This document shows, piece by piece, positions 1 to 64,000 of a stretch of DNA of 64,000 nucleotides. Both the position numbers and the translations under genes were made by a program. This DNA comes from Clostridiales bacterium (GTDB lineage: Bacteria > Bacillota > Clostridia > Christensenellales > Aristaeellaceae), in contig JAAYOH010000099.1 of assembly GCA_012520375.1 (NCBI GenBank), forward strand, positions 1 to 64,000, given 5' to 3'. Under the pieces are notes generated by a model. It was given only the letters and a program-made list of their open reading frames with translations, did not search any database and was not told the origin of the DNA. Positions within the stretch are counted from its first letter, which is position 1. The number at the start of each line of letters is the position of its first letter.

Positions 1-115
1 CTGTGGGCTGGATTGCTGCGTCGATCAAGGTCACCTCTTCTTTTTCGGCAATGGCGTCCAGCAGCTTTTTCGTGTTTCCATGATGCTTTGAATAGTAGAC
101 AATGGCCGTTGGCAT
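1..115 (-). CDS. Flavodoxin-like protein, N-terminal part (gene runs off the left edge)
   Basis: Reading the minus strand from an ATG at 115 gives a protein starting MPTAIVYYSKHHGNTKKLLD, the classic flavodoxin opening: a hydrophobic beta strand followed by the phosphate-binding loop (S-K-x-x-G-N-T) that holds FMN phosphate. A strong ribosome binding site (GGAGGGG) lies 5 nt upstream of the ATG, which fixes the start. Only about 38 residues are in the window, so the length and C-terminal features cannot be judged. Flavodoxins are small cytosolic one-electron carriers that can replace ferredoxin when iron is scarce. A second, complete flavodoxin lies at 53962-54378. Confidence 0.75.
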   Translation of the reverse strand, partial: MPTAIVYYSKHHGNTKKLLDAIAEKEEVTLIDAAIQPT

Positions 116-271
116 CCGATCCCCTCCTTTTCGATTGGCTTCTGCTTCTGCGCTTGATTGTGACGGCAGCAATAATACCGATGATCATACAAATTGTAAC
201 AATGCTCACCAGCTTCTATTATATCATATCGACGGCATATTGGTGGTTATAATTGGCAAATGCCGTCTCGC

Positions 272-379
272 ATTTCGCGCGATTTAGCATTACTCAAAAA
301 ATCCGCCTCTTTTGAGTCGGATCGTGATGGTCGCAACAGGACTCGAACCTGTAGCCCCATCGATGTGAACGGTGTGCTC
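272..379. repeat. Left copy of ~110-bp imperfect direct repeat (possible attachment site)
   Basis: This stretch matches 3631-3741 in the same orientation, beginning at a shared 'atttc-cgcgatttagcat' and running through a hairpin terminator and the 3' half of a tRNA-Val. Several substitutions and a few-base indel separate the copies. The two copies bracket a degraded mobile-element region. The arrangement fits attL/attR of an element that entered a tRNA 3' end, or alternatively two diverged tRNA-Val copies. Confidence 0.6.
296..322 (-). terminator. Rho-independent terminator after the tRNA-Val remnant
   Basis: On the minus strand an imperfect hairpin (ATCCG-A-CTC, loop AAAA, GAG-G-CGGAT) is followed by a run of T. 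The same hairpin with small changes follows the intact tRNA-Val at 3659-3685. Confidence 0.6.
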
Positions 380-381
380 AA
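328..381 (-). pseudogene. tRNA-Val(CAC) remnant, 5' half missing
   Basis: The minus strand carries the end of a D arm (GAGC), an anticodon loop with CAC, a perfectly paired T arm (ACAGG/CCTGT around TTCGAGT) and the 3' acceptor strand TGCGACC. The sequence upstream no longer provides the 5' acceptor strand or D loop. The anticodon stem has one mismatch. The T-stem sequence differs from that of the intact tRNA-Val at 3690-3762 but keeps pairing, so this fragment comes from a different, once functional tRNA-Val version rather than from recent copying. Confidence 0.7.
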
Positions 382-439
382 GCATAGCGGCTCCCGTGCC
401 TGGAATACTATGGGAGATTGGCCCTATCATGATCCACAG

Positions 440-1291
440 TTATTTATCATCCGTAGAGAGATCATCAGAACCAGCTTCCGGCAACGCTTTCGGCGCAGGC
501 TTCTCTTGCTTTTTCCCAAGCACAAAAGGTAACTGGAACTTTATTTGCGGCATTTCAATCTTCGGCAATTCGACATTTAGCAGTTGGATGTTTATCTGGG
601 GCATTTGAATCCATGGTTTTTTCGCGTTCTCTTCAATCGCCGCATCACGCCTCTCCTGTATTTCATTGTAAAGTATAGCCAACGAACGATATGCCGAAAT
701 TACATCCTCGTTAGTTGCATCAACACCCGCGCCAAAGAGAACATAGTTTTTATCCTTCGTGACAATCATAAGGGCAGCCGCACCAACATCAGTCACGGCA
801 TACGGGGTGCCACCCTGAAAATCATAGCCCGGACTGCTCTTAAACACATCCACCCATTGGCCACTTAACAAACGTACTTTTGCGGGTATTTCTCGGATCG
901 ATGTTTGCTTTACATTCCGCCCAGATTGAAGGATACGGTATTGCCGATCCCCAGAGATCTCAATTTTGAGCAATTCATTTATATGTCCAATTAAGTTTTT
1001 TCCAGTCATACTTACGCTCTTAAAAATCTTATCTATTAGCGCCTGATGATAGGTGACAGCATAGCTTGCGGAATCAGGTTGCTCAACATCCGCTAATATG
1101 ATTCCATAAGGTTCTTGACGGTCAAATTGAAGGATGCGTAACTGAGATGAATCGGTGCGCTGAAACAAGGATTTTGTTCGGGCAACCTCATGAAATACAG
1201 GATAATATACAGATATGCGCTTTTGCAGCATCAAATCCGTTATGGTTTCCGGATCAATGAATAATCCATGGACATCTATTTTCTGCGGCAT
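440..1291 (-). CDS. Hypothetical protein, 283 aa
   Basis: I do not recognise a family. The ATG at 1291 is preceded by AAAGGAG at 10 nt; a TTG three codons upstream is less well placed. There is no signal peptide or membrane segment. The protein is mixed alpha/beta. The C-terminal ~60 residues form a low-complexity tail with repeated short hydrophobic strands of the type 'MPQI-x-IQL / LPKIEMPQIKFQLP', followed by a charged end. It sits beside the recombinase remnant inside the repeat-flanked region, so it may be mobile-element cargo. Base composition is visibly more AT-rich than the genes after 3.9 kb. Confidence 0.55.
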   Translation of the reverse strand: MPQKIDVHGLFIDPETITDLMLQKRISVYYPVFHEVARTKSLFQRTDSSQLRILQFDRQEPYGIILADVEQPDSASYAVTYHQALIDKIFKSVSMTGKNLIGHINELLKIEISGDRQYRILQSGRNVKQTSIREIPAKVRLLSGQWVDVFKSSPGYDFQGGTPYAVTDVGAAALMIVTKDKNYVLFGAGVDATNEDVISAYRSLAILYNEIQERRDAAIEENAKKPWIQMPQINIQLLNVELPKIEMPQIKFQLPFVLGKKQEKPAPKALPEAGSDDLSTDDK

Positions 1292-1416
1292 CTCAAACAA
1301 TCTCCTTTACAAGTTACCAGCGAAAACCATAGGCATGAAACTCACAGCGAATTACGATTAACCAAGTGTATTATACCACTTCCCTAAACCAGATGCAACA
1401 TAGACCTTAACCAAAG

Positions 1417-1442
1417 AAAAAAGCGCCGCCCTTTCGGGCGGC
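1417..1442 (-). terminator. Terminator downstream of the recombinase remnant
   Basis: A perfect 7-bp stem (GCCGCCC/GGGCGGC) with a 4-nt loop is followed on the minus strand by GC and six T. It lies 12 nt past the stop of the recombinase remnant. Confidence 0.8.
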
Positions 1443-1453
1443 AGAATCGCTTA

Positions 1454-2190
1454 TTATGATGCTTTCTTATCGGCTCCTCCATCGGCATCCGGTTCCAGGA
1501 ATTGCCAGGCCGTCAGTTTGAACTTAATCATTATCTGGCATCCGCGCCAAGCCTCGATCCGATTGAGGACCTCCGCCAGGACCATGCGCTTTTGCGTCTC
1601 GGGTGCGTCCTCGAAAAGCTGCCCCCGTTCGGCCAGTTTCCGGGCTTGCAGACGCTTCGCTTTGAGGATTTCTTCCTCGTCCTGATTCACCAGGAGGATT
1701 CGCTGGTATTCCGCGCAAGCCGCTTCGTGGCGGCCTTTTGTTTCGGTATGAGCTGGTTGATGATTGCCAAATCCAGCTGGGATTCGCCGGCAAGCGCTTT
1801 GATCGCCTGATCCTCCAGGGCAGCCACGGCCCTCCCGCCGCTCGGCATTGAATTTTCCGCGCTCCTCTATGATTTCAATCGCCTTATAAAAACAGTAAGC
1901 GTCGATAATCCGCAGCTCGTCAATCGGATCGGATAGCGTCTCTTCCAGGTGCATTTGACCTCGGTCAATGGGATTCCGATCATGGCCCAGAGGGATGTGG
2001 CGCGCCATAGCGCCGTGCCGCGCTTGGCCTTGATCCCGCGTTCGTTGAGCCAGTTCACTATGTGATTCCCGCCAAAGCCTTCGTCAACGATCAGGTGATA
2101 CAACTGAGCCTTGATCGCCGCCTCTGCCTCGTTCCGTACCAAATCTCGAACAGGCTTGCCCTTCTTGTTCACGCGCCCCAGGAAGCTGCT
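1454..2190 (-). pseudogene. Degenerate large serine recombinase (C-terminal half)
   Basis: The minus strand contains recognisable blocks of a large serine recombinase in different frames. Around 2190-2000 is a recombinase domain block (VNKKGKPVRDL, then GFGGNHIVNWLNERGIKAKR). A frameshift near 1985 is followed by the block TLSDPIDELRIIDAY...YKAIEIIEERG. Another frame near 1830-1710 reads LEDQAIKALAGESQLDLAII, and the C-terminal block LFEDAPETQKRMVLAEVLNRIE...FKLTAWQFL ends at 1454. The N-terminal catalytic resolvase domain and the zinc-ribbon part are missing. Such enzymes integrate and excise mobile elements; this copy cannot be functional. Confidence 0.75.
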
Positions 2191-2226
2191 GTTCCGCAGC
2201 CGAAGGAATGCCTTCAGGACGCCGCG

Positions 2227-2631
2227 ATGAAAGTTGCTGACGAACCCGCCGAGGCAGCCAGTGAAGACGATCCGGGGAAGGATGAAGAACCGATCCCCGT
2301 GGCCATGGAGGTACACTACAGCATACCCAGCAGCGCTCGCAAGGCTCTGGCACATGCCATCGGCAAGAACATCGGCGCATACCCCAGTTATCAGGCCGCT
2401 CCCAGCTTCGCCTGCACCATCGGCGAATATACCCTGGATCGCAACGGCGTATTGATCGGCCCACGCAATTCCCAGCTGCTGCTCATCCTGGCCCAGGACG
2501 GATACAAAACCAAGCAAAAAGCGACGACCATTTCCCGGCGCGATGCCGGACGTGGTTGTCGAAAAGAAATTGATTTTTTCCTATCTATTGTACCTCAACC
2601 GCCTATTTGTCCGAGATGGAATATTATTTAA
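2227..2631 (+). CDS. Mobile-element hypothetical protein remnant, 134 aa
   Basis: The middle of this reading frame (MEVHYSIPSSARKALAHAIG, then YPSYQAAPSFACTIGEYTLD, then RNGVLIGP) resembles a small family found on clostridial phages and integrative elements, often labelled 'virulence-related', in which an amphipathic helix is followed by a Y-x-x-A-P-S-F-x-x-x-I-G-x-Y strand. The frame continues past about 2530 into sequence that does not look protein-like, so the 3' end is probably truncated and fused to unrelated DNA. The start is uncertain: ATG at 2227 or at 2308. It abuts the recombinase remnant on the opposite strand. The family assignment is tentative. Confidence 0.35.
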   Translation: MKVADEPAEAASEDDPGKDEEPIPVAMEVHYSIPSSARKALAHAIGKNIGAYPSYQAAPSFACTIGEYTLDRNGVLIGPRNSQLLLILAQDGYKTKQKATTISRRDAGRGCRKEIDFFLSIVPQPPICPRWNII

Positions 2632-2777
2632 AAGTATATAGTACTACCAAGGATTATTATTGATTGGTATCTTGCAGTGTCTGCAGACTAAAAAGAGGGG
2701 CGCTATTTGAAAGGAAGTGTGCCCCTTACATATAGTCAGAGTATCTCAAAAGCCGCTTACATAGGGGGATCGACTCT

Positions 2778-3155
2778 CTATGGATCGTCAGAGCCATCGT
2801 CAAAAGACCAGCAACGCTCGTTATAGGTCTTCACGCGGAACATTTTTCGTATCTGGGAGGCCTTGGTCGATGCAGTATTGACAGACAGGTCGAAGAAACC
2901 GGCTACTTCTGCAGCATCCAAACGGTTCTTGCACCCGCGGACAAAGCGGTCGTTCTGTGCGCACACGAAATACACGATTCCCGCCGCCCATGTGTTCAGA
3001 TTCCCGCTCAGTAGCGGCGAGGGCCGCTTTCTGCACAGTTTCTCCAACGCCGCAAGGCATTTTTCCAAATACCTCGCGTCCAGCTGCGCCTCGCAGAAAA
3101 CCGTTATCGCGGGCACAAGGCAATTATAGATCCCTTGCATTTCTTTGGGGATCAC
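2778..3155 (-). CDS. DUF6398-like protein, 125 aa
   Basis: The pattern IYNCLVPAITVFCEAQLD, then the RPSPLLSG turn, a W-A-A-G-I-V-Y-F segment and a C-terminal helix-turn-helix-like stretch (DAAEVAGFFDLSVNTASTKA) matches my recollection of DUF6398, a cytosolic family of unknown function often encoded near mobile elements. A GTG at 3155 is preceded by GGAGG at 8 nt and is my preferred start; an ATG at 3179 would add eight residues that themselves encode the Shine-Dalgarno sequence. It lies inside the repeat-flanked island and is probably cargo. Confidence 0.55.
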   Translation of the reverse strand: MIPKEMQGIYNCLVPAITVFCEAQLDARYLEKCLAALEKLCRKRPSPLLSGNLNTWAAGIVYFVCAQNDRFVRGCKNRLDAAEVAGFFDLSVNTASTKASQIRKMFRVKTYNERCWSFDDGSDDP

Positions 3156-3245
3156 GCTATCCACCTCCTCCTCATGCATATAACAAATATTTTATCACAA
3201 AAGCGATGAAAACCAAAAGGATTTTTCTCTTTCTTGTCGAACTAT

Positions 3246-3481
3246 ATGCAACAGATCCCCGACGTCCCCCAACCGGGTCATTATCACACCTACGGACATG
3301 TCCAGCACGCGCCTGCCCGGGTGATGCTCTTTATCCGGCACGACAAAGAAAGACAGAAGGAACGCATGCAGACCTGTGACATCCCTTCGGCATGATCCAG
3401 CACTACGATGGCGCGGGCTATTTCCTGTGCAAGAACAAGGAAAAGGTAGCCGCGGAACGCACTCATGTACTTGAGCTGTAA
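3246..3481 (+). pseudogene. Possible broken small gene
   Basis: Two short frames overlap at an ATGA (3392-3395): 49 codons from ATG 3246, then 29 codons reading 'MIQHYDGAGYFLCKNKEKVA' to a stop at 3479-3481. Both halves look protein-like and may be one gene split by a frameshift. I cannot assign a family. The rest of 3156-3658 shows nothing else I can support. Confidence 0.25.
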
Positions 3482-3630
3482 CATCAGAAGAGCCATTGCG
3501 CTGGCGGTCGGAGCGCAAAGCCTTAAACGCTGTTCCGCAGCAGAATACACCCGAGATTTCTATGCAAATATGACGGGAAAAAGCGAGTATAGATGCGAAA
3601 ATCACGCGATACACAGCACATTAAGCCCCT

Positions 3631-3741
3631 ATTTCACGCGATTTAGCATCCCTTAAAGAAAAATCCGCCTCTTTTGAGACGGATTGTGATGGTCTGTACT
3701 GGACTCGAACCAGTGACCCCATCGATGTGAACGATGTGCTC
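3631..3741. repeat. Right copy of ~110-bp imperfect direct repeat
   Basis: This is the partner of 272-379. Here it includes the 3' portion of the intact tRNA-Val and its terminator, plus about 28 bp of flank beyond the terminator that also matches the left copy. Confidence 0.6.
3659..3685 (-). terminator. Terminator of tRNA-Val
   Basis: The minus-strand hairpin AATCCG-T-CTC, loop AAAA, GAG-G-CGGATT is followed by a T run, starting a few bases past the tRNA 3' end. Confidence 0.7.
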
Positions 3742-3762
3742 TACCAACTGAGCCAACAGACC
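3690..3762 (-). tRNA. tRNA-Val (anticodon CAC)
   Basis: The 73-nt minus-strand sequence folds as a full cloverleaf: acceptor GGTCTGT/ACAGACC, D arm GCTC/GAGC, anticodon stem CATCG/CGATG around loop TTCACAT (anticodon CAC, reads GUG), T arm ACTGG/CCAGT around TTCGAGT, and discriminator A. CCA is not encoded. Its 3' half is the sequence duplicated at 328-381. Confidence 0.95.
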
Positions 3763-3931
3763 AAGTGCATACTGCTTATCGCAGTAACAATATACATATT
3801 ATCACTGTTCCCCCTTTTTGTCAATACCAAAAATATTATTTTTAAATAGTTTCATCATAAGAGGGGGACAAGGAGGCCGATTTGTGGTATAGTGTACATT
3901 GTTGCCATCATAACCATACGGAGGAAGGTTC

Positions 3932-4819
3932 ATGAATACGGGTCCATTCAGCCGGGTTTTTCTCGCCCGCTTTTTCCTGTTCGGCGCCGCCATCATATGG
4001 GGCAGTTCCTTTTTTATGGTGAAGGGCGTCGTGGACCACCTGCCCCCCGCCACCCTGCTGGCGGTGCGCTTTTCCATCGGAACCCTGATCCTGGCGCTCA
4101 TCTTTCAAAAGAAACTCAAGGGCCTGCGCCGGAGGGATCTGGTCCAGGGCGGCATCATGGGGATGTGGCTGGCGGCGGGTTCCCTGGTACAGGGCATCGG
4201 GATCCTGGACACCACCCCGGGGAAAAACGCCTTCCTCACGGGGATCTACTGCGTCATCGTCCCTTTTTTGTTCTGGGCCTCGGGGGGCAAGCGTCCGCCC
4301 CTGCGCAGTTTTCTCGCCGCTTTCCTGTGCCTGCTGGGCATCGGGCTGGTCTCCCTTACAGAAACCCTGCGCATCGGCAAGGGGGACCTGCTCACCCTGA
4401 TCAGCGGCTTTCTGTTCGCGGTACACATCGTGTCCGTGGCCCGCAGGGGGGAGGGCATGGACCCCATCGCCCTGTGTATCCTCCAGTTCGCCTCTACCGC
4501 CCTTTTCTGCTGGATCTACGCCCTGATCGTGGAGGGCAACCCCTTTGCCTTTGACTGGAGGCCGGTGTGGAAACCCGTCCTGTACCTTGCCCTGGGCCCC
4601 ACCACCCTGGCGTTCCTCTTTCAAATGATGGGGCTGCGCCTGTCGACCCCTTCCGCCGCCTCCCTGATCCTCAGCCTGGAATCGGTGTTCGGGGTGCTGT
4701 TTTCTGCGCTCTTCTATGGCGAACGCATGACCTTCCGCCTGGTCCTGGGCTTTTCGGTCATCTTTGCCGCCGTGCTGATCAGCGAGTACCGCCCCCGGGA
4801 GCGCGAGGTCGCGTCCTGA
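3932..4819 (+). CDS. EamA/DMT-family transporter, 295 aa
   Basis: The protein has about ten hydrophobic segments arranged as two EamA repeats (roughly residues 12-140 and 150-290). The first repeat opens with the typical G-A-A-I-I-W-G-S-S-F motif. The second ends with a motif near 245-265 (SLESVFGVLFSALFYGE) characteristic of drug/metabolite exporters of the inner membrane. The start ATG has GGAGGAAGG at 3-4 nt spacing. Substrate cannot be inferred; family members export amino acids, purines or toxic metabolites. A weak promoter with TATAGT at 3888-3893 lies upstream. Confidence 0.88.
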   Translation: MNTGPFSRVFLARFFLFGAAIIWGSSFFMVKGVVDHLPPATLLAVRFSIGTLILALIFQKKLKGLRRRDLVQGGIMGMWLAAGSLVQGIGILDTTPGKNAFLTGIYCVIVPFLFWASGGKRPPLRSFLAAFLCLLGIGLVSLTETLRIGKGDLLTLISGFLFAVHIVSVARRGEGMDPIALCILQFASTALFCWIYALIVEGNPFAFDWRPVWKPVLYLALGPTTLAFLFQMMGLRLSTPSAASLILSLESVFGVLFSALFYGERMTFRLVLGFSVIFAAVLISEYRPREREVAS

Positions 4820-4889
4820 ACCATTTATTCACTTGTGTCCCGGGTCCGGGGATGATATAATGAGCCAGCGGATCAAATGGGAGGCGCAC

Positions 4890-5264
4890 ATGAAGAACAG
4901 AGGACGTAGGGCGCTCCTCTTCCAGGCTTTGGCCGTCATCCTGTTCACCCTTCTTTCGGTACTGGCTGTGGGCCTTGGGGGCATTTGGTACGATGTGGGC
5001 ATGTGGGGGCTCGTCCCCCTGGCAGGGGCGGTGTGCGCCTGGCGGGGGGTGCGGCGCGGGGTTTCGGCGTATCTGGCCTGGATCCTTCCCCCCTGCTGTC
5101 AAACCGCCTTTCACTGGATCCTGCTGGGCTATCCCCCCAGTTCCCCGGGCATGCCCATGGTATGCGCCCTGTTGGCCCTGGTGGCCTCGGCTGCCGCCCA
5201 GGTCCTGAACGAACGAGGGAACAAGCCTCCACAAGAAAAACGCGACAGGATCGGAGGACGATAA
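4890..5264 (+). CDS. Small integral membrane protein, 124 aa
   Basis: The start at ATG 4890 is chosen because GGGAGG lies 5 nt upstream. About four hydrophobic stretches are seen (residues ~9-30, 34-50, 58-80, 85-105), with a basic, hydrophilic C-terminus. No family recognised. It ends 1 nt before the FGGY kinase start, and the kinase Shine-Dalgarno sequence lies within its last codons, so the two are probably co-transcribed. Confidence 0.6.
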   Translation: MKNRGRRALLFQALAVILFTLLSVLAVGLGGIWYDVGMWGLVPLAGAVCAWRGVRRGVSAYLAWILPPCCQTAFHWILLGYPPSSPGMPMVCALLALVASAAAQVLNERGNKPPQEKRDRIGGR

Positions 5265-5265
5265 C

Positions 5266-6783
5266 ATGGGCAAAAACTACATCATGACCTGCGATGCCGG
5301 GACCACGGGCTGCAAATGCTCCGTGTTCGATGCTGCGGGCAAGGCGATGTGCGCCGTCAAGTTCAATTATCCCACGGACTATCCCAAGCCGAACTGGGCC
5401 GAGCAGGACCCCTCCATGGTCCTGAAAGCCATCCTCGGCGGAATCAAGGAACTACTCACCCAGGTCTCCCCCGCCGACATCGCCTGTGTGGGGCTGTCCG
5501 GCACAATGAACGGCTGCATCCCGGTGGACGCCGGGGGCCATGCCTTGCACCCGAACATCATCCATTCCGATTCCCGCGCCTGGCAGGAAGCCAGGGACAT
5601 CGAAAAGATCATCAGCCCCGGGGACTTTTTCCGCCTGACAGGCAACCGGCTGGACCACCACTTCACCCTGCCCAAGATCCTGTGGATGCGAAACCACCGG
5701 CCCGGTGTGTACAAGCGCGCCCGTTGGTGGCTGAACACCAAGGACTACATCTACGCCCACCTCACCGGTCAGGTGGGGGTCACCGATTATTCCGACGCCT
5801 CCCTCACCATCGCCCTGGACATCGTCAATCGCTGCTGGGCGGAGGATTTGCTCAAGGAACTGGGCATCCCGGTGGGCCGCATGCCTTCCATCCACCCCGG
5901 CAGCGCGGTGCTGGGTGGCATTACCAAGGACATCGCCGAGAAGACCGGCCTGCTGGAGGGCACGCCGGTGGCCATCGGCGGCGGCGACGGGGCCTGCGCC
6001 GGCCGGGGGGCCGGGCTGTCCACTCCGGGCACCGCCTACTGCTGCATCGGCTCCAGCGCCTGGGTCAGCCTGCTCACCCGGCAGCCGGTGCTGGATGAGG
6101 AGATGCGCATCTCCAACTACCTCGACATGGGGGGCGACGTCAACCATACCCTGGGCGTCATCCAGACCGGGGCAGCCGCCTACGACTGGGCCGTGTCCAA
6201 CCTGCTCACCGGGGCGGAAGCCGCCACCGGCGCCGATCACAACCGCATCGAAAACATGGCCCGGCAAATCGAGCCCGGGTCCGAGGGCGTACTGTTCCTG
6301 CCCACCCTGATGGGCGAGCGTACCCCCTATTGGGATCCCAACACCCGGGGCTGTCTCATGGGCTTCACCCTGTACCACGACCAGCGCCACGTGGCCCGGG
6401 CGGTGTACGAAGGGGTGGGGTTTGCCCTGAACAACACCATCGAGATCATGCACGACTGCGGCCAGCCCATCCGCTCCATGATGCTGATCGGGGGCGGCGC
6501 CCGCTCCGGGCTGTGGCCCGATATGCTGGCCAACATCTTCGGCGTCCCCACCCAGGTACACATGACCCCCGGAGAAGCCACCTCCATGGGCGCCGCCATG
6601 GCCGCCGGCGTGGGCGTGGGCATCTTCGACAGCTTCGAATCGGCGGCGGCCATCGTACAGGCCCGGTCCAGCCACCCGGGCAATCCGGCCATTGCCGAAA
6701 AGTACCGGGAGGTTTTTGGCTTGTACCGCAGGATGTACGGCTGCCTGAAGCCCCTCTTCGACGGCATTGCGGAGCAGGGGTAA
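5266..6783 (+). CDS. FGGY-family carbohydrate kinase, xylulokinase-like, 505 aa
   Basis: The N-terminus has the FGGY phosphate-1 motif DAGTTGCKCSVFD at residues ~10-22. The catalytic aspartate region is N-I-I-H-S-D-S-R-A (~98-106), and the second ATP-binding half includes GGGARSGLWPDMLANIFG (~410-427) and GEATSMGAAMAAG (~439-451). Length is normal for xylulokinase, L-fuculokinase or ribulokinase. Such cytosolic enzymes phosphorylate a sugar or sugar alcohol with ATP to feed central metabolism. The exact sugar cannot be read from sequence; fuculose is possible given the fucosidase locus at 24-35 kb, but that link is inference. The ATG has GGAGGACGATAAC directly upstream. Confidence 0.88.
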   Translation: MGKNYIMTCDAGTTGCKCSVFDAAGKAMCAVKFNYPTDYPKPNWAEQDPSMVLKAILGGIKELLTQVSPADIACVGLSGTMNGCIPVDAGGHALHPNIIHSDSRAWQEARDIEKIISPGDFFRLTGNRLDHHFTLPKILWMRNHRPGVYKRARWWLNTKDYIYAHLTGQVGVTDYSDASLTIALDIVNRCWAEDLLKELGIPVGRMPSIHPGSAVLGGITKDIAEKTGLLEGTPVAIGGGDGACAGRGAGLSTPGTAYCCIGSSAWVSLLTRQPVLDEEMRISNYLDMGGDVNHTLGVIQTGAAAYDWAVSNLLTGAEAATGADHNRIENMARQIEPGSEGVLFLPTLMGERTPYWDPNTRGCLMGFTLYHDQRHVARAVYEGVGFALNNTIEIMHDCGQPIRSMMLIGGGARSGLWPDMLANIFGVPTQVHMTPGEATSMGAAMAAGVGVGIFDSFESAAAIVQARSSHPGNPAIAEKYREVFGLYRRMYGCLKPLFDGIAEQG

Positions 6784-6787
6784 AGCC

Positions 6788-7585
6788 ATGGACCACAGGG
6801 ATGATCCCGCCGTCTACCTGGAGCGGGTCGGCAGCATATACGTCAGCCTGTTCCGCATGGCCCACGCCATCACCGGCAACCGGGAGATCGCGGCCTATGT
6901 GTTCCGCAGCGCCATCGTGGAAGCCTACCTGCGCCGCAAGGAATGGCAGGGCCGCATGAGCTTCCAGGACGGACTGGAGCGCACGGTGCGGGGCGTAGCC
7001 CTGGCAGAGCTCAAGCGCATCCGGGCAGCCGGGCGCTTCGAGGTGGACTGGATCCTGCCCGAACCCGTGGTACAGGGCGCCGCCGCCACCCGGCAGGCGC
7101 TGCTGGAGCTTCTGGAAAAGGAATCCGAAGTCATACAGCGCATCGCCATGCTGTACTATGCCTGCCAGCTTAGCCATCGGCAGATCGCCCAGGTGATGCA
7201 GCTGCACACCGCCGAGGTCTCCGGCAAACTGCACCGTTTGAGTTCCCGTCTGCTCCGGGCCCTGAAACTGGGAGGCCAAAGGGGCATGCGCAGCCTGGAG
7301 GATCATTTGGAAGCCCTGTTGCTCTCCGCCCTCAACCGGGAGGGGGAGGAGGTCCCCGAGCCCGGCGTGGTGTTCCGCTCCTTTGAGCGGGATGTCATGG
7401 GGGCGACCCGGCCCCGGACCAGCCTGAGCCGGGTGATCGTGACCCTTTTGAAACTGCTGGGCGCCCTGGTGTTGGCCGCCCTGATCTGGCTTCTGGCCGT
7501 CTTGTTGGAACCCTCCCCCGAGACCGCTGCACCCCATTCCAGCCCCGACCCAAAAGTCCAAAGTATAACGGAGGTGCCCCCATGA
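6788..7585 (+). CDS. Sigma-factor-like protein with C-terminal membrane anchor, 265 aa
   Basis: The first ~150 residues are helical and laid out like an ECF sigma factor: a region-2-like part (VYLERVGSIYVSLFRMAHAI) and a region-4-like helix-turn-helix at ~122-150 (YYACQLSHRQIAQVMQLHTA). Unlike normal sigma factors it continues with a linker and one strong transmembrane segment at ~222-245, followed by a short P/S-rich tail. Orientation would leave the DNA-binding-like part inside the cell. The ATG at 6788 lies just after the kinase stop; its stop overlaps the next start (ATGA), so it is translationally coupled to the secreted caspase-fold protein. It may be a membrane-tethered regulator; sequence alone does not show that it binds polymerase. 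Confidence 0.6.
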   Translation: MDHRDDPAVYLERVGSIYVSLFRMAHAITGNREIAAYVFRSAIVEAYLRRKEWQGRMSFQDGLERTVRGVALAELKRIRAAGRFEVDWILPEPVVQGAAATRQALLELLEKESEVIQRIAMLYYACQLSHRQIAQVMQLHTAEVSGKLHRLSSRLLRALKLGGQRGMRSLEDHLEALLLSALNREGEEVPEPGVVFRSFERDVMGATRPRTSLSRVIVTLLKLLGALVLAALIWLLAVLLEPSPETAAPHSSPDPKVQSITEVPP

Positions 7586-9021
7586 AAAAGCGCGTCCTGG
7601 TCCTCGTGCTCCTGGCCCTTCTCCTTGGCTGCTTATGCGCTCAGGCAGACAGCCTGACCCTGCTGCCCAGGCGGCTCACCTTGTACATAGGTTCGGACGG
7701 CGCGGGGGAAGGAAAACCCTTGGCGGCCGCCGTGAGTCCCCTGCGGCCCCTGCGTTTTATCAGTGACAGGCAAAGCGTCGCTTCGGTGGACGACACCGGG
7801 TTTGTCACGCCAGTCAGGACAGGCCGCGCTCGTATCTATTGCACAGCCCGTGGCCGGCCGGTGCTGAAGCGGGTGTGTTGGGTCACCGTAAGGCCCCAGC
7901 CCCCCACCGATCTCAGCCTGGACCGCCCAGCCCTCACCCTGGCCCCCGGGGTAAGCGAGAAGCTGACCCCGCAGATCCTGCCGGAAAACGCGGTAAACAA
8001 AAGGGTCACCTGGAGGAGCAGTTCCCCGAGGGTCGCTTCGGTGAACAAATACGGCGTGGTGACCGGGCGCAGGCGAGGCACTGCCTATATCACCTGCCGC
8101 ACCAGGGCGGGGAGGCTGAGGGCAACCTGTCAGGTCACGGTGGACTATTCCGACAGCGACGTCCATTACCTCATCATCGGGCAGAAGGACTATGGCCCCG
8201 GCATTGTCGACCTGGAATCCTCGGAAAGCGATGCCAGGCGGTTCAAGGCGGCGATGGAAGCCATGCAATTCAGTCCCGACAGGAGCAAGACGGGAGACCT
8301 GTGTTTCGATCTGACGGGACAGGAAATCCGGCAGGCCCTGGGCCAACTGTCCGAAAAGGGCATGGACGCCAATGACCTGACCTATTTCTATTATTCAGGC
8401 CACGGGAAGGACAGCGATAAGAAGTGCGAGCGGGGAGCGCTGGTGGGGGTCGACGGCGTGATCGTCCCAGTGGACGAGGTGCGGTCCTATCTGGACCAGG
8501 TGCCCGGCACCGTGATCGTGGTGCTGGACTGCTGTTTGGCGGGCCAGTACATTCAGGCCAAGGGCGCCGGCACTCCCCTGACAGGCGAACGCCAGCAGAA
8601 GCTCCTTTCGGATATGGTGGACAACTTTGTCAGCCCCTCCCCCGCCCTGGCGGCCAAGGGCACGGTGTCCCTCGTCTCGGACAACCCTCAAAGGAACAAA
8701 TACCGCATCATGGTCTCCTGCAAACCCCTGCAGGAATCCTGGGCTGCCATGTCGAGCCCTGAAACCGAGGAATCCGCCTACAGCTTCTTCACCTACTATT
8801 TGGGGGAAGGGCTTGGCGTTGTGGGGAATGGCAACACCTTCTCCCATCTGGGCACCCTCCCCGCGGACAGAAACCGGGACGGGTACGTAACCCTGCAGGA
8901 GGTCCACAGGTACACCGCCCCCAAGGTGATGCGGGCCGTCCGGGAACTGGATTGTCCCCCTCAAACTGTCATGGTGTGGCCCAGCAGGAGTTCCAAAACC
9001 GTCTTCGCGAAAGTCGGCTGA
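7582..9021 (+). CDS. Secreted Ig-like (BIG2) / caspase-fold (C14) / EF-hand protein, 479 aa
   Basis: A signal peptide (residues 1-22, with a possible lipobox LLGC at 14-17) is followed by two bacterial Ig-like BIG2 repeats (~23-104 and ~107-188; each has the S-V-D/N-x-x-G-x-V-T block). A caspase-like peptidase domain follows at ~194-470. The histidine motif YFYYSGHG puts the catalytic His at 274 and VVLDCCLAGQ the Cys at 318. Near the end, residues 429-440 form a canonical 12-residue EF-hand loop (D-R-N-R-D-G-Y-V-T-L-Q-E), suggesting calcium activation. Clan CD peptidases cleave after specific residues, often Arg/Lys. Its start overlaps the stop of the sigma-like gene. Substrate and role are unknown. 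Confidence 0.85.
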   Translation: MKKRVLVLVLLALLLGCLCAQADSLTLLPRRLTLYIGSDGAGEGKPLAAAVSPLRPLRFISDRQSVASVDDTGFVTPVRTGRARIYCTARGRPVLKRVCWVTVRPQPPTDLSLDRPALTLAPGVSEKLTPQILPENAVNKRVTWRSSSPRVASVNKYGVVTGRRRGTAYITCRTRAGRLRATCQVTVDYSDSDVHYLIIGQKDYGPGIVDLESSESDARRFKAAMEAMQFSPDRSKTGDLCFDLTGQEIRQALGQLSEKGMDANDLTYFYYSGHGKDSDKKCERGALVGVDGVIVPVDEVRSYLDQVPGTVIVVLDCCLAGQYIQAKGAGTPLTGERQQKLLSDMVDNFVSPSPALAAKGTVSLVSDNPQRNKYRIMVSCKPLQESWAAMSSPETEESAYSFFTYYLGEGLGVVGNGNTFSHLGTLPADRNRDGYVTLQEVHRYTAPKVMRAVRELDCPPQTVMVWPSRSSKTVFAKVG

Positions 9022-9028
9022 CGCATAC

Positions 9029-9068
9029 AGCGCCCCCGCAGCCAAAGAAGCTGTGGGGGCGCTTTTTT
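9029..9068 (+). terminator. Strong terminator after the caspase-fold gene
   Basis: A GC-rich hairpin (AGCGCCCCCGCAGC paired with GCTGTGGGGGCGCT, one G-T pair) is followed by TTTTTT. It closes the operon. Confidence 0.9.
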
Positions 9069-9084
9069 GTGTCTTCTTTCTTCT

Positions 9085-9426
9085 TTAGTCCAGCACGATG
9101 CAGGCCAGGATCACCAGATCCTCTGTCCCGTCGTTCTTCACGGAATGTCCCTGGCCGCCAAAGGTAGTCATGGAATCCCCTGCCTCCACCCGCAGGGTCT
9201 CTCCGTTGTCGTCCACCAGCCCGCTGCCGCTGACAAAGTAGAACAGCTCGGTCTCCCGTTCGTGGACGTGGTACCCGATGGAGGCGCCCGGGATCAGGGT
9301 CAGCAGGGAAAACAGCCGTGCATTGGCGGGCAGTTTTCCCGCCAGCGCCCGCAGCTGTACGGTCAGGTCGCCGCCCCGCATCTTTTCTTTGGTGGTCAGA
9401 ACTTGTTCATGCATCCTTGTGATCAT
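9085..9426 (-). CDS. Cupin-domain protein, 113 aa
   Basis: A single-domain cupin. Motif 1 is G-x(n)-H-V-H-E-R-E-T-E-L-F-Y-F-V-x-G (residues ~51-70) and motif 2 the later G-D-S-M-T-T-F-G-G-Q-G-H-S stretch. The two histidines and glutamate of motif 1 and the final histidine would bind one divalent metal. Small cupins of this type act as sugar isomerases, dioxygenases or ligand-binding regulators; I cannot choose. The ATG at 9426 has GGGGAGG at 8 nt. It faces the caspase operon tail-to-tail and lies 20 nt beyond the end of the next minus-strand gene's coding region. Confidence 0.85.
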   Translation of the reverse strand: MITRMHEQVLTTKEKMRGGDLTVQLRALAGKLPANARLFSLLTLIPGASIGYHVHERETELFYFVSGSGLVDDNGETLRVEAGDSMTTFGGQGHSVKNDGTEDLVILACIVLD

Positions 9427-9446
9427 GGGTATATCCTCCCCTTCCT

Positions 9447-10184
9447 TTACCCTACGCCGACGACGGCGTTGTTCTTTACCTGGAACTGGTGCCGGTTCCC
9501 CAGGGTAAAATAGCCTTGAACCGCCTGCCGTTTGCCTTTTTCCCGGTTTTCCACCAGGATGCCCAGCCGGTAGGGCCCTTCTTCGTAGGTGTTTACCTTG
9601 AAAGCCGCCTGAAAATCTGCCCGTTCCAGGTTCTGCCCCTTCGCCGGGTCGTGGGTGACCCCCGAGGCGCCGGGTTTGATGTCCGCCACATAAAAGCGGT
9701 GCACTGCCCCCGCCTTGGCGGACACCACCAGGTATACCGTGCTTTCCATGGCGTCGCAGCCCTCCAAAAAGGCCCAGCCCCGCACCAGGATGGATCCGTT
9801 CTTATCCCCTGCCGATACGTTCAGCTCGGTGATCTCCGCCTCCCCACGATGGTCCGCCTTTTCCGGCATCAGCATCCTTGTGTCTTGGGTGGAATATATC
9901 TGCAGGGGCAGGGGCGTTGCCTGGGGAGTGGGGGCCGGCGTGGGCAGGGGCGTAGGGGTAGGCAAAGGAGTGGGGGTGGGGGTGGCTTCCGGCAAGAGGT
10001 AACCGTCTTCGGCAAACTTGGCCCGAAGGCTCGCATCTTCGGGCAAAAGGTCCGTATAGTCAAAGCGGGTCAACATGCCGATCCCCGCGTAGCATCCCAC
10101 CACGAAGATCGCCAGGGCGATGAAGAAAAAGGCGATGGCTGCGCCCCTCCTGCGAAAAGTGGGCGTGCGCTTTTTCCGCTTCAT
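9447..10184 (-). CDS. Membrane-anchored extracytoplasmic protein with Pro/Thr linker, 245 aa
   Basis: The start at ATG 10184 is preferred because GGGAGG lies 7 nt before it; an in-frame ATG 15 nt earlier overlaps that Shine-Dalgarno sequence. A basic N-terminus is followed by a transmembrane helix (~15-38), a short region, then a T-P/L-P-rich linker (~68-92) that would span the cell wall, and a ~150-residue beta-rich outer domain. The outer domain resembles no family I can name. The same TP-linker style appears in the L,D-transpeptidase at 61135-62298. Confidence 0.65.
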   Translation of the reverse strand: MKRKKRTPTFRRRGAAIAFFFIALAIFVVGCYAGIGMLTRFDYTDLLPEDASLRAKFAEDGYLLPEATPTPTPLPTPTPLPTPAPTPQATPLPLQIYSTQDTRMLMPEKADHRGEAEITELNVSAGDKNGSILVRGWAFLEGCDAMESTVYLVVSAKAGAVHRFYVADIKPGASGVTHDPAKGQNLERADFQAAFKVNTYEEGPYRLGILVENREKGKRQAVQGYFTLGNRHQFQVKNNAVVGVG

Positions 10185-10243
10185 CACGGCACCTCCCATA
10201 CTGCCCTTTCAGGGCCCCATTATATCCCCGTGCCCGGTGAAAG

Positions 10244-12112
10244 TCAAGCGGGGGGAAAGGGGCTGTATACGCTGCATTCCAGGCCCGGCACGTCCACGAC
10301 AAAGCTCCGGGGCATCAGGTCGTCCTTCCGCAGCCTTGCCGTCGCGGTCTTTTCGTCCCGGTTGATGAGGCATACCCTCAGCCCATCCGGCGCCGGGTCC
10401 CCCAGGGCGTCCTTTCCGTTCCGGATGCGCCGCACAACCGCCAGCACCCCGTCCCCGGAGGCGTACAACCGGGCCTCCCCGGTCATGAGCACCGGATCCT
10501 TCAGGCGCTCCCGGCAGCTGTCCCGGATCTGCTCAAGCAGGTCCATGTCCCTGTCGCCCCAGGGATAGGTGCCCCGGCAAAAGGGATCTGCCATGCCGGT
10601 CTGCCCCGCCTCGTCCCCGTAGTAGATGCAGGGCATCCCGGGCAGGGCGCACAGAAAGCGCCACAGGATGCTGTAGCGGGCGCGGCCCAGCTCGTACTTT
10701 TCCCGGGACAGTTTGCGGGCCCGCCGCTGCTCCCGGGGAGGTTGCAGGCCCTCTTCCCCCGACAGCACGTCGATGATCCGGGGCTTGTCGTGGCTGCCCA
10801 GCACGTTCATCAGGGAATAGAAAAAAGCAGGGGCGTAGTTCTCCTGCAAATGCCGGAACCGCCGCACCACCGCCGGAGCGTCGATCTTCCCCAGCATGAA
10901 GTCGATGAGCATCTCCCGCAGGGGATAATTCATCACGCTGTCCAGGGTATCCCCCAGGCAATAGCAGCGGGCTTCTCCGTAGGACACCTTGTTGCTCGCG
11001 TCTTCCCATACCTCCCCCAAAAGGCAGGCCTGGGGATCTTCCCCCTTGACCCGCGCCCGCATCTGCCGGATGAAGGACATGGGCAGCTCATCCGCCACGT
11101 CCAGCCGCCAGCCGGAGGTGCCGCAGCGGATGTAATGGGCGCACACCGCGTCCTTCCCCCCAATGATGAACTCCCGGAAGCTCTCGTCCTCCTTGTTGAC
11201 AGTGGGCAGGGTGGGAAATCCCCACCAGCATTCATACTCGTCGGGATGCCTGGTAAAAGTGTACCAGCCGGCATAAGGGGACTCGGTGCTTTGATACGCC
11301 CCGACCTCGTCATAGCGGCCGGCAATATTGAAGTACCGGCTGTCCGCCCCGGTATGGCTGAACACCCCGTCCAGGATCACCCGGATCCCCAGGGCCCGGG
11401 CCTTTTGGCAAAGCGTTTTCAAGTCCTTCAGGGTACCGAAGGACGGGTCCACCTGCATATAATCCCCGGTGTCGTACTTGTGGTTGGAGCGGGCCCGGAA
11501 GATGGGGTTCAGGTACAGGGCGGTGACGCCAAGGTCCTTCAGGTAGGGAAGTTTCAGGCATATGCCCTTCAGGTCGCCCCCGAAAAAATCGTTGGCCTCG
11601 TTGTCCCCTCCTCCCAGGCGCAGGGCGGGGGACTCGTTCCAGTCCTCATGCATCCAACCCGCCTCCGGGACGGGCTTGTCTTTCGGATCGGTGCCCGGGT
11701 AGAAGCGGTCCGGCATGATCTGGTACAGGATGCCCCTTCGCATCCAGTCCGGGGTGGCAAAGGCGGGATCGTACACGGTAAGCTGGTAGCCCGGGGGTTC
11801 CCCCTTGTATTGCCGCCCCACGCCCCCCAGCCTGTCGGAGGCGTTTCCGTACCACAGTCTTCCCTTGGGAGTGTCTGCGATGAAGTGATACCACAGCACG
11901 CCGGGTATGTCAGGCAGCGTGATGGAAGCCCGCCACAGCCCATCTTCACCGGGGGCCAGCTCGATCAACTGCTCCGCGTCCTGCCACCACAGCCGGAGCC
12001 AGGCCTTTTCGACCCCTTTCCCGCAGCGCAGGGCCAGTGTAACAGGCGTATCGCACGCCCCCGCCCCGGGGGGTGTGCGATACGCGGCGGATCTTGAATC
12101 GTGGTACAACAT
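10244..12112 (-). CDS. Glycoside hydrolase family 13 (neopullulanase/maltogenic-amylase-like), 622 aa
   Basis: An N-terminal beta-sandwich (~1-110, CBM34/early-set type) precedes the GH13 (beta/alpha)8 barrel. The conserved regions are visible: DGVFSHTG (region I), GWRLDVADEL with the nucleophile Asp (region II), LLGEVWED with the acid/base Glu (region III) and NVLGSHDKPR with the transition-state Asp (region IV). No signal peptide, so it is cytosolic and would cleave alpha-1,4 (perhaps alpha-1,6) bonds in imported maltodextrin or glycogen. It starts 3 nt after the phosphorylase stop codon on the same strand, so the two form an operon for alpha-glucan breakdown. Confidence 0.9.
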   Translation of the reverse strand: MLYHDSRSAAYRTPPGAGACDTPVTLALRCGKGVEKAWLRLWWQDAEQLIELAPGEDGLWRASITLPDIPGVLWYHFIADTPKGRLWYGNASDRLGGVGRQYKGEPPGYQLTVYDPAFATPDWMRRGILYQIMPDRFYPGTDPKDKPVPEAGWMHEDWNESPALRLGGGDNEANDFFGGDLKGICLKLPYLKDLGVTALYLNPIFRARSNHKYDTGDYMQVDPSFGTLKDLKTLCQKARALGIRVILDGVFSHTGADSRYFNIAGRYDEVGAYQSTESPYAGWYTFTRHPDEYECWWGFPTLPTVNKEDESFREFIIGGKDAVCAHYIRCGTSGWRLDVADELPMSFIRQMRARVKGEDPQACLLGEVWEDASNKVSYGEARCYCLGDTLDSVMNYPLREMLIDFMLGKIDAPAVVRRFRHLQENYAPAFFYSLMNVLGSHDKPRIIDVLSGEEGLQPPREQRRARKLSREKYELGRARYSILWRFLCALPGMPCIYYGDEAGQTGMADPFCRGTYPWGDRDMDLLEQIRDSCRERLKDPVLMTGEARLYASGDGVLAVVRRIRNGKDALGDPAPDGLRVCLINRDEKTATARLRKDDLMPRSFVVDVPGLECSVYSPFPPA

Positions 12113-12115
12113 CTC

Positions 12116-14578
12116 CTACAGCCTCAGGGGTGAGAGATGCCAGACCCGTTCGTTGTACTCTGAAATGGTCCTGTCGGAGGAGAATATGCCGGAGGAGGCG
12201 GTGTTGCGTACCGCCATGGCGATCCACTTTTCCCGGTCGCCATAATCCCGGGCAACCCGGACATGGGTGCGCATGTACTCGGGCAGATCCTTCAGCACGA
12301 AGTAGGGATCCGCCATGCCGCCGTTGTCCCCGAACAGCAGGGCGTGGTACAGTTCCCGGAACTCGTAAGGGTTGTCGGGGGACAGGGTGCAGTCGATCAG
12401 CTGCTCCATCACCCGACGGATGAAGGGGTGCTCCCCGTACATGTCGTGGGAACGGTAGGTGGCGTATCCCGCCTCCACCTCTTCAGCGGTCAAGCCGAAG
12501 ATGTAGATGTTGTCCAGGCCCACGCTCTCGCTGATCTCCACATTGGCGCCGTCCAGGGTGCCGATGGTCACCGCGCCGTTCATCATGAACTTCATATTGC
12601 CGGTACCGCTGGCCTCCTTGCCCGCAGTGGAGATCTGCTCGGACACATCGGTGGCAGGTATGAGGATCTCCGCTGCAGAGACACAGTAGTTTTCCAGGAA
12701 GACCACCTTGATCATCCGGCTGGCCCGGGGATGCTTGGCCACCAGATCGGCGATGGCATTGATGAGGCGGATGATCAGCTTGGCCCGGTAGAAGCCGGGG
12801 GCCGCCTTGGCGCCGAAGATGAAGGTTCGGGGGGGCAGCTCCAGGCGCTCATTCTGGTCAATGCGGTTGTACAACGCCAGGATATGCAGCGCGTTCATCA
12901 GCTGCCGCTTGTACTCGTGGAGGCGCTTTGCCTGGACATCGAAAATGCTGTCGGGATCCAGGATGACGCCCTGGCTCTTTTTTAAAAATGCGGCCAGGCG
13001 CAGTTTGTTTCCGTGTTTCACCTGGGCAAAACGCTCCCGGAAGGCGGGATCATCCGCGAAGGGCAAAAGCTCCGCCATGCGGGCAGGGTTCTTCTTCCAG
13101 CCCGTTCCGATGGCTTCGTCCAGCAGGCGGGTCAGCTCGGGATTGGCCTGGATCAACCAGCGCCTGTGGGTGATGCCGTTGGTGATGCCCAGGAATTTGC
13201 TCGGCTCCACCAAGTAGAAATCCCGGAAGGTGGTGCGCTTCAGGATGTCCGCGTGGATCTGGCTGACGCCGTTCACCGTGTGACACATGGAGACGCACAG
13301 GTTGGCCATGTGCACGCTGCCGTATCCGATGATGGCCATGCGGCCGATGCGCTCCCACTGGCCGGTATACACCCTCCACAGCCGGTCGCACAGGCGCCGG
13401 TTCAGCTCCTCCAGGATCATGTAGATCCGGGGCAATAGCCGCTTCACCAGGTCCACGGGCCAGCGCTCCATGGCTTCCTGCAGCACGGTGTGGTTGGTAT
13501 AGGCAAAACTGCGGCGGGTGATGTCCTCGGCCTCTTCCCAACCCAGCCCGTTCTCGTCCATGAGGACGCGCATCAGTTCGGGGATGGCCATGCCCGGGTG
13601 GGTATCGTTCACATGGAGGGCCACCTTCAGCGGGAAGAGCTCCCAGTTGGTTCCATGCACCTTTTTGAAGTCATCCACCGCATACTGCACGGTGGCGGAA
13701 GAGAAGAAATACTGCTGCTTCAGCCGCAGCTCCCTGCCCTCCTCATGGTTGTCTTCGGGATACAGCACCTTGGAGATCACCTCAGCCAGGGTCTTCTCCT
13801 CCATGGCCTTGGCGTACTGGCCCTGGTTGAACCGCTTCATGTCAAGCTGCGTGGGGCTCTTGGCGGACCAGGTGCGCAGCATGTTCACCATGGTGGAGTC
13901 GTAGCCCAGGCTGGGCATTTCGTAGGGCACAGCCAGCACCGTGGAGTAGTCCACCAGCCGGAATTTCTTGCTGCCCCCCTCCTCGTATTCCTCCACCCGG
14001 CCCCCGAAACGCACTTCCTGGGTCTGGTCGGCCCGGCAGATCTCCCACAGGTTGCCGTTGACCAGCCAGTTGTCCGGCAGCTCCACCTGGTAGCCGTCCA
14101 CGATCTTTTGGCGGAACAGGCCGTACTCATAGCGGATGGTGCAGCCCATGGCGGGCAGCTTCAAGGCAGACAGCGAATCCAGGAAGCAGGCCGCCAGCCG
14201 TCCCAGGCCCCCGTTGCCCAGGCCGGGTTCGGGCTCCTGCTCAAAGATCATGGACTTGTCGATGCCCAATTCACGGAAGGCATCCAGGTAGTTCTGCTCG
14301 TTCACCAGGTTCACAATGTTGTTGTGGAGCGCCCTGCCCACCAAAAACTCGGCAGACAGATAGTACAGCTTTTTGTTGCCGCTCTCCTTCCGTACGCCCC
14401 GGGATTGGGCCCGCCGCTGCATGATCTCGTCCCGTACCGTGGAGGCAATGACCTGGTACAATTGATCGCAGGACGCCTCTTCTATCCCACAACCGAAATG
14501 CCGATCCAGCTTGCTCCGGATGTTCTCCTTGATCTTATCCTTGGAAAAGTTCTGACGGACTTCTCTCTTATCTTTCAT
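12116..14578 (-). CDS. glgP: Glycogen/maltodextrin phosphorylase, 820 aa
   Basis: Typical full-length alpha-glucan phosphorylase (GT35). It has the early active-site block EPEPGLGNGGLGRLAACFLD (~residues 110-129) and the pyridoxal-phosphate lysine in EASGTGNMKFMMNGA near residue 660. It releases glucose-1-phosphate from the non-reducing ends of glycogen or maltodextrin, in the cytosol. ATG 14578 is chosen because GGGAGG is at 7 nt; an in-frame start 42 nt upstream would add residues outside the family. It is followed directly by a GH13 enzyme that can remove the limit dextrin. Confidence 0.96.
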   Translation of the reverse strand: MKDKREVRQNFSKDKIKENIRSKLDRHFGCGIEEASCDQLYQVIASTVRDEIMQRRAQSRGVRKESGNKKLYYLSAEFLVGRALHNNIVNLVNEQNYLDAFRELGIDKSMIFEQEPEPGLGNGGLGRLAACFLDSLSALKLPAMGCTIRYEYGLFRQKIVDGYQVELPDNWLVNGNLWEICRADQTQEVRFGGRVEEYEEGGSKKFRLVDYSTVLAVPYEMPSLGYDSTMVNMLRTWSAKSPTQLDMKRFNQGQYAKAMEEKTLAEVISKVLYPEDNHEEGRELRLKQQYFFSSATVQYAVDDFKKVHGTNWELFPLKVALHVNDTHPGMAIPELMRVLMDENGLGWEEAEDITRRSFAYTNHTVLQEAMERWPVDLVKRLLPRIYMILEELNRRLCDRLWRVYTGQWERIGRMAIIGYGSVHMANLCVSMCHTVNGVSQIHADILKRTTFRDFYLVEPSKFLGITNGITHRRWLIQANPELTRLLDEAIGTGWKKNPARMAELLPFADDPAFRERFAQVKHGNKLRLAAFLKKSQGVILDPDSIFDVQAKRLHEYKRQLMNALHILALYNRIDQNERLELPPRTFIFGAKAAPGFYRAKLIIRLINAIADLVAKHPRASRMIKVVFLENYCVSAAEILIPATDVSEQISTAGKEASGTGNMKFMMNGAVTIGTLDGANVEISESVGLDNIYIFGLTAEEVEAGYATYRSHDMYGEHPFIRRVMEQLIDCTLSPDNPYEFRELYHALLFGDNGGMADPYFVLKDLPEYMRTHVRVARDYGDREKWIAMAVRNTASSGIFSSDRTISEYNERVWHLSPLRL

Positions 14579-14764
14579 ATCGTTAGCCTCCCTGTCCCCT
14601 GCTGGCCTCGCCGGCCGCACACTCAGGGCATTTTAGCATATTTGCCCCCCCCACGCAAGCCATCCTCTTTATCGCGTGGTGAAGATTTGCCTCATTCCGG
14701 CTCCTTATTCCCTGTTCCGGAAGGATTTTACATCAACTTTTCCGGAATTCAATGGTTCCACCCG

Positions 14765-14793
14765 TTTACAAACCCCTGTTCCACTGGTATAAT
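14765..14793 (+). promoter_or_regulatory. Sigma-A type promoter of tRNA-Ala
   Basis: TTTACA (14765-14770), a 17-nt spacer and a perfect TATAAT (14788-14793), 33 nt before the tRNA. Confidence 0.85.
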
Positions 14794-14825
14794 GTATTTT
14801 GTTCGCAAGGGCAACCGAGCATCAT

Positions 14826-14898
14826 GGGGCATTAGCACAGTTGGTAGCGCGCCACAATGGCATTGTGGAGGTCAGGGGTTCGACTCCCCTATGCTCCA
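14826..14898 (+). tRNA. tRNA-Ala (anticodon GGC)
   Basis: 73-nt cloverleaf: acceptor GGGGCAT/ATGCTCC (one G-T pair), D arm GCAC/GCGC (one mismatch-like A-C), anticodon stem CCACA/TGTGG around ATGGCAT (anticodon GGC), T arm AGGGG/CCCCT around TTCGACT, discriminator A. CCA is not encoded. Confidence 0.93.
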
Positions 14899-14910
14899 TC
14901 CGCGGGACGC

Positions 14911-14948
14911 AAGAGAGGTCACGGTACATACCGCGGCCTCTTGTCGTT
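14911..14948 (+). terminator. Terminator of tRNA-Ala (shared hairpin sequence)
   Basis: A hairpin (AGAGGTC-CGGTA, short CAT loop, TACCG-GGCCTCT) is followed by TTGTCGTTTT. Nearly the same sequence recurs at 21569-21602. Confidence 0.7.
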
Positions 14949-15079
14949 TTGGGCAGTACATAAGGTCCATACTGCCCGTTGCCGGAACGTCCTCACCGGA
15001 TAACGCCGTATCATATTTTACACCATCGCAAAGGGATCCCAGCCCCCTTCAATCGACAAGGCCGCTTGCTATTCGATCG

Positions 15080-15298
15080 TTATATCATGATCCCACGCTT
15101 CTCCGCGCAAGCATAAGCAGCCTTCACCTTATCGAGAAATCTTTTGGTTCTTTCAGAACAATGCTCGTAGACATAATCATTCAACATCTTCGAGAATTCT
15201 TCCTGCTCCATATTCTCCATCGCGGGATCAAGATTGTCAAAAAACCGATGCGCGGCAGCATCCATTTCTGCTGCAATGTCGTCAGGGTATCTGATCAT
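15080..15298 (-). CDS. Hypothetical small protein, 72 aa
   Basis: A soluble, acidic, all-helical small protein with no recognisable motif. ATG 15298 has AAAGGA about 11 nt upstream. It lies alone between the tRNA-Ala terminator and the sugar ABC operon. Confidence 0.45.
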   Translation of the reverse strand: MIRYPDDIAAEMDAAAHRFFDNLDPAMENMEQEEFSKMLNDYVYEHCSERTKRFLDKVKAAYACAEKRGIMI

Positions 15299-15398
15299 TT
15301 TTTGCCAATCCTTTCATAAGAATATGCGGACCACCAAAGCAAAACGGTATCGCTAGGCGCAGTCACTTTTTCAGCAGCTCACCATCTTCGATGTCAGA

Positions 15399-15435
15399 AA
15401 GAATCCACCCGCGGTGATTTCGCAGGTGGATTCTT
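15399..15435 (-). terminator. Terminator of the sugar ABC operon
   Basis: On the minus strand an 11-bp stem (AAGAATCCACC/GGTGGATTCTT) with a 15-nt loop starts 15 nt after the solute-binding-protein stop codon. The T run is short (TTTC). Confidence 0.75.
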
Positions 15436-15449
15436 GTTGGTTCGGAAGC

Positions 15450-16406
15450 TTATGCGTTCAGAGCGAGGGTGTCGTAGTACTGGTCGAGGTTGTCGATGGT
15501 CGCAAGCGGGACATCCTGAACGATGATCTTTTCGCCTTCGTACACCCCGCCGTTCTCGAAGATGCTGATGAGCACGTCAACTGCGGCCTGGACCGAGGTG
15601 GGATAGATCGTCGTTCCTTCGATCTTTCCTTCCTTGATCATGTCGAGGGTCGAGCGATAGCAGTCGTTGCCGTAGATGAGGACGTCCGTCGCCCCCGCCG
15701 CTTCGCAGGCAAGATAAGCGCCTTGCGCCATATCGTCGTTTTGGCAGAATACGCCGTCAAGGTCCGGGACGCGCATCAGGATATCTTCCATGCAGGCCAT
15801 GCCCTTATCCTTCACATAGTCGCCGCTCGTCTGGGCAACCATTTCGATGTCGGGATACTTCGCTATGGTCTCCAGGAATCCAGTCGTACGATCGGTGGTA
15901 TCAGAAGCGCCCAGCGTTCCCTCTATCAGGGCAACCTTCCCCTTTTCGCCCAGCTTTGCCGCCATATCATCTGCAACGAGCTGGCCGATCATGTAGTTGG
16001 AGCCGGTGATCGCGCAGGTGAAGTCTTCCGACGTGATGCGGCGATTGACGAGCACAAAGGGGATGCCTGCCTCCATCACAATGGCGCCCGCAGGAGCCAT
16101 CGTATCCGCAGTCACAGGACAGCATATGATGGCGTCAACGCCCTGCATGATCATGTCCTCAATGTCGGAAGTCTGCTTGGACGCATCGTTGTTGCCGTCC
16201 GTGACAATGATCTCCCAGTTGAGTCCCTTTTCGGCGACATAGGCCTTGAGCTGTTCGACCCCCGCAACTCTGAAAGCTACGGAAAGCTTATTCTGGGAGA
16301 ATCCAATCTTCATGGGGGTTTCGTAGGACCATTCTTCTGCAGTGGCAAAGGCTCCAACGCCAAAAACCATTGCAAGTACCAGGATGACAGTCAGGATCTT
16401 CTTCAT
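15450..16406 (-). CDS. Sugar ABC transporter substrate-binding protein, ribose/galactose type, 318 aa
   Basis: A signal peptide (residues 1-22, cleavage after A-T-A) is followed by a type I periplasmic-binding fold of the Peripla_BP_4 (RbsB-like) kind: M-K-I-G-F-S-Q start, Q-G-V-D-A-I-I-C-C-P at ~93, and later F-C-Q-N-D-D-M-A-Q-G-A, the usual ligand-contact Asp loop. No lipobox cysteine is seen, unusual for a Gram-positive binding protein. It is the last gene of ATPase-permease-binding protein, with AAGGAGAAGGGAAC before its ATG. The substrate may be a pentose, hexose or inositol; I cannot tell which. Confidence 0.9.
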   Translation of the reverse strand: MKKILTVILVLAMVFGVGAFATAEEWSYETPMKIGFSQNKLSVAFRVAGVEQLKAYVAEKGLNWEIIVTDGNNDASKQTSDIEDMIMQGVDAIICCPVTADTMAPAGAIVMEAGIPFVLVNRRITSEDFTCAITGSNYMIGQLVADDMAAKLGEKGKVALIEGTLGASDTTDRTTGFLETIAKYPDIEMVAQTSGDYVKDKGMACMEDILMRVPDLDGVFCQNDDMAQGAYLACEAAGATDVLIYGNDCYRSTLDMIKEGKIEGTTIYPTSVQAAVDVLISIFENGGVYEGEKIIVQDVPLATIDNLDQYYDTLALNA

Positions 16407-16477
16407 GTTCCCTTCTCCTTTATAATATATTTCTCCGCCTTCCTTCGGCAGAAATCACAGATTGACAGCCGCCACGA

Positions 16478-17440
16478 TCAATTCATCTTGACGCGGCGGA
16501 AAATATCCGAGGCAACCGCACCGATGATGATCAAGCCCTTTACCACATACTGGGCATACGGAGTCACCCCGGTCAGGTTGAGGATATTGCTCAGGACGCC
16601 CAGCAAAAGAACGCCCACCATGGTTTTCATCTGGTGGCCTTCGCCGCCGCTCATCAGTGTACCGCCAATAACGGTCGCTGCTATGGCATCGGAATGATAG
16701 TCCTCTCCAAGCGTGGGCTCGCACGACCCCAACCGCGCTGTTCCGATCACAGCGGAAATCGCTGCCAACACGCCGGATATGATGTAAACCAGAATGCGCG
16801 TCTTCTTGACATTGATGCCCGAAAGCCGTGCGACCTCGATATTTCCACCGATAGCGTAGACGCTGCGGCCAAAACGCGTCCTGCCAAGGACGATGGTGGC
16901 AACAATGACAATCAGGAAGTATATATAGACCTGCACCGGTACCTTCAAAAAGTAACTCTGGCCAAGGGCATTATAGGTCGTCGAGGAGGATGCAATGGGC
17001 GTACCGTTGCTGAGGATAAAGGAGCAACCTTTCAGCAGTATGGACATCGCGAGGGTCATAATGAAAGCCGGCATGCCCCGATAGACCATGTATCCATTGC
17101 AGCATCCGATCATTGCTCCCAGGATCAAACCCACCAGGATCGCGCCCATCCAACCCGTACGGGGCATGACAAACATCATGACCATGCCGCACATGCAAAA
17201 AATTGTGCCTACGGACAAATCGATCGCGCCGGAGATGATGACAAACGTCATGCCCGTTGCGAGGATGCCGTTCACTGATACCTGGCGCAACACGTTGGTA
17301 ATGTTCCTCGGATGAAGGAATACCGGCTGCAGGATTGCCGCGACTGCAACGAGCAATACGAAAATCAGAACAATGCCATACTTGCCGCTAAATTCTCCAA
17401 TGTGCTTCGCCACACTCATGCCCGTCTTTTCTTTTTTCAA
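16478..17440 (-). CDS. Sugar ABC transporter permease, RbsC type, 320 aa
   Basis: Eight to ten hydrophobic helices, with the BPD_transp_2 features of RbsC: the N-terminal N-I-T-N-V-L-R-Q segment and the loop near 238-258 (TARLGSCEPTLGEDYHSDAI, then ATVIGGT) that contacts the ATPase. It overlaps the ATPase stop by 4 nt (ATGA), so translation is coupled. It forms the membrane pore of the importer with the neighbouring ATPase. Confidence 0.92.
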   Translation of the reverse strand: MKKEKTGMSVAKHIGEFSGKYGIVLIFVLLVAVAAILQPVFLHPRNITNVLRQVSVNGILATGMTFVIISGAIDLSVGTIFCMCGMVMMFVMPRTGWMGAILVGLILGAMIGCCNGYMVYRGMPAFIMTLAMSILLKGCSFILSNGTPIASSSTTYNALGQSYFLKVPVQVYIYFLIVIVATIVLGRTRFGRSVYAIGGNIEVARLSGINVKKTRILVYIISGVLAAISAVIGTARLGSCEPTLGEDYHSDAIAATVIGGTLMSGGEGHQMKTMVGVLLLGVLSNILNLTGVTPYAQYVVKGLIIIGAVASDIFRRVKMN

Positions 17441-18945
17441 GTGTGAGCACCTCCTATCGCCATTTGCATAATCCTGTTTTCAGTGGCTTCCTCAGAGGAA
17501 AGCTCGCCTTTCAGTTCACCATCGTGCATCACCATGATCCGGTCGCTGACGCCGATTACTTCCGGCAACTCCGAGGACACCATGATGACAGCCACACCGC
17601 CATTTGCCAATTCCCGCATCAGGCGATAAATCTCAACTTTGGCGCCAACATCGATCCCCTTTGTGGGCTCATCGAAAATCAGTACTTTGGCATCGGTAAA
17701 CAACCACTTGCCCACGATGATCTTCTGCTGGTTCCCGCCCGAGAGTTCGCGCACGCGCTTGAAGGCATCGGGGGTCGCCGTGTTCAATACCTTGATATAG
17801 TGATTCGCAACGTCTTCCTCTTTTTTCAGGTCCAGAAACCCAAATTGATTGAGAATACCCTTCATGTTGGCGAGGGTCGTATTGTGCATGATCGAGAATA
17901 TCTGCACCAGGCCCTGGTTCTTCCTGTCCTCGGGGGCCAACGCGACACCTGCCTGTATCGCCTCCTGAGGATGTTTAAACCGTACCGCCTTCCCCTCCAT
18001 CAGCACCTCGCCGCTGACATCGGGCATGGCGCCGAATATGGACATCATGGTCTCTGTCCGCCCCGCACCAATCAAACCGGCAAAGCCAAGGATCTCGCCA
18101 GCATAGGCAGTAAAGCTGACATTCTTTACGCGATCGCCCTGGCAAAGATTGCGCACCTCAAGCACCGGTTTCCCCCGTTTTCCGTCGTGTACGGGATAAT
18201 AGTGCCCCAAATCGCGGCCAACCATTGCCAGGATAATATCATCCTTGGTGCATTCGGCGGTAACCATCTGGCCGCTGTTTGCGCCGTCCTTCAGGACAAA
18301 CACACGATCCGTAATCCGGAAAAGCTCGTCCAGCTTGTGGGTGATGTAGATGATGGTGATCCCTTTTTCTTTCAGGTCCATCATGATCTGGAACATGTAT
18401 TCAATTTCCTTGTCCACCAATGAGCTCGTTGGTTCATCCATGACCAACACCTTGCACTGGTTCACGACGCAGGCACGGCAAATCTCAACCATTTGGCACT
18501 GCGCTATGCTCAAATTGCGCATGGGCGTATTCACATCGATGTCAAGGTCCATGGTCTTGAGTGCGTCTACAGCCTCTGCCTGCATGGCTTTCCAATCCAC
18601 AAGGCCGCTCTTTGTCGTTTTCAGGTTTCCAAGAAACAGGTTTTCAGCGACCGTCAGGTTTCGGAGCACAGAGAGCTCCTGGTATACGATGTTGATCCCC
18701 ATTTCCCGCCCAACGATCGGCGAATTGATTTTGACCCGCTGTCCTTCCAGAATGATTTCTCCGCTGTCCATCGAATAAACACCGGTAAGTACTTTCATCA
18801 ATGTTGACTTACCGGCGCCGTTCTCGCCCACAAGGCCAACGATTTCGCCCTTGTTTAGCGAGATGCTTACATTGTCCAAGGCTTTAACGCCCGGAAACGA
18901 CTTGCATATGTTTCGAAGCTCAAGAATTTGAGGGGCCTCTGCCAT
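17437..18945 (-). CDS. Sugar ABC transporter ATP-binding protein, RbsA/MglA type, 502 aa
   Basis: Two fused ATPase domains. Domain 1 has Walker A GENGAGKST (~37-45) and a degenerate signature (LSIAQCQ), and domain 2 a degenerate Walker A (GLIGAGRTE) and a full signature (LSGGNQQK). This asymmetry is normal for sugar importers of the CUT2 class. ATG 18945 is preferred over the adjacent TTG because GGAGG lies 8 nt before it. First gene after the promoter at 18988-19017. Confidence 0.93.
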   Translation of the reverse strand: MAEAPQILELRNICKSFPGVKALDNVSISLNKGEIVGLVGENGAGKSTLMKVLTGVYSMDSGEIILEGQRVKINSPIVGREMGINIVYQELSVLRNLTVAENLFLGNLKTTKSGLVDWKAMQAEAVDALKTMDLDIDVNTPMRNLSIAQCQMVEICRACVVNQCKVLVMDEPTSSLVDKEIEYMFQIMMDLKEKGITIIYITHKLDELFRITDRVFVLKDGANSGQMVTAECTKDDIILAMVGRDLGHYYPVHDGKRGKPVLEVRNLCQGDRVKNVSFTAYAGEILGFAGLIGAGRTETMMSIFGAMPDVSGEVLMEGKAVRFKHPQEAIQAGVALAPEDRKNQGLVQIFSIMHNTTLANMKGILNQFGFLDLKKEEDVANHYIKVLNTATPDAFKRVRELSGGNQQKIIVGKWLFTDAKVLIFDEPTKGIDVGAKVEIYRLMRELANGGVAVIMVSSELPEVIGVSDRIMVMHDGELKGELSSEEATENRIMQMAIGGAHT

Positions 18946-18987
18946 CAACCGAACCTCCTCTCTTCTTCGATGTTCCTATCATGTTGG

Positions 18988-19017
18988 ATTATAACACACC
19001 ATCATCACGTAAGTCAA
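18988..19017 (-). promoter_or_regulatory. Promoter of the sugar ABC operon
   Basis: Minus strand TTGACT (19017-19012), 18-nt spacer, TATAAT (18993-18988), about 45 nt before the ATPase start. So this operon need not be read from the dehydrogenase upstream. Confidence 0.8.
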
Positions 19018-19530
19018 TATCATCTCTTCAATTTGTTCTCATTTCCTCATCATGCTCGCGCAAATTTCCAGCAATAGACTCAAAACAGGCGCTTCTCGTT
19101 TGTGTTGTTCGTTGACTTCCCCTTTTCTTGATTCACCTCATGGCCGCTGCGCAATTTGCGGGAAACTCCTGTCAATCCCATGCAAACGCGCATATGGTGT
19201 TTTTCCATGCAAAAACTTTTCATCAGGGAAAACGCACCGGTCAACTTCCCTGATGTGATGAAGGAACGTGCAAGGCTCAGCTTGTCAAGGCAGATCGGAA
19301 CACAAACGTTTTTTGATCCAAACCGTCTTTGTCCCGTCCCAGGGCACACCTGCGCGGAGCCGCTCTCGAGACGTTTTGCAGCGCCTCAAACGAAATCCGG
19401 CTCCGCGCAGAATGCCTTTTGCCCGATAGAGAAACCGCCCGGCACAAAACCTTCCTTCCTCCCGCAAAACCCTTCCAAGAAGCATACATCCAAACAAGCT
19501 GACAACTACAGGGAGGTAAGGGCGGTTTGC
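19018..19530. other. Intergenic region with a long inverted repeat
   Basis: No convincing gene is seen. A perfect 12-bp inverted repeat (TGCGCGGAGCCG at 19351-19362, CGGCTCCGCGCA at 19398-19409) brackets 35 nt. It lacks a T run on either strand, so it is not an obvious terminator. Its place 120 nt past the dehydrogenase stop fits a 3'-end stabiliser or a structured leader. Confidence 0.5.
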
Positions 19531-20559
19531 TTACGCCTCGCAATCGACAATTACATGTATTGTGCCTTCCGGCGGGTTGTCCCGCAAACGAAAAGCCTCG
19601 TCCAGCTTGCTCAGCGGGATTTCGTCTGTAATGATCTCTTCGGTATTGATGATGCCATCCGTTACCAACTGGATGCTGTCGTCGAAGAAGCGGCGCATAT
19701 CTATATCGCGTCGCGGTTCTGTCGAGTAAATCTCCAGGCGTTTGCGGTGTACCTTGAAGAAATCTACCGGCTTATTGCACACGCCGATGCAGCCGTACAT
19801 GACAATTTTGCCACACATGGCGCTGAGTTCAATGGCGTCTATCATCCCATCGCCCTCGAGGAGACAGGGAATGACCACGTCGAACCCGTCCGGGAAGTCT
19901 TTCATCAACTGTTCGTACGGATTGGCGGCTTTTTCATCAATTTTATAGGTGTCGGTTGCGCCATAGCTGCGGGCAAGCTCAAGGTTGTAGTCGTGCAAAT
20001 CAGTGACGACGAGCCTGCGCGGAGCGTACAGGCGAAGCACCTGGGTCAAGATCAAACCCGAAACCCCTTGCCCCATGACCAGGACGTTTTTGGACGCATC
20101 GATCCGGGATAGTTCCGCTGCATGAATGATTCCGGGCAGTATTTCTATGAGGCTTACCGCCTTCATGGGGAAATCTTCCGGCAATTTGCGCACATTGAAT
20201 GGATCGCACACGATATATTGTGCAAACGCCCCCCAAACATAGCGGCAAGTAACCTTGTCGCCAACCTTTAGCCCATTTACTTTTTCGCCTACGGAATCGA
20301 TGACGCCCGCTACTTCGTGTCCCAACCGCGCGGGAACACTCACGAATTCCGCAGCGCGCGTCCCGCGATAGGCTTCAAGATCCGACCCGCAGATTCCCAC
20401 CCACTTGATCTTGACCCGAACCTCTCGTTCCGTGGGAACGGGAATGCGCGCATAGCCGGTCATCATTTCAAAGGGTTTCGTCATGATCCCGATACGCTGT
20501 GTATCCTTTGTGGATGAAGGCACCAGTTCCAAATCCGCAAGTGTCATTTTCCTTGCCAT
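19531..20559 (-). CDS. Zinc-dependent alcohol dehydrogenase family protein (sugar-alcohol type), 342 aa
   Basis: Medium-chain dehydrogenase: W-V-G-I-C-G-S-D-L-E-A-Y with the catalytic Cys, then R-L-G-H-E-V-A-G with the His-Glu pair, and a Rossmann stretch NVLVMGQGVSGLILTQVLRL near 166-185. The four-cysteine structural zinc loop common in this family is absent (the region reads VTCRYVWGAFAQYIV). It probably oxidises a polyol or sugar with NAD(P). ATG 20559 has GGAGGTAATGAT directly upstream. It lies 586 nt before the sugar ABC operon on the same strand, so a shared pathway is plausible. Confidence 0.88.
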   Translation of the reverse strand: MARKMTLADLELVPSSTKDTQRIGIMTKPFEMMTGYARIPVPTEREVRVKIKWVGICGSDLEAYRGTRAAEFVSVPARLGHEVAGVIDSVGEKVNGLKVGDKVTCRYVWGAFAQYIVCDPFNVRKLPEDFPMKAVSLIEILPGIIHAAELSRIDASKNVLVMGQGVSGLILTQVLRLYAPRRLVVTDLHDYNLELARSYGATDTYKIDEKAANPYEQLMKDFPDGFDVVIPCLLEGDGMIDAIELSAMCGKIVMYGCIGVCNKPVDFFKVHRKRLEIYSTEPRRDIDMRRFFDDSIQLVTDGIINTEEIITDEIPLSKLDEAFRLRDNPPEGTIHVIVDCEA

Positions 20560-20798
20560 ATCATTACCTCCTTCATATAATTACCTGCTTTGGTTTCACC
20601 ATACTGATCTCCCCTAGCGAGGGAGGAGTATCCCATGTGATATCTACGCATAGCTTTTTTCCGCCCGGTCAATCGCCTTGCGCATACTGTCTGTATGTGC
20701 ATGCCAACGATGTTTCCGGCAGCGCCAGGCAGCTGGGGCTGTACCGGATGGGCCATACGATAGCCCGTCAGCCGCCCTGTCTGGACCGTCCCGAATCC

Positions 20799-21476
20799 TC
20801 AGCCGTTGCCGGTGGGAAAATACCGCCGCAGCGCCATGGCCACGTTCATGATGGGCATGGTCTGCAGCCACACCCGCCCGGGCCCTTGCAGGTGGGTGTT
20901 GAACAGCCCCTCGCCCCCCAGCAGCTTGTTCTTCAGCCCGGGCACCTGCCGGATGTCCATGGAAACCGTGGACTCGAAACCCGCCACATTGCCCGTGTCC
21001 GCAATCAGCTCTTCCCCGGATTTCAGGTGGTACTCCACCAGTTCCCCGTCGATCTCCACAAAGGCCATACCCCGGCCGCTCAGCTTCTGCATGATAAAGC
21101 CTTCGCCGCCAAAAAGGCCGACGCCCAGCTTTTTGTTGAAATGCACCGACAACTGTACCCCGGTTTCAGAGGCCAGGAAAGCGCTCTTCTGCAGGATCAT
21201 CTCCCGGCCCGGCTCGATCTTCAGGGGAAGGATCTGCCCCGGAAAGCTGGAACCAAAGGCGATCATGCCCTGCCCGGAGGATCTGTATACGTTCTGGAAC
21301 ATGCTTTCCCCTGAGAAAGCTTTGCCCAGCATCTTACCCAGGCCGCCGCCCCGGGTCTCCATCTCCATATTGGTAGACATCCAGACCATGGAGCCCCGTT
21401 CGGTCAACATCGCTTCCCCATCGTTCAGGTAGCAGACGACCACCGGGAAACTTCCGCCCTTGATCTCGTATTCCAA
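20799..21476 (-). CDS. AIM24 family protein (TIGR00266-like), 225 aa
   Basis: Beta-rich, glycine-rich protein: M-L-T-E-R-G-S-M-V-W-M-S near 23-34, R-G-G-G-L-G-K near 42-48, then two homologous beta-prism halves ending F-S-T/E-S-T-V repeats and L-L-G-G-E-G-L-F-N-T-H-L-Q-G-P-G-R-V-W near 186-204. This matches the AIM24 family, of uncertain function (linked to the mitochondrial inner membrane in yeast). The start is a TTG at 21476 with GGAGGGG at 7 nt; the nearby ATG is in another frame. Confidence 0.85.
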   Translation of the reverse strand: MEYEIKGGSFPVVVCYLNDGEAMLTERGSMVWMSTNMEMETRGGGLGKMLGKAFSGESMFQNVYRSSGQGMIAFGSSFPGQILPLKIEPGREMILQKSAFLASETGVQLSVHFNKKLGVGLFGGEGFIMQKLSGRGMAFVEIDGELVEYHLKSGEELIADTGNVAGFESTVSMDIRQVPGLKNKLLGGEGLFNTHLQGPGRVWLQTMPIMNVAMALRRYFPTGNG

Positions 21477-21568
21477 ACTGCATCCCCTCCATTTCCTCTG
21501 CGCAAAGTCGCGCTATCTCTAATCCATATTATAGCACAGATCCGGTAACGATACAACACAGAAGACAC

Positions 21569-21602
21569 AAAAGAGGTCGCGGTGCATGCCGCGGCCTCTT
21601 TT
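21569..21602 (-). terminator. Terminator of the 417-aa gene (shared hairpin sequence)
   Basis: A long near-perfect hairpin (AAAAGAGG-CGCGG-TGCATG-CCGCG-CCTCTTTT, one G-T-type mismatch) lies ~80 nt after the stop at 21683. It is a close copy of the one after tRNA-Ala (14911-14942). Confidence 0.7.
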
Positions 21603-21682
21603 GGTTGTAGGCAATACATGAGAATCGCACTTCCTTGAAATCATGGCGCCTTCCCCGCAACAGCAAAGAAACGCCCGGCTTC

Positions 21683-22936
21683 CTACGCTTCTGCCAGGAT
21701 GTAGAGGTTCTCGCCGTCCGTGATCATGCTGTCGAGGCGGCGATACAACAAATCCAAACGCCGCGTGTTCTCGATAAAGGGCTGCATGCAGGAATCCTCC
21801 AGCGGAGCGAATGTCTCCAGTTTCTTCGAGACCGTATCCTCATTATACTGCCCGAGAGATTCGCCTACGCTGATCAAAGCTTCGTCCACGGGGCCTTTGC
21901 TCAGAACGGGAACGGAAGCCATCGCCTGCCCAATCGTCTTGGCAGCGCTTCCCAGGCCGCCAATCAGCTGTGCCTCGATGGCGCTGCGCTGGTAGTTTGC
22001 GATCTGAGAACGGCATTCGCTATAAAGCTTCGAATACTTTTTGGCATGGGACTCCATCTTTTTTGCAACAGCAGAAGCCGCTTCAAGGTTCTTCTGAAGC
22101 ATGACTTCCAGAAAAGAGGCGTAGGCATAGAGGTAGCTGGCCAGTTGAAACTCGTAGAATTCGTTCATCACGGCATCCAGCAGGTTCTGTGCTATCTGTA
22201 CACCGTGGATGGCCCTTTGCTTCCGCAATTCCCGGCCGATTTGCTCCTCGTAAAACAGGATGTCCTGGTGGGCTTCCCGCTTGATATCCTGTACGGCCAC
22301 AACGCGAAGGGCGCACATCTTTTCGTTGTGACAATCCCTTTTGTACTCCTCCGTAATTTCAGCCAACATATTCAGGTTGCCGCGCTGCCTGGATTGCTTC
22401 TCCAATTTCAGGAATTGGAGAATCTCTTCGGCTTTTTCCTGCAGGGCATCCAGTTTCTTGTCAATGTTGATCAAAGCCGCGGCAACAGCCATGGTCATCG
22501 GATTGAAGGGGATGACCGTGGAGGTGTTTGTCGTCAACGGCAAGCCGTCAAGCTGCTGAAAGCGCATGCGGCCTACGATTTTGTTGTCAGGTCCCAGAAT
22601 ATTTCCCGAATGACCCTTCCCCTTGTCAATCATTTTTCCGATGACGCCTTGGGGCCATATGCCTACGAACACGGGCTTGTCGGTCGCTATGCGGGTGGTG
22701 GCCGTCTTTGCAATCGTTCTCGCAGCATTGGGCAAGGTGGGAAAAGCTGCACCCAAAGCAGCTATGCCCGTCAGCGGCGCCTTCTGATACCTGCTCAGAT
22801 TCACGTCGGATGCCCGGATGATCGGGAAGTCAGCAGCCGTCAAAAGTGCGTTGGTGTTGGCATTATCGGCATGGTATTCCTGGACAGCGATCTCTTTTTT
22901 GCTGTTCAACGACTTCATCAATTTTTTCAGAGCCAT
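21683..22936 (-). CDS. Hypothetical helical protein, 417 aa
   Basis: No family recognised. A mixed N-terminal ~150 residues (including VFVGIWPQGVIGKMIDKGKG and GRMRFQQLDGLPLTTN) leads into a long helical, probably coiled-coil region (~155-340; KKLDALQEKAEEILQFLKLE and later KKMESHAKKYSKLYSECR). A short small-residue stretch (LIGGLGSAAKTIGQAMASV) near 345-365 follows. No signal peptide. ATG 22936 has GGAG 10 nt upstream. It could be a structural or membrane-associated protein. Confidence 0.6.
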   Translation of the reverse strand: MALKKLMKSLNSKKEIAVQEYHADNANTNALLTAADFPIIRASDVNLSRYQKAPLTGIAALGAAFPTLPNAARTIAKTATTRIATDKPVFVGIWPQGVIGKMIDKGKGHSGNILGPDNKIVGRMRFQQLDGLPLTTNTSTVIPFNPMTMAVAAALINIDKKLDALQEKAEEILQFLKLEKQSRQRGNLNMLAEITEEYKRDCHNEKMCALRVVAVQDIKREAHQDILFYEEQIGRELRKQRAIHGVQIAQNLLDAVMNEFYEFQLASYLYAYASFLEVMLQKNLEAASAVAKKMESHAKKYSKLYSECRSQIANYQRSAIEAQLIGGLGSAAKTIGQAMASVPVLSKGPVDEALISVGESLGQYNEDTVSKKLETFAPLEDSCMQPFIENTRRLDLLYRRLDSMITDGENLYILAEA

Positions 22937-23113
22937 TCCGGCATCTCCATACAGACGGTCGAATACTGTTTGGGTACACTATACAAGGGTATCTCTCCTA
23001 GTTCTCATCAAGAGGTCAAGCGCCGACTCGTCTTATGCATTGACGATAGCAGCCGCTTTTCCTGTCCCTGCACTTTTAAAAGGGGCGTATGACCCTCACT
23101 ACGCATTCCGTCC

Positions 23114-23569
23114 TTACTCTTCCAGCTTTTCGATAAATTTTTCCCAATCGTAGCTTCCATTCGATACCGTCTTGATCTTGGTTTTCCCATCCCCATACCA
23201 TACCTTGAAAGTAGTATATCTGTACTCCCGGTACGTCCGCCGCGCCGTAGCCCCGCCGATGATCGCGCCAACCGGGCCGCCTAACCATTCCCCGATCATC
23301 GCCCGTCCAGCGGTTTCAAGCAATCCTCCGCCAGAACCCCTTGTCACGCTGTACCCGTCGAGGATCCTTGTCTTTACCACCGTTTGCGCAAGTTTCTTCC
23401 TTTCCCGTTCTTCCCGATGTTTCCGGAACCGTACTTCCTCAACCGGATCAATACCACCGTTTTCGCGCTTGCGTCGCTCACTTCGGATATCTGAAACAGT
23501 CGCGATTATCGCGAAAACTAGAACTTCCACAACGACTACGGCAGCCCAAATTTTATCGCTTTGGCTCAC
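23114..23569 (-). CDS. Membrane-anchored small protein with glycine-rich segment, 151 aa
   Basis: The start chosen is GTG 23569, preceded by GGAGGAGGAGGGAG; longer in-frame starts lack this. An N-terminal hydrophobic helix (~8-24) is followed by a basic, charged stretch (~25-65). A glycine-zipper-like segment (GEWLGGPVGAIIGGATA, ~90-106) and a C-terminal ~40 residues ending in W-E-K-F-I-E-K-L-E-E follow. No known family. Lies head-to-tail after the uncertain 24041 frame. Confidence 0.5.
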   Translation of the reverse strand: MSQSDKIWAAVVVVEVLVFAIIATVSDIRSERRKRENGGIDPVEEVRFRKHREERERKKLAQTVVKTRILDGYSVTRGSGGGLLETAGRAMIGEWLGGPVGAIIGGATARRTYREYRYTTFKVWYGDGKTKIKTVSNGSYDWEKFIEKLEE

Positions 23570-23639
23570 GCAATCTCCCTCCTCCTCCCACACCAAGTGA
23601 ATCTGCTGATTCCCAGCGCCTCGCAGCATTCCGCTACCG

Positions 23640-24041
23640 TCAATTCTCCCTCTTTTTGTTTTTCCGGGAATTTTCGAACTCCGGTATCCCCTTCGTCTTG
23701 CGCCCCTCCCGCCAACCTTTTCGAGCAGCCCGGCAAGTCGCCTTCCCCGCCGCCGTTCGCTCCACAATCGCACCTCGCTCAAATTCGGTATGGGGAAACA
23801 AGGTCGCCATCACCGGCTTTGATGGATCACACTTTTTCACGCTAAAGGGAAACTGATCTGTGGTTCGTGAAAACCGAGAAACCACACCATCCCGCAACAC
23901 GGTTCCCATTGGTACCATTATACGCTGGAACGAATCGAAAGTAAAGGGTTTGTTGCTGCGGATCCAGAACAATGCATCAGAAAGTCCACGATATTCAAAA
24001 GCGTCCAGGCGTATCCTCTCCCGACTTGTTCCCTGCCACAC
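23640..24041 (-). CDS. Possible hypothetical protein, 133 aa
   Basis: A GTG-started frame without a clear ribosome binding site. The first ~90 residues look protein-like (e.g. RSNKPFTFDSFQRIMVPMG), and the tail is rich in Lys/Arg. It starts 13 nt after the fucosidase stop and could be co-transcribed with it. No family recognised and it may not be real. Confidence 0.3.
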   Translation of the reverse strand: MWQGTSRERIRLDAFEYRGLSDALFWIRSNKPFTFDSFQRIMVPMGTVLRDGVVSRFSRTTDQFPFSVKKCDPSKPVMATLFPHTEFERGAIVERTAAGKATCRAARKGWREGRKTKGIPEFENSRKNKKREN

Positions 24042-24053
24042 ACTGGCTGCCGG

Positions 24054-25322
24054 TTACCGGAAGAAGTTCTCCAACTTCACGTGGATGGGATACTCGTCGC
24101 CCGCTTGAACCGGCAGCGCCGCATCTGCAATCGGAAGCCGAACGGAAGACGTCCCTACGGCAAGCCCGTCCACGATGGCATACAAATCCCGCCCTTTTCG
24201 GGTATAAAAAGCCGTGGCGCCGCCCGGAAGCGCATCCTGTTGCCGGTCCCTCCAAGGCCGGGTGCCGTAGATGGACTCACCGTGCGCCTTCATCCACGCG
24301 CCAAGCTTTTTCAACCGGTCCACCTGGATCTCCGGGATCACGCCGTCCGCCCTCGGGCCGACGTTGATCAGCAGGTTTCCGTTATGGCTCACAGAATCCA
24401 CCAGGATGCGCACCAGGGTTCGCCCGGAGATGACGGTCTCGTCCCCTTCGTTCCGGTTGTAGCCGAAAGATAGTCCCAGTCCCCGGCACATCTCCCACTT
24501 CTTGTCCAGCGTCCGCGTCCCGTGCAGGTATTCGGCGGTTGTGTAATCGCAAAAATCCATATCCCACCGGTCGTTGATCACGCCCTCCGGCACGGTGTTG
24601 TAATAGTGGGCAAACAAATGCTTCAGGTCTTCGCGCCCTTTTTCCGGCCAGCCGATATCGTTCCACAGGACGGACGGATGGTAGCGATCCACCAGTTCCA
24701 ACGCCTGGTTGTACGAGTAGTCCGCGAAGGCATAGGTGTGGTTGTAGCTGTCCTCGTTGTTATGCCTCAGCCTCGGACGGTCAAATGTGGTCCAGTCGAA
24801 GAGACCCGAGAAGTACGTACCCATCCTGAGGCCCTCCCCACGGACGGCCCCGGTCAGGTCCCCCACCAGGTCGCGCTTCGGCCCGAGTTTGGCCGCGTTG
24901 TAATCGGTGTACTTGGACGGGAACAGGCAGAAGCCGTCGTGGTGTTTGGTGGTCAACACGACGTACCCGGCCCCCGCCTCCTTGAATAGTTTTGCCCATT
25001 CCCCAGGGTCCCACTGCTCGCAGGTGAATTGTTCCGCAAAGCGCTCGTAGTGAAAGTCCTTCCCGTACATCTCGTCGTGGTGCTTCCGCGCCGGGGAATC
25101 CTTGATGCGGATGGTGTTCAGGTACCATTCCGCGTAGGGGTTGTGCCGATGCCACGCTTCTTCGGAAGGCTCACCGCCCAATTCCCAGGTAACTTCGGCC
25201 CATGCGGGTACCGAGTACAACCCCCAGTGGATGAAGATGCCAAGCTTGCAGTCGTCGTACCATTCGGGCAATGCATGGGTTTTGATGCTCTCCCAGGTCG
25301 GTTCGAAAATTTCGTTCTTCAT
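24054..25322 (-). CDS. Alpha-L-fucosidase, GH29, 422 aa
   Basis: Typical GH29 barrel: LGIFIHWGLYSVPAW near 24-38, the W-D-P-G-E-W-A-K-L-F segment, TTKHHDGFCLFPSKYTDYNA near 125-145, and the nucleophile Asp in PSVLWNDIGWP near 224-234. It removes terminal alpha-L-fucose with retention. No signal peptide, so it acts in the cytosol on imported oligosaccharides. ATG 25322 has AAAGGA at 10 nt. A C-terminal beta-sandwich is short. Last enzyme of a fucosylated-glycan locus. Confidence 0.93.
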   Translation of the reverse strand: MKNEIFEPTWESIKTHALPEWYDDCKLGIFIHWGLYSVPAWAEVTWELGGEPSEEAWHRHNPYAEWYLNTIRIKDSPARKHHDEMYGKDFHYERFAEQFTCEQWDPGEWAKLFKEAGAGYVVLTTKHHDGFCLFPSKYTDYNAAKLGPKRDLVGDLTGAVRGEGLRMGTYFSGLFDWTTFDRPRLRHNNEDSYNHTYAFADYSYNQALELVDRYHPSVLWNDIGWPEKGREDLKHLFAHYYNTVPEGVINDRWDMDFCDYTTAEYLHGTRTLDKKWEMCRGLGLSFGYNRNEGDETVISGRTLVRILVDSVSHNGNLLINVGPRADGVIPEIQVDRLKKLGAWMKAHGESIYGTRPWRDRQQDALPGGATAFYTRKGRDLYAIVDGLAVGTSSVRLPIADAALPVQAGDEYPIHVKLENFFR

Positions 25323-25409
25323 GGCGGTCAGTTCCTTTCTTAAGAATCGAGGCGATGGCACATCGCGCCTGCCCCTCGTTGACCTGCATTCCGCGCTCTC
25401 TTCCCTGAA

Positions 25410-26892
25410 TCAGTCGATTTCGATCTTAAAGCCGATGGGATACCCTTCGTCCGATGCGGCCCCGATATGGATCGTCATGCAGGTTTCGTCCCGCTCGAAG
25501 GGCACTTCCCCGTCGCCCAGCAATGAAACGTTTTTCACGTCGTAGTCCGCGTCGTCACCGAAGCACCGGGCCAGAGCTTTCAGGCGAACGACTCCGTCGG
25601 AGGGGCGCTTCATGCAGAATGCGTAGATCCTTCCGGGCTTGTACGTATAGCGGATGTCTTCCGACACGAAGGGCGCTCGGCTGGTATCGGAGAACGCGCC
25701 TTCCTTGATACGGGTCGGGCCTTCCCCGAACTTTGCCCACGGCCGGGTGCCGTAGATGCCTTCCCCGTTGATCTTCAGCCACTTGCCGATTTCGAGAAGC
25801 ACATGCCGTTCCTCATCGGTGATCGTGCCGTCCGCCCTGGGGCCGACGTTTAAGAGCAGGACGCCGTTCTTGCTGACGATATCGATCAGATCGCCTACGA
25901 TATCCACGGGATTTTTGAATTCGTTGTGCTCGGTGTACCCCCAGGAGTTCTTTGCGATGGCGGTGTCTGTCTGCCACAAGGCCGGGCGGATGGCTTCGAG
26001 CTGTCCGCGCTCCACGTCAAATACGGCGCTGCCCAGCATGAAGGAAGAGAACTTGTAGTTGATGGCGACTTCCACGCCCCATTCGGCTGCGCGGTTGTAG
26101 TAGTACGCCGCAAATTTCCGCAGGTATGGGCGGAAGGCGACCTGCTGGATCCACCAGTCAAACCACACGACCTTTGGCTGGTAGTTGTCCGCCAGTTCAC
26201 ACAGCCTCGCCAGCCAGTTGTCGAGGTGCGCCGTGGGCGGCACCGGGGCGTACAGGTCGTGCTTGGCACGCCGGGACTCCTCATAGGGTACCTGCAGGTC
26301 GTAAAAATCAGGGTTCTCGGGAACATCCGAATCGAAATTCAGGCCGCCGTTGAAGAACCAGCAGTGCTCCGCCCGGTGGTCGGAGGCACAGAACATCATT
26401 CCCCTCGCTTCCGTCTCCCGCTTGATCTCCCCCAACACGTCTCTCTTGGGCCCCATTTCGGCCGCGTTCCAATGGGACAATTCGCTTTTGTACATTTTGG
26501 AAGCCGTCGTGATGCTCGGCCACCGGCATGATGTACTTCGCGCCCGCCTGTTCAAAGAGGTCCAGCCACTCCCCGGCATCAAACTTCTCCCCCTTGAACA
26601 GGGGAATAAAGTCCTTGTATCCAAACGTCTTATGGTCGCCATAGGTCTTTTTGTGATGGGCATATTCCGGTGTCCCTTCGAGGTACATGTTCCGGGGATA
26701 CCACTCGTTGCCGAACGCGGGCACGGCATATACGCCCCAGTGGATAAAAATCCCGAACTTTGCCTCCTCATACCATTTGGGGGACCGGTATTCACACAGT
26801 GATTCCCAGGTATCCGAATATGGCCCCCGGGCGATCACTTCCTCTACCCGGTTCAGGATGTCCGGCTGTGTTGCCCGTTGTTTTTCCGTCAT
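25410..26892 (-). pseudogene. Second GH29 alpha-L-fucosidase, split by a one-base frameshift
   Basis: The N-terminal part from ATG 26892 (KFGIFIHWGVYAVPAFGNEW; later VAEHHDGFQ) runs in one frame to 26495-26498. There a run of four A (minus strand) seems to have one base too many, and the protein continues in the next frame as MYKSELSHWNAAEMGPKRD to the stop at 25410. The nucleophile is kept in PKVVWFDWWI. If the extra base is removed the enzyme is complete, about 493 aa. Sequencing error in a homopolymer is as likely as true loss. GGAGGACGGACAC precedes the ATG. Confidence 0.85.
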
Positions 26893-27557
26893 GTGTCCGT
26901 CCTCCTTAAAAGTGATTTCTGTAGGGGATGCACCGTATCTCCCTCCGAAACGTCAGCTCCTTTTCACAAGCGACGCCTGTCTCGTTGAAGTGCTGATCCG
27001 GCACGCCAACAGAATCTTTTGAATCGCCCTGCGGGAGCAGGGCAAATCCTTCTTCTCCCAGTACAGGACGCGCCTGTCAGAACTGCCCCATACTCTCGCA
27101 ATGCCATGCACGCAGGCATTTTTAAAAGGACTTGGCACATACGGCACGCAAGGCCAGCTCCAGCCCATCGGCAAAAAGCATTTCGATATCGGCAATGCCA
27201 GGTCCGGACAATGCACAATCTTTTTGTTCAACCAAAAGTGGATATGACAGGCAACGCTATACATTGACCACATATCCACAGGGAATACGGCGGCAACTGT
27301 GCTACGAGCGTGTCCATCATACTGGGTCATCTACTCAAACGGAGGAAAAATACTCGACACATCCTTTGCATTCGGGTAATTCACACAACCAGGCGAACAA
27401 TGTTATCGATTCGGCATTGGTCTCTACAAAGCACGCCCTCTACATACCAAATGGCAATGCACCTTCCTTGGCTCCGTAGACATGCCATGTCCCCGGAGAA
27501 GTCTATCCAAGCATAAGGACTGCCGTATAATAGCACGACCTTGAAGTAGTGTCAATG
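26893..27557. other. Intergenic gap inside the fucosidase locus
   Basis: A 665-nt stretch between the GH151-like gene and the split GH29 gene. Reading frames on both strands are short, and none has a good start or a recognisable motif. It probably contains a promoter for the two GH29 genes, but I see no clear -35/-10 pair on the minus strand. Confidence 0.4.
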
Positions 27558-29594
27558 TCAAGAAAGCACGACCATTTGGTGCCCATCTATCCTATCAACC
27601 ATTATGCAGGCATAACCATCCTCATACCGCACAGGTATAGCGATTCCTTGCGGTTCCAATACTGCTCTTTGTGGTGCTTTCTCCATCCGAACAGCTACCT
27701 CAACATCATACAATGGAATCACATCCTCTAACGTTTCGATGGTGTGGCAACGTTTCGCAGGATTATAGCTAAGTAAGTGCAACACCGTTTCACCATTCAA
27801 CTCACGCAATGTCACTTCCGCCGTTGATGGAAGATTGCCCTTCACCACAGGTTGAATCAACCGAAAGATCAGTTGTCCAAGCACATCCTTATATATCTTA
27901 CATCCGTTTTCAGCATAATCAGAGAAAAGAGGATGTGTTACACTTATTATATTCCCATTCTGGATAATCAAAGGCTTATCGGATGGATATGGCTTTGGAG
28001 GTGTCTGACGATGTGAGCAAAAGCGATCGTATGTCCGATTGAAATAGGATTCAACCAGCCAACTGAGTACCTCTCCTCTTTCGGCTTTGACCTCAATACC
28101 CCTCATATACAATACGTGGTACATTTCTGGTAAACCATCAAATTGGCTATTATCAATTTGCATGTACGCCACCGAATACTGCTCTGGCCCCACATAGCGA
28201 AGGCCGAACTCTTCAAGCGCGTACTCGTCCGTATCATATTTGAGGCCTGATTGTCCCGTCGCCAGAATCCTTCCGCCTCTTTTCAAATAAGAGGACAGTT
28301 TTCTGGCTACATGATCCGGCAATCGAACATGATCTGGAAGAATAACCAATTCGTAATGATCTATATCGTCGGAGAAGTCGACAAAGTCGAAAGGAATTTT
28401 TAATTCACTCAGTACCCGATACACACCCTCATTTGCCAGGTTGATGTTCATCGTGGTCGCAGAAAAACCTCGTTCGTTCTCGAGTACCCTATTCCCCGCA
28501 TAAGCTGCAACGCGTGTCAATTTTCGGCTACCAATGCAATAAGGCTCTTTTTCCTGAATCTTGGCCATTACCTCTCCAATGCGGTTGTAGACAGTTTGAT
28601 CCAATTCTCCATTCGGATGCAACTGGTCTCCCACACAGATACCCGTACCATATGCAAGTGCCCGAAAAGCCTCAAATTCCAACGCCGCCTTGTTGCGCAA
28701 TGTACCAAAATCCCCCCACGTTTTGTGGAATTTTCCATTCATCATGGTAATCGGCTTTTCCATCCGGTTTACATAGTTAACCAGCACAGGAAAATGTGCA
28801 TAGCCCCAAACCTCCGATGGTAGCGATTCAATATCAATGAAATCGTTATGACGTCGACGCTGTGCAGTTGATAACGCCATATCATCCGCTTGGTCAAATT
28901 CTGCAGGACATCCGTTAAAGTACACTTCAAGAGAAGGATCCATTCCATGAAGGAAACGGCCAATCTCCTCAGCAAACCTAATCTCCACCATTCGGTCATG
29001 TTTCATCACGTCATCGTGGCTATGGTAATCCATACCCAATGACAGCATTTCTTTTCGACAACTTGGGCATATGCAATTGAATTGGAAGATAATGTCGATC
29101 CAGAACCCATCCGGGCGATACAGGGTGTATACCTCTCGAAGTTCTGCCTTCATATACTCGACATAATCACGATTGTTCATACAAAGCGAACGCCATGCTC
29201 TAACCTCTGAATTGTAACTCTCATTGAAAGGATGCCGCGCACCCAGCACACCATCTTCATCGATTTGCATCCATTCAGGATGCAGATCACATGTGTCTTC
29301 TGCCCATACCACGGTTGTATATGCTACAGTGCGGATTCCTGCTTCCCGGCAAGCCCTCACCTGCTCGCCAAACAAGTCCAGACCGGGTTTCAAACCAGGA
29401 TGTACTCTGCCTATCTTTGTTGGATAGTAATAGAAACCGTGGTGGCATTTCGTAAAGAGGTTAATCGAGTTGATGTGGTTCTCCGTCAAAGTTCGTGCAA
29501 ACGCTTTTGCATCAAAATCATTGCCCACTCCCGGAATCAGGGGGGAAGTGTGAAAGTCTAGATGGATTTGACGATACGGCATATTCGCTCTCAT
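27558..29594 (-). CDS. GHL6/GH151-type glycosidase, probable alpha-L-fucosidase, 678 aa
   Basis: The N-terminal barrel starts PYRQIHLDFHTSPLIPGVG and includes LFTKCHHGFYYYPTKIGRVH and TTVVWAEDTCDLHPEW, resembling the 'hypothetical glycosyl hydrolase 6' barrel and GH151 alpha-fucosidases. A central region (~380-600) looks like the beta-galactosidase trimerisation domain (YELVILPDHVRLPDHVARKL, then YLKRGGRILATG). GH151 enzymes have low, branched-linkage fucosidase activity; that this one cleaves fucose is inference from similarity and from two GH29 neighbours. Cytosolic. ATG 29594 has AAGGAGGATGCCAAC before it, 26 nt after the permease stop. Confidence 0.75.
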   Translation of the reverse strand: MRANMPYRQIHLDFHTSPLIPGVGNDFDAKAFARTLTENHINSINLFTKCHHGFYYYPTKIGRVHPGLKPGLDLFGEQVRACREAGIRTVAYTTVVWAEDTCDLHPEWMQIDEDGVLGARHPFNESYNSEVRAWRSLCMNNRDYVEYMKAELREVYTLYRPDGFWIDIIFQFNCICPSCRKEMLSLGMDYHSHDDVMKHDRMVEIRFAEEIGRFLHGMDPSLEVYFNGCPAEFDQADDMALSTAQRRRHNDFIDIESLPSEVWGYAHFPVLVNYVNRMEKPITMMNGKFHKTWGDFGTLRNKAALEFEAFRALAYGTGICVGDQLHPNGELDQTVYNRIGEVMAKIQEKEPYCIGSRKLTRVAAYAGNRVLENERGFSATTMNINLANEGVYRVLSELKIPFDFVDFSDDIDHYELVILPDHVRLPDHVARKLSSYLKRGGRILATGQSGLKYDTDEYALEEFGLRYVGPEQYSVAYMQIDNSQFDGLPEMYHVLYMRGIEVKAERGEVLSWLVESYFNRTYDRFCSHRQTPPKPYPSDKPLIIQNGNIISVTHPLFSDYAENGCKIYKDVLGQLIFRLIQPVVKGNLPSTAEVTLRELNGETVLHLLSYNPAKRCHTIETLEDVIPLYDVEVAVRMEKAPQRAVLEPQGIAIPVRYEDGYACIMVDRIDGHQMVVLS

Positions 29595-29620
29595 GTTGGC
29601 ATCCTCCTTAATATGATGTT

Positions 29621-30466
29621 TTAACCCTTTACTGCTCCAGCCATCAGTCCCATTTCCACTCTTTCTTGCATCATCACATATGCCAGGATTGTAGGTGTAA
29701 TTGAAATGACAATTGCCGCCATCACACCACCGTAATCGCTGCCGCGTTCGGCAAAAAATGACTGTAAGCTAAGGGCCAGCATCTGTTTCTCAGCACTTCG
29801 GATAAAGATTAGTGGAAACAGTAAGTTGTTCCAAATATTGATAAAATTAAAGATGGAAGCAGATACCAGCGCCGGTGCTGACAAAGGGATGATTATCATG
29901 AAAAGAGTGCGAGAATGCGTTGCACCATCTATCACAGCTGCTTCTTCAATCTCATGTGGAAAACCTTTCATGAAACCAGTTACAACGAACACAGTCATTG
30001 GAATCTGAAAGGCTGTGAACAGCAAGATAAGTGCAGGATGATTGTCAAATAGTCCCAGTTTCCCCAGGTAAAATGCAAGCGGAATAATAATTGTCTGGAT
30101 TGGAATCATCATACCAGCAACTACAAAAACATAGATAAAGGCTCTGCCCCGGAATCTGAATTTTGCCAGAATATATGAAGCCATTGCGCCCGACAGCATA
30201 GCGATCAACACGGCTGACAGTGTGATATATATGGTATTGAAGAAACTCTTGTCTATGTGCCCAGTTTTGATAGCCCGGGGATAATTCTCAAATACAGGTG
30301 AAACAGTTGGTACAAATGGATTGCTAAAAATCTCCGTATTGCCCTTCACTGAGGATATCAATGCAAAATAGATCGGAAACGCCATTATTATCGCAACCAA
30401 TATCATAAAGGCATAATAACCCATCTGTAAAAAATACCATTTTGTGGAATGCCTGCGTTTATTCAT
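29621..30466 (-). CDS. Carbohydrate ABC transporter permease, MalG/UgpE type, 281 aa
   Basis: Six transmembrane helices and the EAA loop that docks to the ATPase (EEAAVIDGATHSRTLFMIII, near 185-205). N-terminus basic, as usual for CUT1 permeases. Works with the permease 12 nt upstream and the binding protein at 31448. No ATPase gene is in the locus, so a shared MsmK/MalK-type ATPase elsewhere is needed; this is normal for Bacillota. Confidence 0.93.
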   Translation of the reverse strand: MNKRRHSTKWYFLQMGYYAFMILVAIIMAFPIYFALISSVKGNTEIFSNPFVPTVSPVFENYPRAIKTGHIDKSFFNTIYITLSAVLIAMLSGAMASYILAKFRFRGRAFIYVFVVAGMMIPIQTIIIPLAFYLGKLGLFDNHPALILLFTAFQIPMTVFVVTGFMKGFPHEIEEAAVIDGATHSRTLFMIIIPLSAPALVSASIFNFINIWNNLLFPLIFIRSAEKQMLALSLQSFFAERGSDYGGVMAAIVISITPTILAYVMMQERVEMGLMAGAVKG

Positions 30467-30478
30467 TACCTTACCCCC

Positions 30479-31369
30479 TCAGTATTCCACGCTCTCCCGC
30501 CGCATCAGTCGGATCGTAAGCCCGGCAAGGGCAAGGCTTGCAACAAAAATAAAAACTGAAATAGCGCTACCCAACCCATAATGATCATATTTAAAGGCTT
30601 CATAATACATAAGTGTAGAAGGTACATGGGTTGCTCCATTCGGCCCTCCTTCTGTCATAACAAAAATGATGTCAAAGTTCTTCATGCTGCCTGTAATCAG
30701 TAGCACGAACGATATCTTCATTGATTCCCAAATCATTGGCAGAGTAATACTGAAAAACTGTCTAAAGCCGGTTGCACCATCAATCATAGAAGATTCCATG
30801 ATGCCGTCGGGAATAGCACTGAGGGCTGCAAAGCCTATTACCATATGATATCCAAAGCCTGTCCACACGTTGGCGATGGAGACCGCATTGAGCGCTGTCT
30901 TCGTGTTGATGAGCCAGCCAGTCTTCAGGCTTTCTAAACCAATAGCATTTAGAAGTTGGTTCAAAACGCCAATGTTATTTGGAAAATAGATGAATTTCCA
31001 CAGCAGTGCCGTTGCAGTCAATGGAAGTACAACAGGAAAAAAGAATATGGTTTTGAAGATCTTAAAACCTGGTCTGTTCTGGGCTAACAGCACCGCTAAA
31101 CCATATCCAATAATGATCTGGAATATCAGGTTAACGGCAATAAATTGCAGCACATTTTTCACGGATAACCAAAACTTTGCCGAACGAAACATGCTCCCAA
31201 AATTATTCATGCCTACATACTCCATAGGCACACCCTGAAGGCCATTCCATTCATAGAAGGAAAACACAATGCTCTGGACTATCGGATACACTGCAAGCCC
31301 GACATATATCACCAGTGCAGGCAGCAAAAATAAAAGGACAATCCGTTTATTCGAATAGTATTGATCCAC
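30479..31369 (-). CDS. Carbohydrate ABC transporter permease, MalF/UgpA type, 296 aa
   Basis: Six-helix CUT1 permease; N-terminus MDQYYSNKRIVLLFLLPALV, EAA loop MESSMIDGATGFRQFFSITL near 203-222. I place the start at GTG 31369 because GGAGGGAGCACG lies immediately before it; a longer frame from ATG 31423 would translate through the hairpin at 31390-31424. Confidence 0.92.
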   Translation of the reverse strand: MDQYYSNKRIVLLFLLPALVIYVGLAVYPIVQSIVFSFYEWNGLQGVPMEYVGMNNFGSMFRSAKFWLSVKNVLQFIAVNLIFQIIIGYGLAVLLAQNRPGFKIFKTIFFFPVVLPLTATALLWKFIYFPNNIGVLNQLLNAIGLESLKTGWLINTKTALNAVSIANVWTGFGYHMVIGFAALSAIPDGIMESSMIDGATGFRQFFSITLPMIWESMKISFVLLITGSMKNFDIIFVMTEGGPNGATHVPSTLMYYEAFKYDHYGLGSAISVFIFVASLALAGLTIRLMRRESVEY

Positions 31370-31389
31370 CGTGCTCCCTCCAGCTGCAA

Positions 31390-31424
31390 GATGGACGACC
31401 GGATATCCGGTCCGGTCGTCCATC
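31390..31424 (-). promoter_or_regulatory. Intercistronic hairpin between binding protein and permease
   Basis: A perfect 13-bp stem (GATGGACGACCGG/CCGGTCGTCCATC) with a 9-nt loop starts 24 nt after the binding-protein stop codon. There is no T run. As in malE-malF type operons it may stabilise the upstream mRNA or end part of the transcripts, giving more binding protein than permease. Confidence 0.75.
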
Positions 31425-31447
31425 GATTACTGTTCTGTGCTACCTGG

Positions 31448-32737
31448 TTAGCCGTTGGTGTCGATCTCGTCCTGAATAGCCTTCGCACACTCTTCAGGAG
31501 TGTTCCCAAGCAACATTCCTACAATATTGTTGCGGGTCACATCCTGCATGGAAGAAAGCTGGTCATAGTCAAAACTGTCGCCGGCTTGGGAGGTAGCATT
31601 ATTGAGTACATCCATACATCCCATAAATAAATCGTTCAGTTCGATGCCTGAATAGTCGATGTCCTTTCGAATGGGCAACGTGCCCTTCTCAGCGGTTACA
31701 CGAGTCTGGTTGTCTCGCCCTGTATACTCTTTGACAAAGGCAACCGTAGCATCATACTCGGCGCCTTCCATACCGCCTTTCAGGCACCAGTTTTGGGGAT
31801 ACTGCACAACCGCTCCCTTGTTCTCTTCACGTTCTGTGAAGTACGGCCATGCGGCGAAAGCAACATCAAATCCAAGTTCGCCTTGAGCAGTGATGTCGCC
31901 AATAAACCAGGAACCGTTGCATGTCATAGCTGACTGCTGAGTGAAGAACATGGTCTTTTCCATATCAAGTGTCAATCCCGCACAATTCTCCATCAGATAG
32001 CCACGATCATTCATGTCCTTCAGCCATGCCAAGGACTGCACTACATCCTCATCGGTCCACTTTGCCGTACGTGCACCTAGCTCGGTCGCCTTTGAAGTAC
32101 CGCACCATTTGTACAGTAGCTGGTTATGCAGATGACCCACACGCCATGTTTCTGCCGCACCAGGGGCAAAAGGCACATAGCCTTTCTCCAGCAACTTATC
32201 CATGCAAACGTAGAACTCTTCCATGGTTTCAGGGAATGCTTCATAGCCCACTTCTTTCAGCATATCTGCATTGTAGAATACGCCTTCCGGAGTGGCTGCG
32301 AAGGGAACAGCATATACCCCTTCCACGCCATAGGTTGCAAAGTCAAACATATCAAAGGCACCGTCTAAAAAGCCGTTATACCATTCTCCATCCTCGAACA
32401 ACACAGATACATCCATGATTAATCCATTCTCGGCATATTTCACCAGTGAGGCAATACCGGGCAGATAGAAGACATTGGGAATATCGCCCGTAGCGACCAG
32501 CGTCTTAAACTTGTTGTTATAAGACGCCTCCTCATTGATGGAGATATTATTTACCTTCACATCGGGATGACGTTCTTCGAACTCAAGAATATAGTTATCC
32601 AGATAATCTGCCATTGGATCACTTCCAGACCAGCGAGTTAAGATGGTAATCTCGGTCTTGGCTTCTGCAAAAGCCACCCCTGTCACCAGCAACGCGAACA
32701 TCATCAGACATGCCAGAACCTTCCTCATTTTAAACAT
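31448..32737 (-). CDS. Extracellular carbohydrate-binding protein (family 1), 429 aa
   Basis: Signal peptide M-F-K-M-R-K-V-L-A-C-L-M-M-F-A-L-L-V-T-G-V-A-F-A (1-24) followed by a typical SBP_bac_1 fold: T-E-I-T-I-L-T-R-W-S-G-S-D and A-T-G-D-I-P-N-V-F-Y. Cys10 lies inside the hydrophobic core rather than at a lipobox, so it is probably not a lipoprotein. First gene of the transport operon, with its own promoter (32768-32796). It would capture oligosaccharides outside the cell; fucosylated glycans are inferred from the enzymes downstream. Confidence 0.93.
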   Translation of the reverse strand: MFKMRKVLACLMMFALLVTGVAFAEAKTEITILTRWSGSDPMADYLDNYILEFEERHPDVKVNNISINEEASYNNKFKTLVATGDIPNVFYLPGIASLVKYAENGLIMDVSVLFEDGEWYNGFLDGAFDMFDFATYGVEGVYAVPFAATPEGVFYNADMLKEVGYEAFPETMEEFYVCMDKLLEKGYVPFAPGAAETWRVGHLHNQLLYKWCGTSKATELGARTAKWTDEDVVQSLAWLKDMNDRGYLMENCAGLTLDMEKTMFFTQQSAMTCNGSWFIGDITAQGELGFDVAFAAWPYFTEREENKGAVVQYPQNWCLKGGMEGAEYDATVAFVKEYTGRDNQTRVTAEKGTLPIRKDIDYSGIELNDLFMGCMDVLNNATSQAGDSFDYDQLSSMQDVTRNNIVGMLLGNTPEECAKAIQDEIDTNG

Positions 32738-32767
32738 TGGAAACCCTCCTTTTGAAACTCTATGCAG

Positions 32768-32796
32768 ATAATATCATTCTATATTCATATTGACAA
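32768..32796 (-). promoter_or_regulatory. Promoter of the transport/fucosidase operon
   Basis: Minus strand TTGTCA (32796-32791), 17-nt spacer, TATTAT (32773-32768), about 30 nt before the binding-protein start. It lies in the 90-nt gap just after the response regulator, a likely activator site. Confidence 0.75.
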
Positions 32797-32827
32797 TGGA
32801 GAATCGTTTCAAAAATATGGAAAAAAG

Positions 32828-33589
32828 TCATTCCTTAACATTTTCTTGCCGATACTGGCTCGGCGACATGCCTGTTCGTTTCCTGAATACCTTGCTGAAA
32901 TATAGCGGGTCCTCATAACCGACTGCGTCAGCGATTTCGCCGAACGGCATCCTGGGGTTTTCGCAGATTAGTATTTTCGCCATCTGAATCCGCCGCTTTG
33001 TCACATTCTCCATGATGGTACCTCCACTGTGTTTCTTGTACAGTGAACACAGACTTGCTTCGCTCATATGATAGCGGTTGGCAAGTAACTTGACAGACAT
33101 GTCGACCCTTTGATATTCAGAAAGAATGTCTTGCTGAATCCTGTCGATAATCTCCCCTCCTCCTTGTCTTATTAATCTGTTCGTTTCAGTCCGTCTCGCT
33201 CTTTCCAGACGCTTTCTCTCAATCTGAGGCTTGAGGCGGGTAAAGGTATCTCTTATCTCCTCGGGATCGATCGGTTTGAGCAGATACTCAAACACGTTCA
33301 GTCGAATTGCACTCTTAGCGTAGCTGAATCTCTCATACGCAGTCAAGATAACAATACAGATATCCGGTTCGATTTTTCCGATACTTTCAATCAACTCCAA
33401 TCCGTTCAATTTGGGGAGGTTGATATCGACCAATGCGGCATCAGGTCGTATATCTGTGATTGCTTTTAATGCACTTTGCCCATCCTCTGCTTCAGCAACA
33501 ACCTCATATTCCATCTCATGCCAGGGAGTTCCTTTGATCAGCATTTGGCGGATATAATACTCGTCATCCACAATAACCAACTTATACAA
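32828..33589 (-). CDS. Response regulator, YesN type (AraC-family output), 253 aa
   Basis: Receiver domain (1-120) with phospho-acceptor Asp in D-A-A-L-V-D-I-N-L-P-K near residue 55 and Lys in L-L-K-P-I-D near 106. The C-terminal AraC HTH pair (~155-250) includes YHMSEASLCSLYKKHSGG and ends with FSKVFRKRTGMSPSQYR. Its start lies 3 nt after the kinase stop, so the two form a pair. It probably activates the transport operon whose promoter is next to it. Confidence 0.93.
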   Translation of the reverse strand: MYKLVIVDDEYYIRQMLIKGTPWHEMEYEVVAEAEDGQSALKAITDIRPDAALVDINLPKLNGLELIESIGKIEPDICIVILTAYERFSYAKSAIRLNVFEYLLKPIDPEEIRDTFTRLKPQIERKRLERARRTETNRLIRQGGGEIIDRIQQDILSEYQRVDMSVKLLANRYHMSEASLCSLYKKHSGGTIMENVTKRRIQMAKILICENPRMPFGEIADAVGYEDPLYFSKVFRKRTGMSPSQYRQENVKE

Positions 33590-33592
33590 AAA

Positions 33593-35413
33593 TTAAGCCT
33601 CCTTTCTCAGTGTAATTGTCACCGAGCTGCCACCCTCGTCCAAATTACTGATAACCATTCGGCATTCGGGATCATAATAGAATCGCAGGCGATTAATGAT
33701 ACTTTGAATGCCAAAGCTGCGCTTATCTCCCACTTCTTCATCGTGTATCCGGTCGAAATCTCGTAAGGCCTCTTTTGAAAAGCCTTTCCCATTGTCACAC
33801 ACTCTGATTTTCAAATATTCTCCGCTCTGTGTGCAATCTACGCTGATTTTGCCTGGATATTCACACTCCCTAATCCCATGTTCAAGCGAGTTTTCTACCA
33901 GTGGTTGTACGATCAACTTGGGTACCAGCACATCACGGCATGCTTCCTCAAAGTTGATATGAAACGCAAAGTTATCACGGAAACGAATCTTTTGAATGGT
34001 CAAATAGTAATTTATTATGTTCATCTCTTGCTCGAGCGTGATCAACATCTGTTCCCCACTCAGACAAGCCCGGTAGAACCGCCCAAGTGTTCGTGTCATG
34101 TGTAGCGCTTGGGAGTTATAACCAAGAGTAATTAATGCATGTATGTTGTCCAGGGTATTATACAAAAAATGTGGTTGTATTTGCTGTTGAATCGCCATGA
34201 ACTCAAATCGTCGCTTTTGTTGTTGCTCTCGTTTGTTTTCCAAAATCAAATAATCTATTCGCTCCATCATTCCGTTGAACACATGTGACAGCAGACTAAT
34301 CTCATCTCTTCCGGATTCATCCGCCCTCAGCGTTATTTCGCCTTCTCCGACCCGCTCCATTGTGCGCGATAAATCAGTGAGCGGACGCAGTATACTTCTG
34401 CTCATCAAAAATATTGGCACAAGCGCCATCAAAATGCACAGGCCTCCGATAAAGCATATCTGGATAAAAGCTAACCGATTTTCATGAACGATTTCTTCAA
34501 AGGGAAAATGCACAACGGCCGTCCAACCGTAGTCGCTTAGTTGTTTCATCAGTGAAAGATATGTAGATGATTTGCCAAGGCTCAGCCAACCAAATTTACG
34601 GCACATACCTGTATCCTGGTATTCTTCATTCAATCTCGTGTAGATTTGTTTTTTATCTTGTGATGAGATTACATAATTGTTGGCATCTATCACACAAAAA
34701 GACGTGCCGTTTGAAGATATGGCATCTGACAGGATTGAAGCAATCGTAGTTTCCAGAATATCGATCTGTAGAATCCCCACAATGTCGGTGGTTGTATAAG
34801 AAATGATTGGACGGTACATCGTAATCAGGTTAGTTGGACCCCTGTACCGAAGATAATTCACCTTTCGCGTATTGATTACCTTGACTCGGTTTTTGTACTC
34901 CAGTTTTTCATAGGGAAACCGCACGGGTTTTTCTCCAGTCTTTGCATACTGCTCAATATCGACACCAGATGTTCCATAGATGCGTTCATCGCAGAAGTAT
35001 ATTATGATGTTTGCTATGTATTCGGAATTTTGCAAAAGGTAGTTGAGGTCATCTTTCAGGATAGAACCATAATCGTACGCTTCGGCTGCAGTAAGTGTTT
35101 CTATGTTTGTCAGCCGCTGTAATGTGCTGTTGATTACTGCGAGGCGGGAAATGGATTCAGCCTTCTTCATCAATGCATCTACTTGATTAACAGCAAGTGT
35201 AACGCTGTTTTCTTTTTCCCTGACTGTCATACCGACCAGAATCCTTGAATACAGCACAAACGAGCCAAACACAAGTATTCCTGCTACGATCAATGTAAGA
35301 CAAAAATATGTGAGGAATAATCTGGTTTTCATGGATGTTCCGTGCTTTTTCCAAATGCGTCTCTTATTGCCTTTTCTTTTGAGGCATACTGTCGGCTCCT
35401 GCGCCAACGCCAT
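33593..35413 (-). CDS. Sensor histidine kinase, YesM type, 606 aa
   Basis: A first transmembrane helix (~33-55), an extracellular Cache-like sensor (~60-310), a second helix (~325-345), a HAMP domain (~350-400), the YesM-type histidine block QPHFLYNTLDNIHAL (~437-451) and an ATPase domain with N-S-L-E-H-G-I and D-N-G-K-G-F boxes. It senses an extracellular sugar or the loaded binding protein and phosphorylates the YesN partner. The start is ambiguous: ATG 35413, or ATG 35332, which gives the usual short cytoplasmic lead before helix 1. Confidence 0.92.
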   Translation of the reverse strand: MALAQEPTVCLKRKGNKRRIWKKHGTSMKTRLFLTYFCLTLIVAGILVFGSFVLYSRILVGMTVREKENSVTLAVNQVDALMKKAESISRLAVINSTLQRLTNIETLTAAEAYDYGSILKDDLNYLLQNSEYIANIIIYFCDERIYGTSGVDIEQYAKTGEKPVRFPYEKLEYKNRVKVINTRKVNYLRYRGPTNLITMYRPIISYTTTDIVGILQIDILETTIASILSDAISSNGTSFCVIDANNYVISSQDKKQIYTRLNEEYQDTGMCRKFGWLSLGKSSTYLSLMKQLSDYGWTAVVHFPFEEIVHENRLAFIQICFIGGLCILMALVPIFLMSRSILRPLTDLSRTMERVGEGEITLRADESGRDEISLLSHVFNGMMERIDYLILENKREQQQKRRFEFMAIQQQIQPHFLYNTLDNIHALITLGYNSQALHMTRTLGRFYRACLSGEQMLITLEQEMNIINYYLTIQKIRFRDNFAFHINFEEACRDVLVPKLIVQPLVENSLEHGIRECEYPGKISVDCTQSGEYLKIRVCDNGKGFSKEALRDFDRIHDEEVGDKRSFGIQSIINRLRFYYDPECRMVISNLDEGGSSVTITLRKEA

Positions 35414-35536
35414 ATCCTAGCCCCCGATCACCTTCGCCAATTCTATACCGGAGTCTTCAAAACAGTTTGGACATGTTTCGTATGATAGTTCGCAGCCCAC
35501 ACCCTGCCCGGCAACCTATGTTACTCCTCGTTTCAT

Positions 35537-35566
35537 ATTTTACCACAGGTATTCCGACAGCGTCAA
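35537..35566 (-). promoter_or_regulatory. Promoter of the kinase/regulator pair
   Basis: Minus strand TTGACG (35566-35561), 18-nt spacer, TAAAAT (35542-35537), ~125 nt before the longer kinase start. Confidence 0.7.
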
Positions 35567-35648
35567 GCAACTCAACGATTCTTCCCAGGACAATCGGAGC
35601 AGAATTTCAACAAGTCGTCTTCCCCGCCGTTCGTCGGACATCTTTCCC

Positions 35649-36887
35649 TCACCTGTACATCATCTCCGGCATCCGCACGCTGTGCCGGCCGTCGTCGGGC
35701 ACAGGCAGATCCTCCAGCAGGGAGGCGGCCCGGATGGCGTCCTTGCCGAAACGGGCGCGGATCTCCTCGATGGCTCCCTCCAGCCTTTCCCGCCGCATGC
35801 GCCCCTCGGCGTCCCCGAAGGCATCCAACTGCATCGTTTCCCCCACCCGTTCCAATTTGTGGGTGGACAGGACGACGGCCCGGACGGGCATATCCCAACG
35901 GTAGTTCTTTTCGAACAGCGACCAGCCCGCCCGGGCGATCTCCAGGGGGCTTTGGGTGGGAAAGGGCAGCTGCCTTTGCAGCCGGATGCCCTCCAGATCA
36001 TTTTTCCGGATGGCAATCCCCGCTCCGTTGGCGGCCAGCCCGTTTTTCCGCAGCCTGTGCCCGATGTCCTGGGACAATTCCAGCATGACCCGCCACACGT
36101 CATCGTCCTCGTGCAGGTCGCGGCTGCAGGTGATGCCATGGCTGAGGGATTTGAGGGGCGCCTGAAAGCCGTCGGGCATCACCCGGGACTCGTCCAGCCC
36201 GTTGGCGAGTATCCACAGGCTGTGTCCGTTTTTGCCCAGCCAGCTGCGCAGCAGCCCGGGATCGCAGGCCGCCAGCTGCCCGATGGTGTGTACGTTGCGC
36301 CGCATCAGCTTCTGCGCGGTGTGAGCACCTACGAAGATGAGTTCGGACACCGGCAAGGGCCAAACCCGCTCTTTCCAGTTGTCTTCCCCCAGCACGGTCA
36401 CCGCGTCCGGCTTTTTCATGTCGCTGCCCAGTTTGGCCAACACCTTGTTGAAGGACACCCCGATGGACACGGTGATGCCCAGCTCTTCCCGCACCCGAAG
36501 GCGGATCTCCTGGGCGATCCGTTCCCCCGAGCCATGCAGCGCCCCGCTGTCCGTCACGTCCAGCCAGCATTCGTCCATCCCGTAGGGCTCCACCAGGTTG
36601 GTGTACTCCAGGTAGATCTCCTTCAGCAGGCCGGAAAATTTCACGTATTGGTCGTAATGGGGCGGCACGAGGATGAGCCCGGGACAGGCCCGCCGGGCCT
36701 CGTGATTGGCCTGGCCCGTCTTGACCCCCGCCCGCTTGGCCGCCTCGCTCTTGGCCAGCACGATGCCGTGGCGCTCCTCCGCGCATCCGCACACCGCTAC
36801 GGGCCTTCCCCGCAGGGAAGGATCCAGCAGCATCTCCACCGCCGCGTAAAAACAATTGGCATCGCTGTGCAGGATGGCCCGCCGCAT
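35649..36887 (-). CDS. dinB: DNA polymerase IV (Y-family), 412 aa
   Basis: Y-family polymerase: LHSDANCFYAAVEMLLDPSL (metal site I and steric region, residues ~5-24), YGMDECWLDVT (~100-110, the catalytic Asp-Glu), GVSFNKVLAKLGSDMKKPDA, then helix-hairpin-helix and little-finger domains. It performs low-fidelity bypass synthesis at lesions. ATG 36887 has GGGGAGGGG at 6 nt. Stand-alone gene. The C-terminal clamp-binding peptide is not obvious. Confidence 0.93.
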   Translation of the reverse strand: MRRAILHSDANCFYAAVEMLLDPSLRGRPVAVCGCAEERHGIVLAKSEAAKRAGVKTGQANHEARRACPGLILVPPHYDQYVKFSGLLKEIYLEYTNLVEPYGMDECWLDVTDSGALHGSGERIAQEIRLRVREELGITVSIGVSFNKVLAKLGSDMKKPDAVTVLGEDNWKERVWPLPVSELIFVGAHTAQKLMRRNVHTIGQLAACDPGLLRSWLGKNGHSLWILANGLDESRVMPDGFQAPLKSLSHGITCSRDLHEDDDVWRVMLELSQDIGHRLRKNGLAANGAGIAIRKNDLEGIRLQRQLPFPTQSPLEIARAGWSLFEKNYRWDMPVRAVVLSTHKLERVGETMQLDAFGDAEGRMRRERLEGAIEEIRARFGKDAIRAASLLEDLPVPDDGRHSVRMPEMMYR

Positions 36888-37165
36888 CCCTATCCCCTCC
36901 CCATCTCCTTCATTCCTTCGATTTTTCATGAAGTTCAACTTCTTGATTTGCATTGTAATGCATCTATCCTTCATTGTCAAGCGTTATTTCCCGTTCTCCG
37001 CTCATATCCCCTCCTGCATCCGATTTGGGCGATTTCTCATTCCCGTCACATTTAGTTCAGAATGCTTCCACCATATCTGCACAGCAAATGGTATAATGTA
37101 CATAGGCGATCAGGATCGCTGTTTCCGCAGCCCCCCTTCGCCGATTTCCTCCAAGGAGGCTGGGT

Positions 37166-40100
37166 ATGCTTTCCAAATTTTCCGTCAAAAAGCCCTACAC
37201 CGTGGTGGTGGGCATTTTGTTGGCCTTGGCTCTGGGGATCATCTCCTTCGTCAGCATGAGCACCGACCTGCTGCCGAGCATGAACATGCCCTACGTCGTG
37301 GTATATACCACCTACATCGGCGCCACCCCCGAGCGGGTGGAGTCCGAGGTCACCCGACCCATGGAGGCCGCCTTTTCTACCCTGTCCGACATCAAATCCA
37401 TCAATTCCACTTCATCGGATAACGTCTCCGTCATCACCATGGAGTTTTCCGGTGGCGCGAACATGGACGGCGCTCTCATCGAGATCTCCTCCAAGATCGA
37501 CCTGCTTCGGGGCACATGGAACGATTCCGTGGACTCTCCGGTGGTCATGAAACTGAATCCCGACATGCTGCCCATCAGCGTGGCCTCGGTGTCCATGGAA
37601 GATTCCGACCTGCACCAGCTGTCCGACTTCGTCAACGATACCCTGGTGCCCCGGCTGGAGGGCATCGACGGCGTGGCCTCGGTGAATGTTTCCGGCGCCG
37701 TGGAGGAGTCGGTGCGCATCACCATCGACGAGGACCGGATCGATATCGTCAACAGTCTGATCCTCAAAGACGTGGACGCCGAGCTGGCAAAGGTGGAGCA
37801 GGAGCTGAAGGATGCCCAGCAACAGTTGTCCGACGGCAAGCGCACTTTGGCTTCCAAGCGGCGCAGCACCCTCAAACAGATCGACGACATGCTGAAACAG
37901 ATGAACGAGGACACCCTGACAGGGGCCGTAAATGAGCTGGTCGCACAACGCGATCAGCTGCAACAGCAACTGAACCAGGTAGAGGCGGGGCTGGATGCCC
38001 TGGATTCCCTGGCCTCCCTCACCCCCGAACAGCAGGCCCAGCTGGAAGCCCTGCACACCCAGCTCGCCCAGTTGCAGCAGCAGAAGGCCGCACTGGAGGC
38101 CCAGCGGGACGCCCTGGATGCCGCGCAGTTCGACCCCGACGCCCAGGCCGCCCTGGAGGATGCCCGCACCCGCCGCGCCGCATTGGTGGAGCAGCGGGAC
38201 GGCTATGCCGCTTACATCGACGAACAGCAGATGCGGGACCCCGCCGCCCTCAACCAGCGTATCCAGGCGCTGTCCGCAGTCATCACTGCCCAAGAGCAAC
38301 AGCTTGGCCAGGTGAACGGGCAGATCGCGAACAAAAACCAGGCCCTCGCCCAGCTGAACCAGGACATCGCGGAATTGGAACAGCAGATCGCGGAGCTTGA
38401 AGCCACCCCCTCCCCGGATCCAACCCCCGGCTCTTCCCAGGATCCGGGGACCGGCTCTACGCCCGATCCCTCGCAGGAACCGGGGACCGATACCACACCC
38501 GACCCTTCCCAGGAACCGGGGGCCGGCTCCTCTCCCGATCCTTCTCAGGATCCGGGGGCAGACGCCACGCCCGATCCTTCTCAGGATCCGGGTACGGGAA
38601 CCACCCCCGACCCTTCTCAACCCCCCCAAGGCAATAGTACACTGAGCCCTTCCCAGGATCCGGGGGCAGACGCCACGCCCGATCCCTCTCAGGAACCGGG
38701 GACCGATACTGCCCCCAGCCCTTCCCAGACCCCCGAAGGCAACGACGCCTTGAACGCTTCACAGGAACCGGGAGCCGATACCACGCCCGATCCTTCTCAG
38801 GAGCCGCAAGGCGATATCACACCCGATCCCTCGCAGGAGCCGGGGGCCGACGCCACGCCCGATCCCTCGCAGGAACCAGAGGCCGACGCCACCCCGGATC
38901 CCTCTCAGGCCCCCGACGCAGGGACCACCCCGGATCCCTCGCAGGCCCCGGAAACAGGTGCCACGCCCGGCCCCTCTCAGGCCCCGGAAGCCGATCCCAC
39001 CGCTCGGCCTTCCTCTGCCCCCGAACAGGCCCCCGCCGCCCACCACACTACCTTCCCCCTCTTCGAACAGGCGGCCATGGCAGCGTCCCCCACCATCGAG
39101 TCCCTCCGGCTGGAGCTGGAGAATCTCATCAGCCAGCGGACCGCTCTGCAGCAAGAGCTGGATAACCTGAACGCCCATAAAGGGGATCTGGAAAGCTCTC
39201 TGGAACAAAACCGGGCGACCCTCGCGAGCTATCAGGCTACCCTGGATCAGTTGATCGCCTCCGGCAGCGGCGAGGACACGAGCCTCCGGGTGCAGGAATC
39301 CCAGCGGCAGATCGACCGCCTGAACGGGGAGATCGCCCAGGTGGACCAGGAAATCGCCAGCCTGGAGGCAGGCCTTCTCACCGATGCGGAGCGGGATGCC
39401 CAAAAAGCCCAGATCCAGCAGCAGATCGACCAGGTGGATGCCGCCATTTCAGCCATCACCAGTTCCGAGGCCTACCAGATGCTGGCCCTGGCCGCGGACG
39501 AAGACGCCTACAACCGGCAATACGCCGAACTCACCCAAGCCAGGGCCCAACTGTCCCAGGGCATTGCCCAGATGGACGTTCTGATCGATAAGCTTCAAAG
39601 CGGCATCATCCCTGCGGGCTTCGTGGAGGGTGTGGACGAGGATACCCCAATGGCGGAAGCCGAGGAAAAGCTGCGGGCGGGCCGCTCCGCTGCCCTGGCC
39701 GCCTTCGCGGACGCGGCTGCCAAGCTGCAGGAAGCAGAGGAGGAACTGGCAAAAGGCCGGAGCGAATTCTATGAAAAGCGGGACGAGGCCCTGGAGGACG
39801 CAGGCATCGACGGCATCATCACCATGGAAATGGTGGCGGGCCTGGTGGCTGCACAGAACTTCTCCATGCCCGCGGGCTACGTCGGCCAGGGCGACGAAGA
39901 ATACATGGTCCGGGTGGGCGAGGAATTCGCCTCCCTGGACGAATTGCGCCGCATGCGCCTTTTCTCCCTGGATCTGGACAGCATCGACATCGTGTCCCTG
40001 AGCGACGTGGCTCAGGTAGACATCCTGGACAACGCGGACGAGGTCTTCACCAAGGTGAACGGCGCGGACGGGCTCATGCTGTCCTTCCAGAGGCAGAGCA

Positions 40101-42361
40101 TCCACTCCACCGCCGACGTAGCAGAGCGCATCACCGACACCTTCCGGCAGCTGGAAACAGAGTTTCCTGGTCTGGACTTCGTGGAGCTCATGAACCAGGG
40201 CGATTACATCGACATGATGGTAGAGTCGGTGATGAGCAACATGATCTACGGCGCGGTGCTGGCAGTGCTGGTGCTCTTTGTCTTCCTGCTGGACATCCGC
40301 CCCACCCTGATCGTGGCCCTGTCCATCCCCATCAGCGTGCTCATGACCTTTGTCTGCATGTACTTCACCGGCATCACCCTGAACGTGCTGTCCCTGGCTG
40401 GATTGGCCCTGGGCATCGGCATGCTGGTGGACAACTCCATCGTGGCCATCGAAAACATTTACCGGCTCCGCAACGAGGAGCACATGCCCGTATTGCAGGC
40501 CTGCGTGGAGGGCGTCCGGCAGATCTCCGGGGCGCTTTTCTCCTCCACCCTCACCACGATCTGCGTCTTCCTGCCCGTGATCTTTGTAGAGGGCATGACC
40601 AGGGACCTATTCGGCGACATCGGCCTGACCATCGCCTATTCCCTGCTGTCCAGCCTTTTGGTGGCCATGACCGTGGTGCCCACCATGGCGGCGGGTGTCC
40701 TGCGCAAGTCCAAGCCCAGCAAGGAGCGCTTTGCCAACGCCCTGCGCAGGGGGTATACCGTCCTGCTCCGGGGCGCCCTGAAGGCCCGCTGGTTGGTACT
40801 GCTGCTGGCTGTCGCCCTCCTGGGCTACAGCGTCCACGAGGTGCTCCAGATGAGCATGTCCTTCTTGCCCGACGTCTCCTCGCCCCAGATGACCGCCATC
40901 CTCACCTTCGAAGAGGATAGCCCCGAAAGCGCCAAGAAGAAGCAGGCCATGGACCTCATGGATGCCATGCTCCAGGTGCCCTCGGTGGATTCCATCGGCA
41001 TGACCACCGGAGCCATGATCGGGGTCAGCGCTTCCGAAAGCAGCCTTGGGGACACCCTCAACTACTACATCGTTGTAGACAAAGACGCGGAGCGCAGCAA
41101 CGTCGAGATCGGCCGGGACCTGCTCCAGTGCGGCAAGGATGCCGGACTGGACCTGGATGTGCAAACCAACAACATGGACATCACCATGCTCAGCGGTTCC
41201 GGCATCGCCATCGACATCACCGGCAGCGACCTGAACACCCTGCGCAGCATCGCCCTCGAAATCGCCGAACTTGCCTCCACAGTGGAGGGCGCGGGCAAGA
41301 TCTCCGACGGCCTGGAGAAAACCGTCCCCGAGATGTCCGTGGTGGTGGACAAGGACGCCGCCAACGCCGAGAAACTCACCGTAGCCCAAGTCTTCCAGTT
41401 TCTGGCCGCCAAGCTGGCGGATCCCCAGGAGATCACAGACATCACCATCACCGGCAAAGAGTATCCGGTGCGGGTCGTGGAGGGAAAAAACCTGACCCTG
41501 ACCCAGGCAGACCTGGAGCATCTGGAGATCGAGGTGGAGAGCGAGGATTCGGCCAAGATGGTGCGCGTCGGGGACATCGCCGATGTGAACGAAAGCCTGA
41601 GCATGGCCAGCATTTCCCGCCGCGCCCAGCAGCGCAGCGTCACGGTCACCGTGTTCGCCGCCGAGGGCTATGCCCTGTCCAAGGTCAGCGATGCACTCAG
41701 TGAAAAGCTGGAGGGTTACACGCCTCCGGAAGGCTATACGGTATCCCTGTCCGGCGAAAACGAAATGACTCTGGACATTATAGGCGACCTGATGAAAGTG
41801 GTCCTCGTCGCCCTGCTGTTCATCTTCCTGATCATGGTGGCCCAGTTCCAGTCCTTCAAGTCCCCCTTCATCGTCATGTTCACCATTCCCCTGGCTTTTA
41901 CCGGCGGCCTGCTGAGCCTGTTGGCCGGCGGGATGGACCTGTCCGTGGTGGCCATCGTGGGCTTCCTGCTGTTGTTCGGCGTGGTGGTAAACAACGGCAT
42001 CGTGTTCGTGGAAACCGTCAACCAGCTGCGCATCGGGGGCATGGAAAAGCGGGAAGCCATCCTGGAAACCGGCCGCATACGCTTACGCCCCATCCTGATG
42101 ACCGCCCTCACCACCATCCTGGGCATGGCTCTGACGGCCCTTGGCAGGGGCATGGGTGCCGAGTTGATGCAGCCCATGGCCGTCGTTTCCGCGGGCGGGT
42201 TGATCTACGCCACCTTCATGACCCTGTTCATCGTGCCCATCCTGTACGATATAATCATGGGCAAAAAATTGAAGGCCCGGGAAATCGAGATGATCCGGGA
42301 ATCCGCCGGGCTGCGCAGCGACGAAGAAGTCCTGGCCGCCCCCGACAAGTTTGTCGCCTGA
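37166..42361 (+). CDS. RND-family exporter (HAE1/SwrC-like) with giant coiled-coil insertion, 1731 aa
   Basis: The ends are a normal AcrB/SwrC-like permease: TM1 at ~12-32, porter segments, TM2-6 with the proton-relay helix GLALGIGMLVDNSIVAIENI (~1082-1101, D-N in place of the AcrB D-D), and a second half with VVALLFIFLIMVAQFQSFK and final helices. The unusual part is an insertion from ~205 to ~882 in the first porter (PN2) region, between E-S-V-R-I-T-I-D-E-D-R and M-E-M-V-A-G-L-V-A-A-Q. It consists of a coiled coil (~205-410), seventeen 12-residue P/S/Q repeats (420-623) and a second coiled coil (~645-880). The usual length is 1000-1050 aa. AAGGAGG is at 6 nt. A TATAAT at 37092-37097 may belong to its promoter. 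No membrane-fusion partner is nearby. Confidence 0.9.
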   Translation: MLSKFSVKKPYTVVVGILLALALGIISFVSMSTDLLPSMNMPYVVVYTTYIGATPERVESEVTRPMEAAFSTLSDIKSINSTSSDNVSVITMEFSGGANMDGALIEISSKIDLLRGTWNDSVDSPVVMKLNPDMLPISVASVSMEDSDLHQLSDFVNDTLVPRLEGIDGVASVNVSGAVEESVRITIDEDRIDIVNSLILKDVDAELAKVEQELKDAQQQLSDGKRTLASKRRSTLKQIDDMLKQMNEDTLTGAVNELVAQRDQLQQQLNQVEAGLDALDSLASLTPEQQAQLEALHTQLAQLQQQKAALEAQRDALDAAQFDPDAQAALEDARTRRAALVEQRDGYAAYIDEQQMRDPAALNQRIQALSAVITAQEQQLGQVNGQIANKNQALAQLNQDIAELEQQIAELEATPSPDPTPGSSQDPGTGSTPDPSQEPGTDTTPDPSQEPGAGSSPDPSQDPGADATPDPSQDPGTGTTPDPSQPPQGNSTLSPSQDPGADATPDPSQEPGTDTAPSPSQTPEGNDALNASQEPGADTTPDPSQEPQGDITPDPSQEPGADATPDPSQEPEADATPDPSQAPDAGTTPDPSQAPETGATPGPSQAPEADPTARPSSAPEQAPAAHHTTFPLFEQAAMAASPTIESLRLELENLISQRTALQQELDNLNAHKGDLESSLEQNRATLASYQATLDQLIASGSGEDTSLRVQESQRQIDRLNGEIAQVDQEIASLEAGLLTDAERDAQKAQIQQQIDQVDAAISAITSSEAYQMLALAADEDAYNRQYAELTQARAQLSQGIAQMDVLIDKLQSGIIPAGFVEGVDEDTPMAEAEEKLRAGRSAALAAFADAAAKLQEAEEELAKGRSEFYEKRDEALEDAGIDGIITMEMVAGLVAAQNFSMPAGYVGQGDEEYMVRVGEEFASLDELRRMRLFSLDLDSIDIVSLSDVAQVDILDNADEVFTKVNGADGLMLSFQRQSIHSTADVAERITDTFRQLETEFPGLDFVELMNQGDYIDMMVESVMSNMIYGAVLAVLVLFVFLLDIRPTLIVALSIPISVLMTFVCMYFTGITLNVLSLAGLALGIGMLVDNSIVAIENIYRLRNEEHMPVLQACVEGVRQISGALFSSTLTTICVFLPVIFVEGMTRDLFGDIGLTIAYSLLSSLLVAMTVVPTMAAGVLRKSKPSKERFANALRRGYTVLLRGALKARWLVLLLAVALLGYSVHEVLQMSMSFLPDVSSPQMTAILTFEEDSPESAKKKQAMDLMDAMLQVPSVDSIGMTTGAMIGVSASESSLGDTLNYYIVVDKDAERSNVEIGRDLLQCGKDAGLDLDVQTNNMDITMLSGSGIAIDITGSDLNTLRSIALEIAELASTVEGAGKISDGLEKTVPEMSVVVDKDAANAEKLTVAQVFQFLAAKLADPQEITDITITGKEYPVRVVEGKNLTLTQADLEHLEIEVESEDSAKMVRVGDIADVNESLSMASISRRAQQRSVTVTVFAAEGYALSKVSDALSEKLEGYTPPEGYTVSLSGENEMTLDIIGDLMKVVLVALLFIFLIMVAQFQSFKSPFIVMFTIPLAFTGGLLSLLAGGMDLSVVAIVGFLLLFGVVVNNGIVFVETVNQLRIGGMEKREAILETGRIRLRPILMTALTTILGMALTALGRGMGAELMQPMAVVSAGGLIYATFMTLFIVPILYDIIMGKKLKAREIEMIRESAGLRSDEEVLAAPDKFVA
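38423..39034 (+). repeat. Seventeen 36-bp coding repeats (12-aa units)
   Basis: In-frame tandem repeat inside the RND gene. The consensus unit is TPDPSQEPGADA; units vary in positions 7 and 9-12 (e.g. DPGTGT, EPEADA, APETGA), and some are diverged (ALNASQEPGADT). The product would be an extended, proline-rich, acidic linker joining two coiled coils. Confidence 0.95.
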
Positions 42362-42374
42362 AAGGGGTATCGCC

Positions 42375-42863
42375 ATGCACATCCGAAAAGCCCTTGAAAT
42401 CGACCTGCCCCGCATCATGGAGATCTATGCCGGCGCCCGCCGTTTCATGGCCGCCCAGGGCAATCCCCGCCAGTGGGGCGCCACCAACTGGCCGCCGGAG
42501 GAACTGATCCGGGAAGATATCCGCCGGGGCGCCTGCCATGTGTGCCAGGAGGAAGGCCGGATCGTCGCCGTCTTTTTCTTCGCACCGGGCCCGGATCCAA
42601 CCTACCGGGTCATCCACGAGGGCGCATGGGCAGCAGACACCCCCTACGGCGTGGTCCATCGCATCGCCTCGGACGGCACCGTGAAGGGTGCAGGCTCCTT
42701 TTGCATCCACTGGGCTTATGGGCAGTGCGGACACCTGCGCATGGATACCCACCCCGACAACGCCCCCATGCTGCATCTGCTCCCCGCCCTGGGCTTCACA
42801 CGCCGGGGCATCATCTACGTGGAGGAGGACGACGAGCCCCGGATCGCCTTCGAAAAGATCTGA
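42375..42863 (+). CDS. GNAT-family N-acetyltransferase, 162 aa
   Basis: Starts MHIRKALEIDLPRIMEIYAG, the typical GNAT alpha1 entry; the C-terminal part has H-L-R-M-D-T-H-P-D-N-A-P-M-L-H-L-L-P-A-L-G-F (acetyl-CoA binding region and the conserved L-G-F). The usual Q/R-x-x-G-x-G/A loop is weakly kept (YGQCGHLRMD), which is common in distant members. Substrate unknown. ATG 42375, AAGGGG at 7 nt, 13 nt after the RND stop, so probably co-transcribed with it. Confidence 0.8.
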   Translation: MHIRKALEIDLPRIMEIYAGARRFMAAQGNPRQWGATNWPPEELIREDIRRGACHVCQEEGRIVAVFFFAPGPDPTYRVIHEGAWAADTPYGVVHRIASDGTVKGAGSFCIHWAYGQCGHLRMDTHPDNAPMLHLLPALGFTRRGIIYVEEDDEPRIAFEKI

Positions 42864-42872
42864 ATAAACGCC

Positions 42873-42918
42873 AAAAAGCCGCTGCGCTCCCGGCCCCAGG
42901 GAAATGCAGCGGCTTTTT
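42873..42918. terminator. Bidirectional terminator
   Basis: A long hairpin (AAAAAGCCGCTGC/GCAGCGGCTTTTT) with a T run on both strands lies between the convergent GNAT and NhaC genes and can serve both. Confidence 0.9.
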
Positions 42919-42926
42919 CGATGGGC

Positions 42927-44234
42927 TCAGTCCCGGCGCTTTTGTCCCTTCTCCCGCACGGACCCCGCCAGGCGCCACAACGGCTGCAGGTACAGGAAAA
43001 AGGCAAAGGCGATGGACAGCATGGGCGCCCCCACCGTCGTCAGGGGGATCACGCTGGCGGTGGACCAGGGGATCAAAGCCGCCGTTAGCACGGCGGTATC
43101 CTCCAGGTCCTGGGCGAATCCCTCATTATCCGGTACCAGTTCCCGGGTAAGCTGGTCCGTCAGCATGATGGTCAACGCCTGGTTGCAGGCGATCATCCCG
43201 GTGAGGATGGAGGTGAGGAAAACGGCGGCAAAGGGAGTGGTGCATTCCGCCAGTTTTTGGATCGTGGATTTGATGTGGGTCAAAAGCCCGGTATTGCGAA
43301 AGATGCCCGCATAGGCGGAAGAAATACAGATGATGGCCGTCACCCGCAGCATGGAAAGAATGCCCCCGCCGTTCAACATAGCCGCAACTTCGGCATTCTT
43401 GGCCTTATAGCCCATGAGGAGCAGCTCCGGGATCCGTCCCGGCTCCATATGTTGCAAAAACAGGCAAATGGGCAGCGCTGCGATGAGGCTGGCCCCCATG
43501 GCGGCTTTCACGTTCACCTTGCAAAGGGCCAGGACCAGCAACACAGCCGCCGGGATCACTGCCGCCAGAGACAGATGGAATTCTCCCCCGAAAATAGCGG
43601 CCAGGTCCGGCGCCTCGCCCCGGCTGCCCAGGAAGAAGCCCAAGCACCCATAGATGACGCAACACAGCAGGAAGGGGACCCGCGCGGAGCGCAGCATCCC
43701 CTTGATGTTGTCGTAGATGTCGGTATCCGTCAAGGCAGCCACCAGCAGCGCGCTGGTGGATACGGGGGAGCAGCGGTCCCCAAAGAACACGCCGGAGAGG
43801 ATGGCCCCGCCCAGGAGCAGGGGGGAAACGCCCATGGACACCCCCATGGTGGCGCAAATCACCCCCATGGTGGCCGCCGAGCCGATGGCGGTCCCCGTGA
43901 GCAGGGAGATCATGCAGTTCAGCAAAAAAGTCATCAGGAGAAAGATGGACGGGCGAATCAGGCGCACCGCCAGGCATACGATGGTGGGGATGGTGCCTGC
44001 CGCCCGCCACAGCGCCGTAAGCATCCCCACCAAAAGAAGGGTGATGAGGATGTTCTTCACGGTTTTGATGCCCGACAGGGCAAAGTTCAGCACGGTCTTG
44101 AACGCGTATCCCCTGCGCACCCCGTATGCCGTGAACAGTACCAGCCCCAGCCCCAGGGCATACAGGATGGAAATGTCCAGAAGCAAACAGGCAAACAGCG
44201 AGGCGCAGAAAACCCCCAAGGTGATATACTCCAT
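42927..44234 (-). CDS. Na+/H+ antiporter, NhaC family, 435 aa
   Basis: About eleven to twelve hydrophobic helices in a NhaC-type layout, with the repeat motif G-A-I-L-S-G-V-F-F-G-D-R-C-S-P-V-S-T-S-A near 150-170 (the family signature with the charged residues of the transport site) and a counterpart L-I-P-W-S-T-A-S-V-I-P near the C-terminus. It may exchange sodium or organic anions for protons. ATG 44234 with GGGGAG at 5 nt. Divergent from a LysR gene whose product probably controls it. Confidence 0.87.
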   Translation of the reverse strand: MEYITLGVFCASLFACLLLDISILYALGLGLVLFTAYGVRRGYAFKTVLNFALSGIKTVKNILITLLLVGMLTALWRAAGTIPTIVCLAVRLIRPSIFLLMTFLLNCMISLLTGTAIGSAATMGVICATMGVSMGVSPLLLGGAILSGVFFGDRCSPVSTSALLVAALTDTDIYDNIKGMLRSARVPFLLCCVIYGCLGFFLGSRGEAPDLAAIFGGEFHLSLAAVIPAAVLLVLALCKVNVKAAMGASLIAALPICLFLQHMEPGRIPELLLMGYKAKNAEVAAMLNGGGILSMLRVTAIICISSAYAGIFRNTGLLTHIKSTIQKLAECTTPFAAVFLTSILTGMIACNQALTIMLTDQLTRELVPDNEGFAQDLEDTAVLTAALIPWSTASVIPLTTVGAPMLSIAFAFFLYLQPLWRLAGSVREKGQKRRD

Positions 44235-44263
44235 ATCTTCTCCCCGTACCAATTATTATTCTC

Positions 44264-44292
44264 ACTATACCACCGGTCATCCACATTTACAA
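44264..44292 (-). promoter_or_regulatory. Promoter of the NhaC-type gene
   Basis: Minus strand TTGTAA (44292-44287), 17-nt spacer, TATAGT (44269-44264), 30 nt before the start. Its -35 overlaps the -35 of the divergent LysR promoter, so one bound regulator could affect both. Confidence 0.65.
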
Positions 44293-44314
44293 ACTGTTGC
44301 TTTTTGTGTATAAT
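44286..44314 (+). promoter_or_regulatory. Promoter of the LysR-type gene
   Basis: TTTACA (44286-44291), 17-nt spacer, TATAAT (44309-44314), 36 nt before the ATG. Confidence 0.8.
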
Positions 44315-44350
44315 ACAGTCTGTACCTGTTTTAAAGGAGAGAAGAACGGT

Positions 44351-45271
44351 ATGACCTTGATCCAGATGGAATACTTTCTGATGGCTGCCCGGGAACGCAG
44401 CTTCACCAGGGCGGCTTCCAGGCTGTTCATCACCCAGCAGTCCCTCAGCGCTTCCATCGCCGCCCTGGAGGAGGAACTGGGTTGTCCCCTGTTCCTGCGC
44501 CGGGTACCCCTGGAACTGACCTACGCCGGCGCCCAGTTCCGGCAGCACGCCCAGGAGCTCCTGCGCAAGGTAGAACGGATGAAGCAGGACCTTGGCGACA
44601 TCAGCGCCAACCAACGGGGTATCCTGCAGGTCGGCATCGCCCCCACCCGGGGCCGGGCCATCATGCCGGACATCGCAGAGGCCTTCCTGAAAAAGCATCC
44701 CGGCATCCGCCTGGTCATCAACGAGGGCACCAACGACGGCCTGCACCAGGACATCCTGAACGGGGATATCGACATCGCCATCGGCAATTTCCAGGAAGGG
44801 CGGACGGGCATCGCCCTGCGGGACTTCTACGAAGAGGAAGTGGCCCTGTTCGCCTCCGACGAATTGCTGGATCGCTGCTTCGGACAGGAAAAGGGCCCCG
44901 TCATCGAAGCCCTTGAGCGCGGCGATTTCCGGCAGCTGGTCCACTGCCCCTTCGTCCTGGGCAACCCCAAGGATATAGCGGGCAAGATCGGCATGACCGT
45001 CCTGGGCGCCCTGCCCCTCCAGCCCCAGTCCCCGGCGCAAGCGGACAACGCGGAAACCATGCTGACCCTCTGCGCCAAGGGCATCGGCCTTTCCTTCTGC
45101 CCGGTGATCCTGGCCAAAACGGTGCTCCCCGAAAGTAAGTACCGCTCCCTCCATACCTTCCGCCTGGGGGATGTCGGAAAGTACCGCATCCGCTTCGCCT
45201 ACCGGCCCGAGGAACAACTCTGGAAGGTGATGACCTCTTTCATGGACATCGCCACCCGGCTGCTGGGGTGA
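44351..45271 (+). CDS. LysR-family transcriptional regulator, 306 aa
   Basis: N-terminal winged helix-turn-helix (ERSFTRAASRLFITQQSLSA, then S-I-A-A-L-E-E-E-L-G, residues ~16-46), a linker helix, then the substrate-binding-like effector domain (~95-300). ATG 44351 is chosen for AAAGGAG 9-10 nt upstream. Divergent from the NhaC-type antiporter, the usual arrangement for a LysR regulator and its target. Effector unknown. Confidence 0.92.
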   Translation: MTLIQMEYFLMAARERSFTRAASRLFITQQSLSASIAALEEELGCPLFLRRVPLELTYAGAQFRQHAQELLRKVERMKQDLGDISANQRGILQVGIAPTRGRAIMPDIAEAFLKKHPGIRLVINEGTNDGLHQDILNGDIDIAIGNFQEGRTGIALRDFYEEEVALFASDELLDRCFGQEKGPVIEALERGDFRQLVHCPFVLGNPKDIAGKIGMTVLGALPLQPQSPAQADNAETMLTLCAKGIGLSFCPVILAKTVLPESKYRSLHTFRLGDVGKYRIRFAYRPEEQLWKVMTSFMDIATRLLG

Positions 45272-45520
45272 AGGCGGAAAACACACGGTAGGCGCACATC
45301 CGCGTTGATTCCCATCCCATGCACCGGACCAATTGTTGTGATCGTTTTGCTATACTTCAACCTTATTGTGCAAGCCATGTGTATGAAACCAGGGATTCTT
45401 TCGAACAGCCGCCTTGATACAAGCACACGATCCGTCTCAATCCTGAAATTGACGGATGAAGTTCGCAAAGATTTTCATAAAAGGGCTTGCATCCGGCAGA
45501 TATTTGGAATAATATATATA

Positions 45521-45536
45521 ATAAGCTTCTGCTAAC
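45521..45536. promoter_or_regulatory. Degenerate operator palindrome, copy 1
   Basis: ATAAGC-TTCT-GCTAAC: the right half is identical to the other three copies and the left half differs at two positions. It overlaps an AT-rich, -10-like stretch (AATATATATAATA). Confidence 0.55.
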
Positions 45537-45663
45537 TTGCTGCGGGGTGAACGATCCGGCAATCCTTGGGCGATCCCGGTAGATGCCGAAAAAACAGCAA
45601 GGCAAACGCAAGAGGAAAAGAGCAAGGTTGTCGAACCAAGCGGCCTTATTTTTTTGACCTATT

Positions 45664-45679
45664 GTTAGCTTTTGCTAAC
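45664..45679. promoter_or_regulatory. Operator palindrome, copy 2
   Basis: Perfect GTTAGC-TTTT-GCTAAC, 19 nt before the GTG at 45698 and upstream of the methyltransferase genes. Confidence 0.7.
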
Positions 45680-45697
45680 TACCGAAAGGAGAGCCTC

Positions 45698-45922
45698 GTG
45701 GACCATCGTATGCCGCAAGACACAATATCCCATGTAACTCCCCTCGGCAGAATCTTTTCCGTCCCGCTGATCCATCGGAAGCGCGGCCACATCTGTCGCG
45801 GCCTTATGGGTTCATCTTCCCTGGACCAGGGCGACATGGCGTTTGTGTGTCTTCTGACCGGCAGCGCTTCCTTAGGGCCCGGGTATCCGCAAGTTTGGCA
45901 GGCGATGCAAGTCCTCGGATAA
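45698..45922 (+). CDS. Possible small protein, 74 aa
   Basis: GTG start 45698 with AAAGGAG at 6 nt, directly downstream of operator copy 2; the frame ends at 45922, 72 nt before the first methyltransferase. The sequence (begins VDHRMPQDTISHVTPLGRIF) matches no family I know. Placement and ribosome binding site argue for translation, while the sequence itself is not strongly protein-like. It could be a remnant of a longer gene. Confidence 0.4.
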   Translation: MDHRMPQDTISHVTPLGRIFSVPLIHRKRGHICRGLMGSSSLDQGDMAFVCLLTGSASLGPGYPQVWQAMQVLG

Positions 45923-45994
45923 CGATACCTGGGATCGGATTGTTCCGGGAATCTTTACCTGCAGGGAGCAGGAACCATACAGAGGAGAAGGAAA

Positions 45995-46687
45995 ATGAAA
46001 CGTAAGGATGAAATCAAATCCGCATACAAAAGCCTGGGAAAGGCGCACGGCTTCTATGACGGCATGATGATGGGCACAACATTGTTGGGGCGGATGGTGA
46101 TGAAGACCGTGTGGCGGATGACCCAGGAGGATGCCTTGGAATACCGGTTTCGGGCATTTGAAAGGATCCCGGCGGGTTTCGCGGGGAAACTGCTGGAAGT
46201 GCCGGTCGGCACGGGTGTATTGTCCCTGCCGGTTTGGAAGAAGATGCAGAAAGCTGATATCACCTGCCTGGACTATTCCGACAAGATGATGGACGCAGCG
46301 CAGGCGCGTGCAAAGGAAATGGGCATTTCGAATATCACATTCTGCCAAGGTGACGTGGGCGCGCTGCCCTTTGAAGACGGAATGTTTGACGCCGTGGTAT
46401 CCCTCAATGGTTTTCACGCCTTCCCGGACAAGGACAAGGCATATTCGGAAACTTTCCGGGTGCTGAAAGAGGGCGGCATCTTTTGCGGTTGTTTCTACGC
46501 CCAGGGACTGAACAGGCACACGGATGGATACATCCGTAGATTCTATGTGCCCATGGGCTTCTTTACGCCGCCCTTTGAAACGATGGATAGCCTGGAAATG
46601 CGGCTGAAAGGGATGTACGGCGAGGTGGCGGTTTCGAACGTGCAATCCATCGCCGTATTCCAATGCAGGAAATCAAAAGGCAGGTGA
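45995..46687 (+). CDS. Class I SAM-dependent methyltransferase A, 230 aa
   Basis: Rossmann methyltransferase of the Methyltransf_11 kind: motif I L-L-E-V-P-V-G-T-G-V-L (~69-79), acidic residue after strand 2 in T-C-L-D-Y-S-D-K (~90-97), D-V-G-A-L-P-F motif II region, and V-L-K-E-G-G-I-F motif III. The N-terminal ~50 residues form a helical cap (Y-D-G-M-M-M-G-T-T-L-L-G). GAGGAGAAGGAAA precedes the ATG. First clear gene of the 46-53 kb operon. Substrate unknown; the cap resembles methyltransferases acting on small hydrophobic molecules. Confidence 0.88.
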   Translation: MKRKDEIKSAYKSLGKAHGFYDGMMMGTTLLGRMVMKTVWRMTQEDALEYRFRAFERIPAGFAGKLLEVPVGTGVLSLPVWKKMQKADITCLDYSDKMMDAAQARAKEMGISNITFCQGDVGALPFEDGMFDAVVSLNGFHAFPDKDKAYSETFRVLKEGGIFCGCFYAQGLNRHTDGYIRRFYVPMGFFTPPFETMDSLEMRLKGMYGEVAVSNVQSIAVFQCRKSKGR

Positions 46688-46692
46688 CCGAC

Positions 46693-47640
46693 ATGCAAAA
46701 ATACCACATTGAGAAGGACACCGTGCAGGAAACGCTGGTTATCCCACTGTATGGACGCAAGGTCTGTTCAGAACGTTTCCCGCACCTGTTCAAAGACCCG
46801 GATGCAGAGCGGATCTGCAATATGCTGGACTATGACTTTTCCGAAAAGGGAAAGAAGATGGAGAGCGCAATCGGGCTTTTTGGCGCACTGGAAGTGAGCC
46901 AGCGTCAATTCGACGTTGGCTGTGAAGTAAAGGAGTATTTGTCGGGCCATCCGAGGGCTGCCGTGGTGAACATGGGCTGTGGCTTGGATAACACTTTCCG
47001 GAAATGCGACAACGGCCTGTGCAGGGGGTATAACATCGACATGCCCGATGTGATCGAAGTGCGCAACCGTCTGCTTCCGGCAGGAGAACGCGAACAAAAC
47101 CTGGCTTTTGACCTGAACGATGACCGATGGATGGACGGCATCGACGCAAGCGACGGCGCGGTTTTCTTCGCCGCTGGCGTGTTTTATTATTTCAGAACGG
47201 AGGACGTGAAAGCGCTTTTCCGGAAAATGGCCAAGCGTTTTCCGGGCGCGGTGCTGGTATTTGACAGCTGTAACCGGCGCGGTACGAGGCTGATGATGAA
47301 AACCTGGCTAAAAGAAGCAGGCATCCGTGATGTGGGCGCGTTCTTTTTTCTGGAAGATCCAAATGAATTGAATGCGTGGAGCGAGGATTTTGCTTCCGTG
47401 ACCTCGAAAAGTTACATGCGCGGATACAGGGACATATATCGGGAGGTTGGCCTTCTCCATAAGCTTATGATCCGTTTCTGTGACAGCGCAGTGAATATGC
47501 AAATCGTGAAAATATCTTTTCGGCCGGCGAAATCATGGCCGAAAAAGATGAGGGCAATAGAGCCAATGGAGCCAAGGTACAAGCCTCCATGGCCCGCAAC
47601 GGTTCGGACGGCAGGGACGCCGCCGGCAACCAATCAATAA
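46693..47640 (+). CDS. Class I methyltransferase B, PPM/LCMT (Tcmp-like) family, 315 aa
   Basis: Layout of the leucine-carboxyl-methyltransferase-like family (Tcm/PPM type): an N-terminal helix region with I-P-L-Y-G-R-K, then V-V-N-M-G-C-G-L-D-N-T-F motif I (~95-106), N-I-D-M-P-D-V-I-E-V-R acidic loop (~116-126), and F-F-A-A-G-V-F-Y-Y-F (~156-165). Members methylate carboxyl or hydroxyl groups of small metabolites. ATG 46693 lies 5 nt after the previous stop; an earlier ATG has no ribosome binding site. The C-terminal ~30 residues are basic and proline-rich, which may be frayed. Confidence 0.85.
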   Translation: MQKYHIEKDTVQETLVIPLYGRKVCSERFPHLFKDPDAERICNMLDYDFSEKGKKMESAIGLFGALEVSQRQFDVGCEVKEYLSGHPRAAVVNMGCGLDNTFRKCDNGLCRGYNIDMPDVIEVRNRLLPAGEREQNLAFDLNDDRWMDGIDASDGAVFFAAGVFYYFRTEDVKALFRKMAKRFPGAVLVFDSCNRRGTRLMMKTWLKEAGIRDVGAFFFLEDPNELNAWSEDFASVTSKSYMRGYRDIYREVGLLHKLMIRFCDSAVNMQIVKISFRPAKSWPKKMRAIEPMEPRYKPPWPATVRTAGTPPATNQ

Positions 47641-47659
47641 CAAGGCAAAGGATTGCGTC

Positions 47660-48271
47660 ATGAAAAAGAAGATCTGGGACGTATACGCGCCCATCTACGA
47701 GCGATCTATGCGCGCAAATCGGAAAATCTATACGTTTATGTATGACCGCATTCCGGAAATGATCCGGGATAAGGAGGTTTTGGAGGTCGCAACCGGTCCA
47801 GGCCTCTTAGCCAAGCGTGTAGCCCAAGCGGCGAAACGCATGATCGCCACGGATTCCTCCGAGGGCATGATCGCCGAGGCAAAGAAGGGTCATTGCCCAG
47901 CCAACCTGACTTTCGAGGTAGCGGATGGCACTGCCCTGCCCTATGCGGATTCTTCTTTTGATGCGGTGCTGATTGCAAACGCCCTTCACGTGATGCCCGA
48001 GCCGGAAAAGGCGCTTTCTGAAATCGACCGGGTGCTGCGATCCGACGGCATCCTGATCGCGCCGAACTTTGTGAGCCACAAGGCCGGAATCGGCAGCCGG
48101 CTGTGGTCGGGCATCCTGAAAATCGCCGGGATCAGATTTGAACACCAGTGGTCGGGGCAGGAATACCTGTCCTGGCTGGACGCCTGCGGCTGGCAGGTGA
48201 CCTACCGGCAAAAGATAGAAGCCCGCATCGCCCTGATGTACGCAGAGTGCAGAAGAAAGGGCGTGACATGA
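47660..48271 (+). CDS. Class I methyltransferase C, UbiE/COQ5-like, 203 aa
   Basis: Short Methyltransf_11 protein: V-L-E-V-A-T-G-P-G-L-L motif I (~38-48), A-T-D-S-S-E-G-M acidic loop (~59-66), V-A-D-G-T-A-L-P-Y-A motif II, and V-L-R-S-D-G-I-L motif III. AAAGGA lies 7 nt before the ATG. Its stop overlaps the start of the next gene (ATGA). The three methyltransferases A-C are no closer than ordinary family members, so they are not recent duplicates. Confidence 0.88.
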   Translation: MKKKIWDVYAPIYERSMRANRKIYTFMYDRIPEMIRDKEVLEVATGPGLLAKRVAQAAKRMIATDSSEGMIAEAKKGHCPANLTFEVADGTALPYADSSFDAVLIANALHVMPEPEKALSEIDRVLRSDGILIAPNFVSHKAGIGSRLWSGILKIAGIRFEHQWSGQEYLSWLDACGWQVTYRQKIEARIALMYAECRRKGVT

Positions 48272-49161
48272 TCATGTCCAGAAAAGCGACGGAATTTCAG
48301 CGCAAAACCATGAGCAGGCTGTATCGCGGGAAGCAGATATTCAAGCCCCTGAAAACGGGCCGCATCGATGGGCATGTGGCTTGTGTTCGGGAGTGGGCGG
48401 CAAACATCTTCTTCTACTCAAAGAACGGCGCGACGATCATGATCGACGCGGGTTACAATTATCCGCGTCTGAAGGAAAAGATGCGTTGGCTGGACCTCGA
48501 CCCTGCCTCCATCCGCCATGTCCTCATCACCCATCAGGACACCGACCACGTGGGCGCGTTGGAAACGGACAGCGATTTGTTGTTCAGGGATGCCACTGTA
48601 TACCTGAGCGAGATCGAGAACCGTTACCTCACCGGAGAAGTGCGCCGCCGGGTCATCTATCGTTTGTACAGGCTGCCCTTGGTGAAAATCCATAACAGGC
48701 GGGTCCTGCTGCAAGACGAGCAAGTGCTGGATGTCGAGGGCGTCAAGGTGGAATGCCTGCTGGTGCCGGGGCACACGTGGGGCCATATGGCATACCTGAT
48801 CGACGATGGATATCTCTTCACCGGAGACACCGTTTGGTTTGGCGCGGACGGCGGCTACAGCTTCATCAGCACCCTTGCGGAAAGCAATAAACTGGCCGTG
48901 AAGAGTCTGGAGAAATTGGAAAAGAACATCCGGGCGAGAAATCGGCCCATCGCTGTCATCACAGGGCACACCGGATGGACGGACGACCTGAACTATGTTT
49001 TCGCCCACACAGACAGGCCCTGTTCTCCTTTCCGGAGACGTGTTCCGGACCCTTCGGCGCCTTATGACGGATACAATGAAGAAGATGATACGGAAGAAAA
49101 GGCCCGGACGATTCTTCTTGCGAAGCAACAAGAACGACCCGCCGATGGAGGTGCGTCATGA
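48268..49161 (+). CDS. MBL-fold metallo-hydrolase, 297 aa
   Basis: Metallo-beta-lactamase fold: ...I-T-H-Q-D-T-D-H-V-G-A carries the H-x-D-x-D-H variant of the zinc motif H-x-H-x-D-H (~86-96, first His replaced by the H-Q-D-T-D-H arrangement). Later come L-L-V-P-G-H-T-W-G-H-M (~168-178), L-F-T-G-D-T-V-W-F (~189-197) and I-T-G-H-T-G-W (~231-237). Such enzymes hydrolyse lactones, thioesters or phosphoesters. ATG 48268 overlaps the previous stop. The C-terminal ~45 residues are charged and disordered-looking. Confidence 0.85.
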   Translation: MIMSRKATEFQRKTMSRLYRGKQIFKPLKTGRIDGHVACVREWAANIFFYSKNGATIMIDAGYNYPRLKEKMRWLDLDPASIRHVLITHQDTDHVGALETDSDLLFRDATVYLSEIENRYLTGEVRRRVIYRLYRLPLVKIHNRRVLLQDEQVLDVEGVKVECLLVPGHTWGHMAYLIDDGYLFTGDTVWFGADGGYSFISTLAESNKLAVKSLEKLEKNIRARNRPIAVITGHTGWTDDLNYVFAHTDRPCSPFRRRVPDPSAPYDGYNEEDDTEEKARTILLAKQQERPADGGAS

Positions 49162-49304
49162 TCAAAACCGCAGTGAAGATTGCCGATGTGCGGTATGTGC
49201 GAGGCGCATGCCAGCGACGCCATCCGCGCCGTTTGCCCGGTAAAGAGCGGCTTCTTTTCGGACCATTGAAACGATACAGCAGAATGAAAGGCGGATTCTC
49301 ATGA
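49158..49304 (+). CDS. Possible 48-aa basic peptide between coupled genes
   Basis: ATG 49158 overlaps the MBL stop (ATGA) and its own stop overlaps the start of methyltransferase D (ATGA). The sequence is Arg-rich (e.g. RRHPRRLPGKERLLF). It may be a translated spacer that couples its neighbours, or a decayed reading frame: another frame here reads ASDAIRAVCPVKSGFFSDH. Confidence 0.35.
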   Translation: MIKTAVKIADVRYVRGACQRRHPRRLPGKERLLFGPLKRYSRMKGGFS

Positions 49305-50080
49305 AGCCGGATTATAAGAACTGGATGCCCAAAGGCATGATTGCCTCGTTTTTGTCCGCGGCGCTGGTTTTCGGCATGGGAGTTTTTGGTGTCCGGATGC
49401 TGCCGGACGGAACGCTGAAAACCGTGCTCACCATCGTGTTTGTTTTGCTCGCGGCAATCTTCTGCGGATTGACCATCTGGTCGATCCTCCTGTACCGCGC
49501 ATTCGATTACAACGGCAAACGGCAGATGGCCCGGCAGATCGTCGAGGGTACGGCGGCATATGTGAAAGTTCCCCCAGGCGGCAAATGCCTGGACGTCGGC
49601 TGCGGCAGCGGAGCCCTGGCCATCGCCGTGGGCAAACGCAATCCTCAGGCAAAGGTCGTCGGCATCGACCGTTGGGGCAAGGAATACGCCTCCTTCAGCA
49701 AGGCGCTTTGCGAAAGCAATGCAAAGGCCGAGGGCGTCAGCCGCATCTCTTTTCTTTACGGTGACGCCGCGCGCCTGGACTTCCCCGATGAAACCTTCGA
49801 CGCCGTAGCCAGCAATTATGTGTATCACAACATCCCCGGAGACCGGCAGAGCTACCTGCTGGAGACCCTGAGGACATTGAAGAAAGGCGGCACATTTGCC
49901 CTGCACGATATCTTTTCCCGCTCCAAATATGGGGACATGCAAGCGTTTGTTCGGGAACTGAAGGACATGGGTTATCAAAAAGTGGAACTCTTCGACACCA
50001 CCGATGGCACATTCATGAAGAAATCCGAAGCAGCCTGGATGGCGTTGGGCGGCTCGGCGCTGCTGACGGGCGTAAAGTGA
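49301..50080 (+). CDS. Class I methyltransferase D, membrane-anchored, 259 aa
   Basis: Two N-terminal hydrophobic helices (~10-30 and ~42-66) anchor a Methyltransf_25/31-type domain: C-L-D-V-G-C-G-S-G-A-L motif I (~93-103), V-V-G-I-D-R-W-G acidic loop (~116-123), Y-G-D-A-A-R-L-D-F motif II (~149-157), T-L-K-K-G-G-T-F motif III. Membrane anchoring suggests a lipid-like or hydrophobic substrate. The start overlaps the stop of the 48-aa frame. Confidence 0.87.
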   Translation: MKPDYKNWMPKGMIASFLSAALVFGMGVFGVRMLPDGTLKTVLTIVFVLLAAIFCGLTIWSILLYRAFDYNGKRQMARQIVEGTAAYVKVPPGGKCLDVGCGSGALAIAVGKRNPQAKVVGIDRWGKEYASFSKALCESNAKAEGVSRISFLYGDAARLDFPDETFDAVASNYVYHNIPGDRQSYLLETLRTLKKGGTFALHDIFSRSKYGDMQAFVRELKDMGYQKVELFDTTDGTFMKKSEAAWMALGGSALLTGVK

Positions 50081-50090
50081 GGAGAGACAG

Positions 50091-50870
50091 ATGAACGGAC
50101 AAATCGCAATAGGTATCCTGCTTCCCTTCCTGGGCACCAGCCTGGGAGCGGCCATGGTGTTTTTCCTGAAGAAGCATATATCCACCAGAGTACAGAAGGC
50201 GCTCGCCGGCTTTGCGGCAGGGGTCATGGTGGCAGCCTCCTTTTGGAGCCTTTTGCAGCCCGCGCTGGAGGGAAGCGCCGGCATGGGATCGCTTGCCTTT
50301 TTGCCCGCAGCCATCGGGTTTCTGGTGGGCGTGGGCTTTCTGCTTGCGTTGGATACACTCATTCCGCATATGCATATGAACAGGCAACATGAGGGTCCGC
50401 AGAGCGGGCTCAAACGCACCACCAAGCTGATCCTGGCCGTGACGTTGCACAATATCCCCGAAGGCATGGCGGTGGGCGTGGTGTACACAGGCTTCCTGGC
50501 GGGCGACATCGGCATCAGCGCGGCAAGCGCCATGGTGCTGGCCCTGGGGATCGCCATCCAGAATTTTCCTGAGGGCGCCATTGTTTCCATGCCGCTTCTG
50601 GCGGAAGGCATGCCCAAGGGAAAAACCTTCTGGATGGGTGTGCTGTCCGGCGTGGTGGAGCCCATCGCCGCCCTGTTGACGTTGCTCGCCGCCGGGCTGG
50701 TAACGCCGGTGATGCCTTACTTTCTAGCCTTCGCCGCCGGGGCCATGATGTATGTGGTGGTAGAGGAACTGATCCCCGAAATGTCGGAGGGAAAACACTC
50801 CAATACCGGAACCATCGCCTTTTCCCTGGGTTTTGTGCTGATGATGATCCTGGACGTGACGCTGGGTTGA
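50091..50870 (+). CDS. ZIP-family metal transporter, 259 aa
   Basis: Eight hydrophobic helices with the ZIP signature in helix 4 (L-A-V-T-L-H-N-I-P-E-G-M-A, ~115-127) and helix 5 (A-I-Q-N-F-P-E-G-A, ~152-160). The His, Asn, Pro and Glu form the metal site. Length and the ZupT-like order are standard. It moves Zn2+, Fe2+ or Mn2+ into the cytosol. GAGGAGAGACAG lies just upstream, 10 nt after methyltransferase D. A metal transporter inside this operon supports metal control of the locus. Confidence 0.92.
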   Translation: MNGQIAIGILLPFLGTSLGAAMVFFLKKHISTRVQKALAGFAAGVMVAASFWSLLQPALEGSAGMGSLAFLPAAIGFLVGVGFLLALDTLIPHMHMNRQHEGPQSGLKRTTKLILAVTLHNIPEGMAVGVVYTGFLAGDIGISAASAMVLALGIAIQNFPEGAIVSMPLLAEGMPKGKTFWMGVLSGVVEPIAALLTLLAAGLVTPVMPYFLAFAAGAMMYVVVEELIPEMSEGKHSNTGTIAFSLGFVLMMILDVTLG

Positions 50871-51066
50871 GAGAGGAAGCGAAACCTTGGCCGATCACAA
50901 CGATATCAGCATGGATAACATATCGGCCCGGCGCCACGCCCGGAAGTTGATGCGCATCGGCTTGCTGACGGGCTGTATGGTGCTGCCGGGGCCTACGTAT
51001 CGGCAACATCCGGGCCATGGGCGGACTGCTACTGACCATGAAATCCGCGAGACGGGAGGAACGCAT

Positions 51067-51675
51067 ATGAAGACCGCGGCGCGAATCATGAAAAAGAACG
51101 CCGTCATCAAAGGGGAAATCAAAAAGCAGACGTCCAAGGACCGGGCAGATGTGATCTGGTCCCGAGCAACGGAAAAACTGGCTTCGATCCTGGAGCAATA
51201 CACGGAGCTTCCCCATGGCGTTCGCATGCACACAGACAAGTATATCTTTCCGGCCGCTGCGATCTACCTAACGGCCAAAGAGGCCCTTGAAGACAGCGCC
51301 GCCTACAGAATCATCGAAGAAGTTGCCAGCCGCTATTCCTCCGCCGCAGGGAGAAAGCTGGCGGCGTTGATGCGTATTCCGGGGATGCGCAGCCTGTTCA
51401 TCAAAGCCTGGGATCCGATAGCCCGTCGGATGTTTGGCGTGAAGAACGGCTTTCGGAATGTGTTCTACCCGAAAAAGAAGGGTGAATACAGGATGGACAT
51501 TACCGCCTGTCCCTACTGCCGGTATTTCAAAGAGCTGGGCTCCCCGGAGCTGACAAGGATCTTCTGTGAGAACGATGAACGGGTGTATGGAAACTTGCCC
51601 GGGATCGCGTTCGAGCGAACGGGAACCTTGGGCACAGGCACGGACCGGTGCGATTTCTGCGTCAAAAAGGTGTAA
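51067..51675 (+). CDS. L-2-amino-thiazoline-4-carboxylic acid hydrolase-like protein, 202 aa
   Basis: The C-terminal half carries the ATC-hydrolase family pattern: a Y-C-R-Y motif in A-C-P-Y-C-R-Y-F (~140), I-F-C-E-N-D-E-R-V-Y (~157-166) and T-L-G-T-G-T-D-R-C-D-F-C (~188-199), with cysteines that may bind metal or catalyse. The characterised enzyme converts ATC to carbamoyl-cysteine; many bacterial relatives probably do other things. ATG 51067 is chosen for GGGAGG 8 nt before it. The 196 nt before this gene hold no convincing coding sequence. Confidence 0.75.
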   Translation: MKTAARIMKKNAVIKGEIKKQTSKDRADVIWSRATEKLASILEQYTELPHGVRMHTDKYIFPAAAIYLTAKEALEDSAAYRIIEEVASRYSSAAGRKLAALMRIPGMRSLFIKAWDPIARRMFGVKNGFRNVFYPKKKGEYRMDITACPYCRYFKELGSPELTRIFCENDERVYGNLPGIAFERTGTLGTGTDRCDFCVKKV

Positions 51676-51711
51676 GGTCGGATATATGTTTGCAGCAGGA
51701 GGTGCGATGCC

Positions 51712-52152
51712 ATGACCGTGCGGAAAACATCCGTCTTTCCGGCGTCGAGAGAAACCGTTTTCAGAAAATTCCAGCGGTTGGATACGCTCCAATACATCGC
51801 AAGACCCTATGCGACATTTGAGCCAATGGGAGATGCTTCCCTCACATGGGAAGCGGGCATCACCTTTTCTTACCGTCTTTGGCTGTTTGGCATCATTCCG
51901 TATGGCGTCCACACCATTCACATTGTGAGGTGTGATCCCACCGGGATCAGCAGTCGGGAAGAAAACCGGCATGTGCCGGTGTGGCATCACACCATCACGC
52001 TTGTGCCGTTGGAGGATGGCCGCACCCGCTATACAGATCAGGTGGAAATTCAGGCCGGGTGGAAAACGCTTTTCATTTGGCTGTGGGCCAACGCTTTCTA
52101 CCGTCACAGACAGCGCAAATGGATCAAACTGCTGAAGGAGACGGACCCATGA
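51712..52152 (+). CDS. SRPBCC (polyketide-cyclase/START-like) protein, 146 aa
   Basis: Begins V-R-K-T-S-V-F-P-A-S-R-E-T-V-F-R-K-F, the typical SRPBCC start in which strand 1 is followed by the helix grip. Later strands include W-H-H-T-I-T-L-V-P-L-E-D-G-R-T-R-Y-T-D and a final long helix (N-A-F-Y-R-H-R-Q-R-K-W). Such domains bind hydrophobic ligands and may act as cyclases or carriers. AGGAGGTGCG is upstream. Its stop overlaps the next start (ATGA). Confidence 0.8.
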   Translation: MTVRKTSVFPASRETVFRKFQRLDTLQYIARPYATFEPMGDASLTWEAGITFSYRLWLFGIIPYGVHTIHIVRCDPTGISSREENRHVPVWHHTITLVPLEDGRTRYTDQVEIQAGWKTLFIWLWANAFYRHRQRKWIKLLKETDP

Positions 52153-52925
52153 AGGTATACGAATTCGGCAAAGGACATGAGAAGACTTTCGTCATGTTCC
52201 CGTGCACCGCGGAGCCATGGTGGGTATTCAGGGATTCCGCAAAAGCAATGGCAAAGGATTATCACGTGTTCCTGGTGATCGCAGACGGGCATGACGAGCA
52301 GGGCACGACCTTCGTATCCATTGAGAAAAACGTATCTGACGCAGCCGATTTCCTTCGGGCAAAGGGCATCCGCAGACTGGATGGGCTGTACGGCGTGTCT
52401 ATGGGCGGAGCCAGTGTCATCCGCTTTCTGGCAACAGAAAATATCCCGGTAGACAAGGCAATCATCGACGCTGGGATCACGCCCTATCCTTATCCCAAAT
52501 GCATCTGCCGCCTGATTGCGCTGAAAGACTGGGCAACGGTCATGTTGGGCACGAAGTTTTATCCGCTCATGCAACTGGCTATGCCGCCGGATCGCTGGAC
52601 GCCCAAAGGTCAGGATCCCGAAGTGCATTATCGGAAAGTGTTTGAATTTGTCAAACATCACTTTTCTCCAAAAACCATCTACCGCGTTTTCTGGAGCGCG
52701 AACAATTATTCCATGCCGGACCCGACGCCAACGGTCGATACAAAGATCGAATACTGGTATGGCGAGGAGGAAAAGAGGGCCCGGAAAAACAACCTGGCGT
52801 ATGTCCGCAGAGCCTATCCGCAAACAGTGCCCAGGGAATTCAAGGGCCTTGCACACGCAGAATTGGTTTTGATGTTCCCGGAGCGGTTCTGTCGGGAAGT
52901 GGCTTGCTTCCTGAACGGGGCGTGA
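52149..52925 (+). CDS. Alpha/beta hydrolase, 258 aa
   Basis: Alpha/beta hydrolase fold with the nucleophile elbow G-V-S-M-G-G (~80-85), an oxyanion region near F-P-C-T-A-E-P-W-W (~17-25), an acid candidate (D-T-K-I-E-Y-W-Y-G, ~198-206) and a terminal His (G-L-A-H-A-E-L, ~235-241). It may act as an esterase or lactonase. Last gene of the run; translationally coupled to the SRPBCC gene by a 4-nt overlap. No terminator hairpin with T run seen directly after it. Confidence 0.85.
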   Translation: MKVYEFGKGHEKTFVMFPCTAEPWWVFRDSAKAMAKDYHVFLVIADGHDEQGTTFVSIEKNVSDAADFLRAKGIRRLDGLYGVSMGGASVIRFLATENIPVDKAIIDAGITPYPYPKCICRLIALKDWATVMLGTKFYPLMQLAMPPDRWTPKGQDPEVHYRKVFEFVKHHFSPKTIYRVFWSANNYSMPDPTPTVDTKIEYWYGEEEKRARKNNLAYVRRAYPQTVPREFKGLAHAELVLMFPERFCREVACFLNGA

Positions 52926-53194
52926 ACGCAGATTTCGCCGGATGACCCGGACAAAGCTGTATCCGAAAGTCATGGGCCGATAGGACGCATTGTGATCGAC
53001 CGGCTGTGGACGGGCATGGTAGGCTGTGAATCGTTCCCAGCAAGAAGGATCTTCCTTATCCCCTTTGCGCAAACCTGACTTCAGGTGCTGAAAAAACGCG
53101 GAATCTCAATGATGAATTGAATCCCGGCATTTCATTTGTTTCCGCGCTCGTCTTGTTAATTTTTGATTTTTCCATCAAATACGATCGCGCGGTC
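52926..53194. other. Intergenic region after the methyltransferase operon
   Basis: Nothing gene-like. A short inverted repeat (ACCTGA-C-TTCAGGT, near 53078-53092) is visible but has no T run. Confidence 0.4.
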
Positions 53195-53223
53195 TTGACA
53201 ACGAGGAAAACGTATGATAATAT
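53195..53223 (+). promoter_or_regulatory. Promoter of DUF3793/flavodoxin operon
   Basis: Perfect TTGACA (53195-53200), 17-nt spacer, TAATAT (53218-53223). Operator copy 3 starts 6 nt further on, covering the start of transcription, as expected for repression. Confidence 0.85.
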
Positions 53224-53229
53224 GCGGAT

Positions 53230-53245
53230 GTTAGCTTATGCTAAC
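53230..53245. promoter_or_regulatory. Operator palindrome, copy 3
   Basis: Perfect GTTAGC-TTAT-GCTAAC, immediately after the -10 box. Confidence 0.75.
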
Positions 53246-53306
53246 CTTCGCTGCGGAGCATGGGATCATTGCAAAAATGCCAAAGCAGCTTTTCTTAAAC
53301 ACATTG

Positions 53307-53322
53307 GTTAGCTTTCGCTAAC
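53307..53322. promoter_or_regulatory. Operator palindrome, copy 4
   Basis: Perfect GTTAGC-TTTC-GCTAAC, 30 nt before the DUF3793 start and 77 nt after copy 3. Confidence 0.7.
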
Positions 53323-53352
53323 TTGCGGATCCGTTCGTTGCAGGAGGCGAAA

Positions 53353-53901
53353 ATGTCCATCGAAACCCTTATCCGTTACTGCGCGCCCACCATAGCCTGT
53401 CTGAAAACAGGGAATATGTTCAGCTGCGCATTTGAAAATCGGGAGCAGATGACCGTTGAACTGCGCCGGTTGAATCGGCGTCTGCGGCAGAAGGGCCTTC
53501 GTATCCTGCCGCTGAGGTGGCATCAGGGGAAAGCGCTGCTGTACCTGTACCGCCCGAAGCTTCTGGAAGATGACCTGAGCGATCCTCTGTCCAGAAAACT
53601 CCTGTCAAAATGCGGGTATCCCCCTGGAAACGCAAACGCCTGTTTGGCGCATCTGATCGCCCGCCTGCGTGCCGAAGGTGAATTTCCCCATGAGGTGGGG
53701 CTGTTTCTGGGCTATCCTCCGGCGGATGTCGATGGGTTTATGCACCGGAAGGACAGCTACAAGCTCTGTGGACTATGGAAGGTCTATGACGATGTGGAGG
53801 GTGCCATCCGGCAGTTTGCCCGGTGCAGGCGTTGCACAGAAGCATATTTGCGCCGCTACGCACAGGGGTATTCTCTGGACAGGTTGGCCGTAGCCAGATA
53901 A
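53353..53901 (+). CDS. DUF3793 family protein, 182 aa
   Basis: Matches DUF3793 as I know it: an N-terminal C-A-P-T-I-A-C-L-K-T-G-N-M-F (~9-22), L-L-Y-L-Y-R-P-K (~60-67), F-P-H-E-V-G-L-F-L-G-Y-P-P-A-D-V (~110-125) and the C-terminal Y-K-L-C-G-L-W-K-V-Y-x-D (~136-147). Function unknown; in Clostridia it commonly lies with feo iron genes or flavodoxin. Here it is followed by a flavodoxin, agreeing with that pattern. CAGGAGG at 6 nt. Confidence 0.9.
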   Translation: MSIETLIRYCAPTIACLKTGNMFSCAFENREQMTVELRRLNRRLRQKGLRILPLRWHQGKALLYLYRPKLLEDDLSDPLSRKLLSKCGYPPGNANACLAHLIARLRAEGEFPHEVGLFLGYPPADVDGFMHRKDSYKLCGLWKVYDDVEGAIRQFARCRRCTEAYLRRYAQGYSLDRLAVAR

Positions 53902-53961
53902 GAAGGCTATTCAGGATCCTGCAAAGGAGTGGAATAGGTCAAAAAAGAGGGAGGTATTCTC

Positions 53962-54378
53962 ATGAGCAAGGTTGCAGTAATCTACTGGAGTGGAACGGGA
54001 AACACGGAGGCCATGGCGAAAGCAGTGGCAGAAGGCGCAGAAGCTGTCGGCGCACAGGTCGACGTTTTGACCTGTGAGGAGGTGACAAGCGTAGAGGCTT
54101 ATGACGCCGTGGCGTTGGGCTGCCCCGCCATGGGAGCGGAAGAGCTGGAGGATGGTGAATTCCTGCCCATGCTGGAGGGGATCGAGCCCTCTTTGCCCGG
54201 CAAAAGGGTCGTCTTGTTCGGCAGCTATGATTGGGGCGACGGAGAATGGCTTCGCCTGTGGGAAGAACGCTGCGCAGAGAAGGGCATCACCCTGGCTGCA
54301 GAAAGCGTGATGGCCAACAACGCCCCGGATGACGAAGCTCAGGCCGCCTGCAAGGCGCTGGGCGCTGCGATTGTATAA
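53962..54378 (+). CDS. Flavodoxin, 138 aa
   Basis: Short-chain flavodoxin: V-I-Y-W-S-G-T-G-N-T-E-A-M FMN phosphate loop (~5-17), G-C-P-A-M-G-A-E-E-L (FMN 60s loop, ~54-63) and F-G-S-Y-D-W-G-D-G-E-W (90s loop, ~88-98). It carries low-potential electrons in the cytosol. GGGAGGTATTCTC precedes the ATG. Operator control upstream suggests induction under metal (iron) limitation, when it would substitute for ferredoxin; that is inference. Confidence 0.95.
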   Translation: MSKVAVIYWSGTGNTEAMAKAVAEGAEAVGAQVDVLTCEEVTSVEAYDAVALGCPAMGAEELEDGEFLPMLEGIEPSLPGKRVVLFGSYDWGDGEWLRLWEERCAEKGITLAAESVMANNAPDDEAQAACKALGAAIV

Positions 54379-54416
54379 CGGTTTCGAATCATCAACGATT
54401 TATGAGGAGGGTTTCC

Positions 54417-55523
54417 ATGAAAACATACCGTCTTATGCTTGCCCTGGTCATGGCATTCTGCATGATGCTGACTGCGTCCCAGGCTTTGGCACATCAAACG
54501 CTGGAGGGCGATGCCAACGTGGACCAGCGTTGCTACCCCTCCATCGATCCCTTCATCCATCCCCCGTTCTACAATATAAGGCTGACAATCGAGGTGGATG
54601 ACGATGGCGTCATAACTGCCGTGAGGGACAACGGCACCGGCGGCCCCGGTTCGGTTCAGGGGGACGACGAGGACTTCTGGATCAAAAAGAACAAGCCCTA
54701 CTTTGACGTCGCGGTCGACGGCGGCTTGCTGGAAAAATTCATCGGCAAGACCCTGGAGGAAGTCAAGGCCATGGACATGAACCCGGGCGGCCCGGATGCC
54801 GTTTCCGGCGCGACCATGGTGGGCGCCGCCGCCCAGGAAGCTGTGGTGAATGCCTTTGAAGGCAAAGCCGGAAAGACCTTCCTGAACGTGGAAGGCTCCG
54901 CATTGCCGGTGGAAGGGCTCAGGGGCAACGTGCTGACGCTGGCCAACGCCCTGCCCGAAGATTTCGATCTGCAGGTTCTGGACATCCGCTGGGGCGTGCG
55001 CAATGAAGAAATTGTTCCCGCGGACAGTTATGCTGTGGAAATTGGCGACAGAAATGTGACCATCACTTTCCGTGACATGGCTGAACTGAAGGCCGGTTAC
55101 TACTATGTGAATGTGGTGGATGCAGGCGCCAAATATCGTTCTCCTTCCTTTGAAGGCGGCCTTGCGGTGGCACAGGCCCCTTGGTTTGTCATCGACAGCG
55201 GCCTGAAAGCTGAGGATATTTCTTTCGACTGCGGGGGAATCGTCCTTGCTTCCGGTTCTATCACCGATTATCTTCAGAACATCCAGCATGTGCTGGTCCT
55301 GGCCGAAGGCGATGAAAAAGCCACGGAACAGGAGATCATTGGGCACCACGGTACGGTGGGCAGCTTTATTGCGTTGGACGAAAACGGCGTGCTCAATGTT
55401 GACGGCGTGGTAAAACCCCGCAAAGGCGATGCGTACCCGCTGTTTGAAGACGGCAAGCAATATACCGTGACGGTCGCTTCCTTCGGATATCCCGAGCTTG
55501 CTTTCTCGTTTGCCAAGGATTGA
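54417..55523 (+). CDS. Secreted FMN-binding protein, 368 aa
   Basis: Signal peptide (1-25, A-L-A-H cleavage region), then an FMN-binding domain: I-T-A-V-R-D-N-G-T-G-G near 66-76 and the flavinylation motif D-A-V-S-G-A-T (127-133), where Thr133 would carry FMN attached by ApbE. The remaining ~220 residues are beta-rich, possibly Ig- or CHAP-like outer domains that I do not recognise. No lipobox. It probably transfers electrons outside the membrane. GAGGAGG at 6 nt; 38 nt after the flavodoxin. Confidence 0.8.
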   Translation: MKTYRLMLALVMAFCMMLTASQALAHQTLEGDANVDQRCYPSIDPFIHPPFYNIRLTIEVDDDGVITAVRDNGTGGPGSVQGDDEDFWIKKNKPYFDVAVDGGLLEKFIGKTLEEVKAMDMNPGGPDAVSGATMVGAAAQEAVVNAFEGKAGKTFLNVEGSALPVEGLRGNVLTLANALPEDFDLQVLDIRWGVRNEEIVPADSYAVEIGDRNVTITFRDMAELKAGYYYVNVVDAGAKYRSPSFEGGLAVAQAPWFVIDSGLKAEDISFDCGGIVLASGSITDYLQNIQHVLVLAEGDEKATEQEIIGHHGTVGSFIALDENGVLNVDGVVKPRKGDAYPLFEDGKQYTVTVASFGYPELAFSFAKD

Positions 55524-55762
55524 CGGCGCTGCAAAAGCCAAGCCCTTCTAATGGAATTCCCCGCTTCGGCAGCGATGTGGATGCTCTGGTGCACCACAAT
55601 GAAGGCCTCTGCTGGCTGGCAACCGGTTTCCCTGTGGATGCCAACGCCGATATGGTCGCGAACGTCATCACCCGGTTCTGCAGAAAAAACCCGGCGGAAC
55701 TGCAAGAGATCGCTGCTGCTTGGATGATTTCAGGTATACGGCGGATTCAAAGCAGCGCATAA
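55520..55762 (+). CDS. Possible gene fragment, 80 aa
   Basis: A TTG-started frame overlapping the previous stop. The middle (GSDVDALVHHNEGLCWLATG, then FPVDANADMVANVITRFCRK) is protein-like, but there is no ribosome binding site of its own and I do not recognise a family. Probably the tail of a decayed gene. Confidence 0.25.
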   Translation: MTALQKPSPSNGIPRFGSDVDALVHHNEGLCWLATGFPVDANADMVANVITRFCRKNPAELQEIAAAWMISGIRRIQSSA

Positions 55763-55815
55763 GGAACCGTCAGATGCCGCTGACGTATTCAACCCATTTT
55801 GCCACCCTCCAAATA

Positions 55816-55859
55816 GCCCCCGTGCTCCAAGAACACAACATACCATGGAGCACGGGGGC
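55816..55859. terminator. Terminator between convergent operons
   Basis: A perfect 14-bp stem (GCCCCCGTGCTCCA/TGGAGCACGGGGGC) with 16-nt loop between the FMN-protein operon and the convergent flavocytochrome gene. T runs are weak on both sides. Confidence 0.75.
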
Positions 55860-55895
55860 ATTCTTAGCTATTTAGTTGCTCAGCTGCTCAGCCCG

Positions 55896-57791
55896 TTATT
55901 CGGCCAACAGATTCGTTGCCGCATTGCGGCCGGTTGCAATCACCTCAGACACTGCGTTTCCGCCCAGGCGATTGGAGCCGTGGAAACCGCCGGTCACCTC
56001 TCCTGCAGCATACAACCCAGCGATGATGCTGCCGTCCTCGGCCTCTACCTGGTTCTTTGTGTTCACCTTGATCCCGCCCATGGTGTGATGCACGGCAGGT
56101 GCGCGCTTGCATGCATAGAACGGACCTTCCATTTCCAGCGCCGCGTTTTCCGGGAACACCACGCGCCCGCACTCGGGGTCGTTGCTTTCGGCAGCGTATT
56201 TGTTGAAGTTCGTACAGGTCTCCACAAAAACGTCCGCAGGGCAGCCGATCTTTTCCGCCAGCTCTTCCAGCGTGTCCGCCGCTACCACGGCGCCTTCAGC
56301 AATCAAATCATCCAAATAGAGATGGTAGTTGTTCTTGTAATCGGCGTCCATGCGGCTGTTCCAGAAGGTTGAAATGACATAGCAATACGAACCTGTCTGC
56401 GCCAGAATCGCTTTGGCCAAGACGTCCCGGCGTGATGACTCGTCCACAAACCGCTTGCCTTCCTGGTTCACGTACATGTTTGTCCCTTCACCGATGACAT
56501 TGCTCGTCCTGCCGCTTACCGGATCAGCCAAAGGCAACATTTGGATTTGGCCCATTCCCGTCAAGGCGGCGCCAACTTCCTTCGCCATGACAATGCCATC
56601 TCCCGTGATGGTCGGCGCATTGGTCGTCGGGACAGCAGCCGTCAGGTTGCCCCAGAGTTCATCGTATTCCTGCCGCATTTCGACGTTCGCGCCGAAGCCG
56701 CCGCAGGCAATGATGACGCCTTTTCCGGCCTTGAAGGAATACGGCGTGCCGTCCACGGTAGAGACGCCCGTCACGCCCACGATTTTCCCGGTTTCATCCT
56801 GTATCAGGTGCTCTGCCTTGCAATCGAAAACGGACTGACCGCCGGCGGCAGCAAAGGCGTCGCCCAGGATCTTGATAAAGCCCTGGCCACTGGCATAGGT
56901 GTCGGACGCTTTGCACCTCATCCAAATAGAGCCTACAATGGCAACCGTGCTTGGCTTCCAGGTGAAGCCGTGTTCGCTCAGCCAGTCCATGGCTTCAACG
57001 TCCTTGTACGCCATCATCTCGATCAAGGCGCTATCGCCCAGATAATCCCCGCCGTCATAGGTCTGGATCATGTGCAATTCCGGGGAATCGAATAAGTACT
57101 CATTGCCCGCGTCAATATGCGCTTTGTATTGTTCCTTCACGGCCGCCTGCCAGCCGGCCATCCGCTCATCCTTGGGTTCAAGCGCAATATAGCGCTCAAT
57201 TTCGCTCTTTTGTCCTTCCGTCAGGGGGGCATACTCCAGATAGTCCGGATGCGCCGCCTGAAAATACCCACCGGATAAAATGGTATTTCCGCCGTACGCC
57301 GCACCCTTCTCCACCAAGATAACCGATGCGCCCCCCTCTGCCGCAGCTGTCGCAGCGGCCAAGCCCGCGCCACCGCCGCCAATGATAACCACGTCGGCTT
57401 CCATCGCAACCTCTTCCCCTGCGACCTTGTCGACAGCGACATCCTTCAGCGCCTCGACATCGCCGCCGGCTTGCGCGACCGCATCTGCCACCGCCTCCAA
57501 AATGCCCATGGAAGTGATTGTGGCTGAAGTCGCCGCATCGACACCCAACGATTGATAGGTGACGATATCTGCCGGGACTTTCGCAATCGCGACATCCGCA
57601 ATCCCCGCGCTGTCATTGCACGACACAACTTCAATGTTTTCGATCGCGTCTTCTCCGAATGTCACTTCGACTTTGATTTCGCCCAGCATGCCCTGTCCTG
57701 TTCCCGTATAAGTCCCTGCATCGTAGGCAAACGCAGGCACCACCATCAGGAAAAGGACAACGCTCAGGAGCAACGACAAGAATTTTCTCAT
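55896..57791 (-). CDS. Secreted FMN/FAD flavocytochrome-type reductase, 631 aa
   Basis: Signal peptide (1-22), an N-terminal FMN-binding domain with the flavinylation motif D-A-A-T-S-A-T (85-91; Thr91 candidate), then an FAD-binding-2 domain starting A-D-V-V-I-I-G-G-G-G-A-G-L-A-A (132-146) and a fumarate-reductase-like capping region. The C-terminal block H-H-T-M-G-G-I and A-A-G-E-V-T-G-G-F-H-G is typical. Two-domain flavinylated reductases act outside the membrane on fumarate, urocanate, cinnamate-like or other acceptors; the specificity is unknown. It faces the flavodoxin/FMN-protein operon tail-to-tail, which may supply electrons. Confidence 0.92.
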   Translation of the reverse strand: MRKFLSLLLSVVLFLMVVPAFAYDAGTYTGTGQGMLGEIKVEVTFGEDAIENIEVVSCNDSAGIADVAIAKVPADIVTYQSLGVDAATSATITSMGILEAVADAVAQAGGDVEALKDVAVDKVAGEEVAMEADVVIIGGGGAGLAAATAAAEGGASVILVEKGAAYGGNTILSGGYFQAAHPDYLEYAPLTEGQKSEIERYIALEPKDERMAGWQAAVKEQYKAHIDAGNEYLFDSPELHMIQTYDGGDYLGDSALIEMMAYKDVEAMDWLSEHGFTWKPSTVAIVGSIWMRCKASDTYASGQGFIKILGDAFAAAGGQSVFDCKAEHLIQDETGKIVGVTGVSTVDGTPYSFKAGKGVIIACGGFGANVEMRQEYDELWGNLTAAVPTTNAPTITGDGIVMAKEVGAALTGMGQIQMLPLADPVSGRTSNVIGEGTNMYVNQEGKRFVDESSRRDVLAKAILAQTGSYCYVISTFWNSRMDADYKNNYHLYLDDLIAEGAVVAADTLEELAEKIGCPADVFVETCTNFNKYAAESNDPECGRVVFPENAALEMEGPFYACKRAPAVHHTMGGIKVNTKNQVEAEDGSIIAGLYAAGEVTGGFHGSNRLGGNAVSEVIATGRNAATNLLAE

Positions 57792-57868
57792 TGAAATCCC
57801 TCCCTTTATTATTCAAAGGCCTTTGGCCCTTGTGTTTGCATGTACATAGTCCGTATCAGTGCTGTCAC

Positions 57869-57882
57869 AAAACAATTGTTTT
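57869..57882. promoter_or_regulatory. Perfect palindrome upstream of the reductase gene
   Basis: AAAACAATTGTTTT, a 14-bp perfect palindrome 78-91 nt before the reductase start, in the expected promoter/operator zone. The cognate regulator is unknown. Confidence 0.45.
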
Positions 57883-58358
57883 TAATTTTAACCAAGGCTT
57901 CAAGGGCTTTCACATACCATACCAATATCCCACCAATATTCCGTGGGGTGCCTCCGCAGGCTTCATAGAAGCATTTTCCGTTCGTACTGCCCCAGCAGGG
58001 TATTCCGCATCGGCCAATCCCAGCATCCGCAAAAAACAATGCCGTTCCATCAGTGGAAGAAAAAGTTCCGACCGTTACATGATTCTCAACTTGGCAAAGG
58101 GTTGGTTTCCGATGCCAAGAAGTCAAGAACCCCGTGACCGACCTGCGGCTAAAGTGTACCATATTGGGCTCCTGAATTCTACTATCATTGAAAGATTTCA
58201 TAGCCTCGGGCAATGATTTAACAAACCGAGAACATGGGATCAGCCAATCCGACAAGAAATTCCTTGCTCCGCGAACAAGTTACACCATGACCCAACCCGG
58301 TTCCAGGGTTAGCCTTCATAGGATGCATTGCCCGCTACGGTTCCTCGCGTTCTTTGTG
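57883..58358. other. Intergenic region without recognised genes
   Basis: Frames on both strands exceed 140 codons here, but neither has a ribosome binding site or a familiar motif, and they overlap each other. I see no RNA gene or repeat. Confidence 0.4.
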
Positions 58359-59681
58359 TCACGCCTCCATCCCGAATGACCCAAAGGTCCCGATCTCCCC
58401 TGCCCGTGTGGGCAGGTCCCCCGCTCCCCCGAAACCGATCCTGTGGTAGTGGCTTTCGTCCAGGATGGTGACGGGATCCTCCGTCGTGGTGTATGTGCCG
58501 CTCTCTCCAAAGAGCGCCTGGGTACCGTACCAGTCCACCCCTTTGGCGCACCATAGGGCATAGGTCCCAGCGGGGAGATGGGCCCGGCAGCTCTCTCCCG
58601 AGCGCAGGAAAACGGCCAGGCGCAGCCCCGTCCGGTCCGAGAAACAGATATAGCGCCCCAGCCCGTCGTCTTCGGCGCTCAGGAGCAAGAGCGTGCCTCC
58701 GCCTGCGTTTTGCTCTCCCAGCACCCCCGTTTCGGGCTGAGGCCGCAGGGGATGGTCGGGCAGGGTGCGGGCGTATGCCGCCAAGGCAGGCAGTTCTCTT
58801 TTCATGTCTTCCGCGATCCACTTCCCATGGGCGGCAAAGTCTTCACAGTACAAATCCCCAGCGAGGAGCGCCTCCATATCGATGAGGAATGTCTCCCTGT
58901 TTTCCCCGAAGCCGGAGATGGAGTCGGCAAGGGACCGGAAGAGCAGCGCCCCGATCTCTTCTTCCTCCAGGCGGTTGCTGTAGTCATTCGCGACCAGCCA
59001 GCTCCTGGCCTTTTCCACGGCTTCCTTCACGGGCAGGTCCGCTGCCGTTTGAAGCCGAAGATGCAGCGCGCCCGGGCCGTTTTCCACCAGAAGTACGCCG
59101 TCCCCACAGGCGGCGAGGGCAGCCTCCAATTCATACGGGGCAAAAACGCCGGAATAGGTGTGGATCAGGGCGCGAAAGGCCGGGCTCGCCATGCCGTCGT
59201 CATGATATAATGCTTTGGGCAGGAGCCGGGCGACGATGGCCCTGCGCACTTCCACCCGGTCAAACTGCCGCTGCGCTTCCCGGGCCGCTTCCTCCACGTC
59301 AGCCAGGAAGGGCTGCAGGTCGCCGGTGATTCGTGCCTCACCATTTTCGAGGGCAATGTCCAGCCTGGCCCGGATCCGGCTTTCCGCAAGATGGGCCGCG
59401 ATCTGCCCCAGGTGCCGCTCCTCGGGCCCCTTCAGGGCGTCCACGCCGGGATCCCAGGCGCACAGGGAAAAGGACAGGGTACCCGCTTCCGGATCCACCT
59501 GCAGTTCCATGGGCTGCTGGCGCAACAGGTAGGCAGTCCACGGATCTGCACAGCCCGCCGCCTCGGTTTCAAGGCGCTGGCGCAGGGCAAAGAGGGCCCT
59601 TTCCCGGACGCCTTCCTCCGCCGTTACCGCCCTTCCAAGGAGCAGCAGCGCCAAGGCGATCCATACCATTTGCCTTTTCAT
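58359..59681 (-). CDS. Secreted hypothetical protein, 440 aa
   Basis: N-terminal signal peptide (M-K-R-Q-M-V-W-I-A-L-A-L-L-L-L-G-R-A-V-T-A), then a largely helical domain (~30-300) and a beta-rich C-terminal part (~320-440; e.g. GTYALWCAKGVDWYGTQALF, then Y-T-T-T-E-D-P-V-T-I). No family recognised. Its start overlaps the recX stop (ATGA) with GGGGGGAGGAACC upstream, so it is translationally coupled to recX. Confidence 0.65.
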   Translation of the reverse strand: MKRQMVWIALALLLLGRAVTAEEGVRERALFALRQRLETEAAGCADPWTAYLLRQQPMELQVDPEAGTLSFSLCAWDPGVDALKGPEERHLGQIAAHLAESRIRARLDIALENGEARITGDLQPFLADVEEAAREAQRQFDRVEVRRAIVARLLPKALYHDDGMASPAFRALIHTYSGVFAPYELEAALAACGDGVLLVENGPGALHLRLQTAADLPVKEAVEKARSWLVANDYSNRLEEEEIGALLFRSLADSISGFGENRETFLIDMEALLAGDLYCEDFAAHGKWIAEDMKRELPALAAYARTLPDHPLRPQPETGVLGEQNAGGGTLLLLSAEDDGLGRYICFSDRTGLRLAVFLRSGESCRAHLPAGTYALWCAKGVDWYGTQALFGESGTYTTTEDPVTILDESHYHRIGFGGAGDLPTRAGEIGTFGSFGMEA

Positions 59682-60307
59682 GGTTCCTCCCCCCAGATCT
59701 CCTCTACGATAGCCGATACGATATCCCATGAGAAGCCCCGCCGGATCAGGGCCTGGGAGAGTTTGCGGATCGCGGCGCCCTTTTCTTCCTTTTGGTAGCG
59801 GCGCGCCAATTTCCGGGCCGCCTCCCGGCAGGCGCCCTCCTGCTGGGCATCGTCCAGGATTTCCAGGGCTTCCCGGGCTGTTTCCTCTTCGATGCCCTTC
59901 GCCATCAGCTTGCGCCGCACCGCGTACCGGCCCACCGCCCCCGTTTTCTGGTTTTCCACCAACCGTCGGGCGTAGGCCTCGTTGTCGACCAGGCCGCTCT
60001 CCTTCAAGCGTTCCACAACCGCCAGGGCCGCCGCCTCCAGGATGCCTTTTTGCGCAAGCCCCCGGAGGATCTGCCGCTCCGTGCGGTCGCTGTAGTCCAG
60101 CATGGTCAGCGCCATTTCGTAAGCCGGCCCCGCCTGCCAGGCGGCAACCCGGTCCAGATAGGAGCCTGTCTCGATTTCCTCCCCAAGAACCAGGGGAAAC
60201 CGCTGGAAGTCGCTCTCCGGGATGGTGCATAGCAGCCGCTCGTCCACCGATATCCGGACCATGCGCCCCTTGAACCCTGCCCGTTCGATCCCCGTTACGA
60301 CCGCCAT
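59678..60307 (-). CDS. recX: Regulatory protein RecX, 209 aa
   Basis: Three-helix tandem repeats of RecX: A-L-T-M-L-D-Y-S-D-R-T-E-R-Q-I-L-R-G-L-A (~64-83), ...V-D-N-E-A-Y-A-R-R-L-V-E-N (~107-119), and the C-terminal A-L-I-R-R-G-F-S-W-D-I-V-S (~186-198). It binds RecA filaments and limits recombination. Its stop overlaps the next gene and lgt ends 1 nt before its start, so the group is one operon. Confidence 0.92.
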   Translation of the reverse strand: MAVVTGIERAGFKGRMVRISVDERLLCTIPESDFQRFPLVLGEEIETGSYLDRVAAWQAGPAYEMALTMLDYSDRTERQILRGLAQKGILEAAALAVVERLKESGLVDNEAYARRLVENQKTGAVGRYAVRRKLMAKGIEEETAREALEILDDAQQEGACREAARKLARRYQKEEKGAAIRKLSQALIRRGFSWDIVSAIVEEIWGEEP

Positions 60308-60308
60308 G

Positions 60309-61070
60309 TCACGTCCGCCTTTCCCTTCGCACGATGAGGCCCGTCCCGGTCGCCAGCACCAGGACCAGGCTGATCAGCTGAGATACCCGGAGGGGCCCAA
60401 GGTACAGGCTGTCCGTTCTGAGTCCCTCCACCAGCATGCGTTCCAGCCCGTACAGCAACCCGTAGCGCAAAAAGAGGTCTCCCGGCCGTCCCTTCACTTT
60501 CTTTTCCCGATGGAGAAGGTAGAAAAAGACCAGCAGGCACCAAAGGGACTCGTAAAAAAATGTGGCCAGATGCCAGCCTCCTTCCGCTTCGATCAGCACG
60601 CTGGCGGGAAACCAGCACAGGACCTCCGGGGCGGCAATGCCGTAAGCTTCCTGGTTGAAGAAGTTGCCCCATCTTCCGATGGCCTGGCCGATGGCAAGGG
60701 CCGGCGCCAACAGGTCCAGCAAAAGGGCAAAAGAGATCTTCTTTGCCCGGGCATGGCAAAAAAGGGCCGCACCGCCGCCCATCAAACCGCCGTATATGGC
60801 AAGGCCCCCCTTGTGCAGGTACAGGATCGATGCCGGGTCCCCCGCAAATTCTTCCCAGCGGAAGGCCACATAAAAGGCGCGGGCAAAAACCAGGCCCATG
60901 GGCACCGCCCACAGCGCCGCATCCAACCCCGTATCTTTGGGAAGGCCCAGCCTGGCCTCCCGCAGGAACAGCACCAGGGCGCCCGCAAACACCCCCAGGG
61001 CAATGCAGATCCCGTACCAGTACACGGGCAGGCTGCCCAGGTAAAAGGCCGTATCGGAAACGCCTGGCAT
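60309..61070 (-). CDS. lgt: Prolipoprotein diacylglyceryl transferase, 253 aa
   Basis: Seven hydrophobic helices and the Lgt signature G-R-W-G-N-F-F-N-Q-E-A-Y-G (~129-141), preceded by the G-G-L-A-I-Y-G-G-L-M-G-G block (~85-96). It transfers diacylglycerol from phosphatidylglycerol to the lipobox cysteine of prolipoproteins in the membrane. ATG 61070 is preferred because GGAGGTGTACG lies just before it; a start six codons upstream would sit on that site. Confidence 0.95.
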   Translation of the reverse strand: MPGVSDTAFYLGSLPVYWYGICIALGVFAGALVLFLREARLGLPKDTGLDAALWAVPMGLVFARAFYVAFRWEEFAGDPASILYLHKGGLAIYGGLMGGGAALFCHARAKKISFALLLDLLAPALAIGQAIGRWGNFFNQEAYGIAAPEVLCWFPASVLIEAEGGWHLATFFYESLWCLLVFFYLLHREKKVKGRPGDLFLRYGLLYGLERMLVEGLRTDSLYLGPLRVSQLISLVLVLATGTGLIVRRERRT

Positions 61071-61134
61071 CGTACACCTCCGCCTCACGCAAAGGGGGAG
61101 AGCACATCGCTCTCCCTCCTACGCTGAAATCGCT

Positions 61135-62298
61135 CTACTTTTGTATGACCACCGTGGTGCCGTCCGTGATGTTTTCATGCAGCCACTGGGCGTTGGGCAC
61201 CGCCAGCCGGATGCATCCGTGGGAGGCGCGCCGGCCCAGGGCCCTCACCGAGGAACTGGTAGGGCGCTTGCCATTCTTCTTGGTATACAGCACCGAGTGG
61301 AACATGACGTTGCCCGTCGGGTCGATGTGGATGGCGTATTGGGCCCAGCAGTTGCCGAAATCCTTGAAGTGGTGCCACAGCGCACCCCGTCGCACCGTCT
61401 CGTCGAAGGTTCCCAAGGGCGTGGGATTTGACCTGGTCCCGGTAGAGCATTTGAACTTCTTCACCAGTTTTGCGTAGTTGTCCTTGTTGGCATCCCACTG
61501 GTAGACGTATACCCGCTGCTCCGATATGTCCACCACCACCTTGTACTCGTGGAGGGGCCTGTCGCTGACCAGAGCGCGGGAAGAAAAGAGCACCGCGATG
61601 GTGTTCGCGTCTCCAATACCGGTCTGGGCAAGGCCGTTTACCTTCTGAAAGTACTTGAGGGCGGTGACGGTTTTTTCTCCCAGGGCGCCGTCCACCCCCT
61701 TGTACAGATAACCCAGCCCGTTCAGCCTGACCTGCAGGCGCTTGATCCAGCTGCTCTCGCTGCCCTGATCCACCACCTGCATGCCGCTGTTGAATCCCTC
61801 GTCGTGCAGGATCTGCACAAAAGCGGCTTCCGCCCGTCCGTCCAGGGGATACGGCGGCTGCAACATCTCGCCTTCCGGGGGGGGGGTGGATTCCGCAAGA
61901 TACAAATCGTTCAGGAACTGCTTGGCATCGTTGACGGCCGTGGCGGTGTCGTTCCCAAAGACCCCGTCCACCGTTTCACTCAGGAAGCCCAGTTCCGTCA
62001 GCCGGTTCTGCAGCGCGGTCACGTCCTCGTTCTGCATACCCTTCACCAGGGGCGTGGGTTCGGGGGTGGGCCGTGGGGTAGGCGTTGGAATGGGGGTGGG
62101 GATCGGCGTGGGCTCCGGCGTCGGAATGGACAGAGGCGCCGGGGTAGCCGTCTGCTCGCGCTCCGGCTCGGGGACCTCCGCCCGCCCGGGTTCCGGCACT
62201 TGCTGCAGGACCAGGTCAAAACGCTGTTCGTTGACAGGAGAAAAGGTAAACACAAACAAGGCCGCCACAAACAGCAGCAACGCCATCTTTTTCGCCAC
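61135..62298 (-). CDS. L,D-transpeptidase with peptidoglycan-binding repeats, 387 aa
   Basis: N-terminal membrane/signal helix (~5-20), a P-T/T-P-rich wall linker (~48-88), two PG_binding_1 repeats (~90-250; G-M-Q-N-E-D-V-T-A-L-Q-N-R-L-T-E-L-G and G-L-G-Y-L-Y-K-G-V-D-G), and the YkuD catalytic domain (~262-387) with the cysteine motif S-H-G-C-I-R-L near 364-370. It makes 3-3 cross-links or attaches proteins to peptidoglycan outside the membrane. GTG 62298 is preferred to an earlier GTG because GAGGTGATCGGA is its ribosome binding site. Confidence 0.92.
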   Translation of the reverse strand: MAKKMALLLFVAALFVFTFSPVNEQRFDLVLQQVPEPGRAEVPEPEREQTATPAPLSIPTPEPTPIPTPIPTPTPRPTPEPTPLVKGMQNEDVTALQNRLTELGFLSETVDGVFGNDTATAVNDAKQFLNDLYLAESTPPPEGEMLQPPYPLDGRAEAAFVQILHDEGFNSGMQVVDQGSESSWIKRLQVRLNGLGYLYKGVDGALGEKTVTALKYFQKVNGLAQTGIGDANTIAVLFSSRALVSDRPLHEYKVVVDISEQRVYVYQWDANKDNYAKLVKKFKCSTGTRSNPTPLGTFDETVRRGALWHHFKDFGNCWAQYAIHIDPTGNVMFHSVLYTKKNGKRPTSSSVRALGRRASHGCIRLAVPNAQWLHENITDGTTVVIQK

Positions 62299-62313
62299 TC
62301 CGATCACCTCAAT

Positions 62314-62439
62314 TCATTCGCTTGCCCCTATGACCTGGGGTTCCCCCGCGTCCAGGAGCAAATATCCGCAACCCCCGGCCCCAAGGCACAGCCCCATCAG
62401 GAGCGCTGCCAGGAGGATGGCCTTCAAAGCGCCCTTCAC
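62314..62439 (-). CDS. Small membrane peptide or lipoprotein-like peptide, 41 aa
   Basis: GTG 62439 overlaps the HAD-phosphatase stop (GTGA), and the frame ends 15 nt before the L,D-transpeptidase start. It is mostly one hydrophobic segment (A-I-L-L-A-A-L-L-M-G-L-C-L-G-A-G-G-C), ending in a lipobox-like A-G-G-C, with a short acidic tail. Too short for a usual annotation, but the coupling and the membrane character suggest it is real. Confidence 0.45.
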   Translation of the reverse strand: MKGALKAILLAALLMGLCLGAGGCGYLLLDAGEPQVIGASE

Positions 62440-63221
62440 AGCAGGGGGATCATGTCGGCCAGATAGCCAAAGGTCATATGGGGTTTGGTTTCGGAAGCGG
62501 CCGCCATCTCCGGGGTGGTCTCGCCGCTCAAAACCAGGATGGAAGTCATGCCGTTGCGCAGCCCGGTCTCTATGTCGGTGTACAGCCGGTCGCCCACCAT
62601 GGCCAGCTGGTCGTTGGTGAGCCCGGTACGGGCCAGCACCGCTTCCACAATGCCCGCATGGGGCTTGCCTACGATCAAATCGGGCCTGCGCTCGGTGGAA
62701 GCCTCGATGAACGCTATGATGGCGCCGATATCCGGGGCGAACCCGGTCTCTGTGGGGCAATTGAAATCGGGATGGGTGGCGATATAGGGGAGCCCGGCGC
62801 GGACCCAGTCGCACACCGCCGTCATCTTGGCATAGTCCAGGGTGGTGTCGTAGCCGATCACCACGATCTCGGGATCCTCCTGATCGATGATCACACCGCC
62901 CTCCGTCAGCTCATCGAAGAGATAGGAATTGCCCAGCAAAAAGGCCCGCTTGCCGGGATACAGCTGGTTCAGTTTGATGGCGGTAGCCTGTCCGCTGGTC
63001 AGGATCTTTTCGGCACCCACCGCAAGGCCCATCCGCTCCAGGCGCTTGACGTAGTAGTCCGCATTGTGGGAGGAGTTGTTGGTCAGAAACAGGAAATCCC
63101 TGCCGGAGGCCTTCACCGCCTCGATAAAATCAAGGCTGCCGGGCAGGATATTCTCCCCCAGATAAAAAGTGCCGTCCATGTCCAACAGAAAACATTTGAC
63201 GTTTTTCAGATCCTTTGCCAT
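62436..63221 (-). CDS. HAD-IIA family phosphatase (NagD/AraL-like), 261 aa
   Basis: HAD motif I F-L-L-D-M-D-G-T-F (~11-19), motif II F-L-T-N-N-S-S (~46-52), IIA cap, and motif III/IV in V-G-K-P-H...V-G-D-R-L-Y-T-D-I (~181-215). It dephosphorylates small cytosolic phosphates such as nucleotides or sugar phosphates; real specificity unknown. ATG 63221 has GGAGCGAGGG ahead; an in-frame longer start overlaps xpt and is unlikely. Confidence 0.9.
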   Translation of the reverse strand: MAKDLKNVKCFLLDMDGTFYLGENILPGSLDFIEAVKASGRDFLFLTNNSSHNADYYVKRLERMGLAVGAEKILTSGQATAIKLNQLYPGKRAFLLGNSYLFDELTEGGVIIDQEDPEIVVIGYDTTLDYAKMTAVCDWVRAGLPYIATHPDFNCPTETGFAPDIGAIIAFIEASTERRPDLIVGKPHAGIVEAVLARTGLTNDQLAMVGDRLYTDIETGLRNGMTSILVLSGETTPEMAAASETKPHMTFGYLADMIPLL

Positions 63222-63237
63222 GGTTTCCCTCGCTCCT

Positions 63238-63813
63238 TCAGTTTTCTTCAAATTCGATGACGCCCTCGTCCAGGCGGCCGATCCGCGCCAGGGCAACGGG
63301 TTCGTAGCCCAAGGTGCGCAGCTTTTCCCGGCCCGGCTGGAAGGCTTTTTCGATCACACTGCCGATCCCCACCAGGGTGGCGCCGGAACTTTCTACAATG
63401 CGCACCGCGCCCATGGCCGCCTCGCCGTTGGCCAGAAAATCGTCGATGAACAGCACCCTGTCACCCGGCTCCAGGAAACAGCGCTTGGCGGTGAGCAGAT
63501 AGTCGTTCCCCCTGGTATAAGAATGAACCGGGGTTTGCAGCAGCTCCTGGGACAGGATGCGGGAGACCTCTTTCTTCATGATCAACATGGGCACGCCCAG
63601 TTCCAGGGCGGTCATCAAGGCGGGAGACACGCCGGATACCGCAATGGTCGCCACCTTGGTCACGCCCTTGTCCCCGAATATCCGGGCGAACTCCATGCCG
63701 ATCTGGCGCATCATCTCCGGATCGACCTGGTGATTGATGAAGCTGTCCACCAGCAGAATGTCGTTGCCCAACGCATAGCCGTCCCGCAAAATCCTGTCTT
63801 TCAGCAGTTGCAT
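63238..63813 (-). CDS. xpt: Xanthine phosphoribosyltransferase, 191 aa
   Basis: PRTase fold with the PRPP loop R-V-L-F-I-D-D-F-L-A-N-G-E-A (~121-134) and the N-terminal N-H-Q-V-D-P block typical of Xpt (~27-32). It converts xanthine plus PRPP to XMP in purine salvage. ATG 63813 gives a 7-nt spacing from GGGAGGG; an ATG six nt upstream would be too close. No purine riboswitch is visible in the 75 nt before it; transcription may come from further upstream. Confidence 0.94.
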   Translation of the reverse strand: MQLLKDRILRDGYALGNDILLVDSFINHQVDPEMMRQIGMEFARIFGDKGVTKVATIAVSGVSPALMTALELGVPMLIMKKEVSRILSQELLQTPVHSYTRGNDYLLTAKRCFLEPGDRVLFIDDFLANGEAAMGAVRIVESSGATLVGIGSVIEKAFQPGREKLRTLGYEPVALARIGRLDEGVIEFEEN

Positions 63814-63887
63814 GGCCATCCCTCCCCAACTACTTCATTGTACCGTTCGGAAGCACAATTTTCAAGCAAGATTAGGTTAGGGCTGTT

Positions 63888-64000
63888 TCATCGGCACAGC
63901 GCGACGCACTCGATCTCCACCAGCCCGCCCAGGGGCAACCCTGCCACCTGCACACAGCTCCTGCCGGGATAGCCGGCTTCCTCGTTGAAATAGGAAGCGT
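63888..64000 (-). CDS. RidA/YjgF family protein, C-terminal part (gene runs off the right edge)
   Basis: The last 37 codons on the minus strand read ...Y-P-G-R-S-C-V-Q-V-A-G-L-P-L-G-G-L-V-E-I-E-C-V-A-L, the conserved C-terminal end of RidA proteins (R-S-x-x-x-V-A-x-L-P-x-G-x-x-V-E-I-E), followed by a TGA at 63890-63888. These cytosolic trimers deaminate reactive enamine/imine intermediates. Confidence 0.85.
   Translation of the reverse strand, partial: ASYFNEEAGYPGRSCVQVAGLPLGGLVEIECVALCR

Follow-up and report, generated by a model that had tools for sequence, protein, structure and literature searches.

A membrane-anchored sigma-like protein and its conserved small membrane neighbor: a possible pseudo-sigma module in uncultured Clostridia

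INTRODUCTION

Can a sigma-like protein that carries its own membrane anchor, and whose gene overlaps that of a caspase-fold protein, be one half of a proteolytic signaling system? The question is raised by a locus of Clostridiales bacterium (GTDB family Aristaeellaceae; GenBank assembly GCA_012520375.1, a draft genome of 2.29 Mb in 106 contigs). The locus lies in a stretch of 64,000 nucleotides, positions 1 to 64,000 of contig JAAYOH010000099.1 (contig 67 of the draft), which we call the window. A preliminary description, made from the letters of the window, proposed that two of its genes, here named SIG and CASP, encode a membrane-bound protein laid out like an ECF sigma factor and an exported, calcium-gated protease, and that the two work together.

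Membrane-tethered sigma factors are already known. The tethered ECF sigmas that we found in print are IutY/ECF243, ECF48, ECF52 and ECF53, with a zinc-finger extension in ECF48, ECF52 and ECF53; regulation across the membrane is described as shown for IutY and proposed for the others (PMC8999054). The same paper presents the sigma-like domain of PhyR as a sigma mimic in a partner switch with NepR, in which a sigma fold serves protein binding (PMC8999054). Here, we analyze the predicted fold of SIG, its residues and its genomic neighborhood across the GTDB family, and ask with which protein, if any, it forms a conserved unit.

RESULTS

SIG and CASP close a probable four-gene transcript

SIG is the third gene in a run of four on the plus strand. 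The run begins with MEM (4860..5264), which encodes a small, probably four-helix membrane protein; its start is uncertain among TTG 4833, ATG 4860 and ATG 4890, and the window MEM is found by the MEM profile (A4), of which it is itself a row, at 8.1e-39. One base separates MEM from a gene for a xylulokinase-like FGGY carbohydrate kinase (5266..6783; Pfam FGGY_N/FGGY_C; TIGR01312 at 366.5 bits, under its cut-off of 380.25), and four bases separate the kinase gene from SIG (6788..7585; P0001, 265 aa, ATG 6788, stop TGA 7583-7585). CASP (7582..9021; P0002, 479 aa) starts at ATG 7582, and the reading frames of SIG and CASP thus share the four bases ATGA at 7582-7585, as had been claimed. A strong intrinsic-terminator-like hairpin with a 14-pair stem and a T tail (9029..9063, plus strand) ends the run. 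Given the short gaps, the ATGA overlap, the hairpin after CASP and the absence of promoter-like matches between 4700 and 9200, where chance alone would give 0.8, MEM, the kinase gene, SIG and CASP probably form a single transcript in the window genome.

The predicted structure of SIG has an ECF-sigma-like fold

The AlphaFold2 model of SIG, built from an alignment of P0001 and nine relatives, has a pLDDT of 84.7 and a pTM of 0.72. It consists of a sigma2 fold (residues 2-82), a sigma4 fold (100-162), two helices (163-206) and a long hydrophobic helix (213-239), predicted to be transmembrane, that is followed by a short outer tail of 25 residues in P0001. The ECF-like layout with a transmembrane anchor given in the preliminary description is therefore borne out by the model, and the proposed structure check finds a sigma-like fold. 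Residues 2-82 superpose on sigma2 of AlgU (6in7_B) at 2.0 Å over 81 residues, and residues 100-162 on sigma4 of SigD (3vfz_B) at 2.0 Å over 63 residues. The top Foldseek rows are ECF sigma–anti-sigma complexes with E values from 1.2e-3 upward, none at or below 0.001, and lower-ranked fold matches include the sigma-like domains of PhyR; LuxR-type DNA-binding domains are also among the matches. Z values in VIA run from 8 to 10.5, which is middling for a helical protein, with mostly sigma factors in the top rows. Over both domains the model deviates by an rmsd of ~6 to 9 Å from several sigma–anti-sigma complexes and by more from others, the orientation of the domains being a predicted one.

In family searches, SIG scores 17.8 against Pfam Sigma70_r4_2 (cut-off 25.7), and its best NCBIfam match, TIGR02983 (2.9e-9), scores 37 against a cut-off of 141.55. 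The profile searches suggested at the outset thus leave the sigma models under their cut-offs, whereas Peptidase_C14 in CASP passes its own (see below). A profile made from SIG also picks up ordinary ECF-type proteins from this GTDB family, with E values between 1e-12 and 1e-17. Because sigma factors dominate the top fold matches and the sequence profiles point the same way, we accept the sigma-like fold, and the structural model confirms SIG as a protein with a predicted sigma2 plus sigma4 architecture.

SIG was searched for in 100 and then in 300 genomes of the GTDB family, and 58 loci were taken, namely the matches that cover the bulk of the profile, the transmembrane part included, and a fragment in G392. 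Matches falling short of the transmembrane part (G406, G092 and ordinary ECFs) were left out, as were G068, which reaches position 223 and has an internal stop and a short frame, and a contig-edge fragment in G062, where MEM and a kinase gene lie on the same contig. The locus has named relatives (9 loci) in Candidatus Pullichristensenella and in further uncultured Clostridia.

All 58 SIG proteins carry a C-terminal hydrophobic segment, which none of the 26 ordinary ECFs has. By charge, the N-terminal part lies inside in 53 of the 58. The outer tails are short, with a median of 20 residues, and only that of G042 (172 residues) exceeds 100. P0001 contains a single Cys and, with this one Cys and its 25-residue tail, lacks the zinc-finger or extracytoplasmic regulatory domain of IutY/ECF52-type tethered ECFs.

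SIG lacks signature residues of ECF sigma factors

As a reference for SIG, we took 26 proteins of the GTDB family that are of ordinary ECF type by sequence (6 from the first search and 20 from a later one, without L027, a wrong-frame reading among the seven first loci). They were drawn from proteins that the SIG query or profile matches less strongly, a choice that should tilt the set toward SIG. In this comparison, the Asp at column 37 (region 2.2) is found in 26/26 ECFs and 3/57 SIG proteins (Y37 in P0001), and the Trp/Tyr at column 62 (region 2.3-2.4) in 26/26 and 0/57 (G62). Similarly, the Asn at column 69 occurs in 23/26 ECFs and 0/58 SIG proteins (G69), and the Arg of the -35 recognition helix at column 147 in 25/26 and 1/58 (K147). 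We take these four columns to be those with which ECF sigmas bind the core enzyme, melt the promoter and read the -35 element. A few SIG proteins keep ECF residues, namely Asp at 37 in three and Glu at 41 in five. SIG has constants of its own: R118 is invariant (58/58, against 1/26 ECFs), L122 is equally constant (58/58) and common in ECFs too, and Cys is found at 126 in 45/58. Arg is frequent at 118, 150, 154 and 157, and SIG may therefore still bind nucleic acid.

This pattern bears on two ways in which SIG might still act on transcription directly. ToxR and CadC typify membrane-anchored DNA-binding regulators, and SIG could be one of these, reading DNA through its sigma4-like helix-turn-helix with MEM as the sensor. 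The retained sigma4 fold, the LuxR-type domains among the fold matches and a recognition helix of net positive mean charge (+3.4 in SIG, +5.3 in ECFs) fit such a regulator. However, that charge is below the ECF value, and the recognition-helix Arg is almost absent, with Glu at column 147 in 17 SIG proteins. We consider a regulator of this kind unlikely.

Alternatively, SIG could be an active ECF sigma factor that its own C-terminal helix keeps at the membrane until regulated intramembrane proteolysis releases it, as for IutY and in the mechanism proposed for ECF48, ECF52 and ECF53. The order of sigma2, sigma4 and transmembrane helix is the same, and PMC8999054 describes C-terminal membrane extensions, with proteolytic activation in IutY. 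Against this, positions kept in 23 to 26 of the 26 ECFs are gone in nearly all SIG proteins, all four being replaced in P0001, which makes an active tethered sigma factor quite improbable.

The caspase gene accompanies SIG in one genus

In CASP, Pfam detects Peptidase_C14 (PF00656) at 67.6 bits (cut-off 21.4) and Big_2 (PF02368) at 60 bits (cut-off 22.8) in two stretches, which agree with the two Ig-like domains read from the sequence earlier. The proposed catalytic pair, His274 and Cys318, was also placed correctly, and among 31 aligned sequences, one of them CASP, 30 keep the His-Cys dyad. The remaining one, a second Pfam caspase of the window genome itself, has Arg in place of both residues. 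The loop at 429-440, DRNRDGYVTLQE, had been called a perfect EF-hand. It is EF-hand-like and present where described, and the Asp that opens it and the Glu that closes it are conserved in each of the 30 aligned sequences that extend to the loop, CASP among them; the Pfam EF-hand models, however, score under their cut-offs (11.9 against 25 and 11.6 against 25.4 bits). Asn/Asp occupies the third and the fifth loop positions in 29 of these 30 sequences each, and Gly is found in 11. A loose form of the loop pattern, counted anywhere in the frame irrespective of its position there, is seen in 8 of 22 caspases that belong to other families within the phylum. A role for calcium is plausible from the sequence. 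CASP is probably secreted, as first suggested; a hydrophobic N-terminus is indeed seen, and export is read from that feature alone. A single-sequence AlphaFold2 model of CASP reaches a pLDDT of only 36.9.

A caspase profile finds a caspase downstream of SIG in 2 of the 58 loci, those of the window genome and of G049, a second species of the same genus (sequence downstream of SIG extends at least 1 kb in 53/58 loci and at least 500 bp in 56/58). G049 keeps both SIG (60% identity) and CASP (47% identity), so that the pair is present in both sampled species of the genus. G049 is the only other species of the genus in the sample, and its keeping both genes suggests more than chance. The overlap is not shared: in G049 the genes lie ~68 bp apart when the ATG of the export-like sequence is taken as the start of CASP, and 17 bp apart with an in-frame ATG further upstream; a TATAAT box is seen there by eye. 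Conversely, 37 further stretches with a caspase gene, which represent 28 distinct places in the family, yielded no SIG or ECF gene.

Was the preliminary description then right that SIG and the caspase form one signaling or surface-protease system, in which calcium-gated proteolysis feeds the membrane-bound sigma-like protein? The overlapping genes, the shared hairpin, the lack of a promoter-like match between them and the persistence of the pair in G049 would agree with it. However, 56 of the 58 SIG loci have no caspase in the sequence covered, the overlap itself is absent from the sister species, and the 28 other caspase places carry no sigma-like gene in the stretch. The preliminary description itself had held that missing adjacency in other genomes would speak against such a pairing, and 2/58, both from one genus, comes close to that outcome. 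We therefore reject the caspase–SIG pair as a conserved unit on synteny and regard a joint system as very improbable.

The closest caspase outside the genus, in G040, is located after guaB, and 18 of the 58 SIG loci have the start of guaB no more than 500 bp downstream of SIG (the gene names guaB and glycyl-tRNA synthetase are presumptive, assigned by eye). This suggests that CASP drifted into the neighborhood of SIG and did not co-evolve with it. Thus, CASP looks like a genus-level addition, probably co-transcribed here, that stands outside the conserved machine.

A small membrane protein is the conserved neighbor of SIG

Marker proteins identify MEM within the sequence retrieved around SIG in 55 of the 58 loci. 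It immediately precedes SIG on the same strand in 21, is separated from SIG by an FGGY kinase gene on the same strand in 31 (the window included), and is divergent from SIG, together with the kinase gene, in 3; in G042, an extra ~1 kb separates MEM from the kinase gene. Two of the three loci without MEM (G429 and G555) have stretches that begin at or near a contig end, and in the third (G078) MEM is on another contig. The MEM profile locates MEM on other contigs in both G078 and G555, which brings the count to 57 of 58 SIG genomes; by profile, MEM is absent only from G429, a genome that is 67% complete. The MEM and SIG genes overlap by 4 bp in 8 loci, and direct MEM–SIG coupling may for this reason be older, with the kinase gene as an insertion. 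The kinase gene's place between MEM and SIG in the 31 loci, and beside the divergent MEM in 3 more, could make SIG and MEM accessory subunits that tether or tune a sugar kinase at the membrane without any transcription circuit, but the 21 loci in which MEM directly precedes SIG with no kinase gene between, and the 8 overlaps, leave this reading very little credence.

MEM matches no Pfam or NCBIfam family over cut-off. Its profile has matches in 79 of 300 family genomes at E ≤ 1e-5; 62 of these are under 1e-14, and 57 of the 62 are in SIG genomes. Among the other five strong matches, G073 and G410 have a divergent SIG beside MEM, G062 has the SIG fragment at a contig end past MEM and a kinase gene, the stretch of G426 stops at a contig edge, and G036 shows no partner in the last 0.7 kb of its contig. 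Outside the GTDB family, the SIG profile has no match at E ≤ 1e-15 in 297 sampled genomes of the order, and the MEM profile none at E ≤ 1e-4 in 294.

In sister genera, MEM precedes a sigma-less transmembrane protein

There are 17 weaker MEM matches in genomes of the family, and 11 of these loci were examined. Ten of the 11, belonging to five other genera, have a sigma-less transmembrane protein in the position after MEM that SIG takes elsewhere; G043 has no such protein there. The ten proteins have 164-200 aa, with one N-terminal hydrophobic helix, an outer domain and no sigma part. A profile of the ten matches SIG mostly around the transmembrane helix, with a best E value of 8.3e-7 when SIG proteins alone are searched. 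In a control against all 4404 reading frames of the 58 loci, 17 matches were obtained at E ≤ 0.1 (best 4.6e-5), and all 17 are SIG, which argues for a resemblance beyond mere hydrophobicity. What connects SIG with the sigma-less proteins is their position and a match that lies mostly in the region of the hydrophobic helix.

In a tree of MEM, which is a short protein, the ten sigma-less cases form one clade (support 0.886), and G042 branches next; the SIG of G042 combines a sigma head, the helix and a long outer part. For the outer domains of the sigma-less proteins and G042, searches gave chance-level rows only, with best E values of 0.096 in Pfam (8 proteins) and 0.1 in NCBIfam (3 proteins). 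A DUF4367-like identity, our first guess, was not borne out by these family searches. That MEM and an anchored partner make up one module with an optional sigma head is offered as a lead and not as a result.

DISCUSSION

We propose that SIG is a membrane-bound pseudo-sigma, derived from an ECF sigma factor but stripped of the residues for core binding and for promoter reading or opening, that works with MEM and is likely to serve as a sigma mimic in trans. We assign this reading a rough probability of 0.45. The data show the predicted fold, the charge topology, the loss of signature residues, the conserved neighbor and the lack of a conserved caspase link. Beyond these, we infer a contact between MEM and SIG, a sensing step, a mimic role and a target, as follows. 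SIG would keep its two-domain sigma fold on the inner side of the membrane. MEM may act as a sensor of changes within or across the membrane and alter how far the sigma-like head is exposed. The head would then act by protein–protein contact; in the simplest form, it would mimic a sigma factor and so retain or set free an anti-sigma factor or another regulator in trans, in a PhyR-like manner. The FGGY kinase would be an optional passenger or a metabolic input.

The architecture predicted for SIG resembles that of IutY, ECF48, ECF52 and ECF53 in having a sigma2–sigma4 head inside and a transmembrane helix after sigma4. Unlike those proteins as described in PMC8999054, SIG lacks the signature residues compared here, P0001 has a single Cys and a short outer tail, and a small membrane protein is its conserved neighbor. 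The tethered sigmas that we found in print (ECF48, ECF52, ECF53 and IutY) are treated as working sigma factors, unlike SIG in the reading proposed here. With PhyR, a response regulator of Alphaproteobacteria, SIG shares a predicted sigma fold, and PhyR structures are among its fold matches, a resemblance of fold only; unlike PhyR, SIG has no receiver domain and is membrane-bound.

If the pseudo-sigma reading is correct, the SIG family would be a clear example of a transcription factor that has become a signaling component, with the fold kept, the working residues lost and a small membrane neighbor retained. A broader proposal, which we hold more tentatively, is that a clade of uncultured gut Clostridia has an undescribed membrane signaling module, composed of the small, four-helix MEM and a membrane-bound sigma mimic stripped of polymerase and promoter binding. 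In this view, sister genera fill the same slot with a sigma-less transmembrane protein that has an extracytoplasmic domain, and the sigma head could on that ground be a swappable output domain. Our literature search, which covered titles and the openings of abstracts and had most subscription journals outside its reach, returned no description of a MEM–SIG module. The analysis at the same time removes a tempting but poorly supported caspase–sigma pathway.

PF00656 matches occur in at least 43 of 100 family genomes, an undercount, because the G049 caspase beside SIG is missing from the search output. A plasmid search with the caspase domain gave 2 weak matches, and no relatives of CASP were found in viral_contigs. 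Searches with defence models gave a weak caspase match for CASP only and none for SIG, MEM or the kinase. As in prokaryotic caspase homologs (orthocaspases, Peptidase C14), a C14 domain with an HC dyad is recognized in CASP. By its sequence, CASP belongs to an already known kind, Peptidase C14 with Ig-like and EF-hand parts, since such parts have appeared in print with caspase homologs: PMC6426788 lists EF-hand motifs and N-terminal Big_7 Ig-like domains with archaeal orthocaspases. Unlike the Big_7 proteins listed there, CASP has Big_2 domains, and its loop sits within the C-terminal portion of the caspase.

Genomic surroundings of SIG and MEM

Less than 500 bp downstream of SIG, the sigma-fold protein with a C-terminal transmembrane helix, lies the start of a gene that, by eye, we take to be guaB (IMP dehydrogenase) in 18 of the 58 loci (L079, L084, L086, and 15 others). 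The outer tails of SIG in L068, L070, and L072 are of low complexity except for a common terminal motif resembling PFSAVE or DFSAIE, which could possibly act as a binding tag. In ten genomes (L212–L217, L219, L220, L223, and L225), the gene after that for MEM, the small membrane protein that is a conserved neighbor of SIG, encodes a transmembrane protein that has an outer domain but no sigma part; an ABC transporter-like gene comes next in four of the ten.

A second caspase and a repeat-bearing protein

The second Pfam caspase of the window genome is a reading frame on the reverse strand of another contig (L095, G000:C70; 9250–12192). Both the catalytic His and the catalytic Cys are replaced by Arg, and the protein, which contains several Big_2-like stretches, is likely a pseudo-caspase. 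The adjoining gene resembles, by eye, one for a glycyl-tRNA synthetase.

Within the window, a 1731-residue protein encoded on the forward strand (37166–42361) reads, by eye, like an RND-type efflux transporter. It carries a long inserted segment containing a tandem array of a 36-bp unit (~38426–39001), which encodes repeats resembling PDPSQEPG. Such a repeat-bearing insert in an RND-like protein appears odd for the lineage of this organism.
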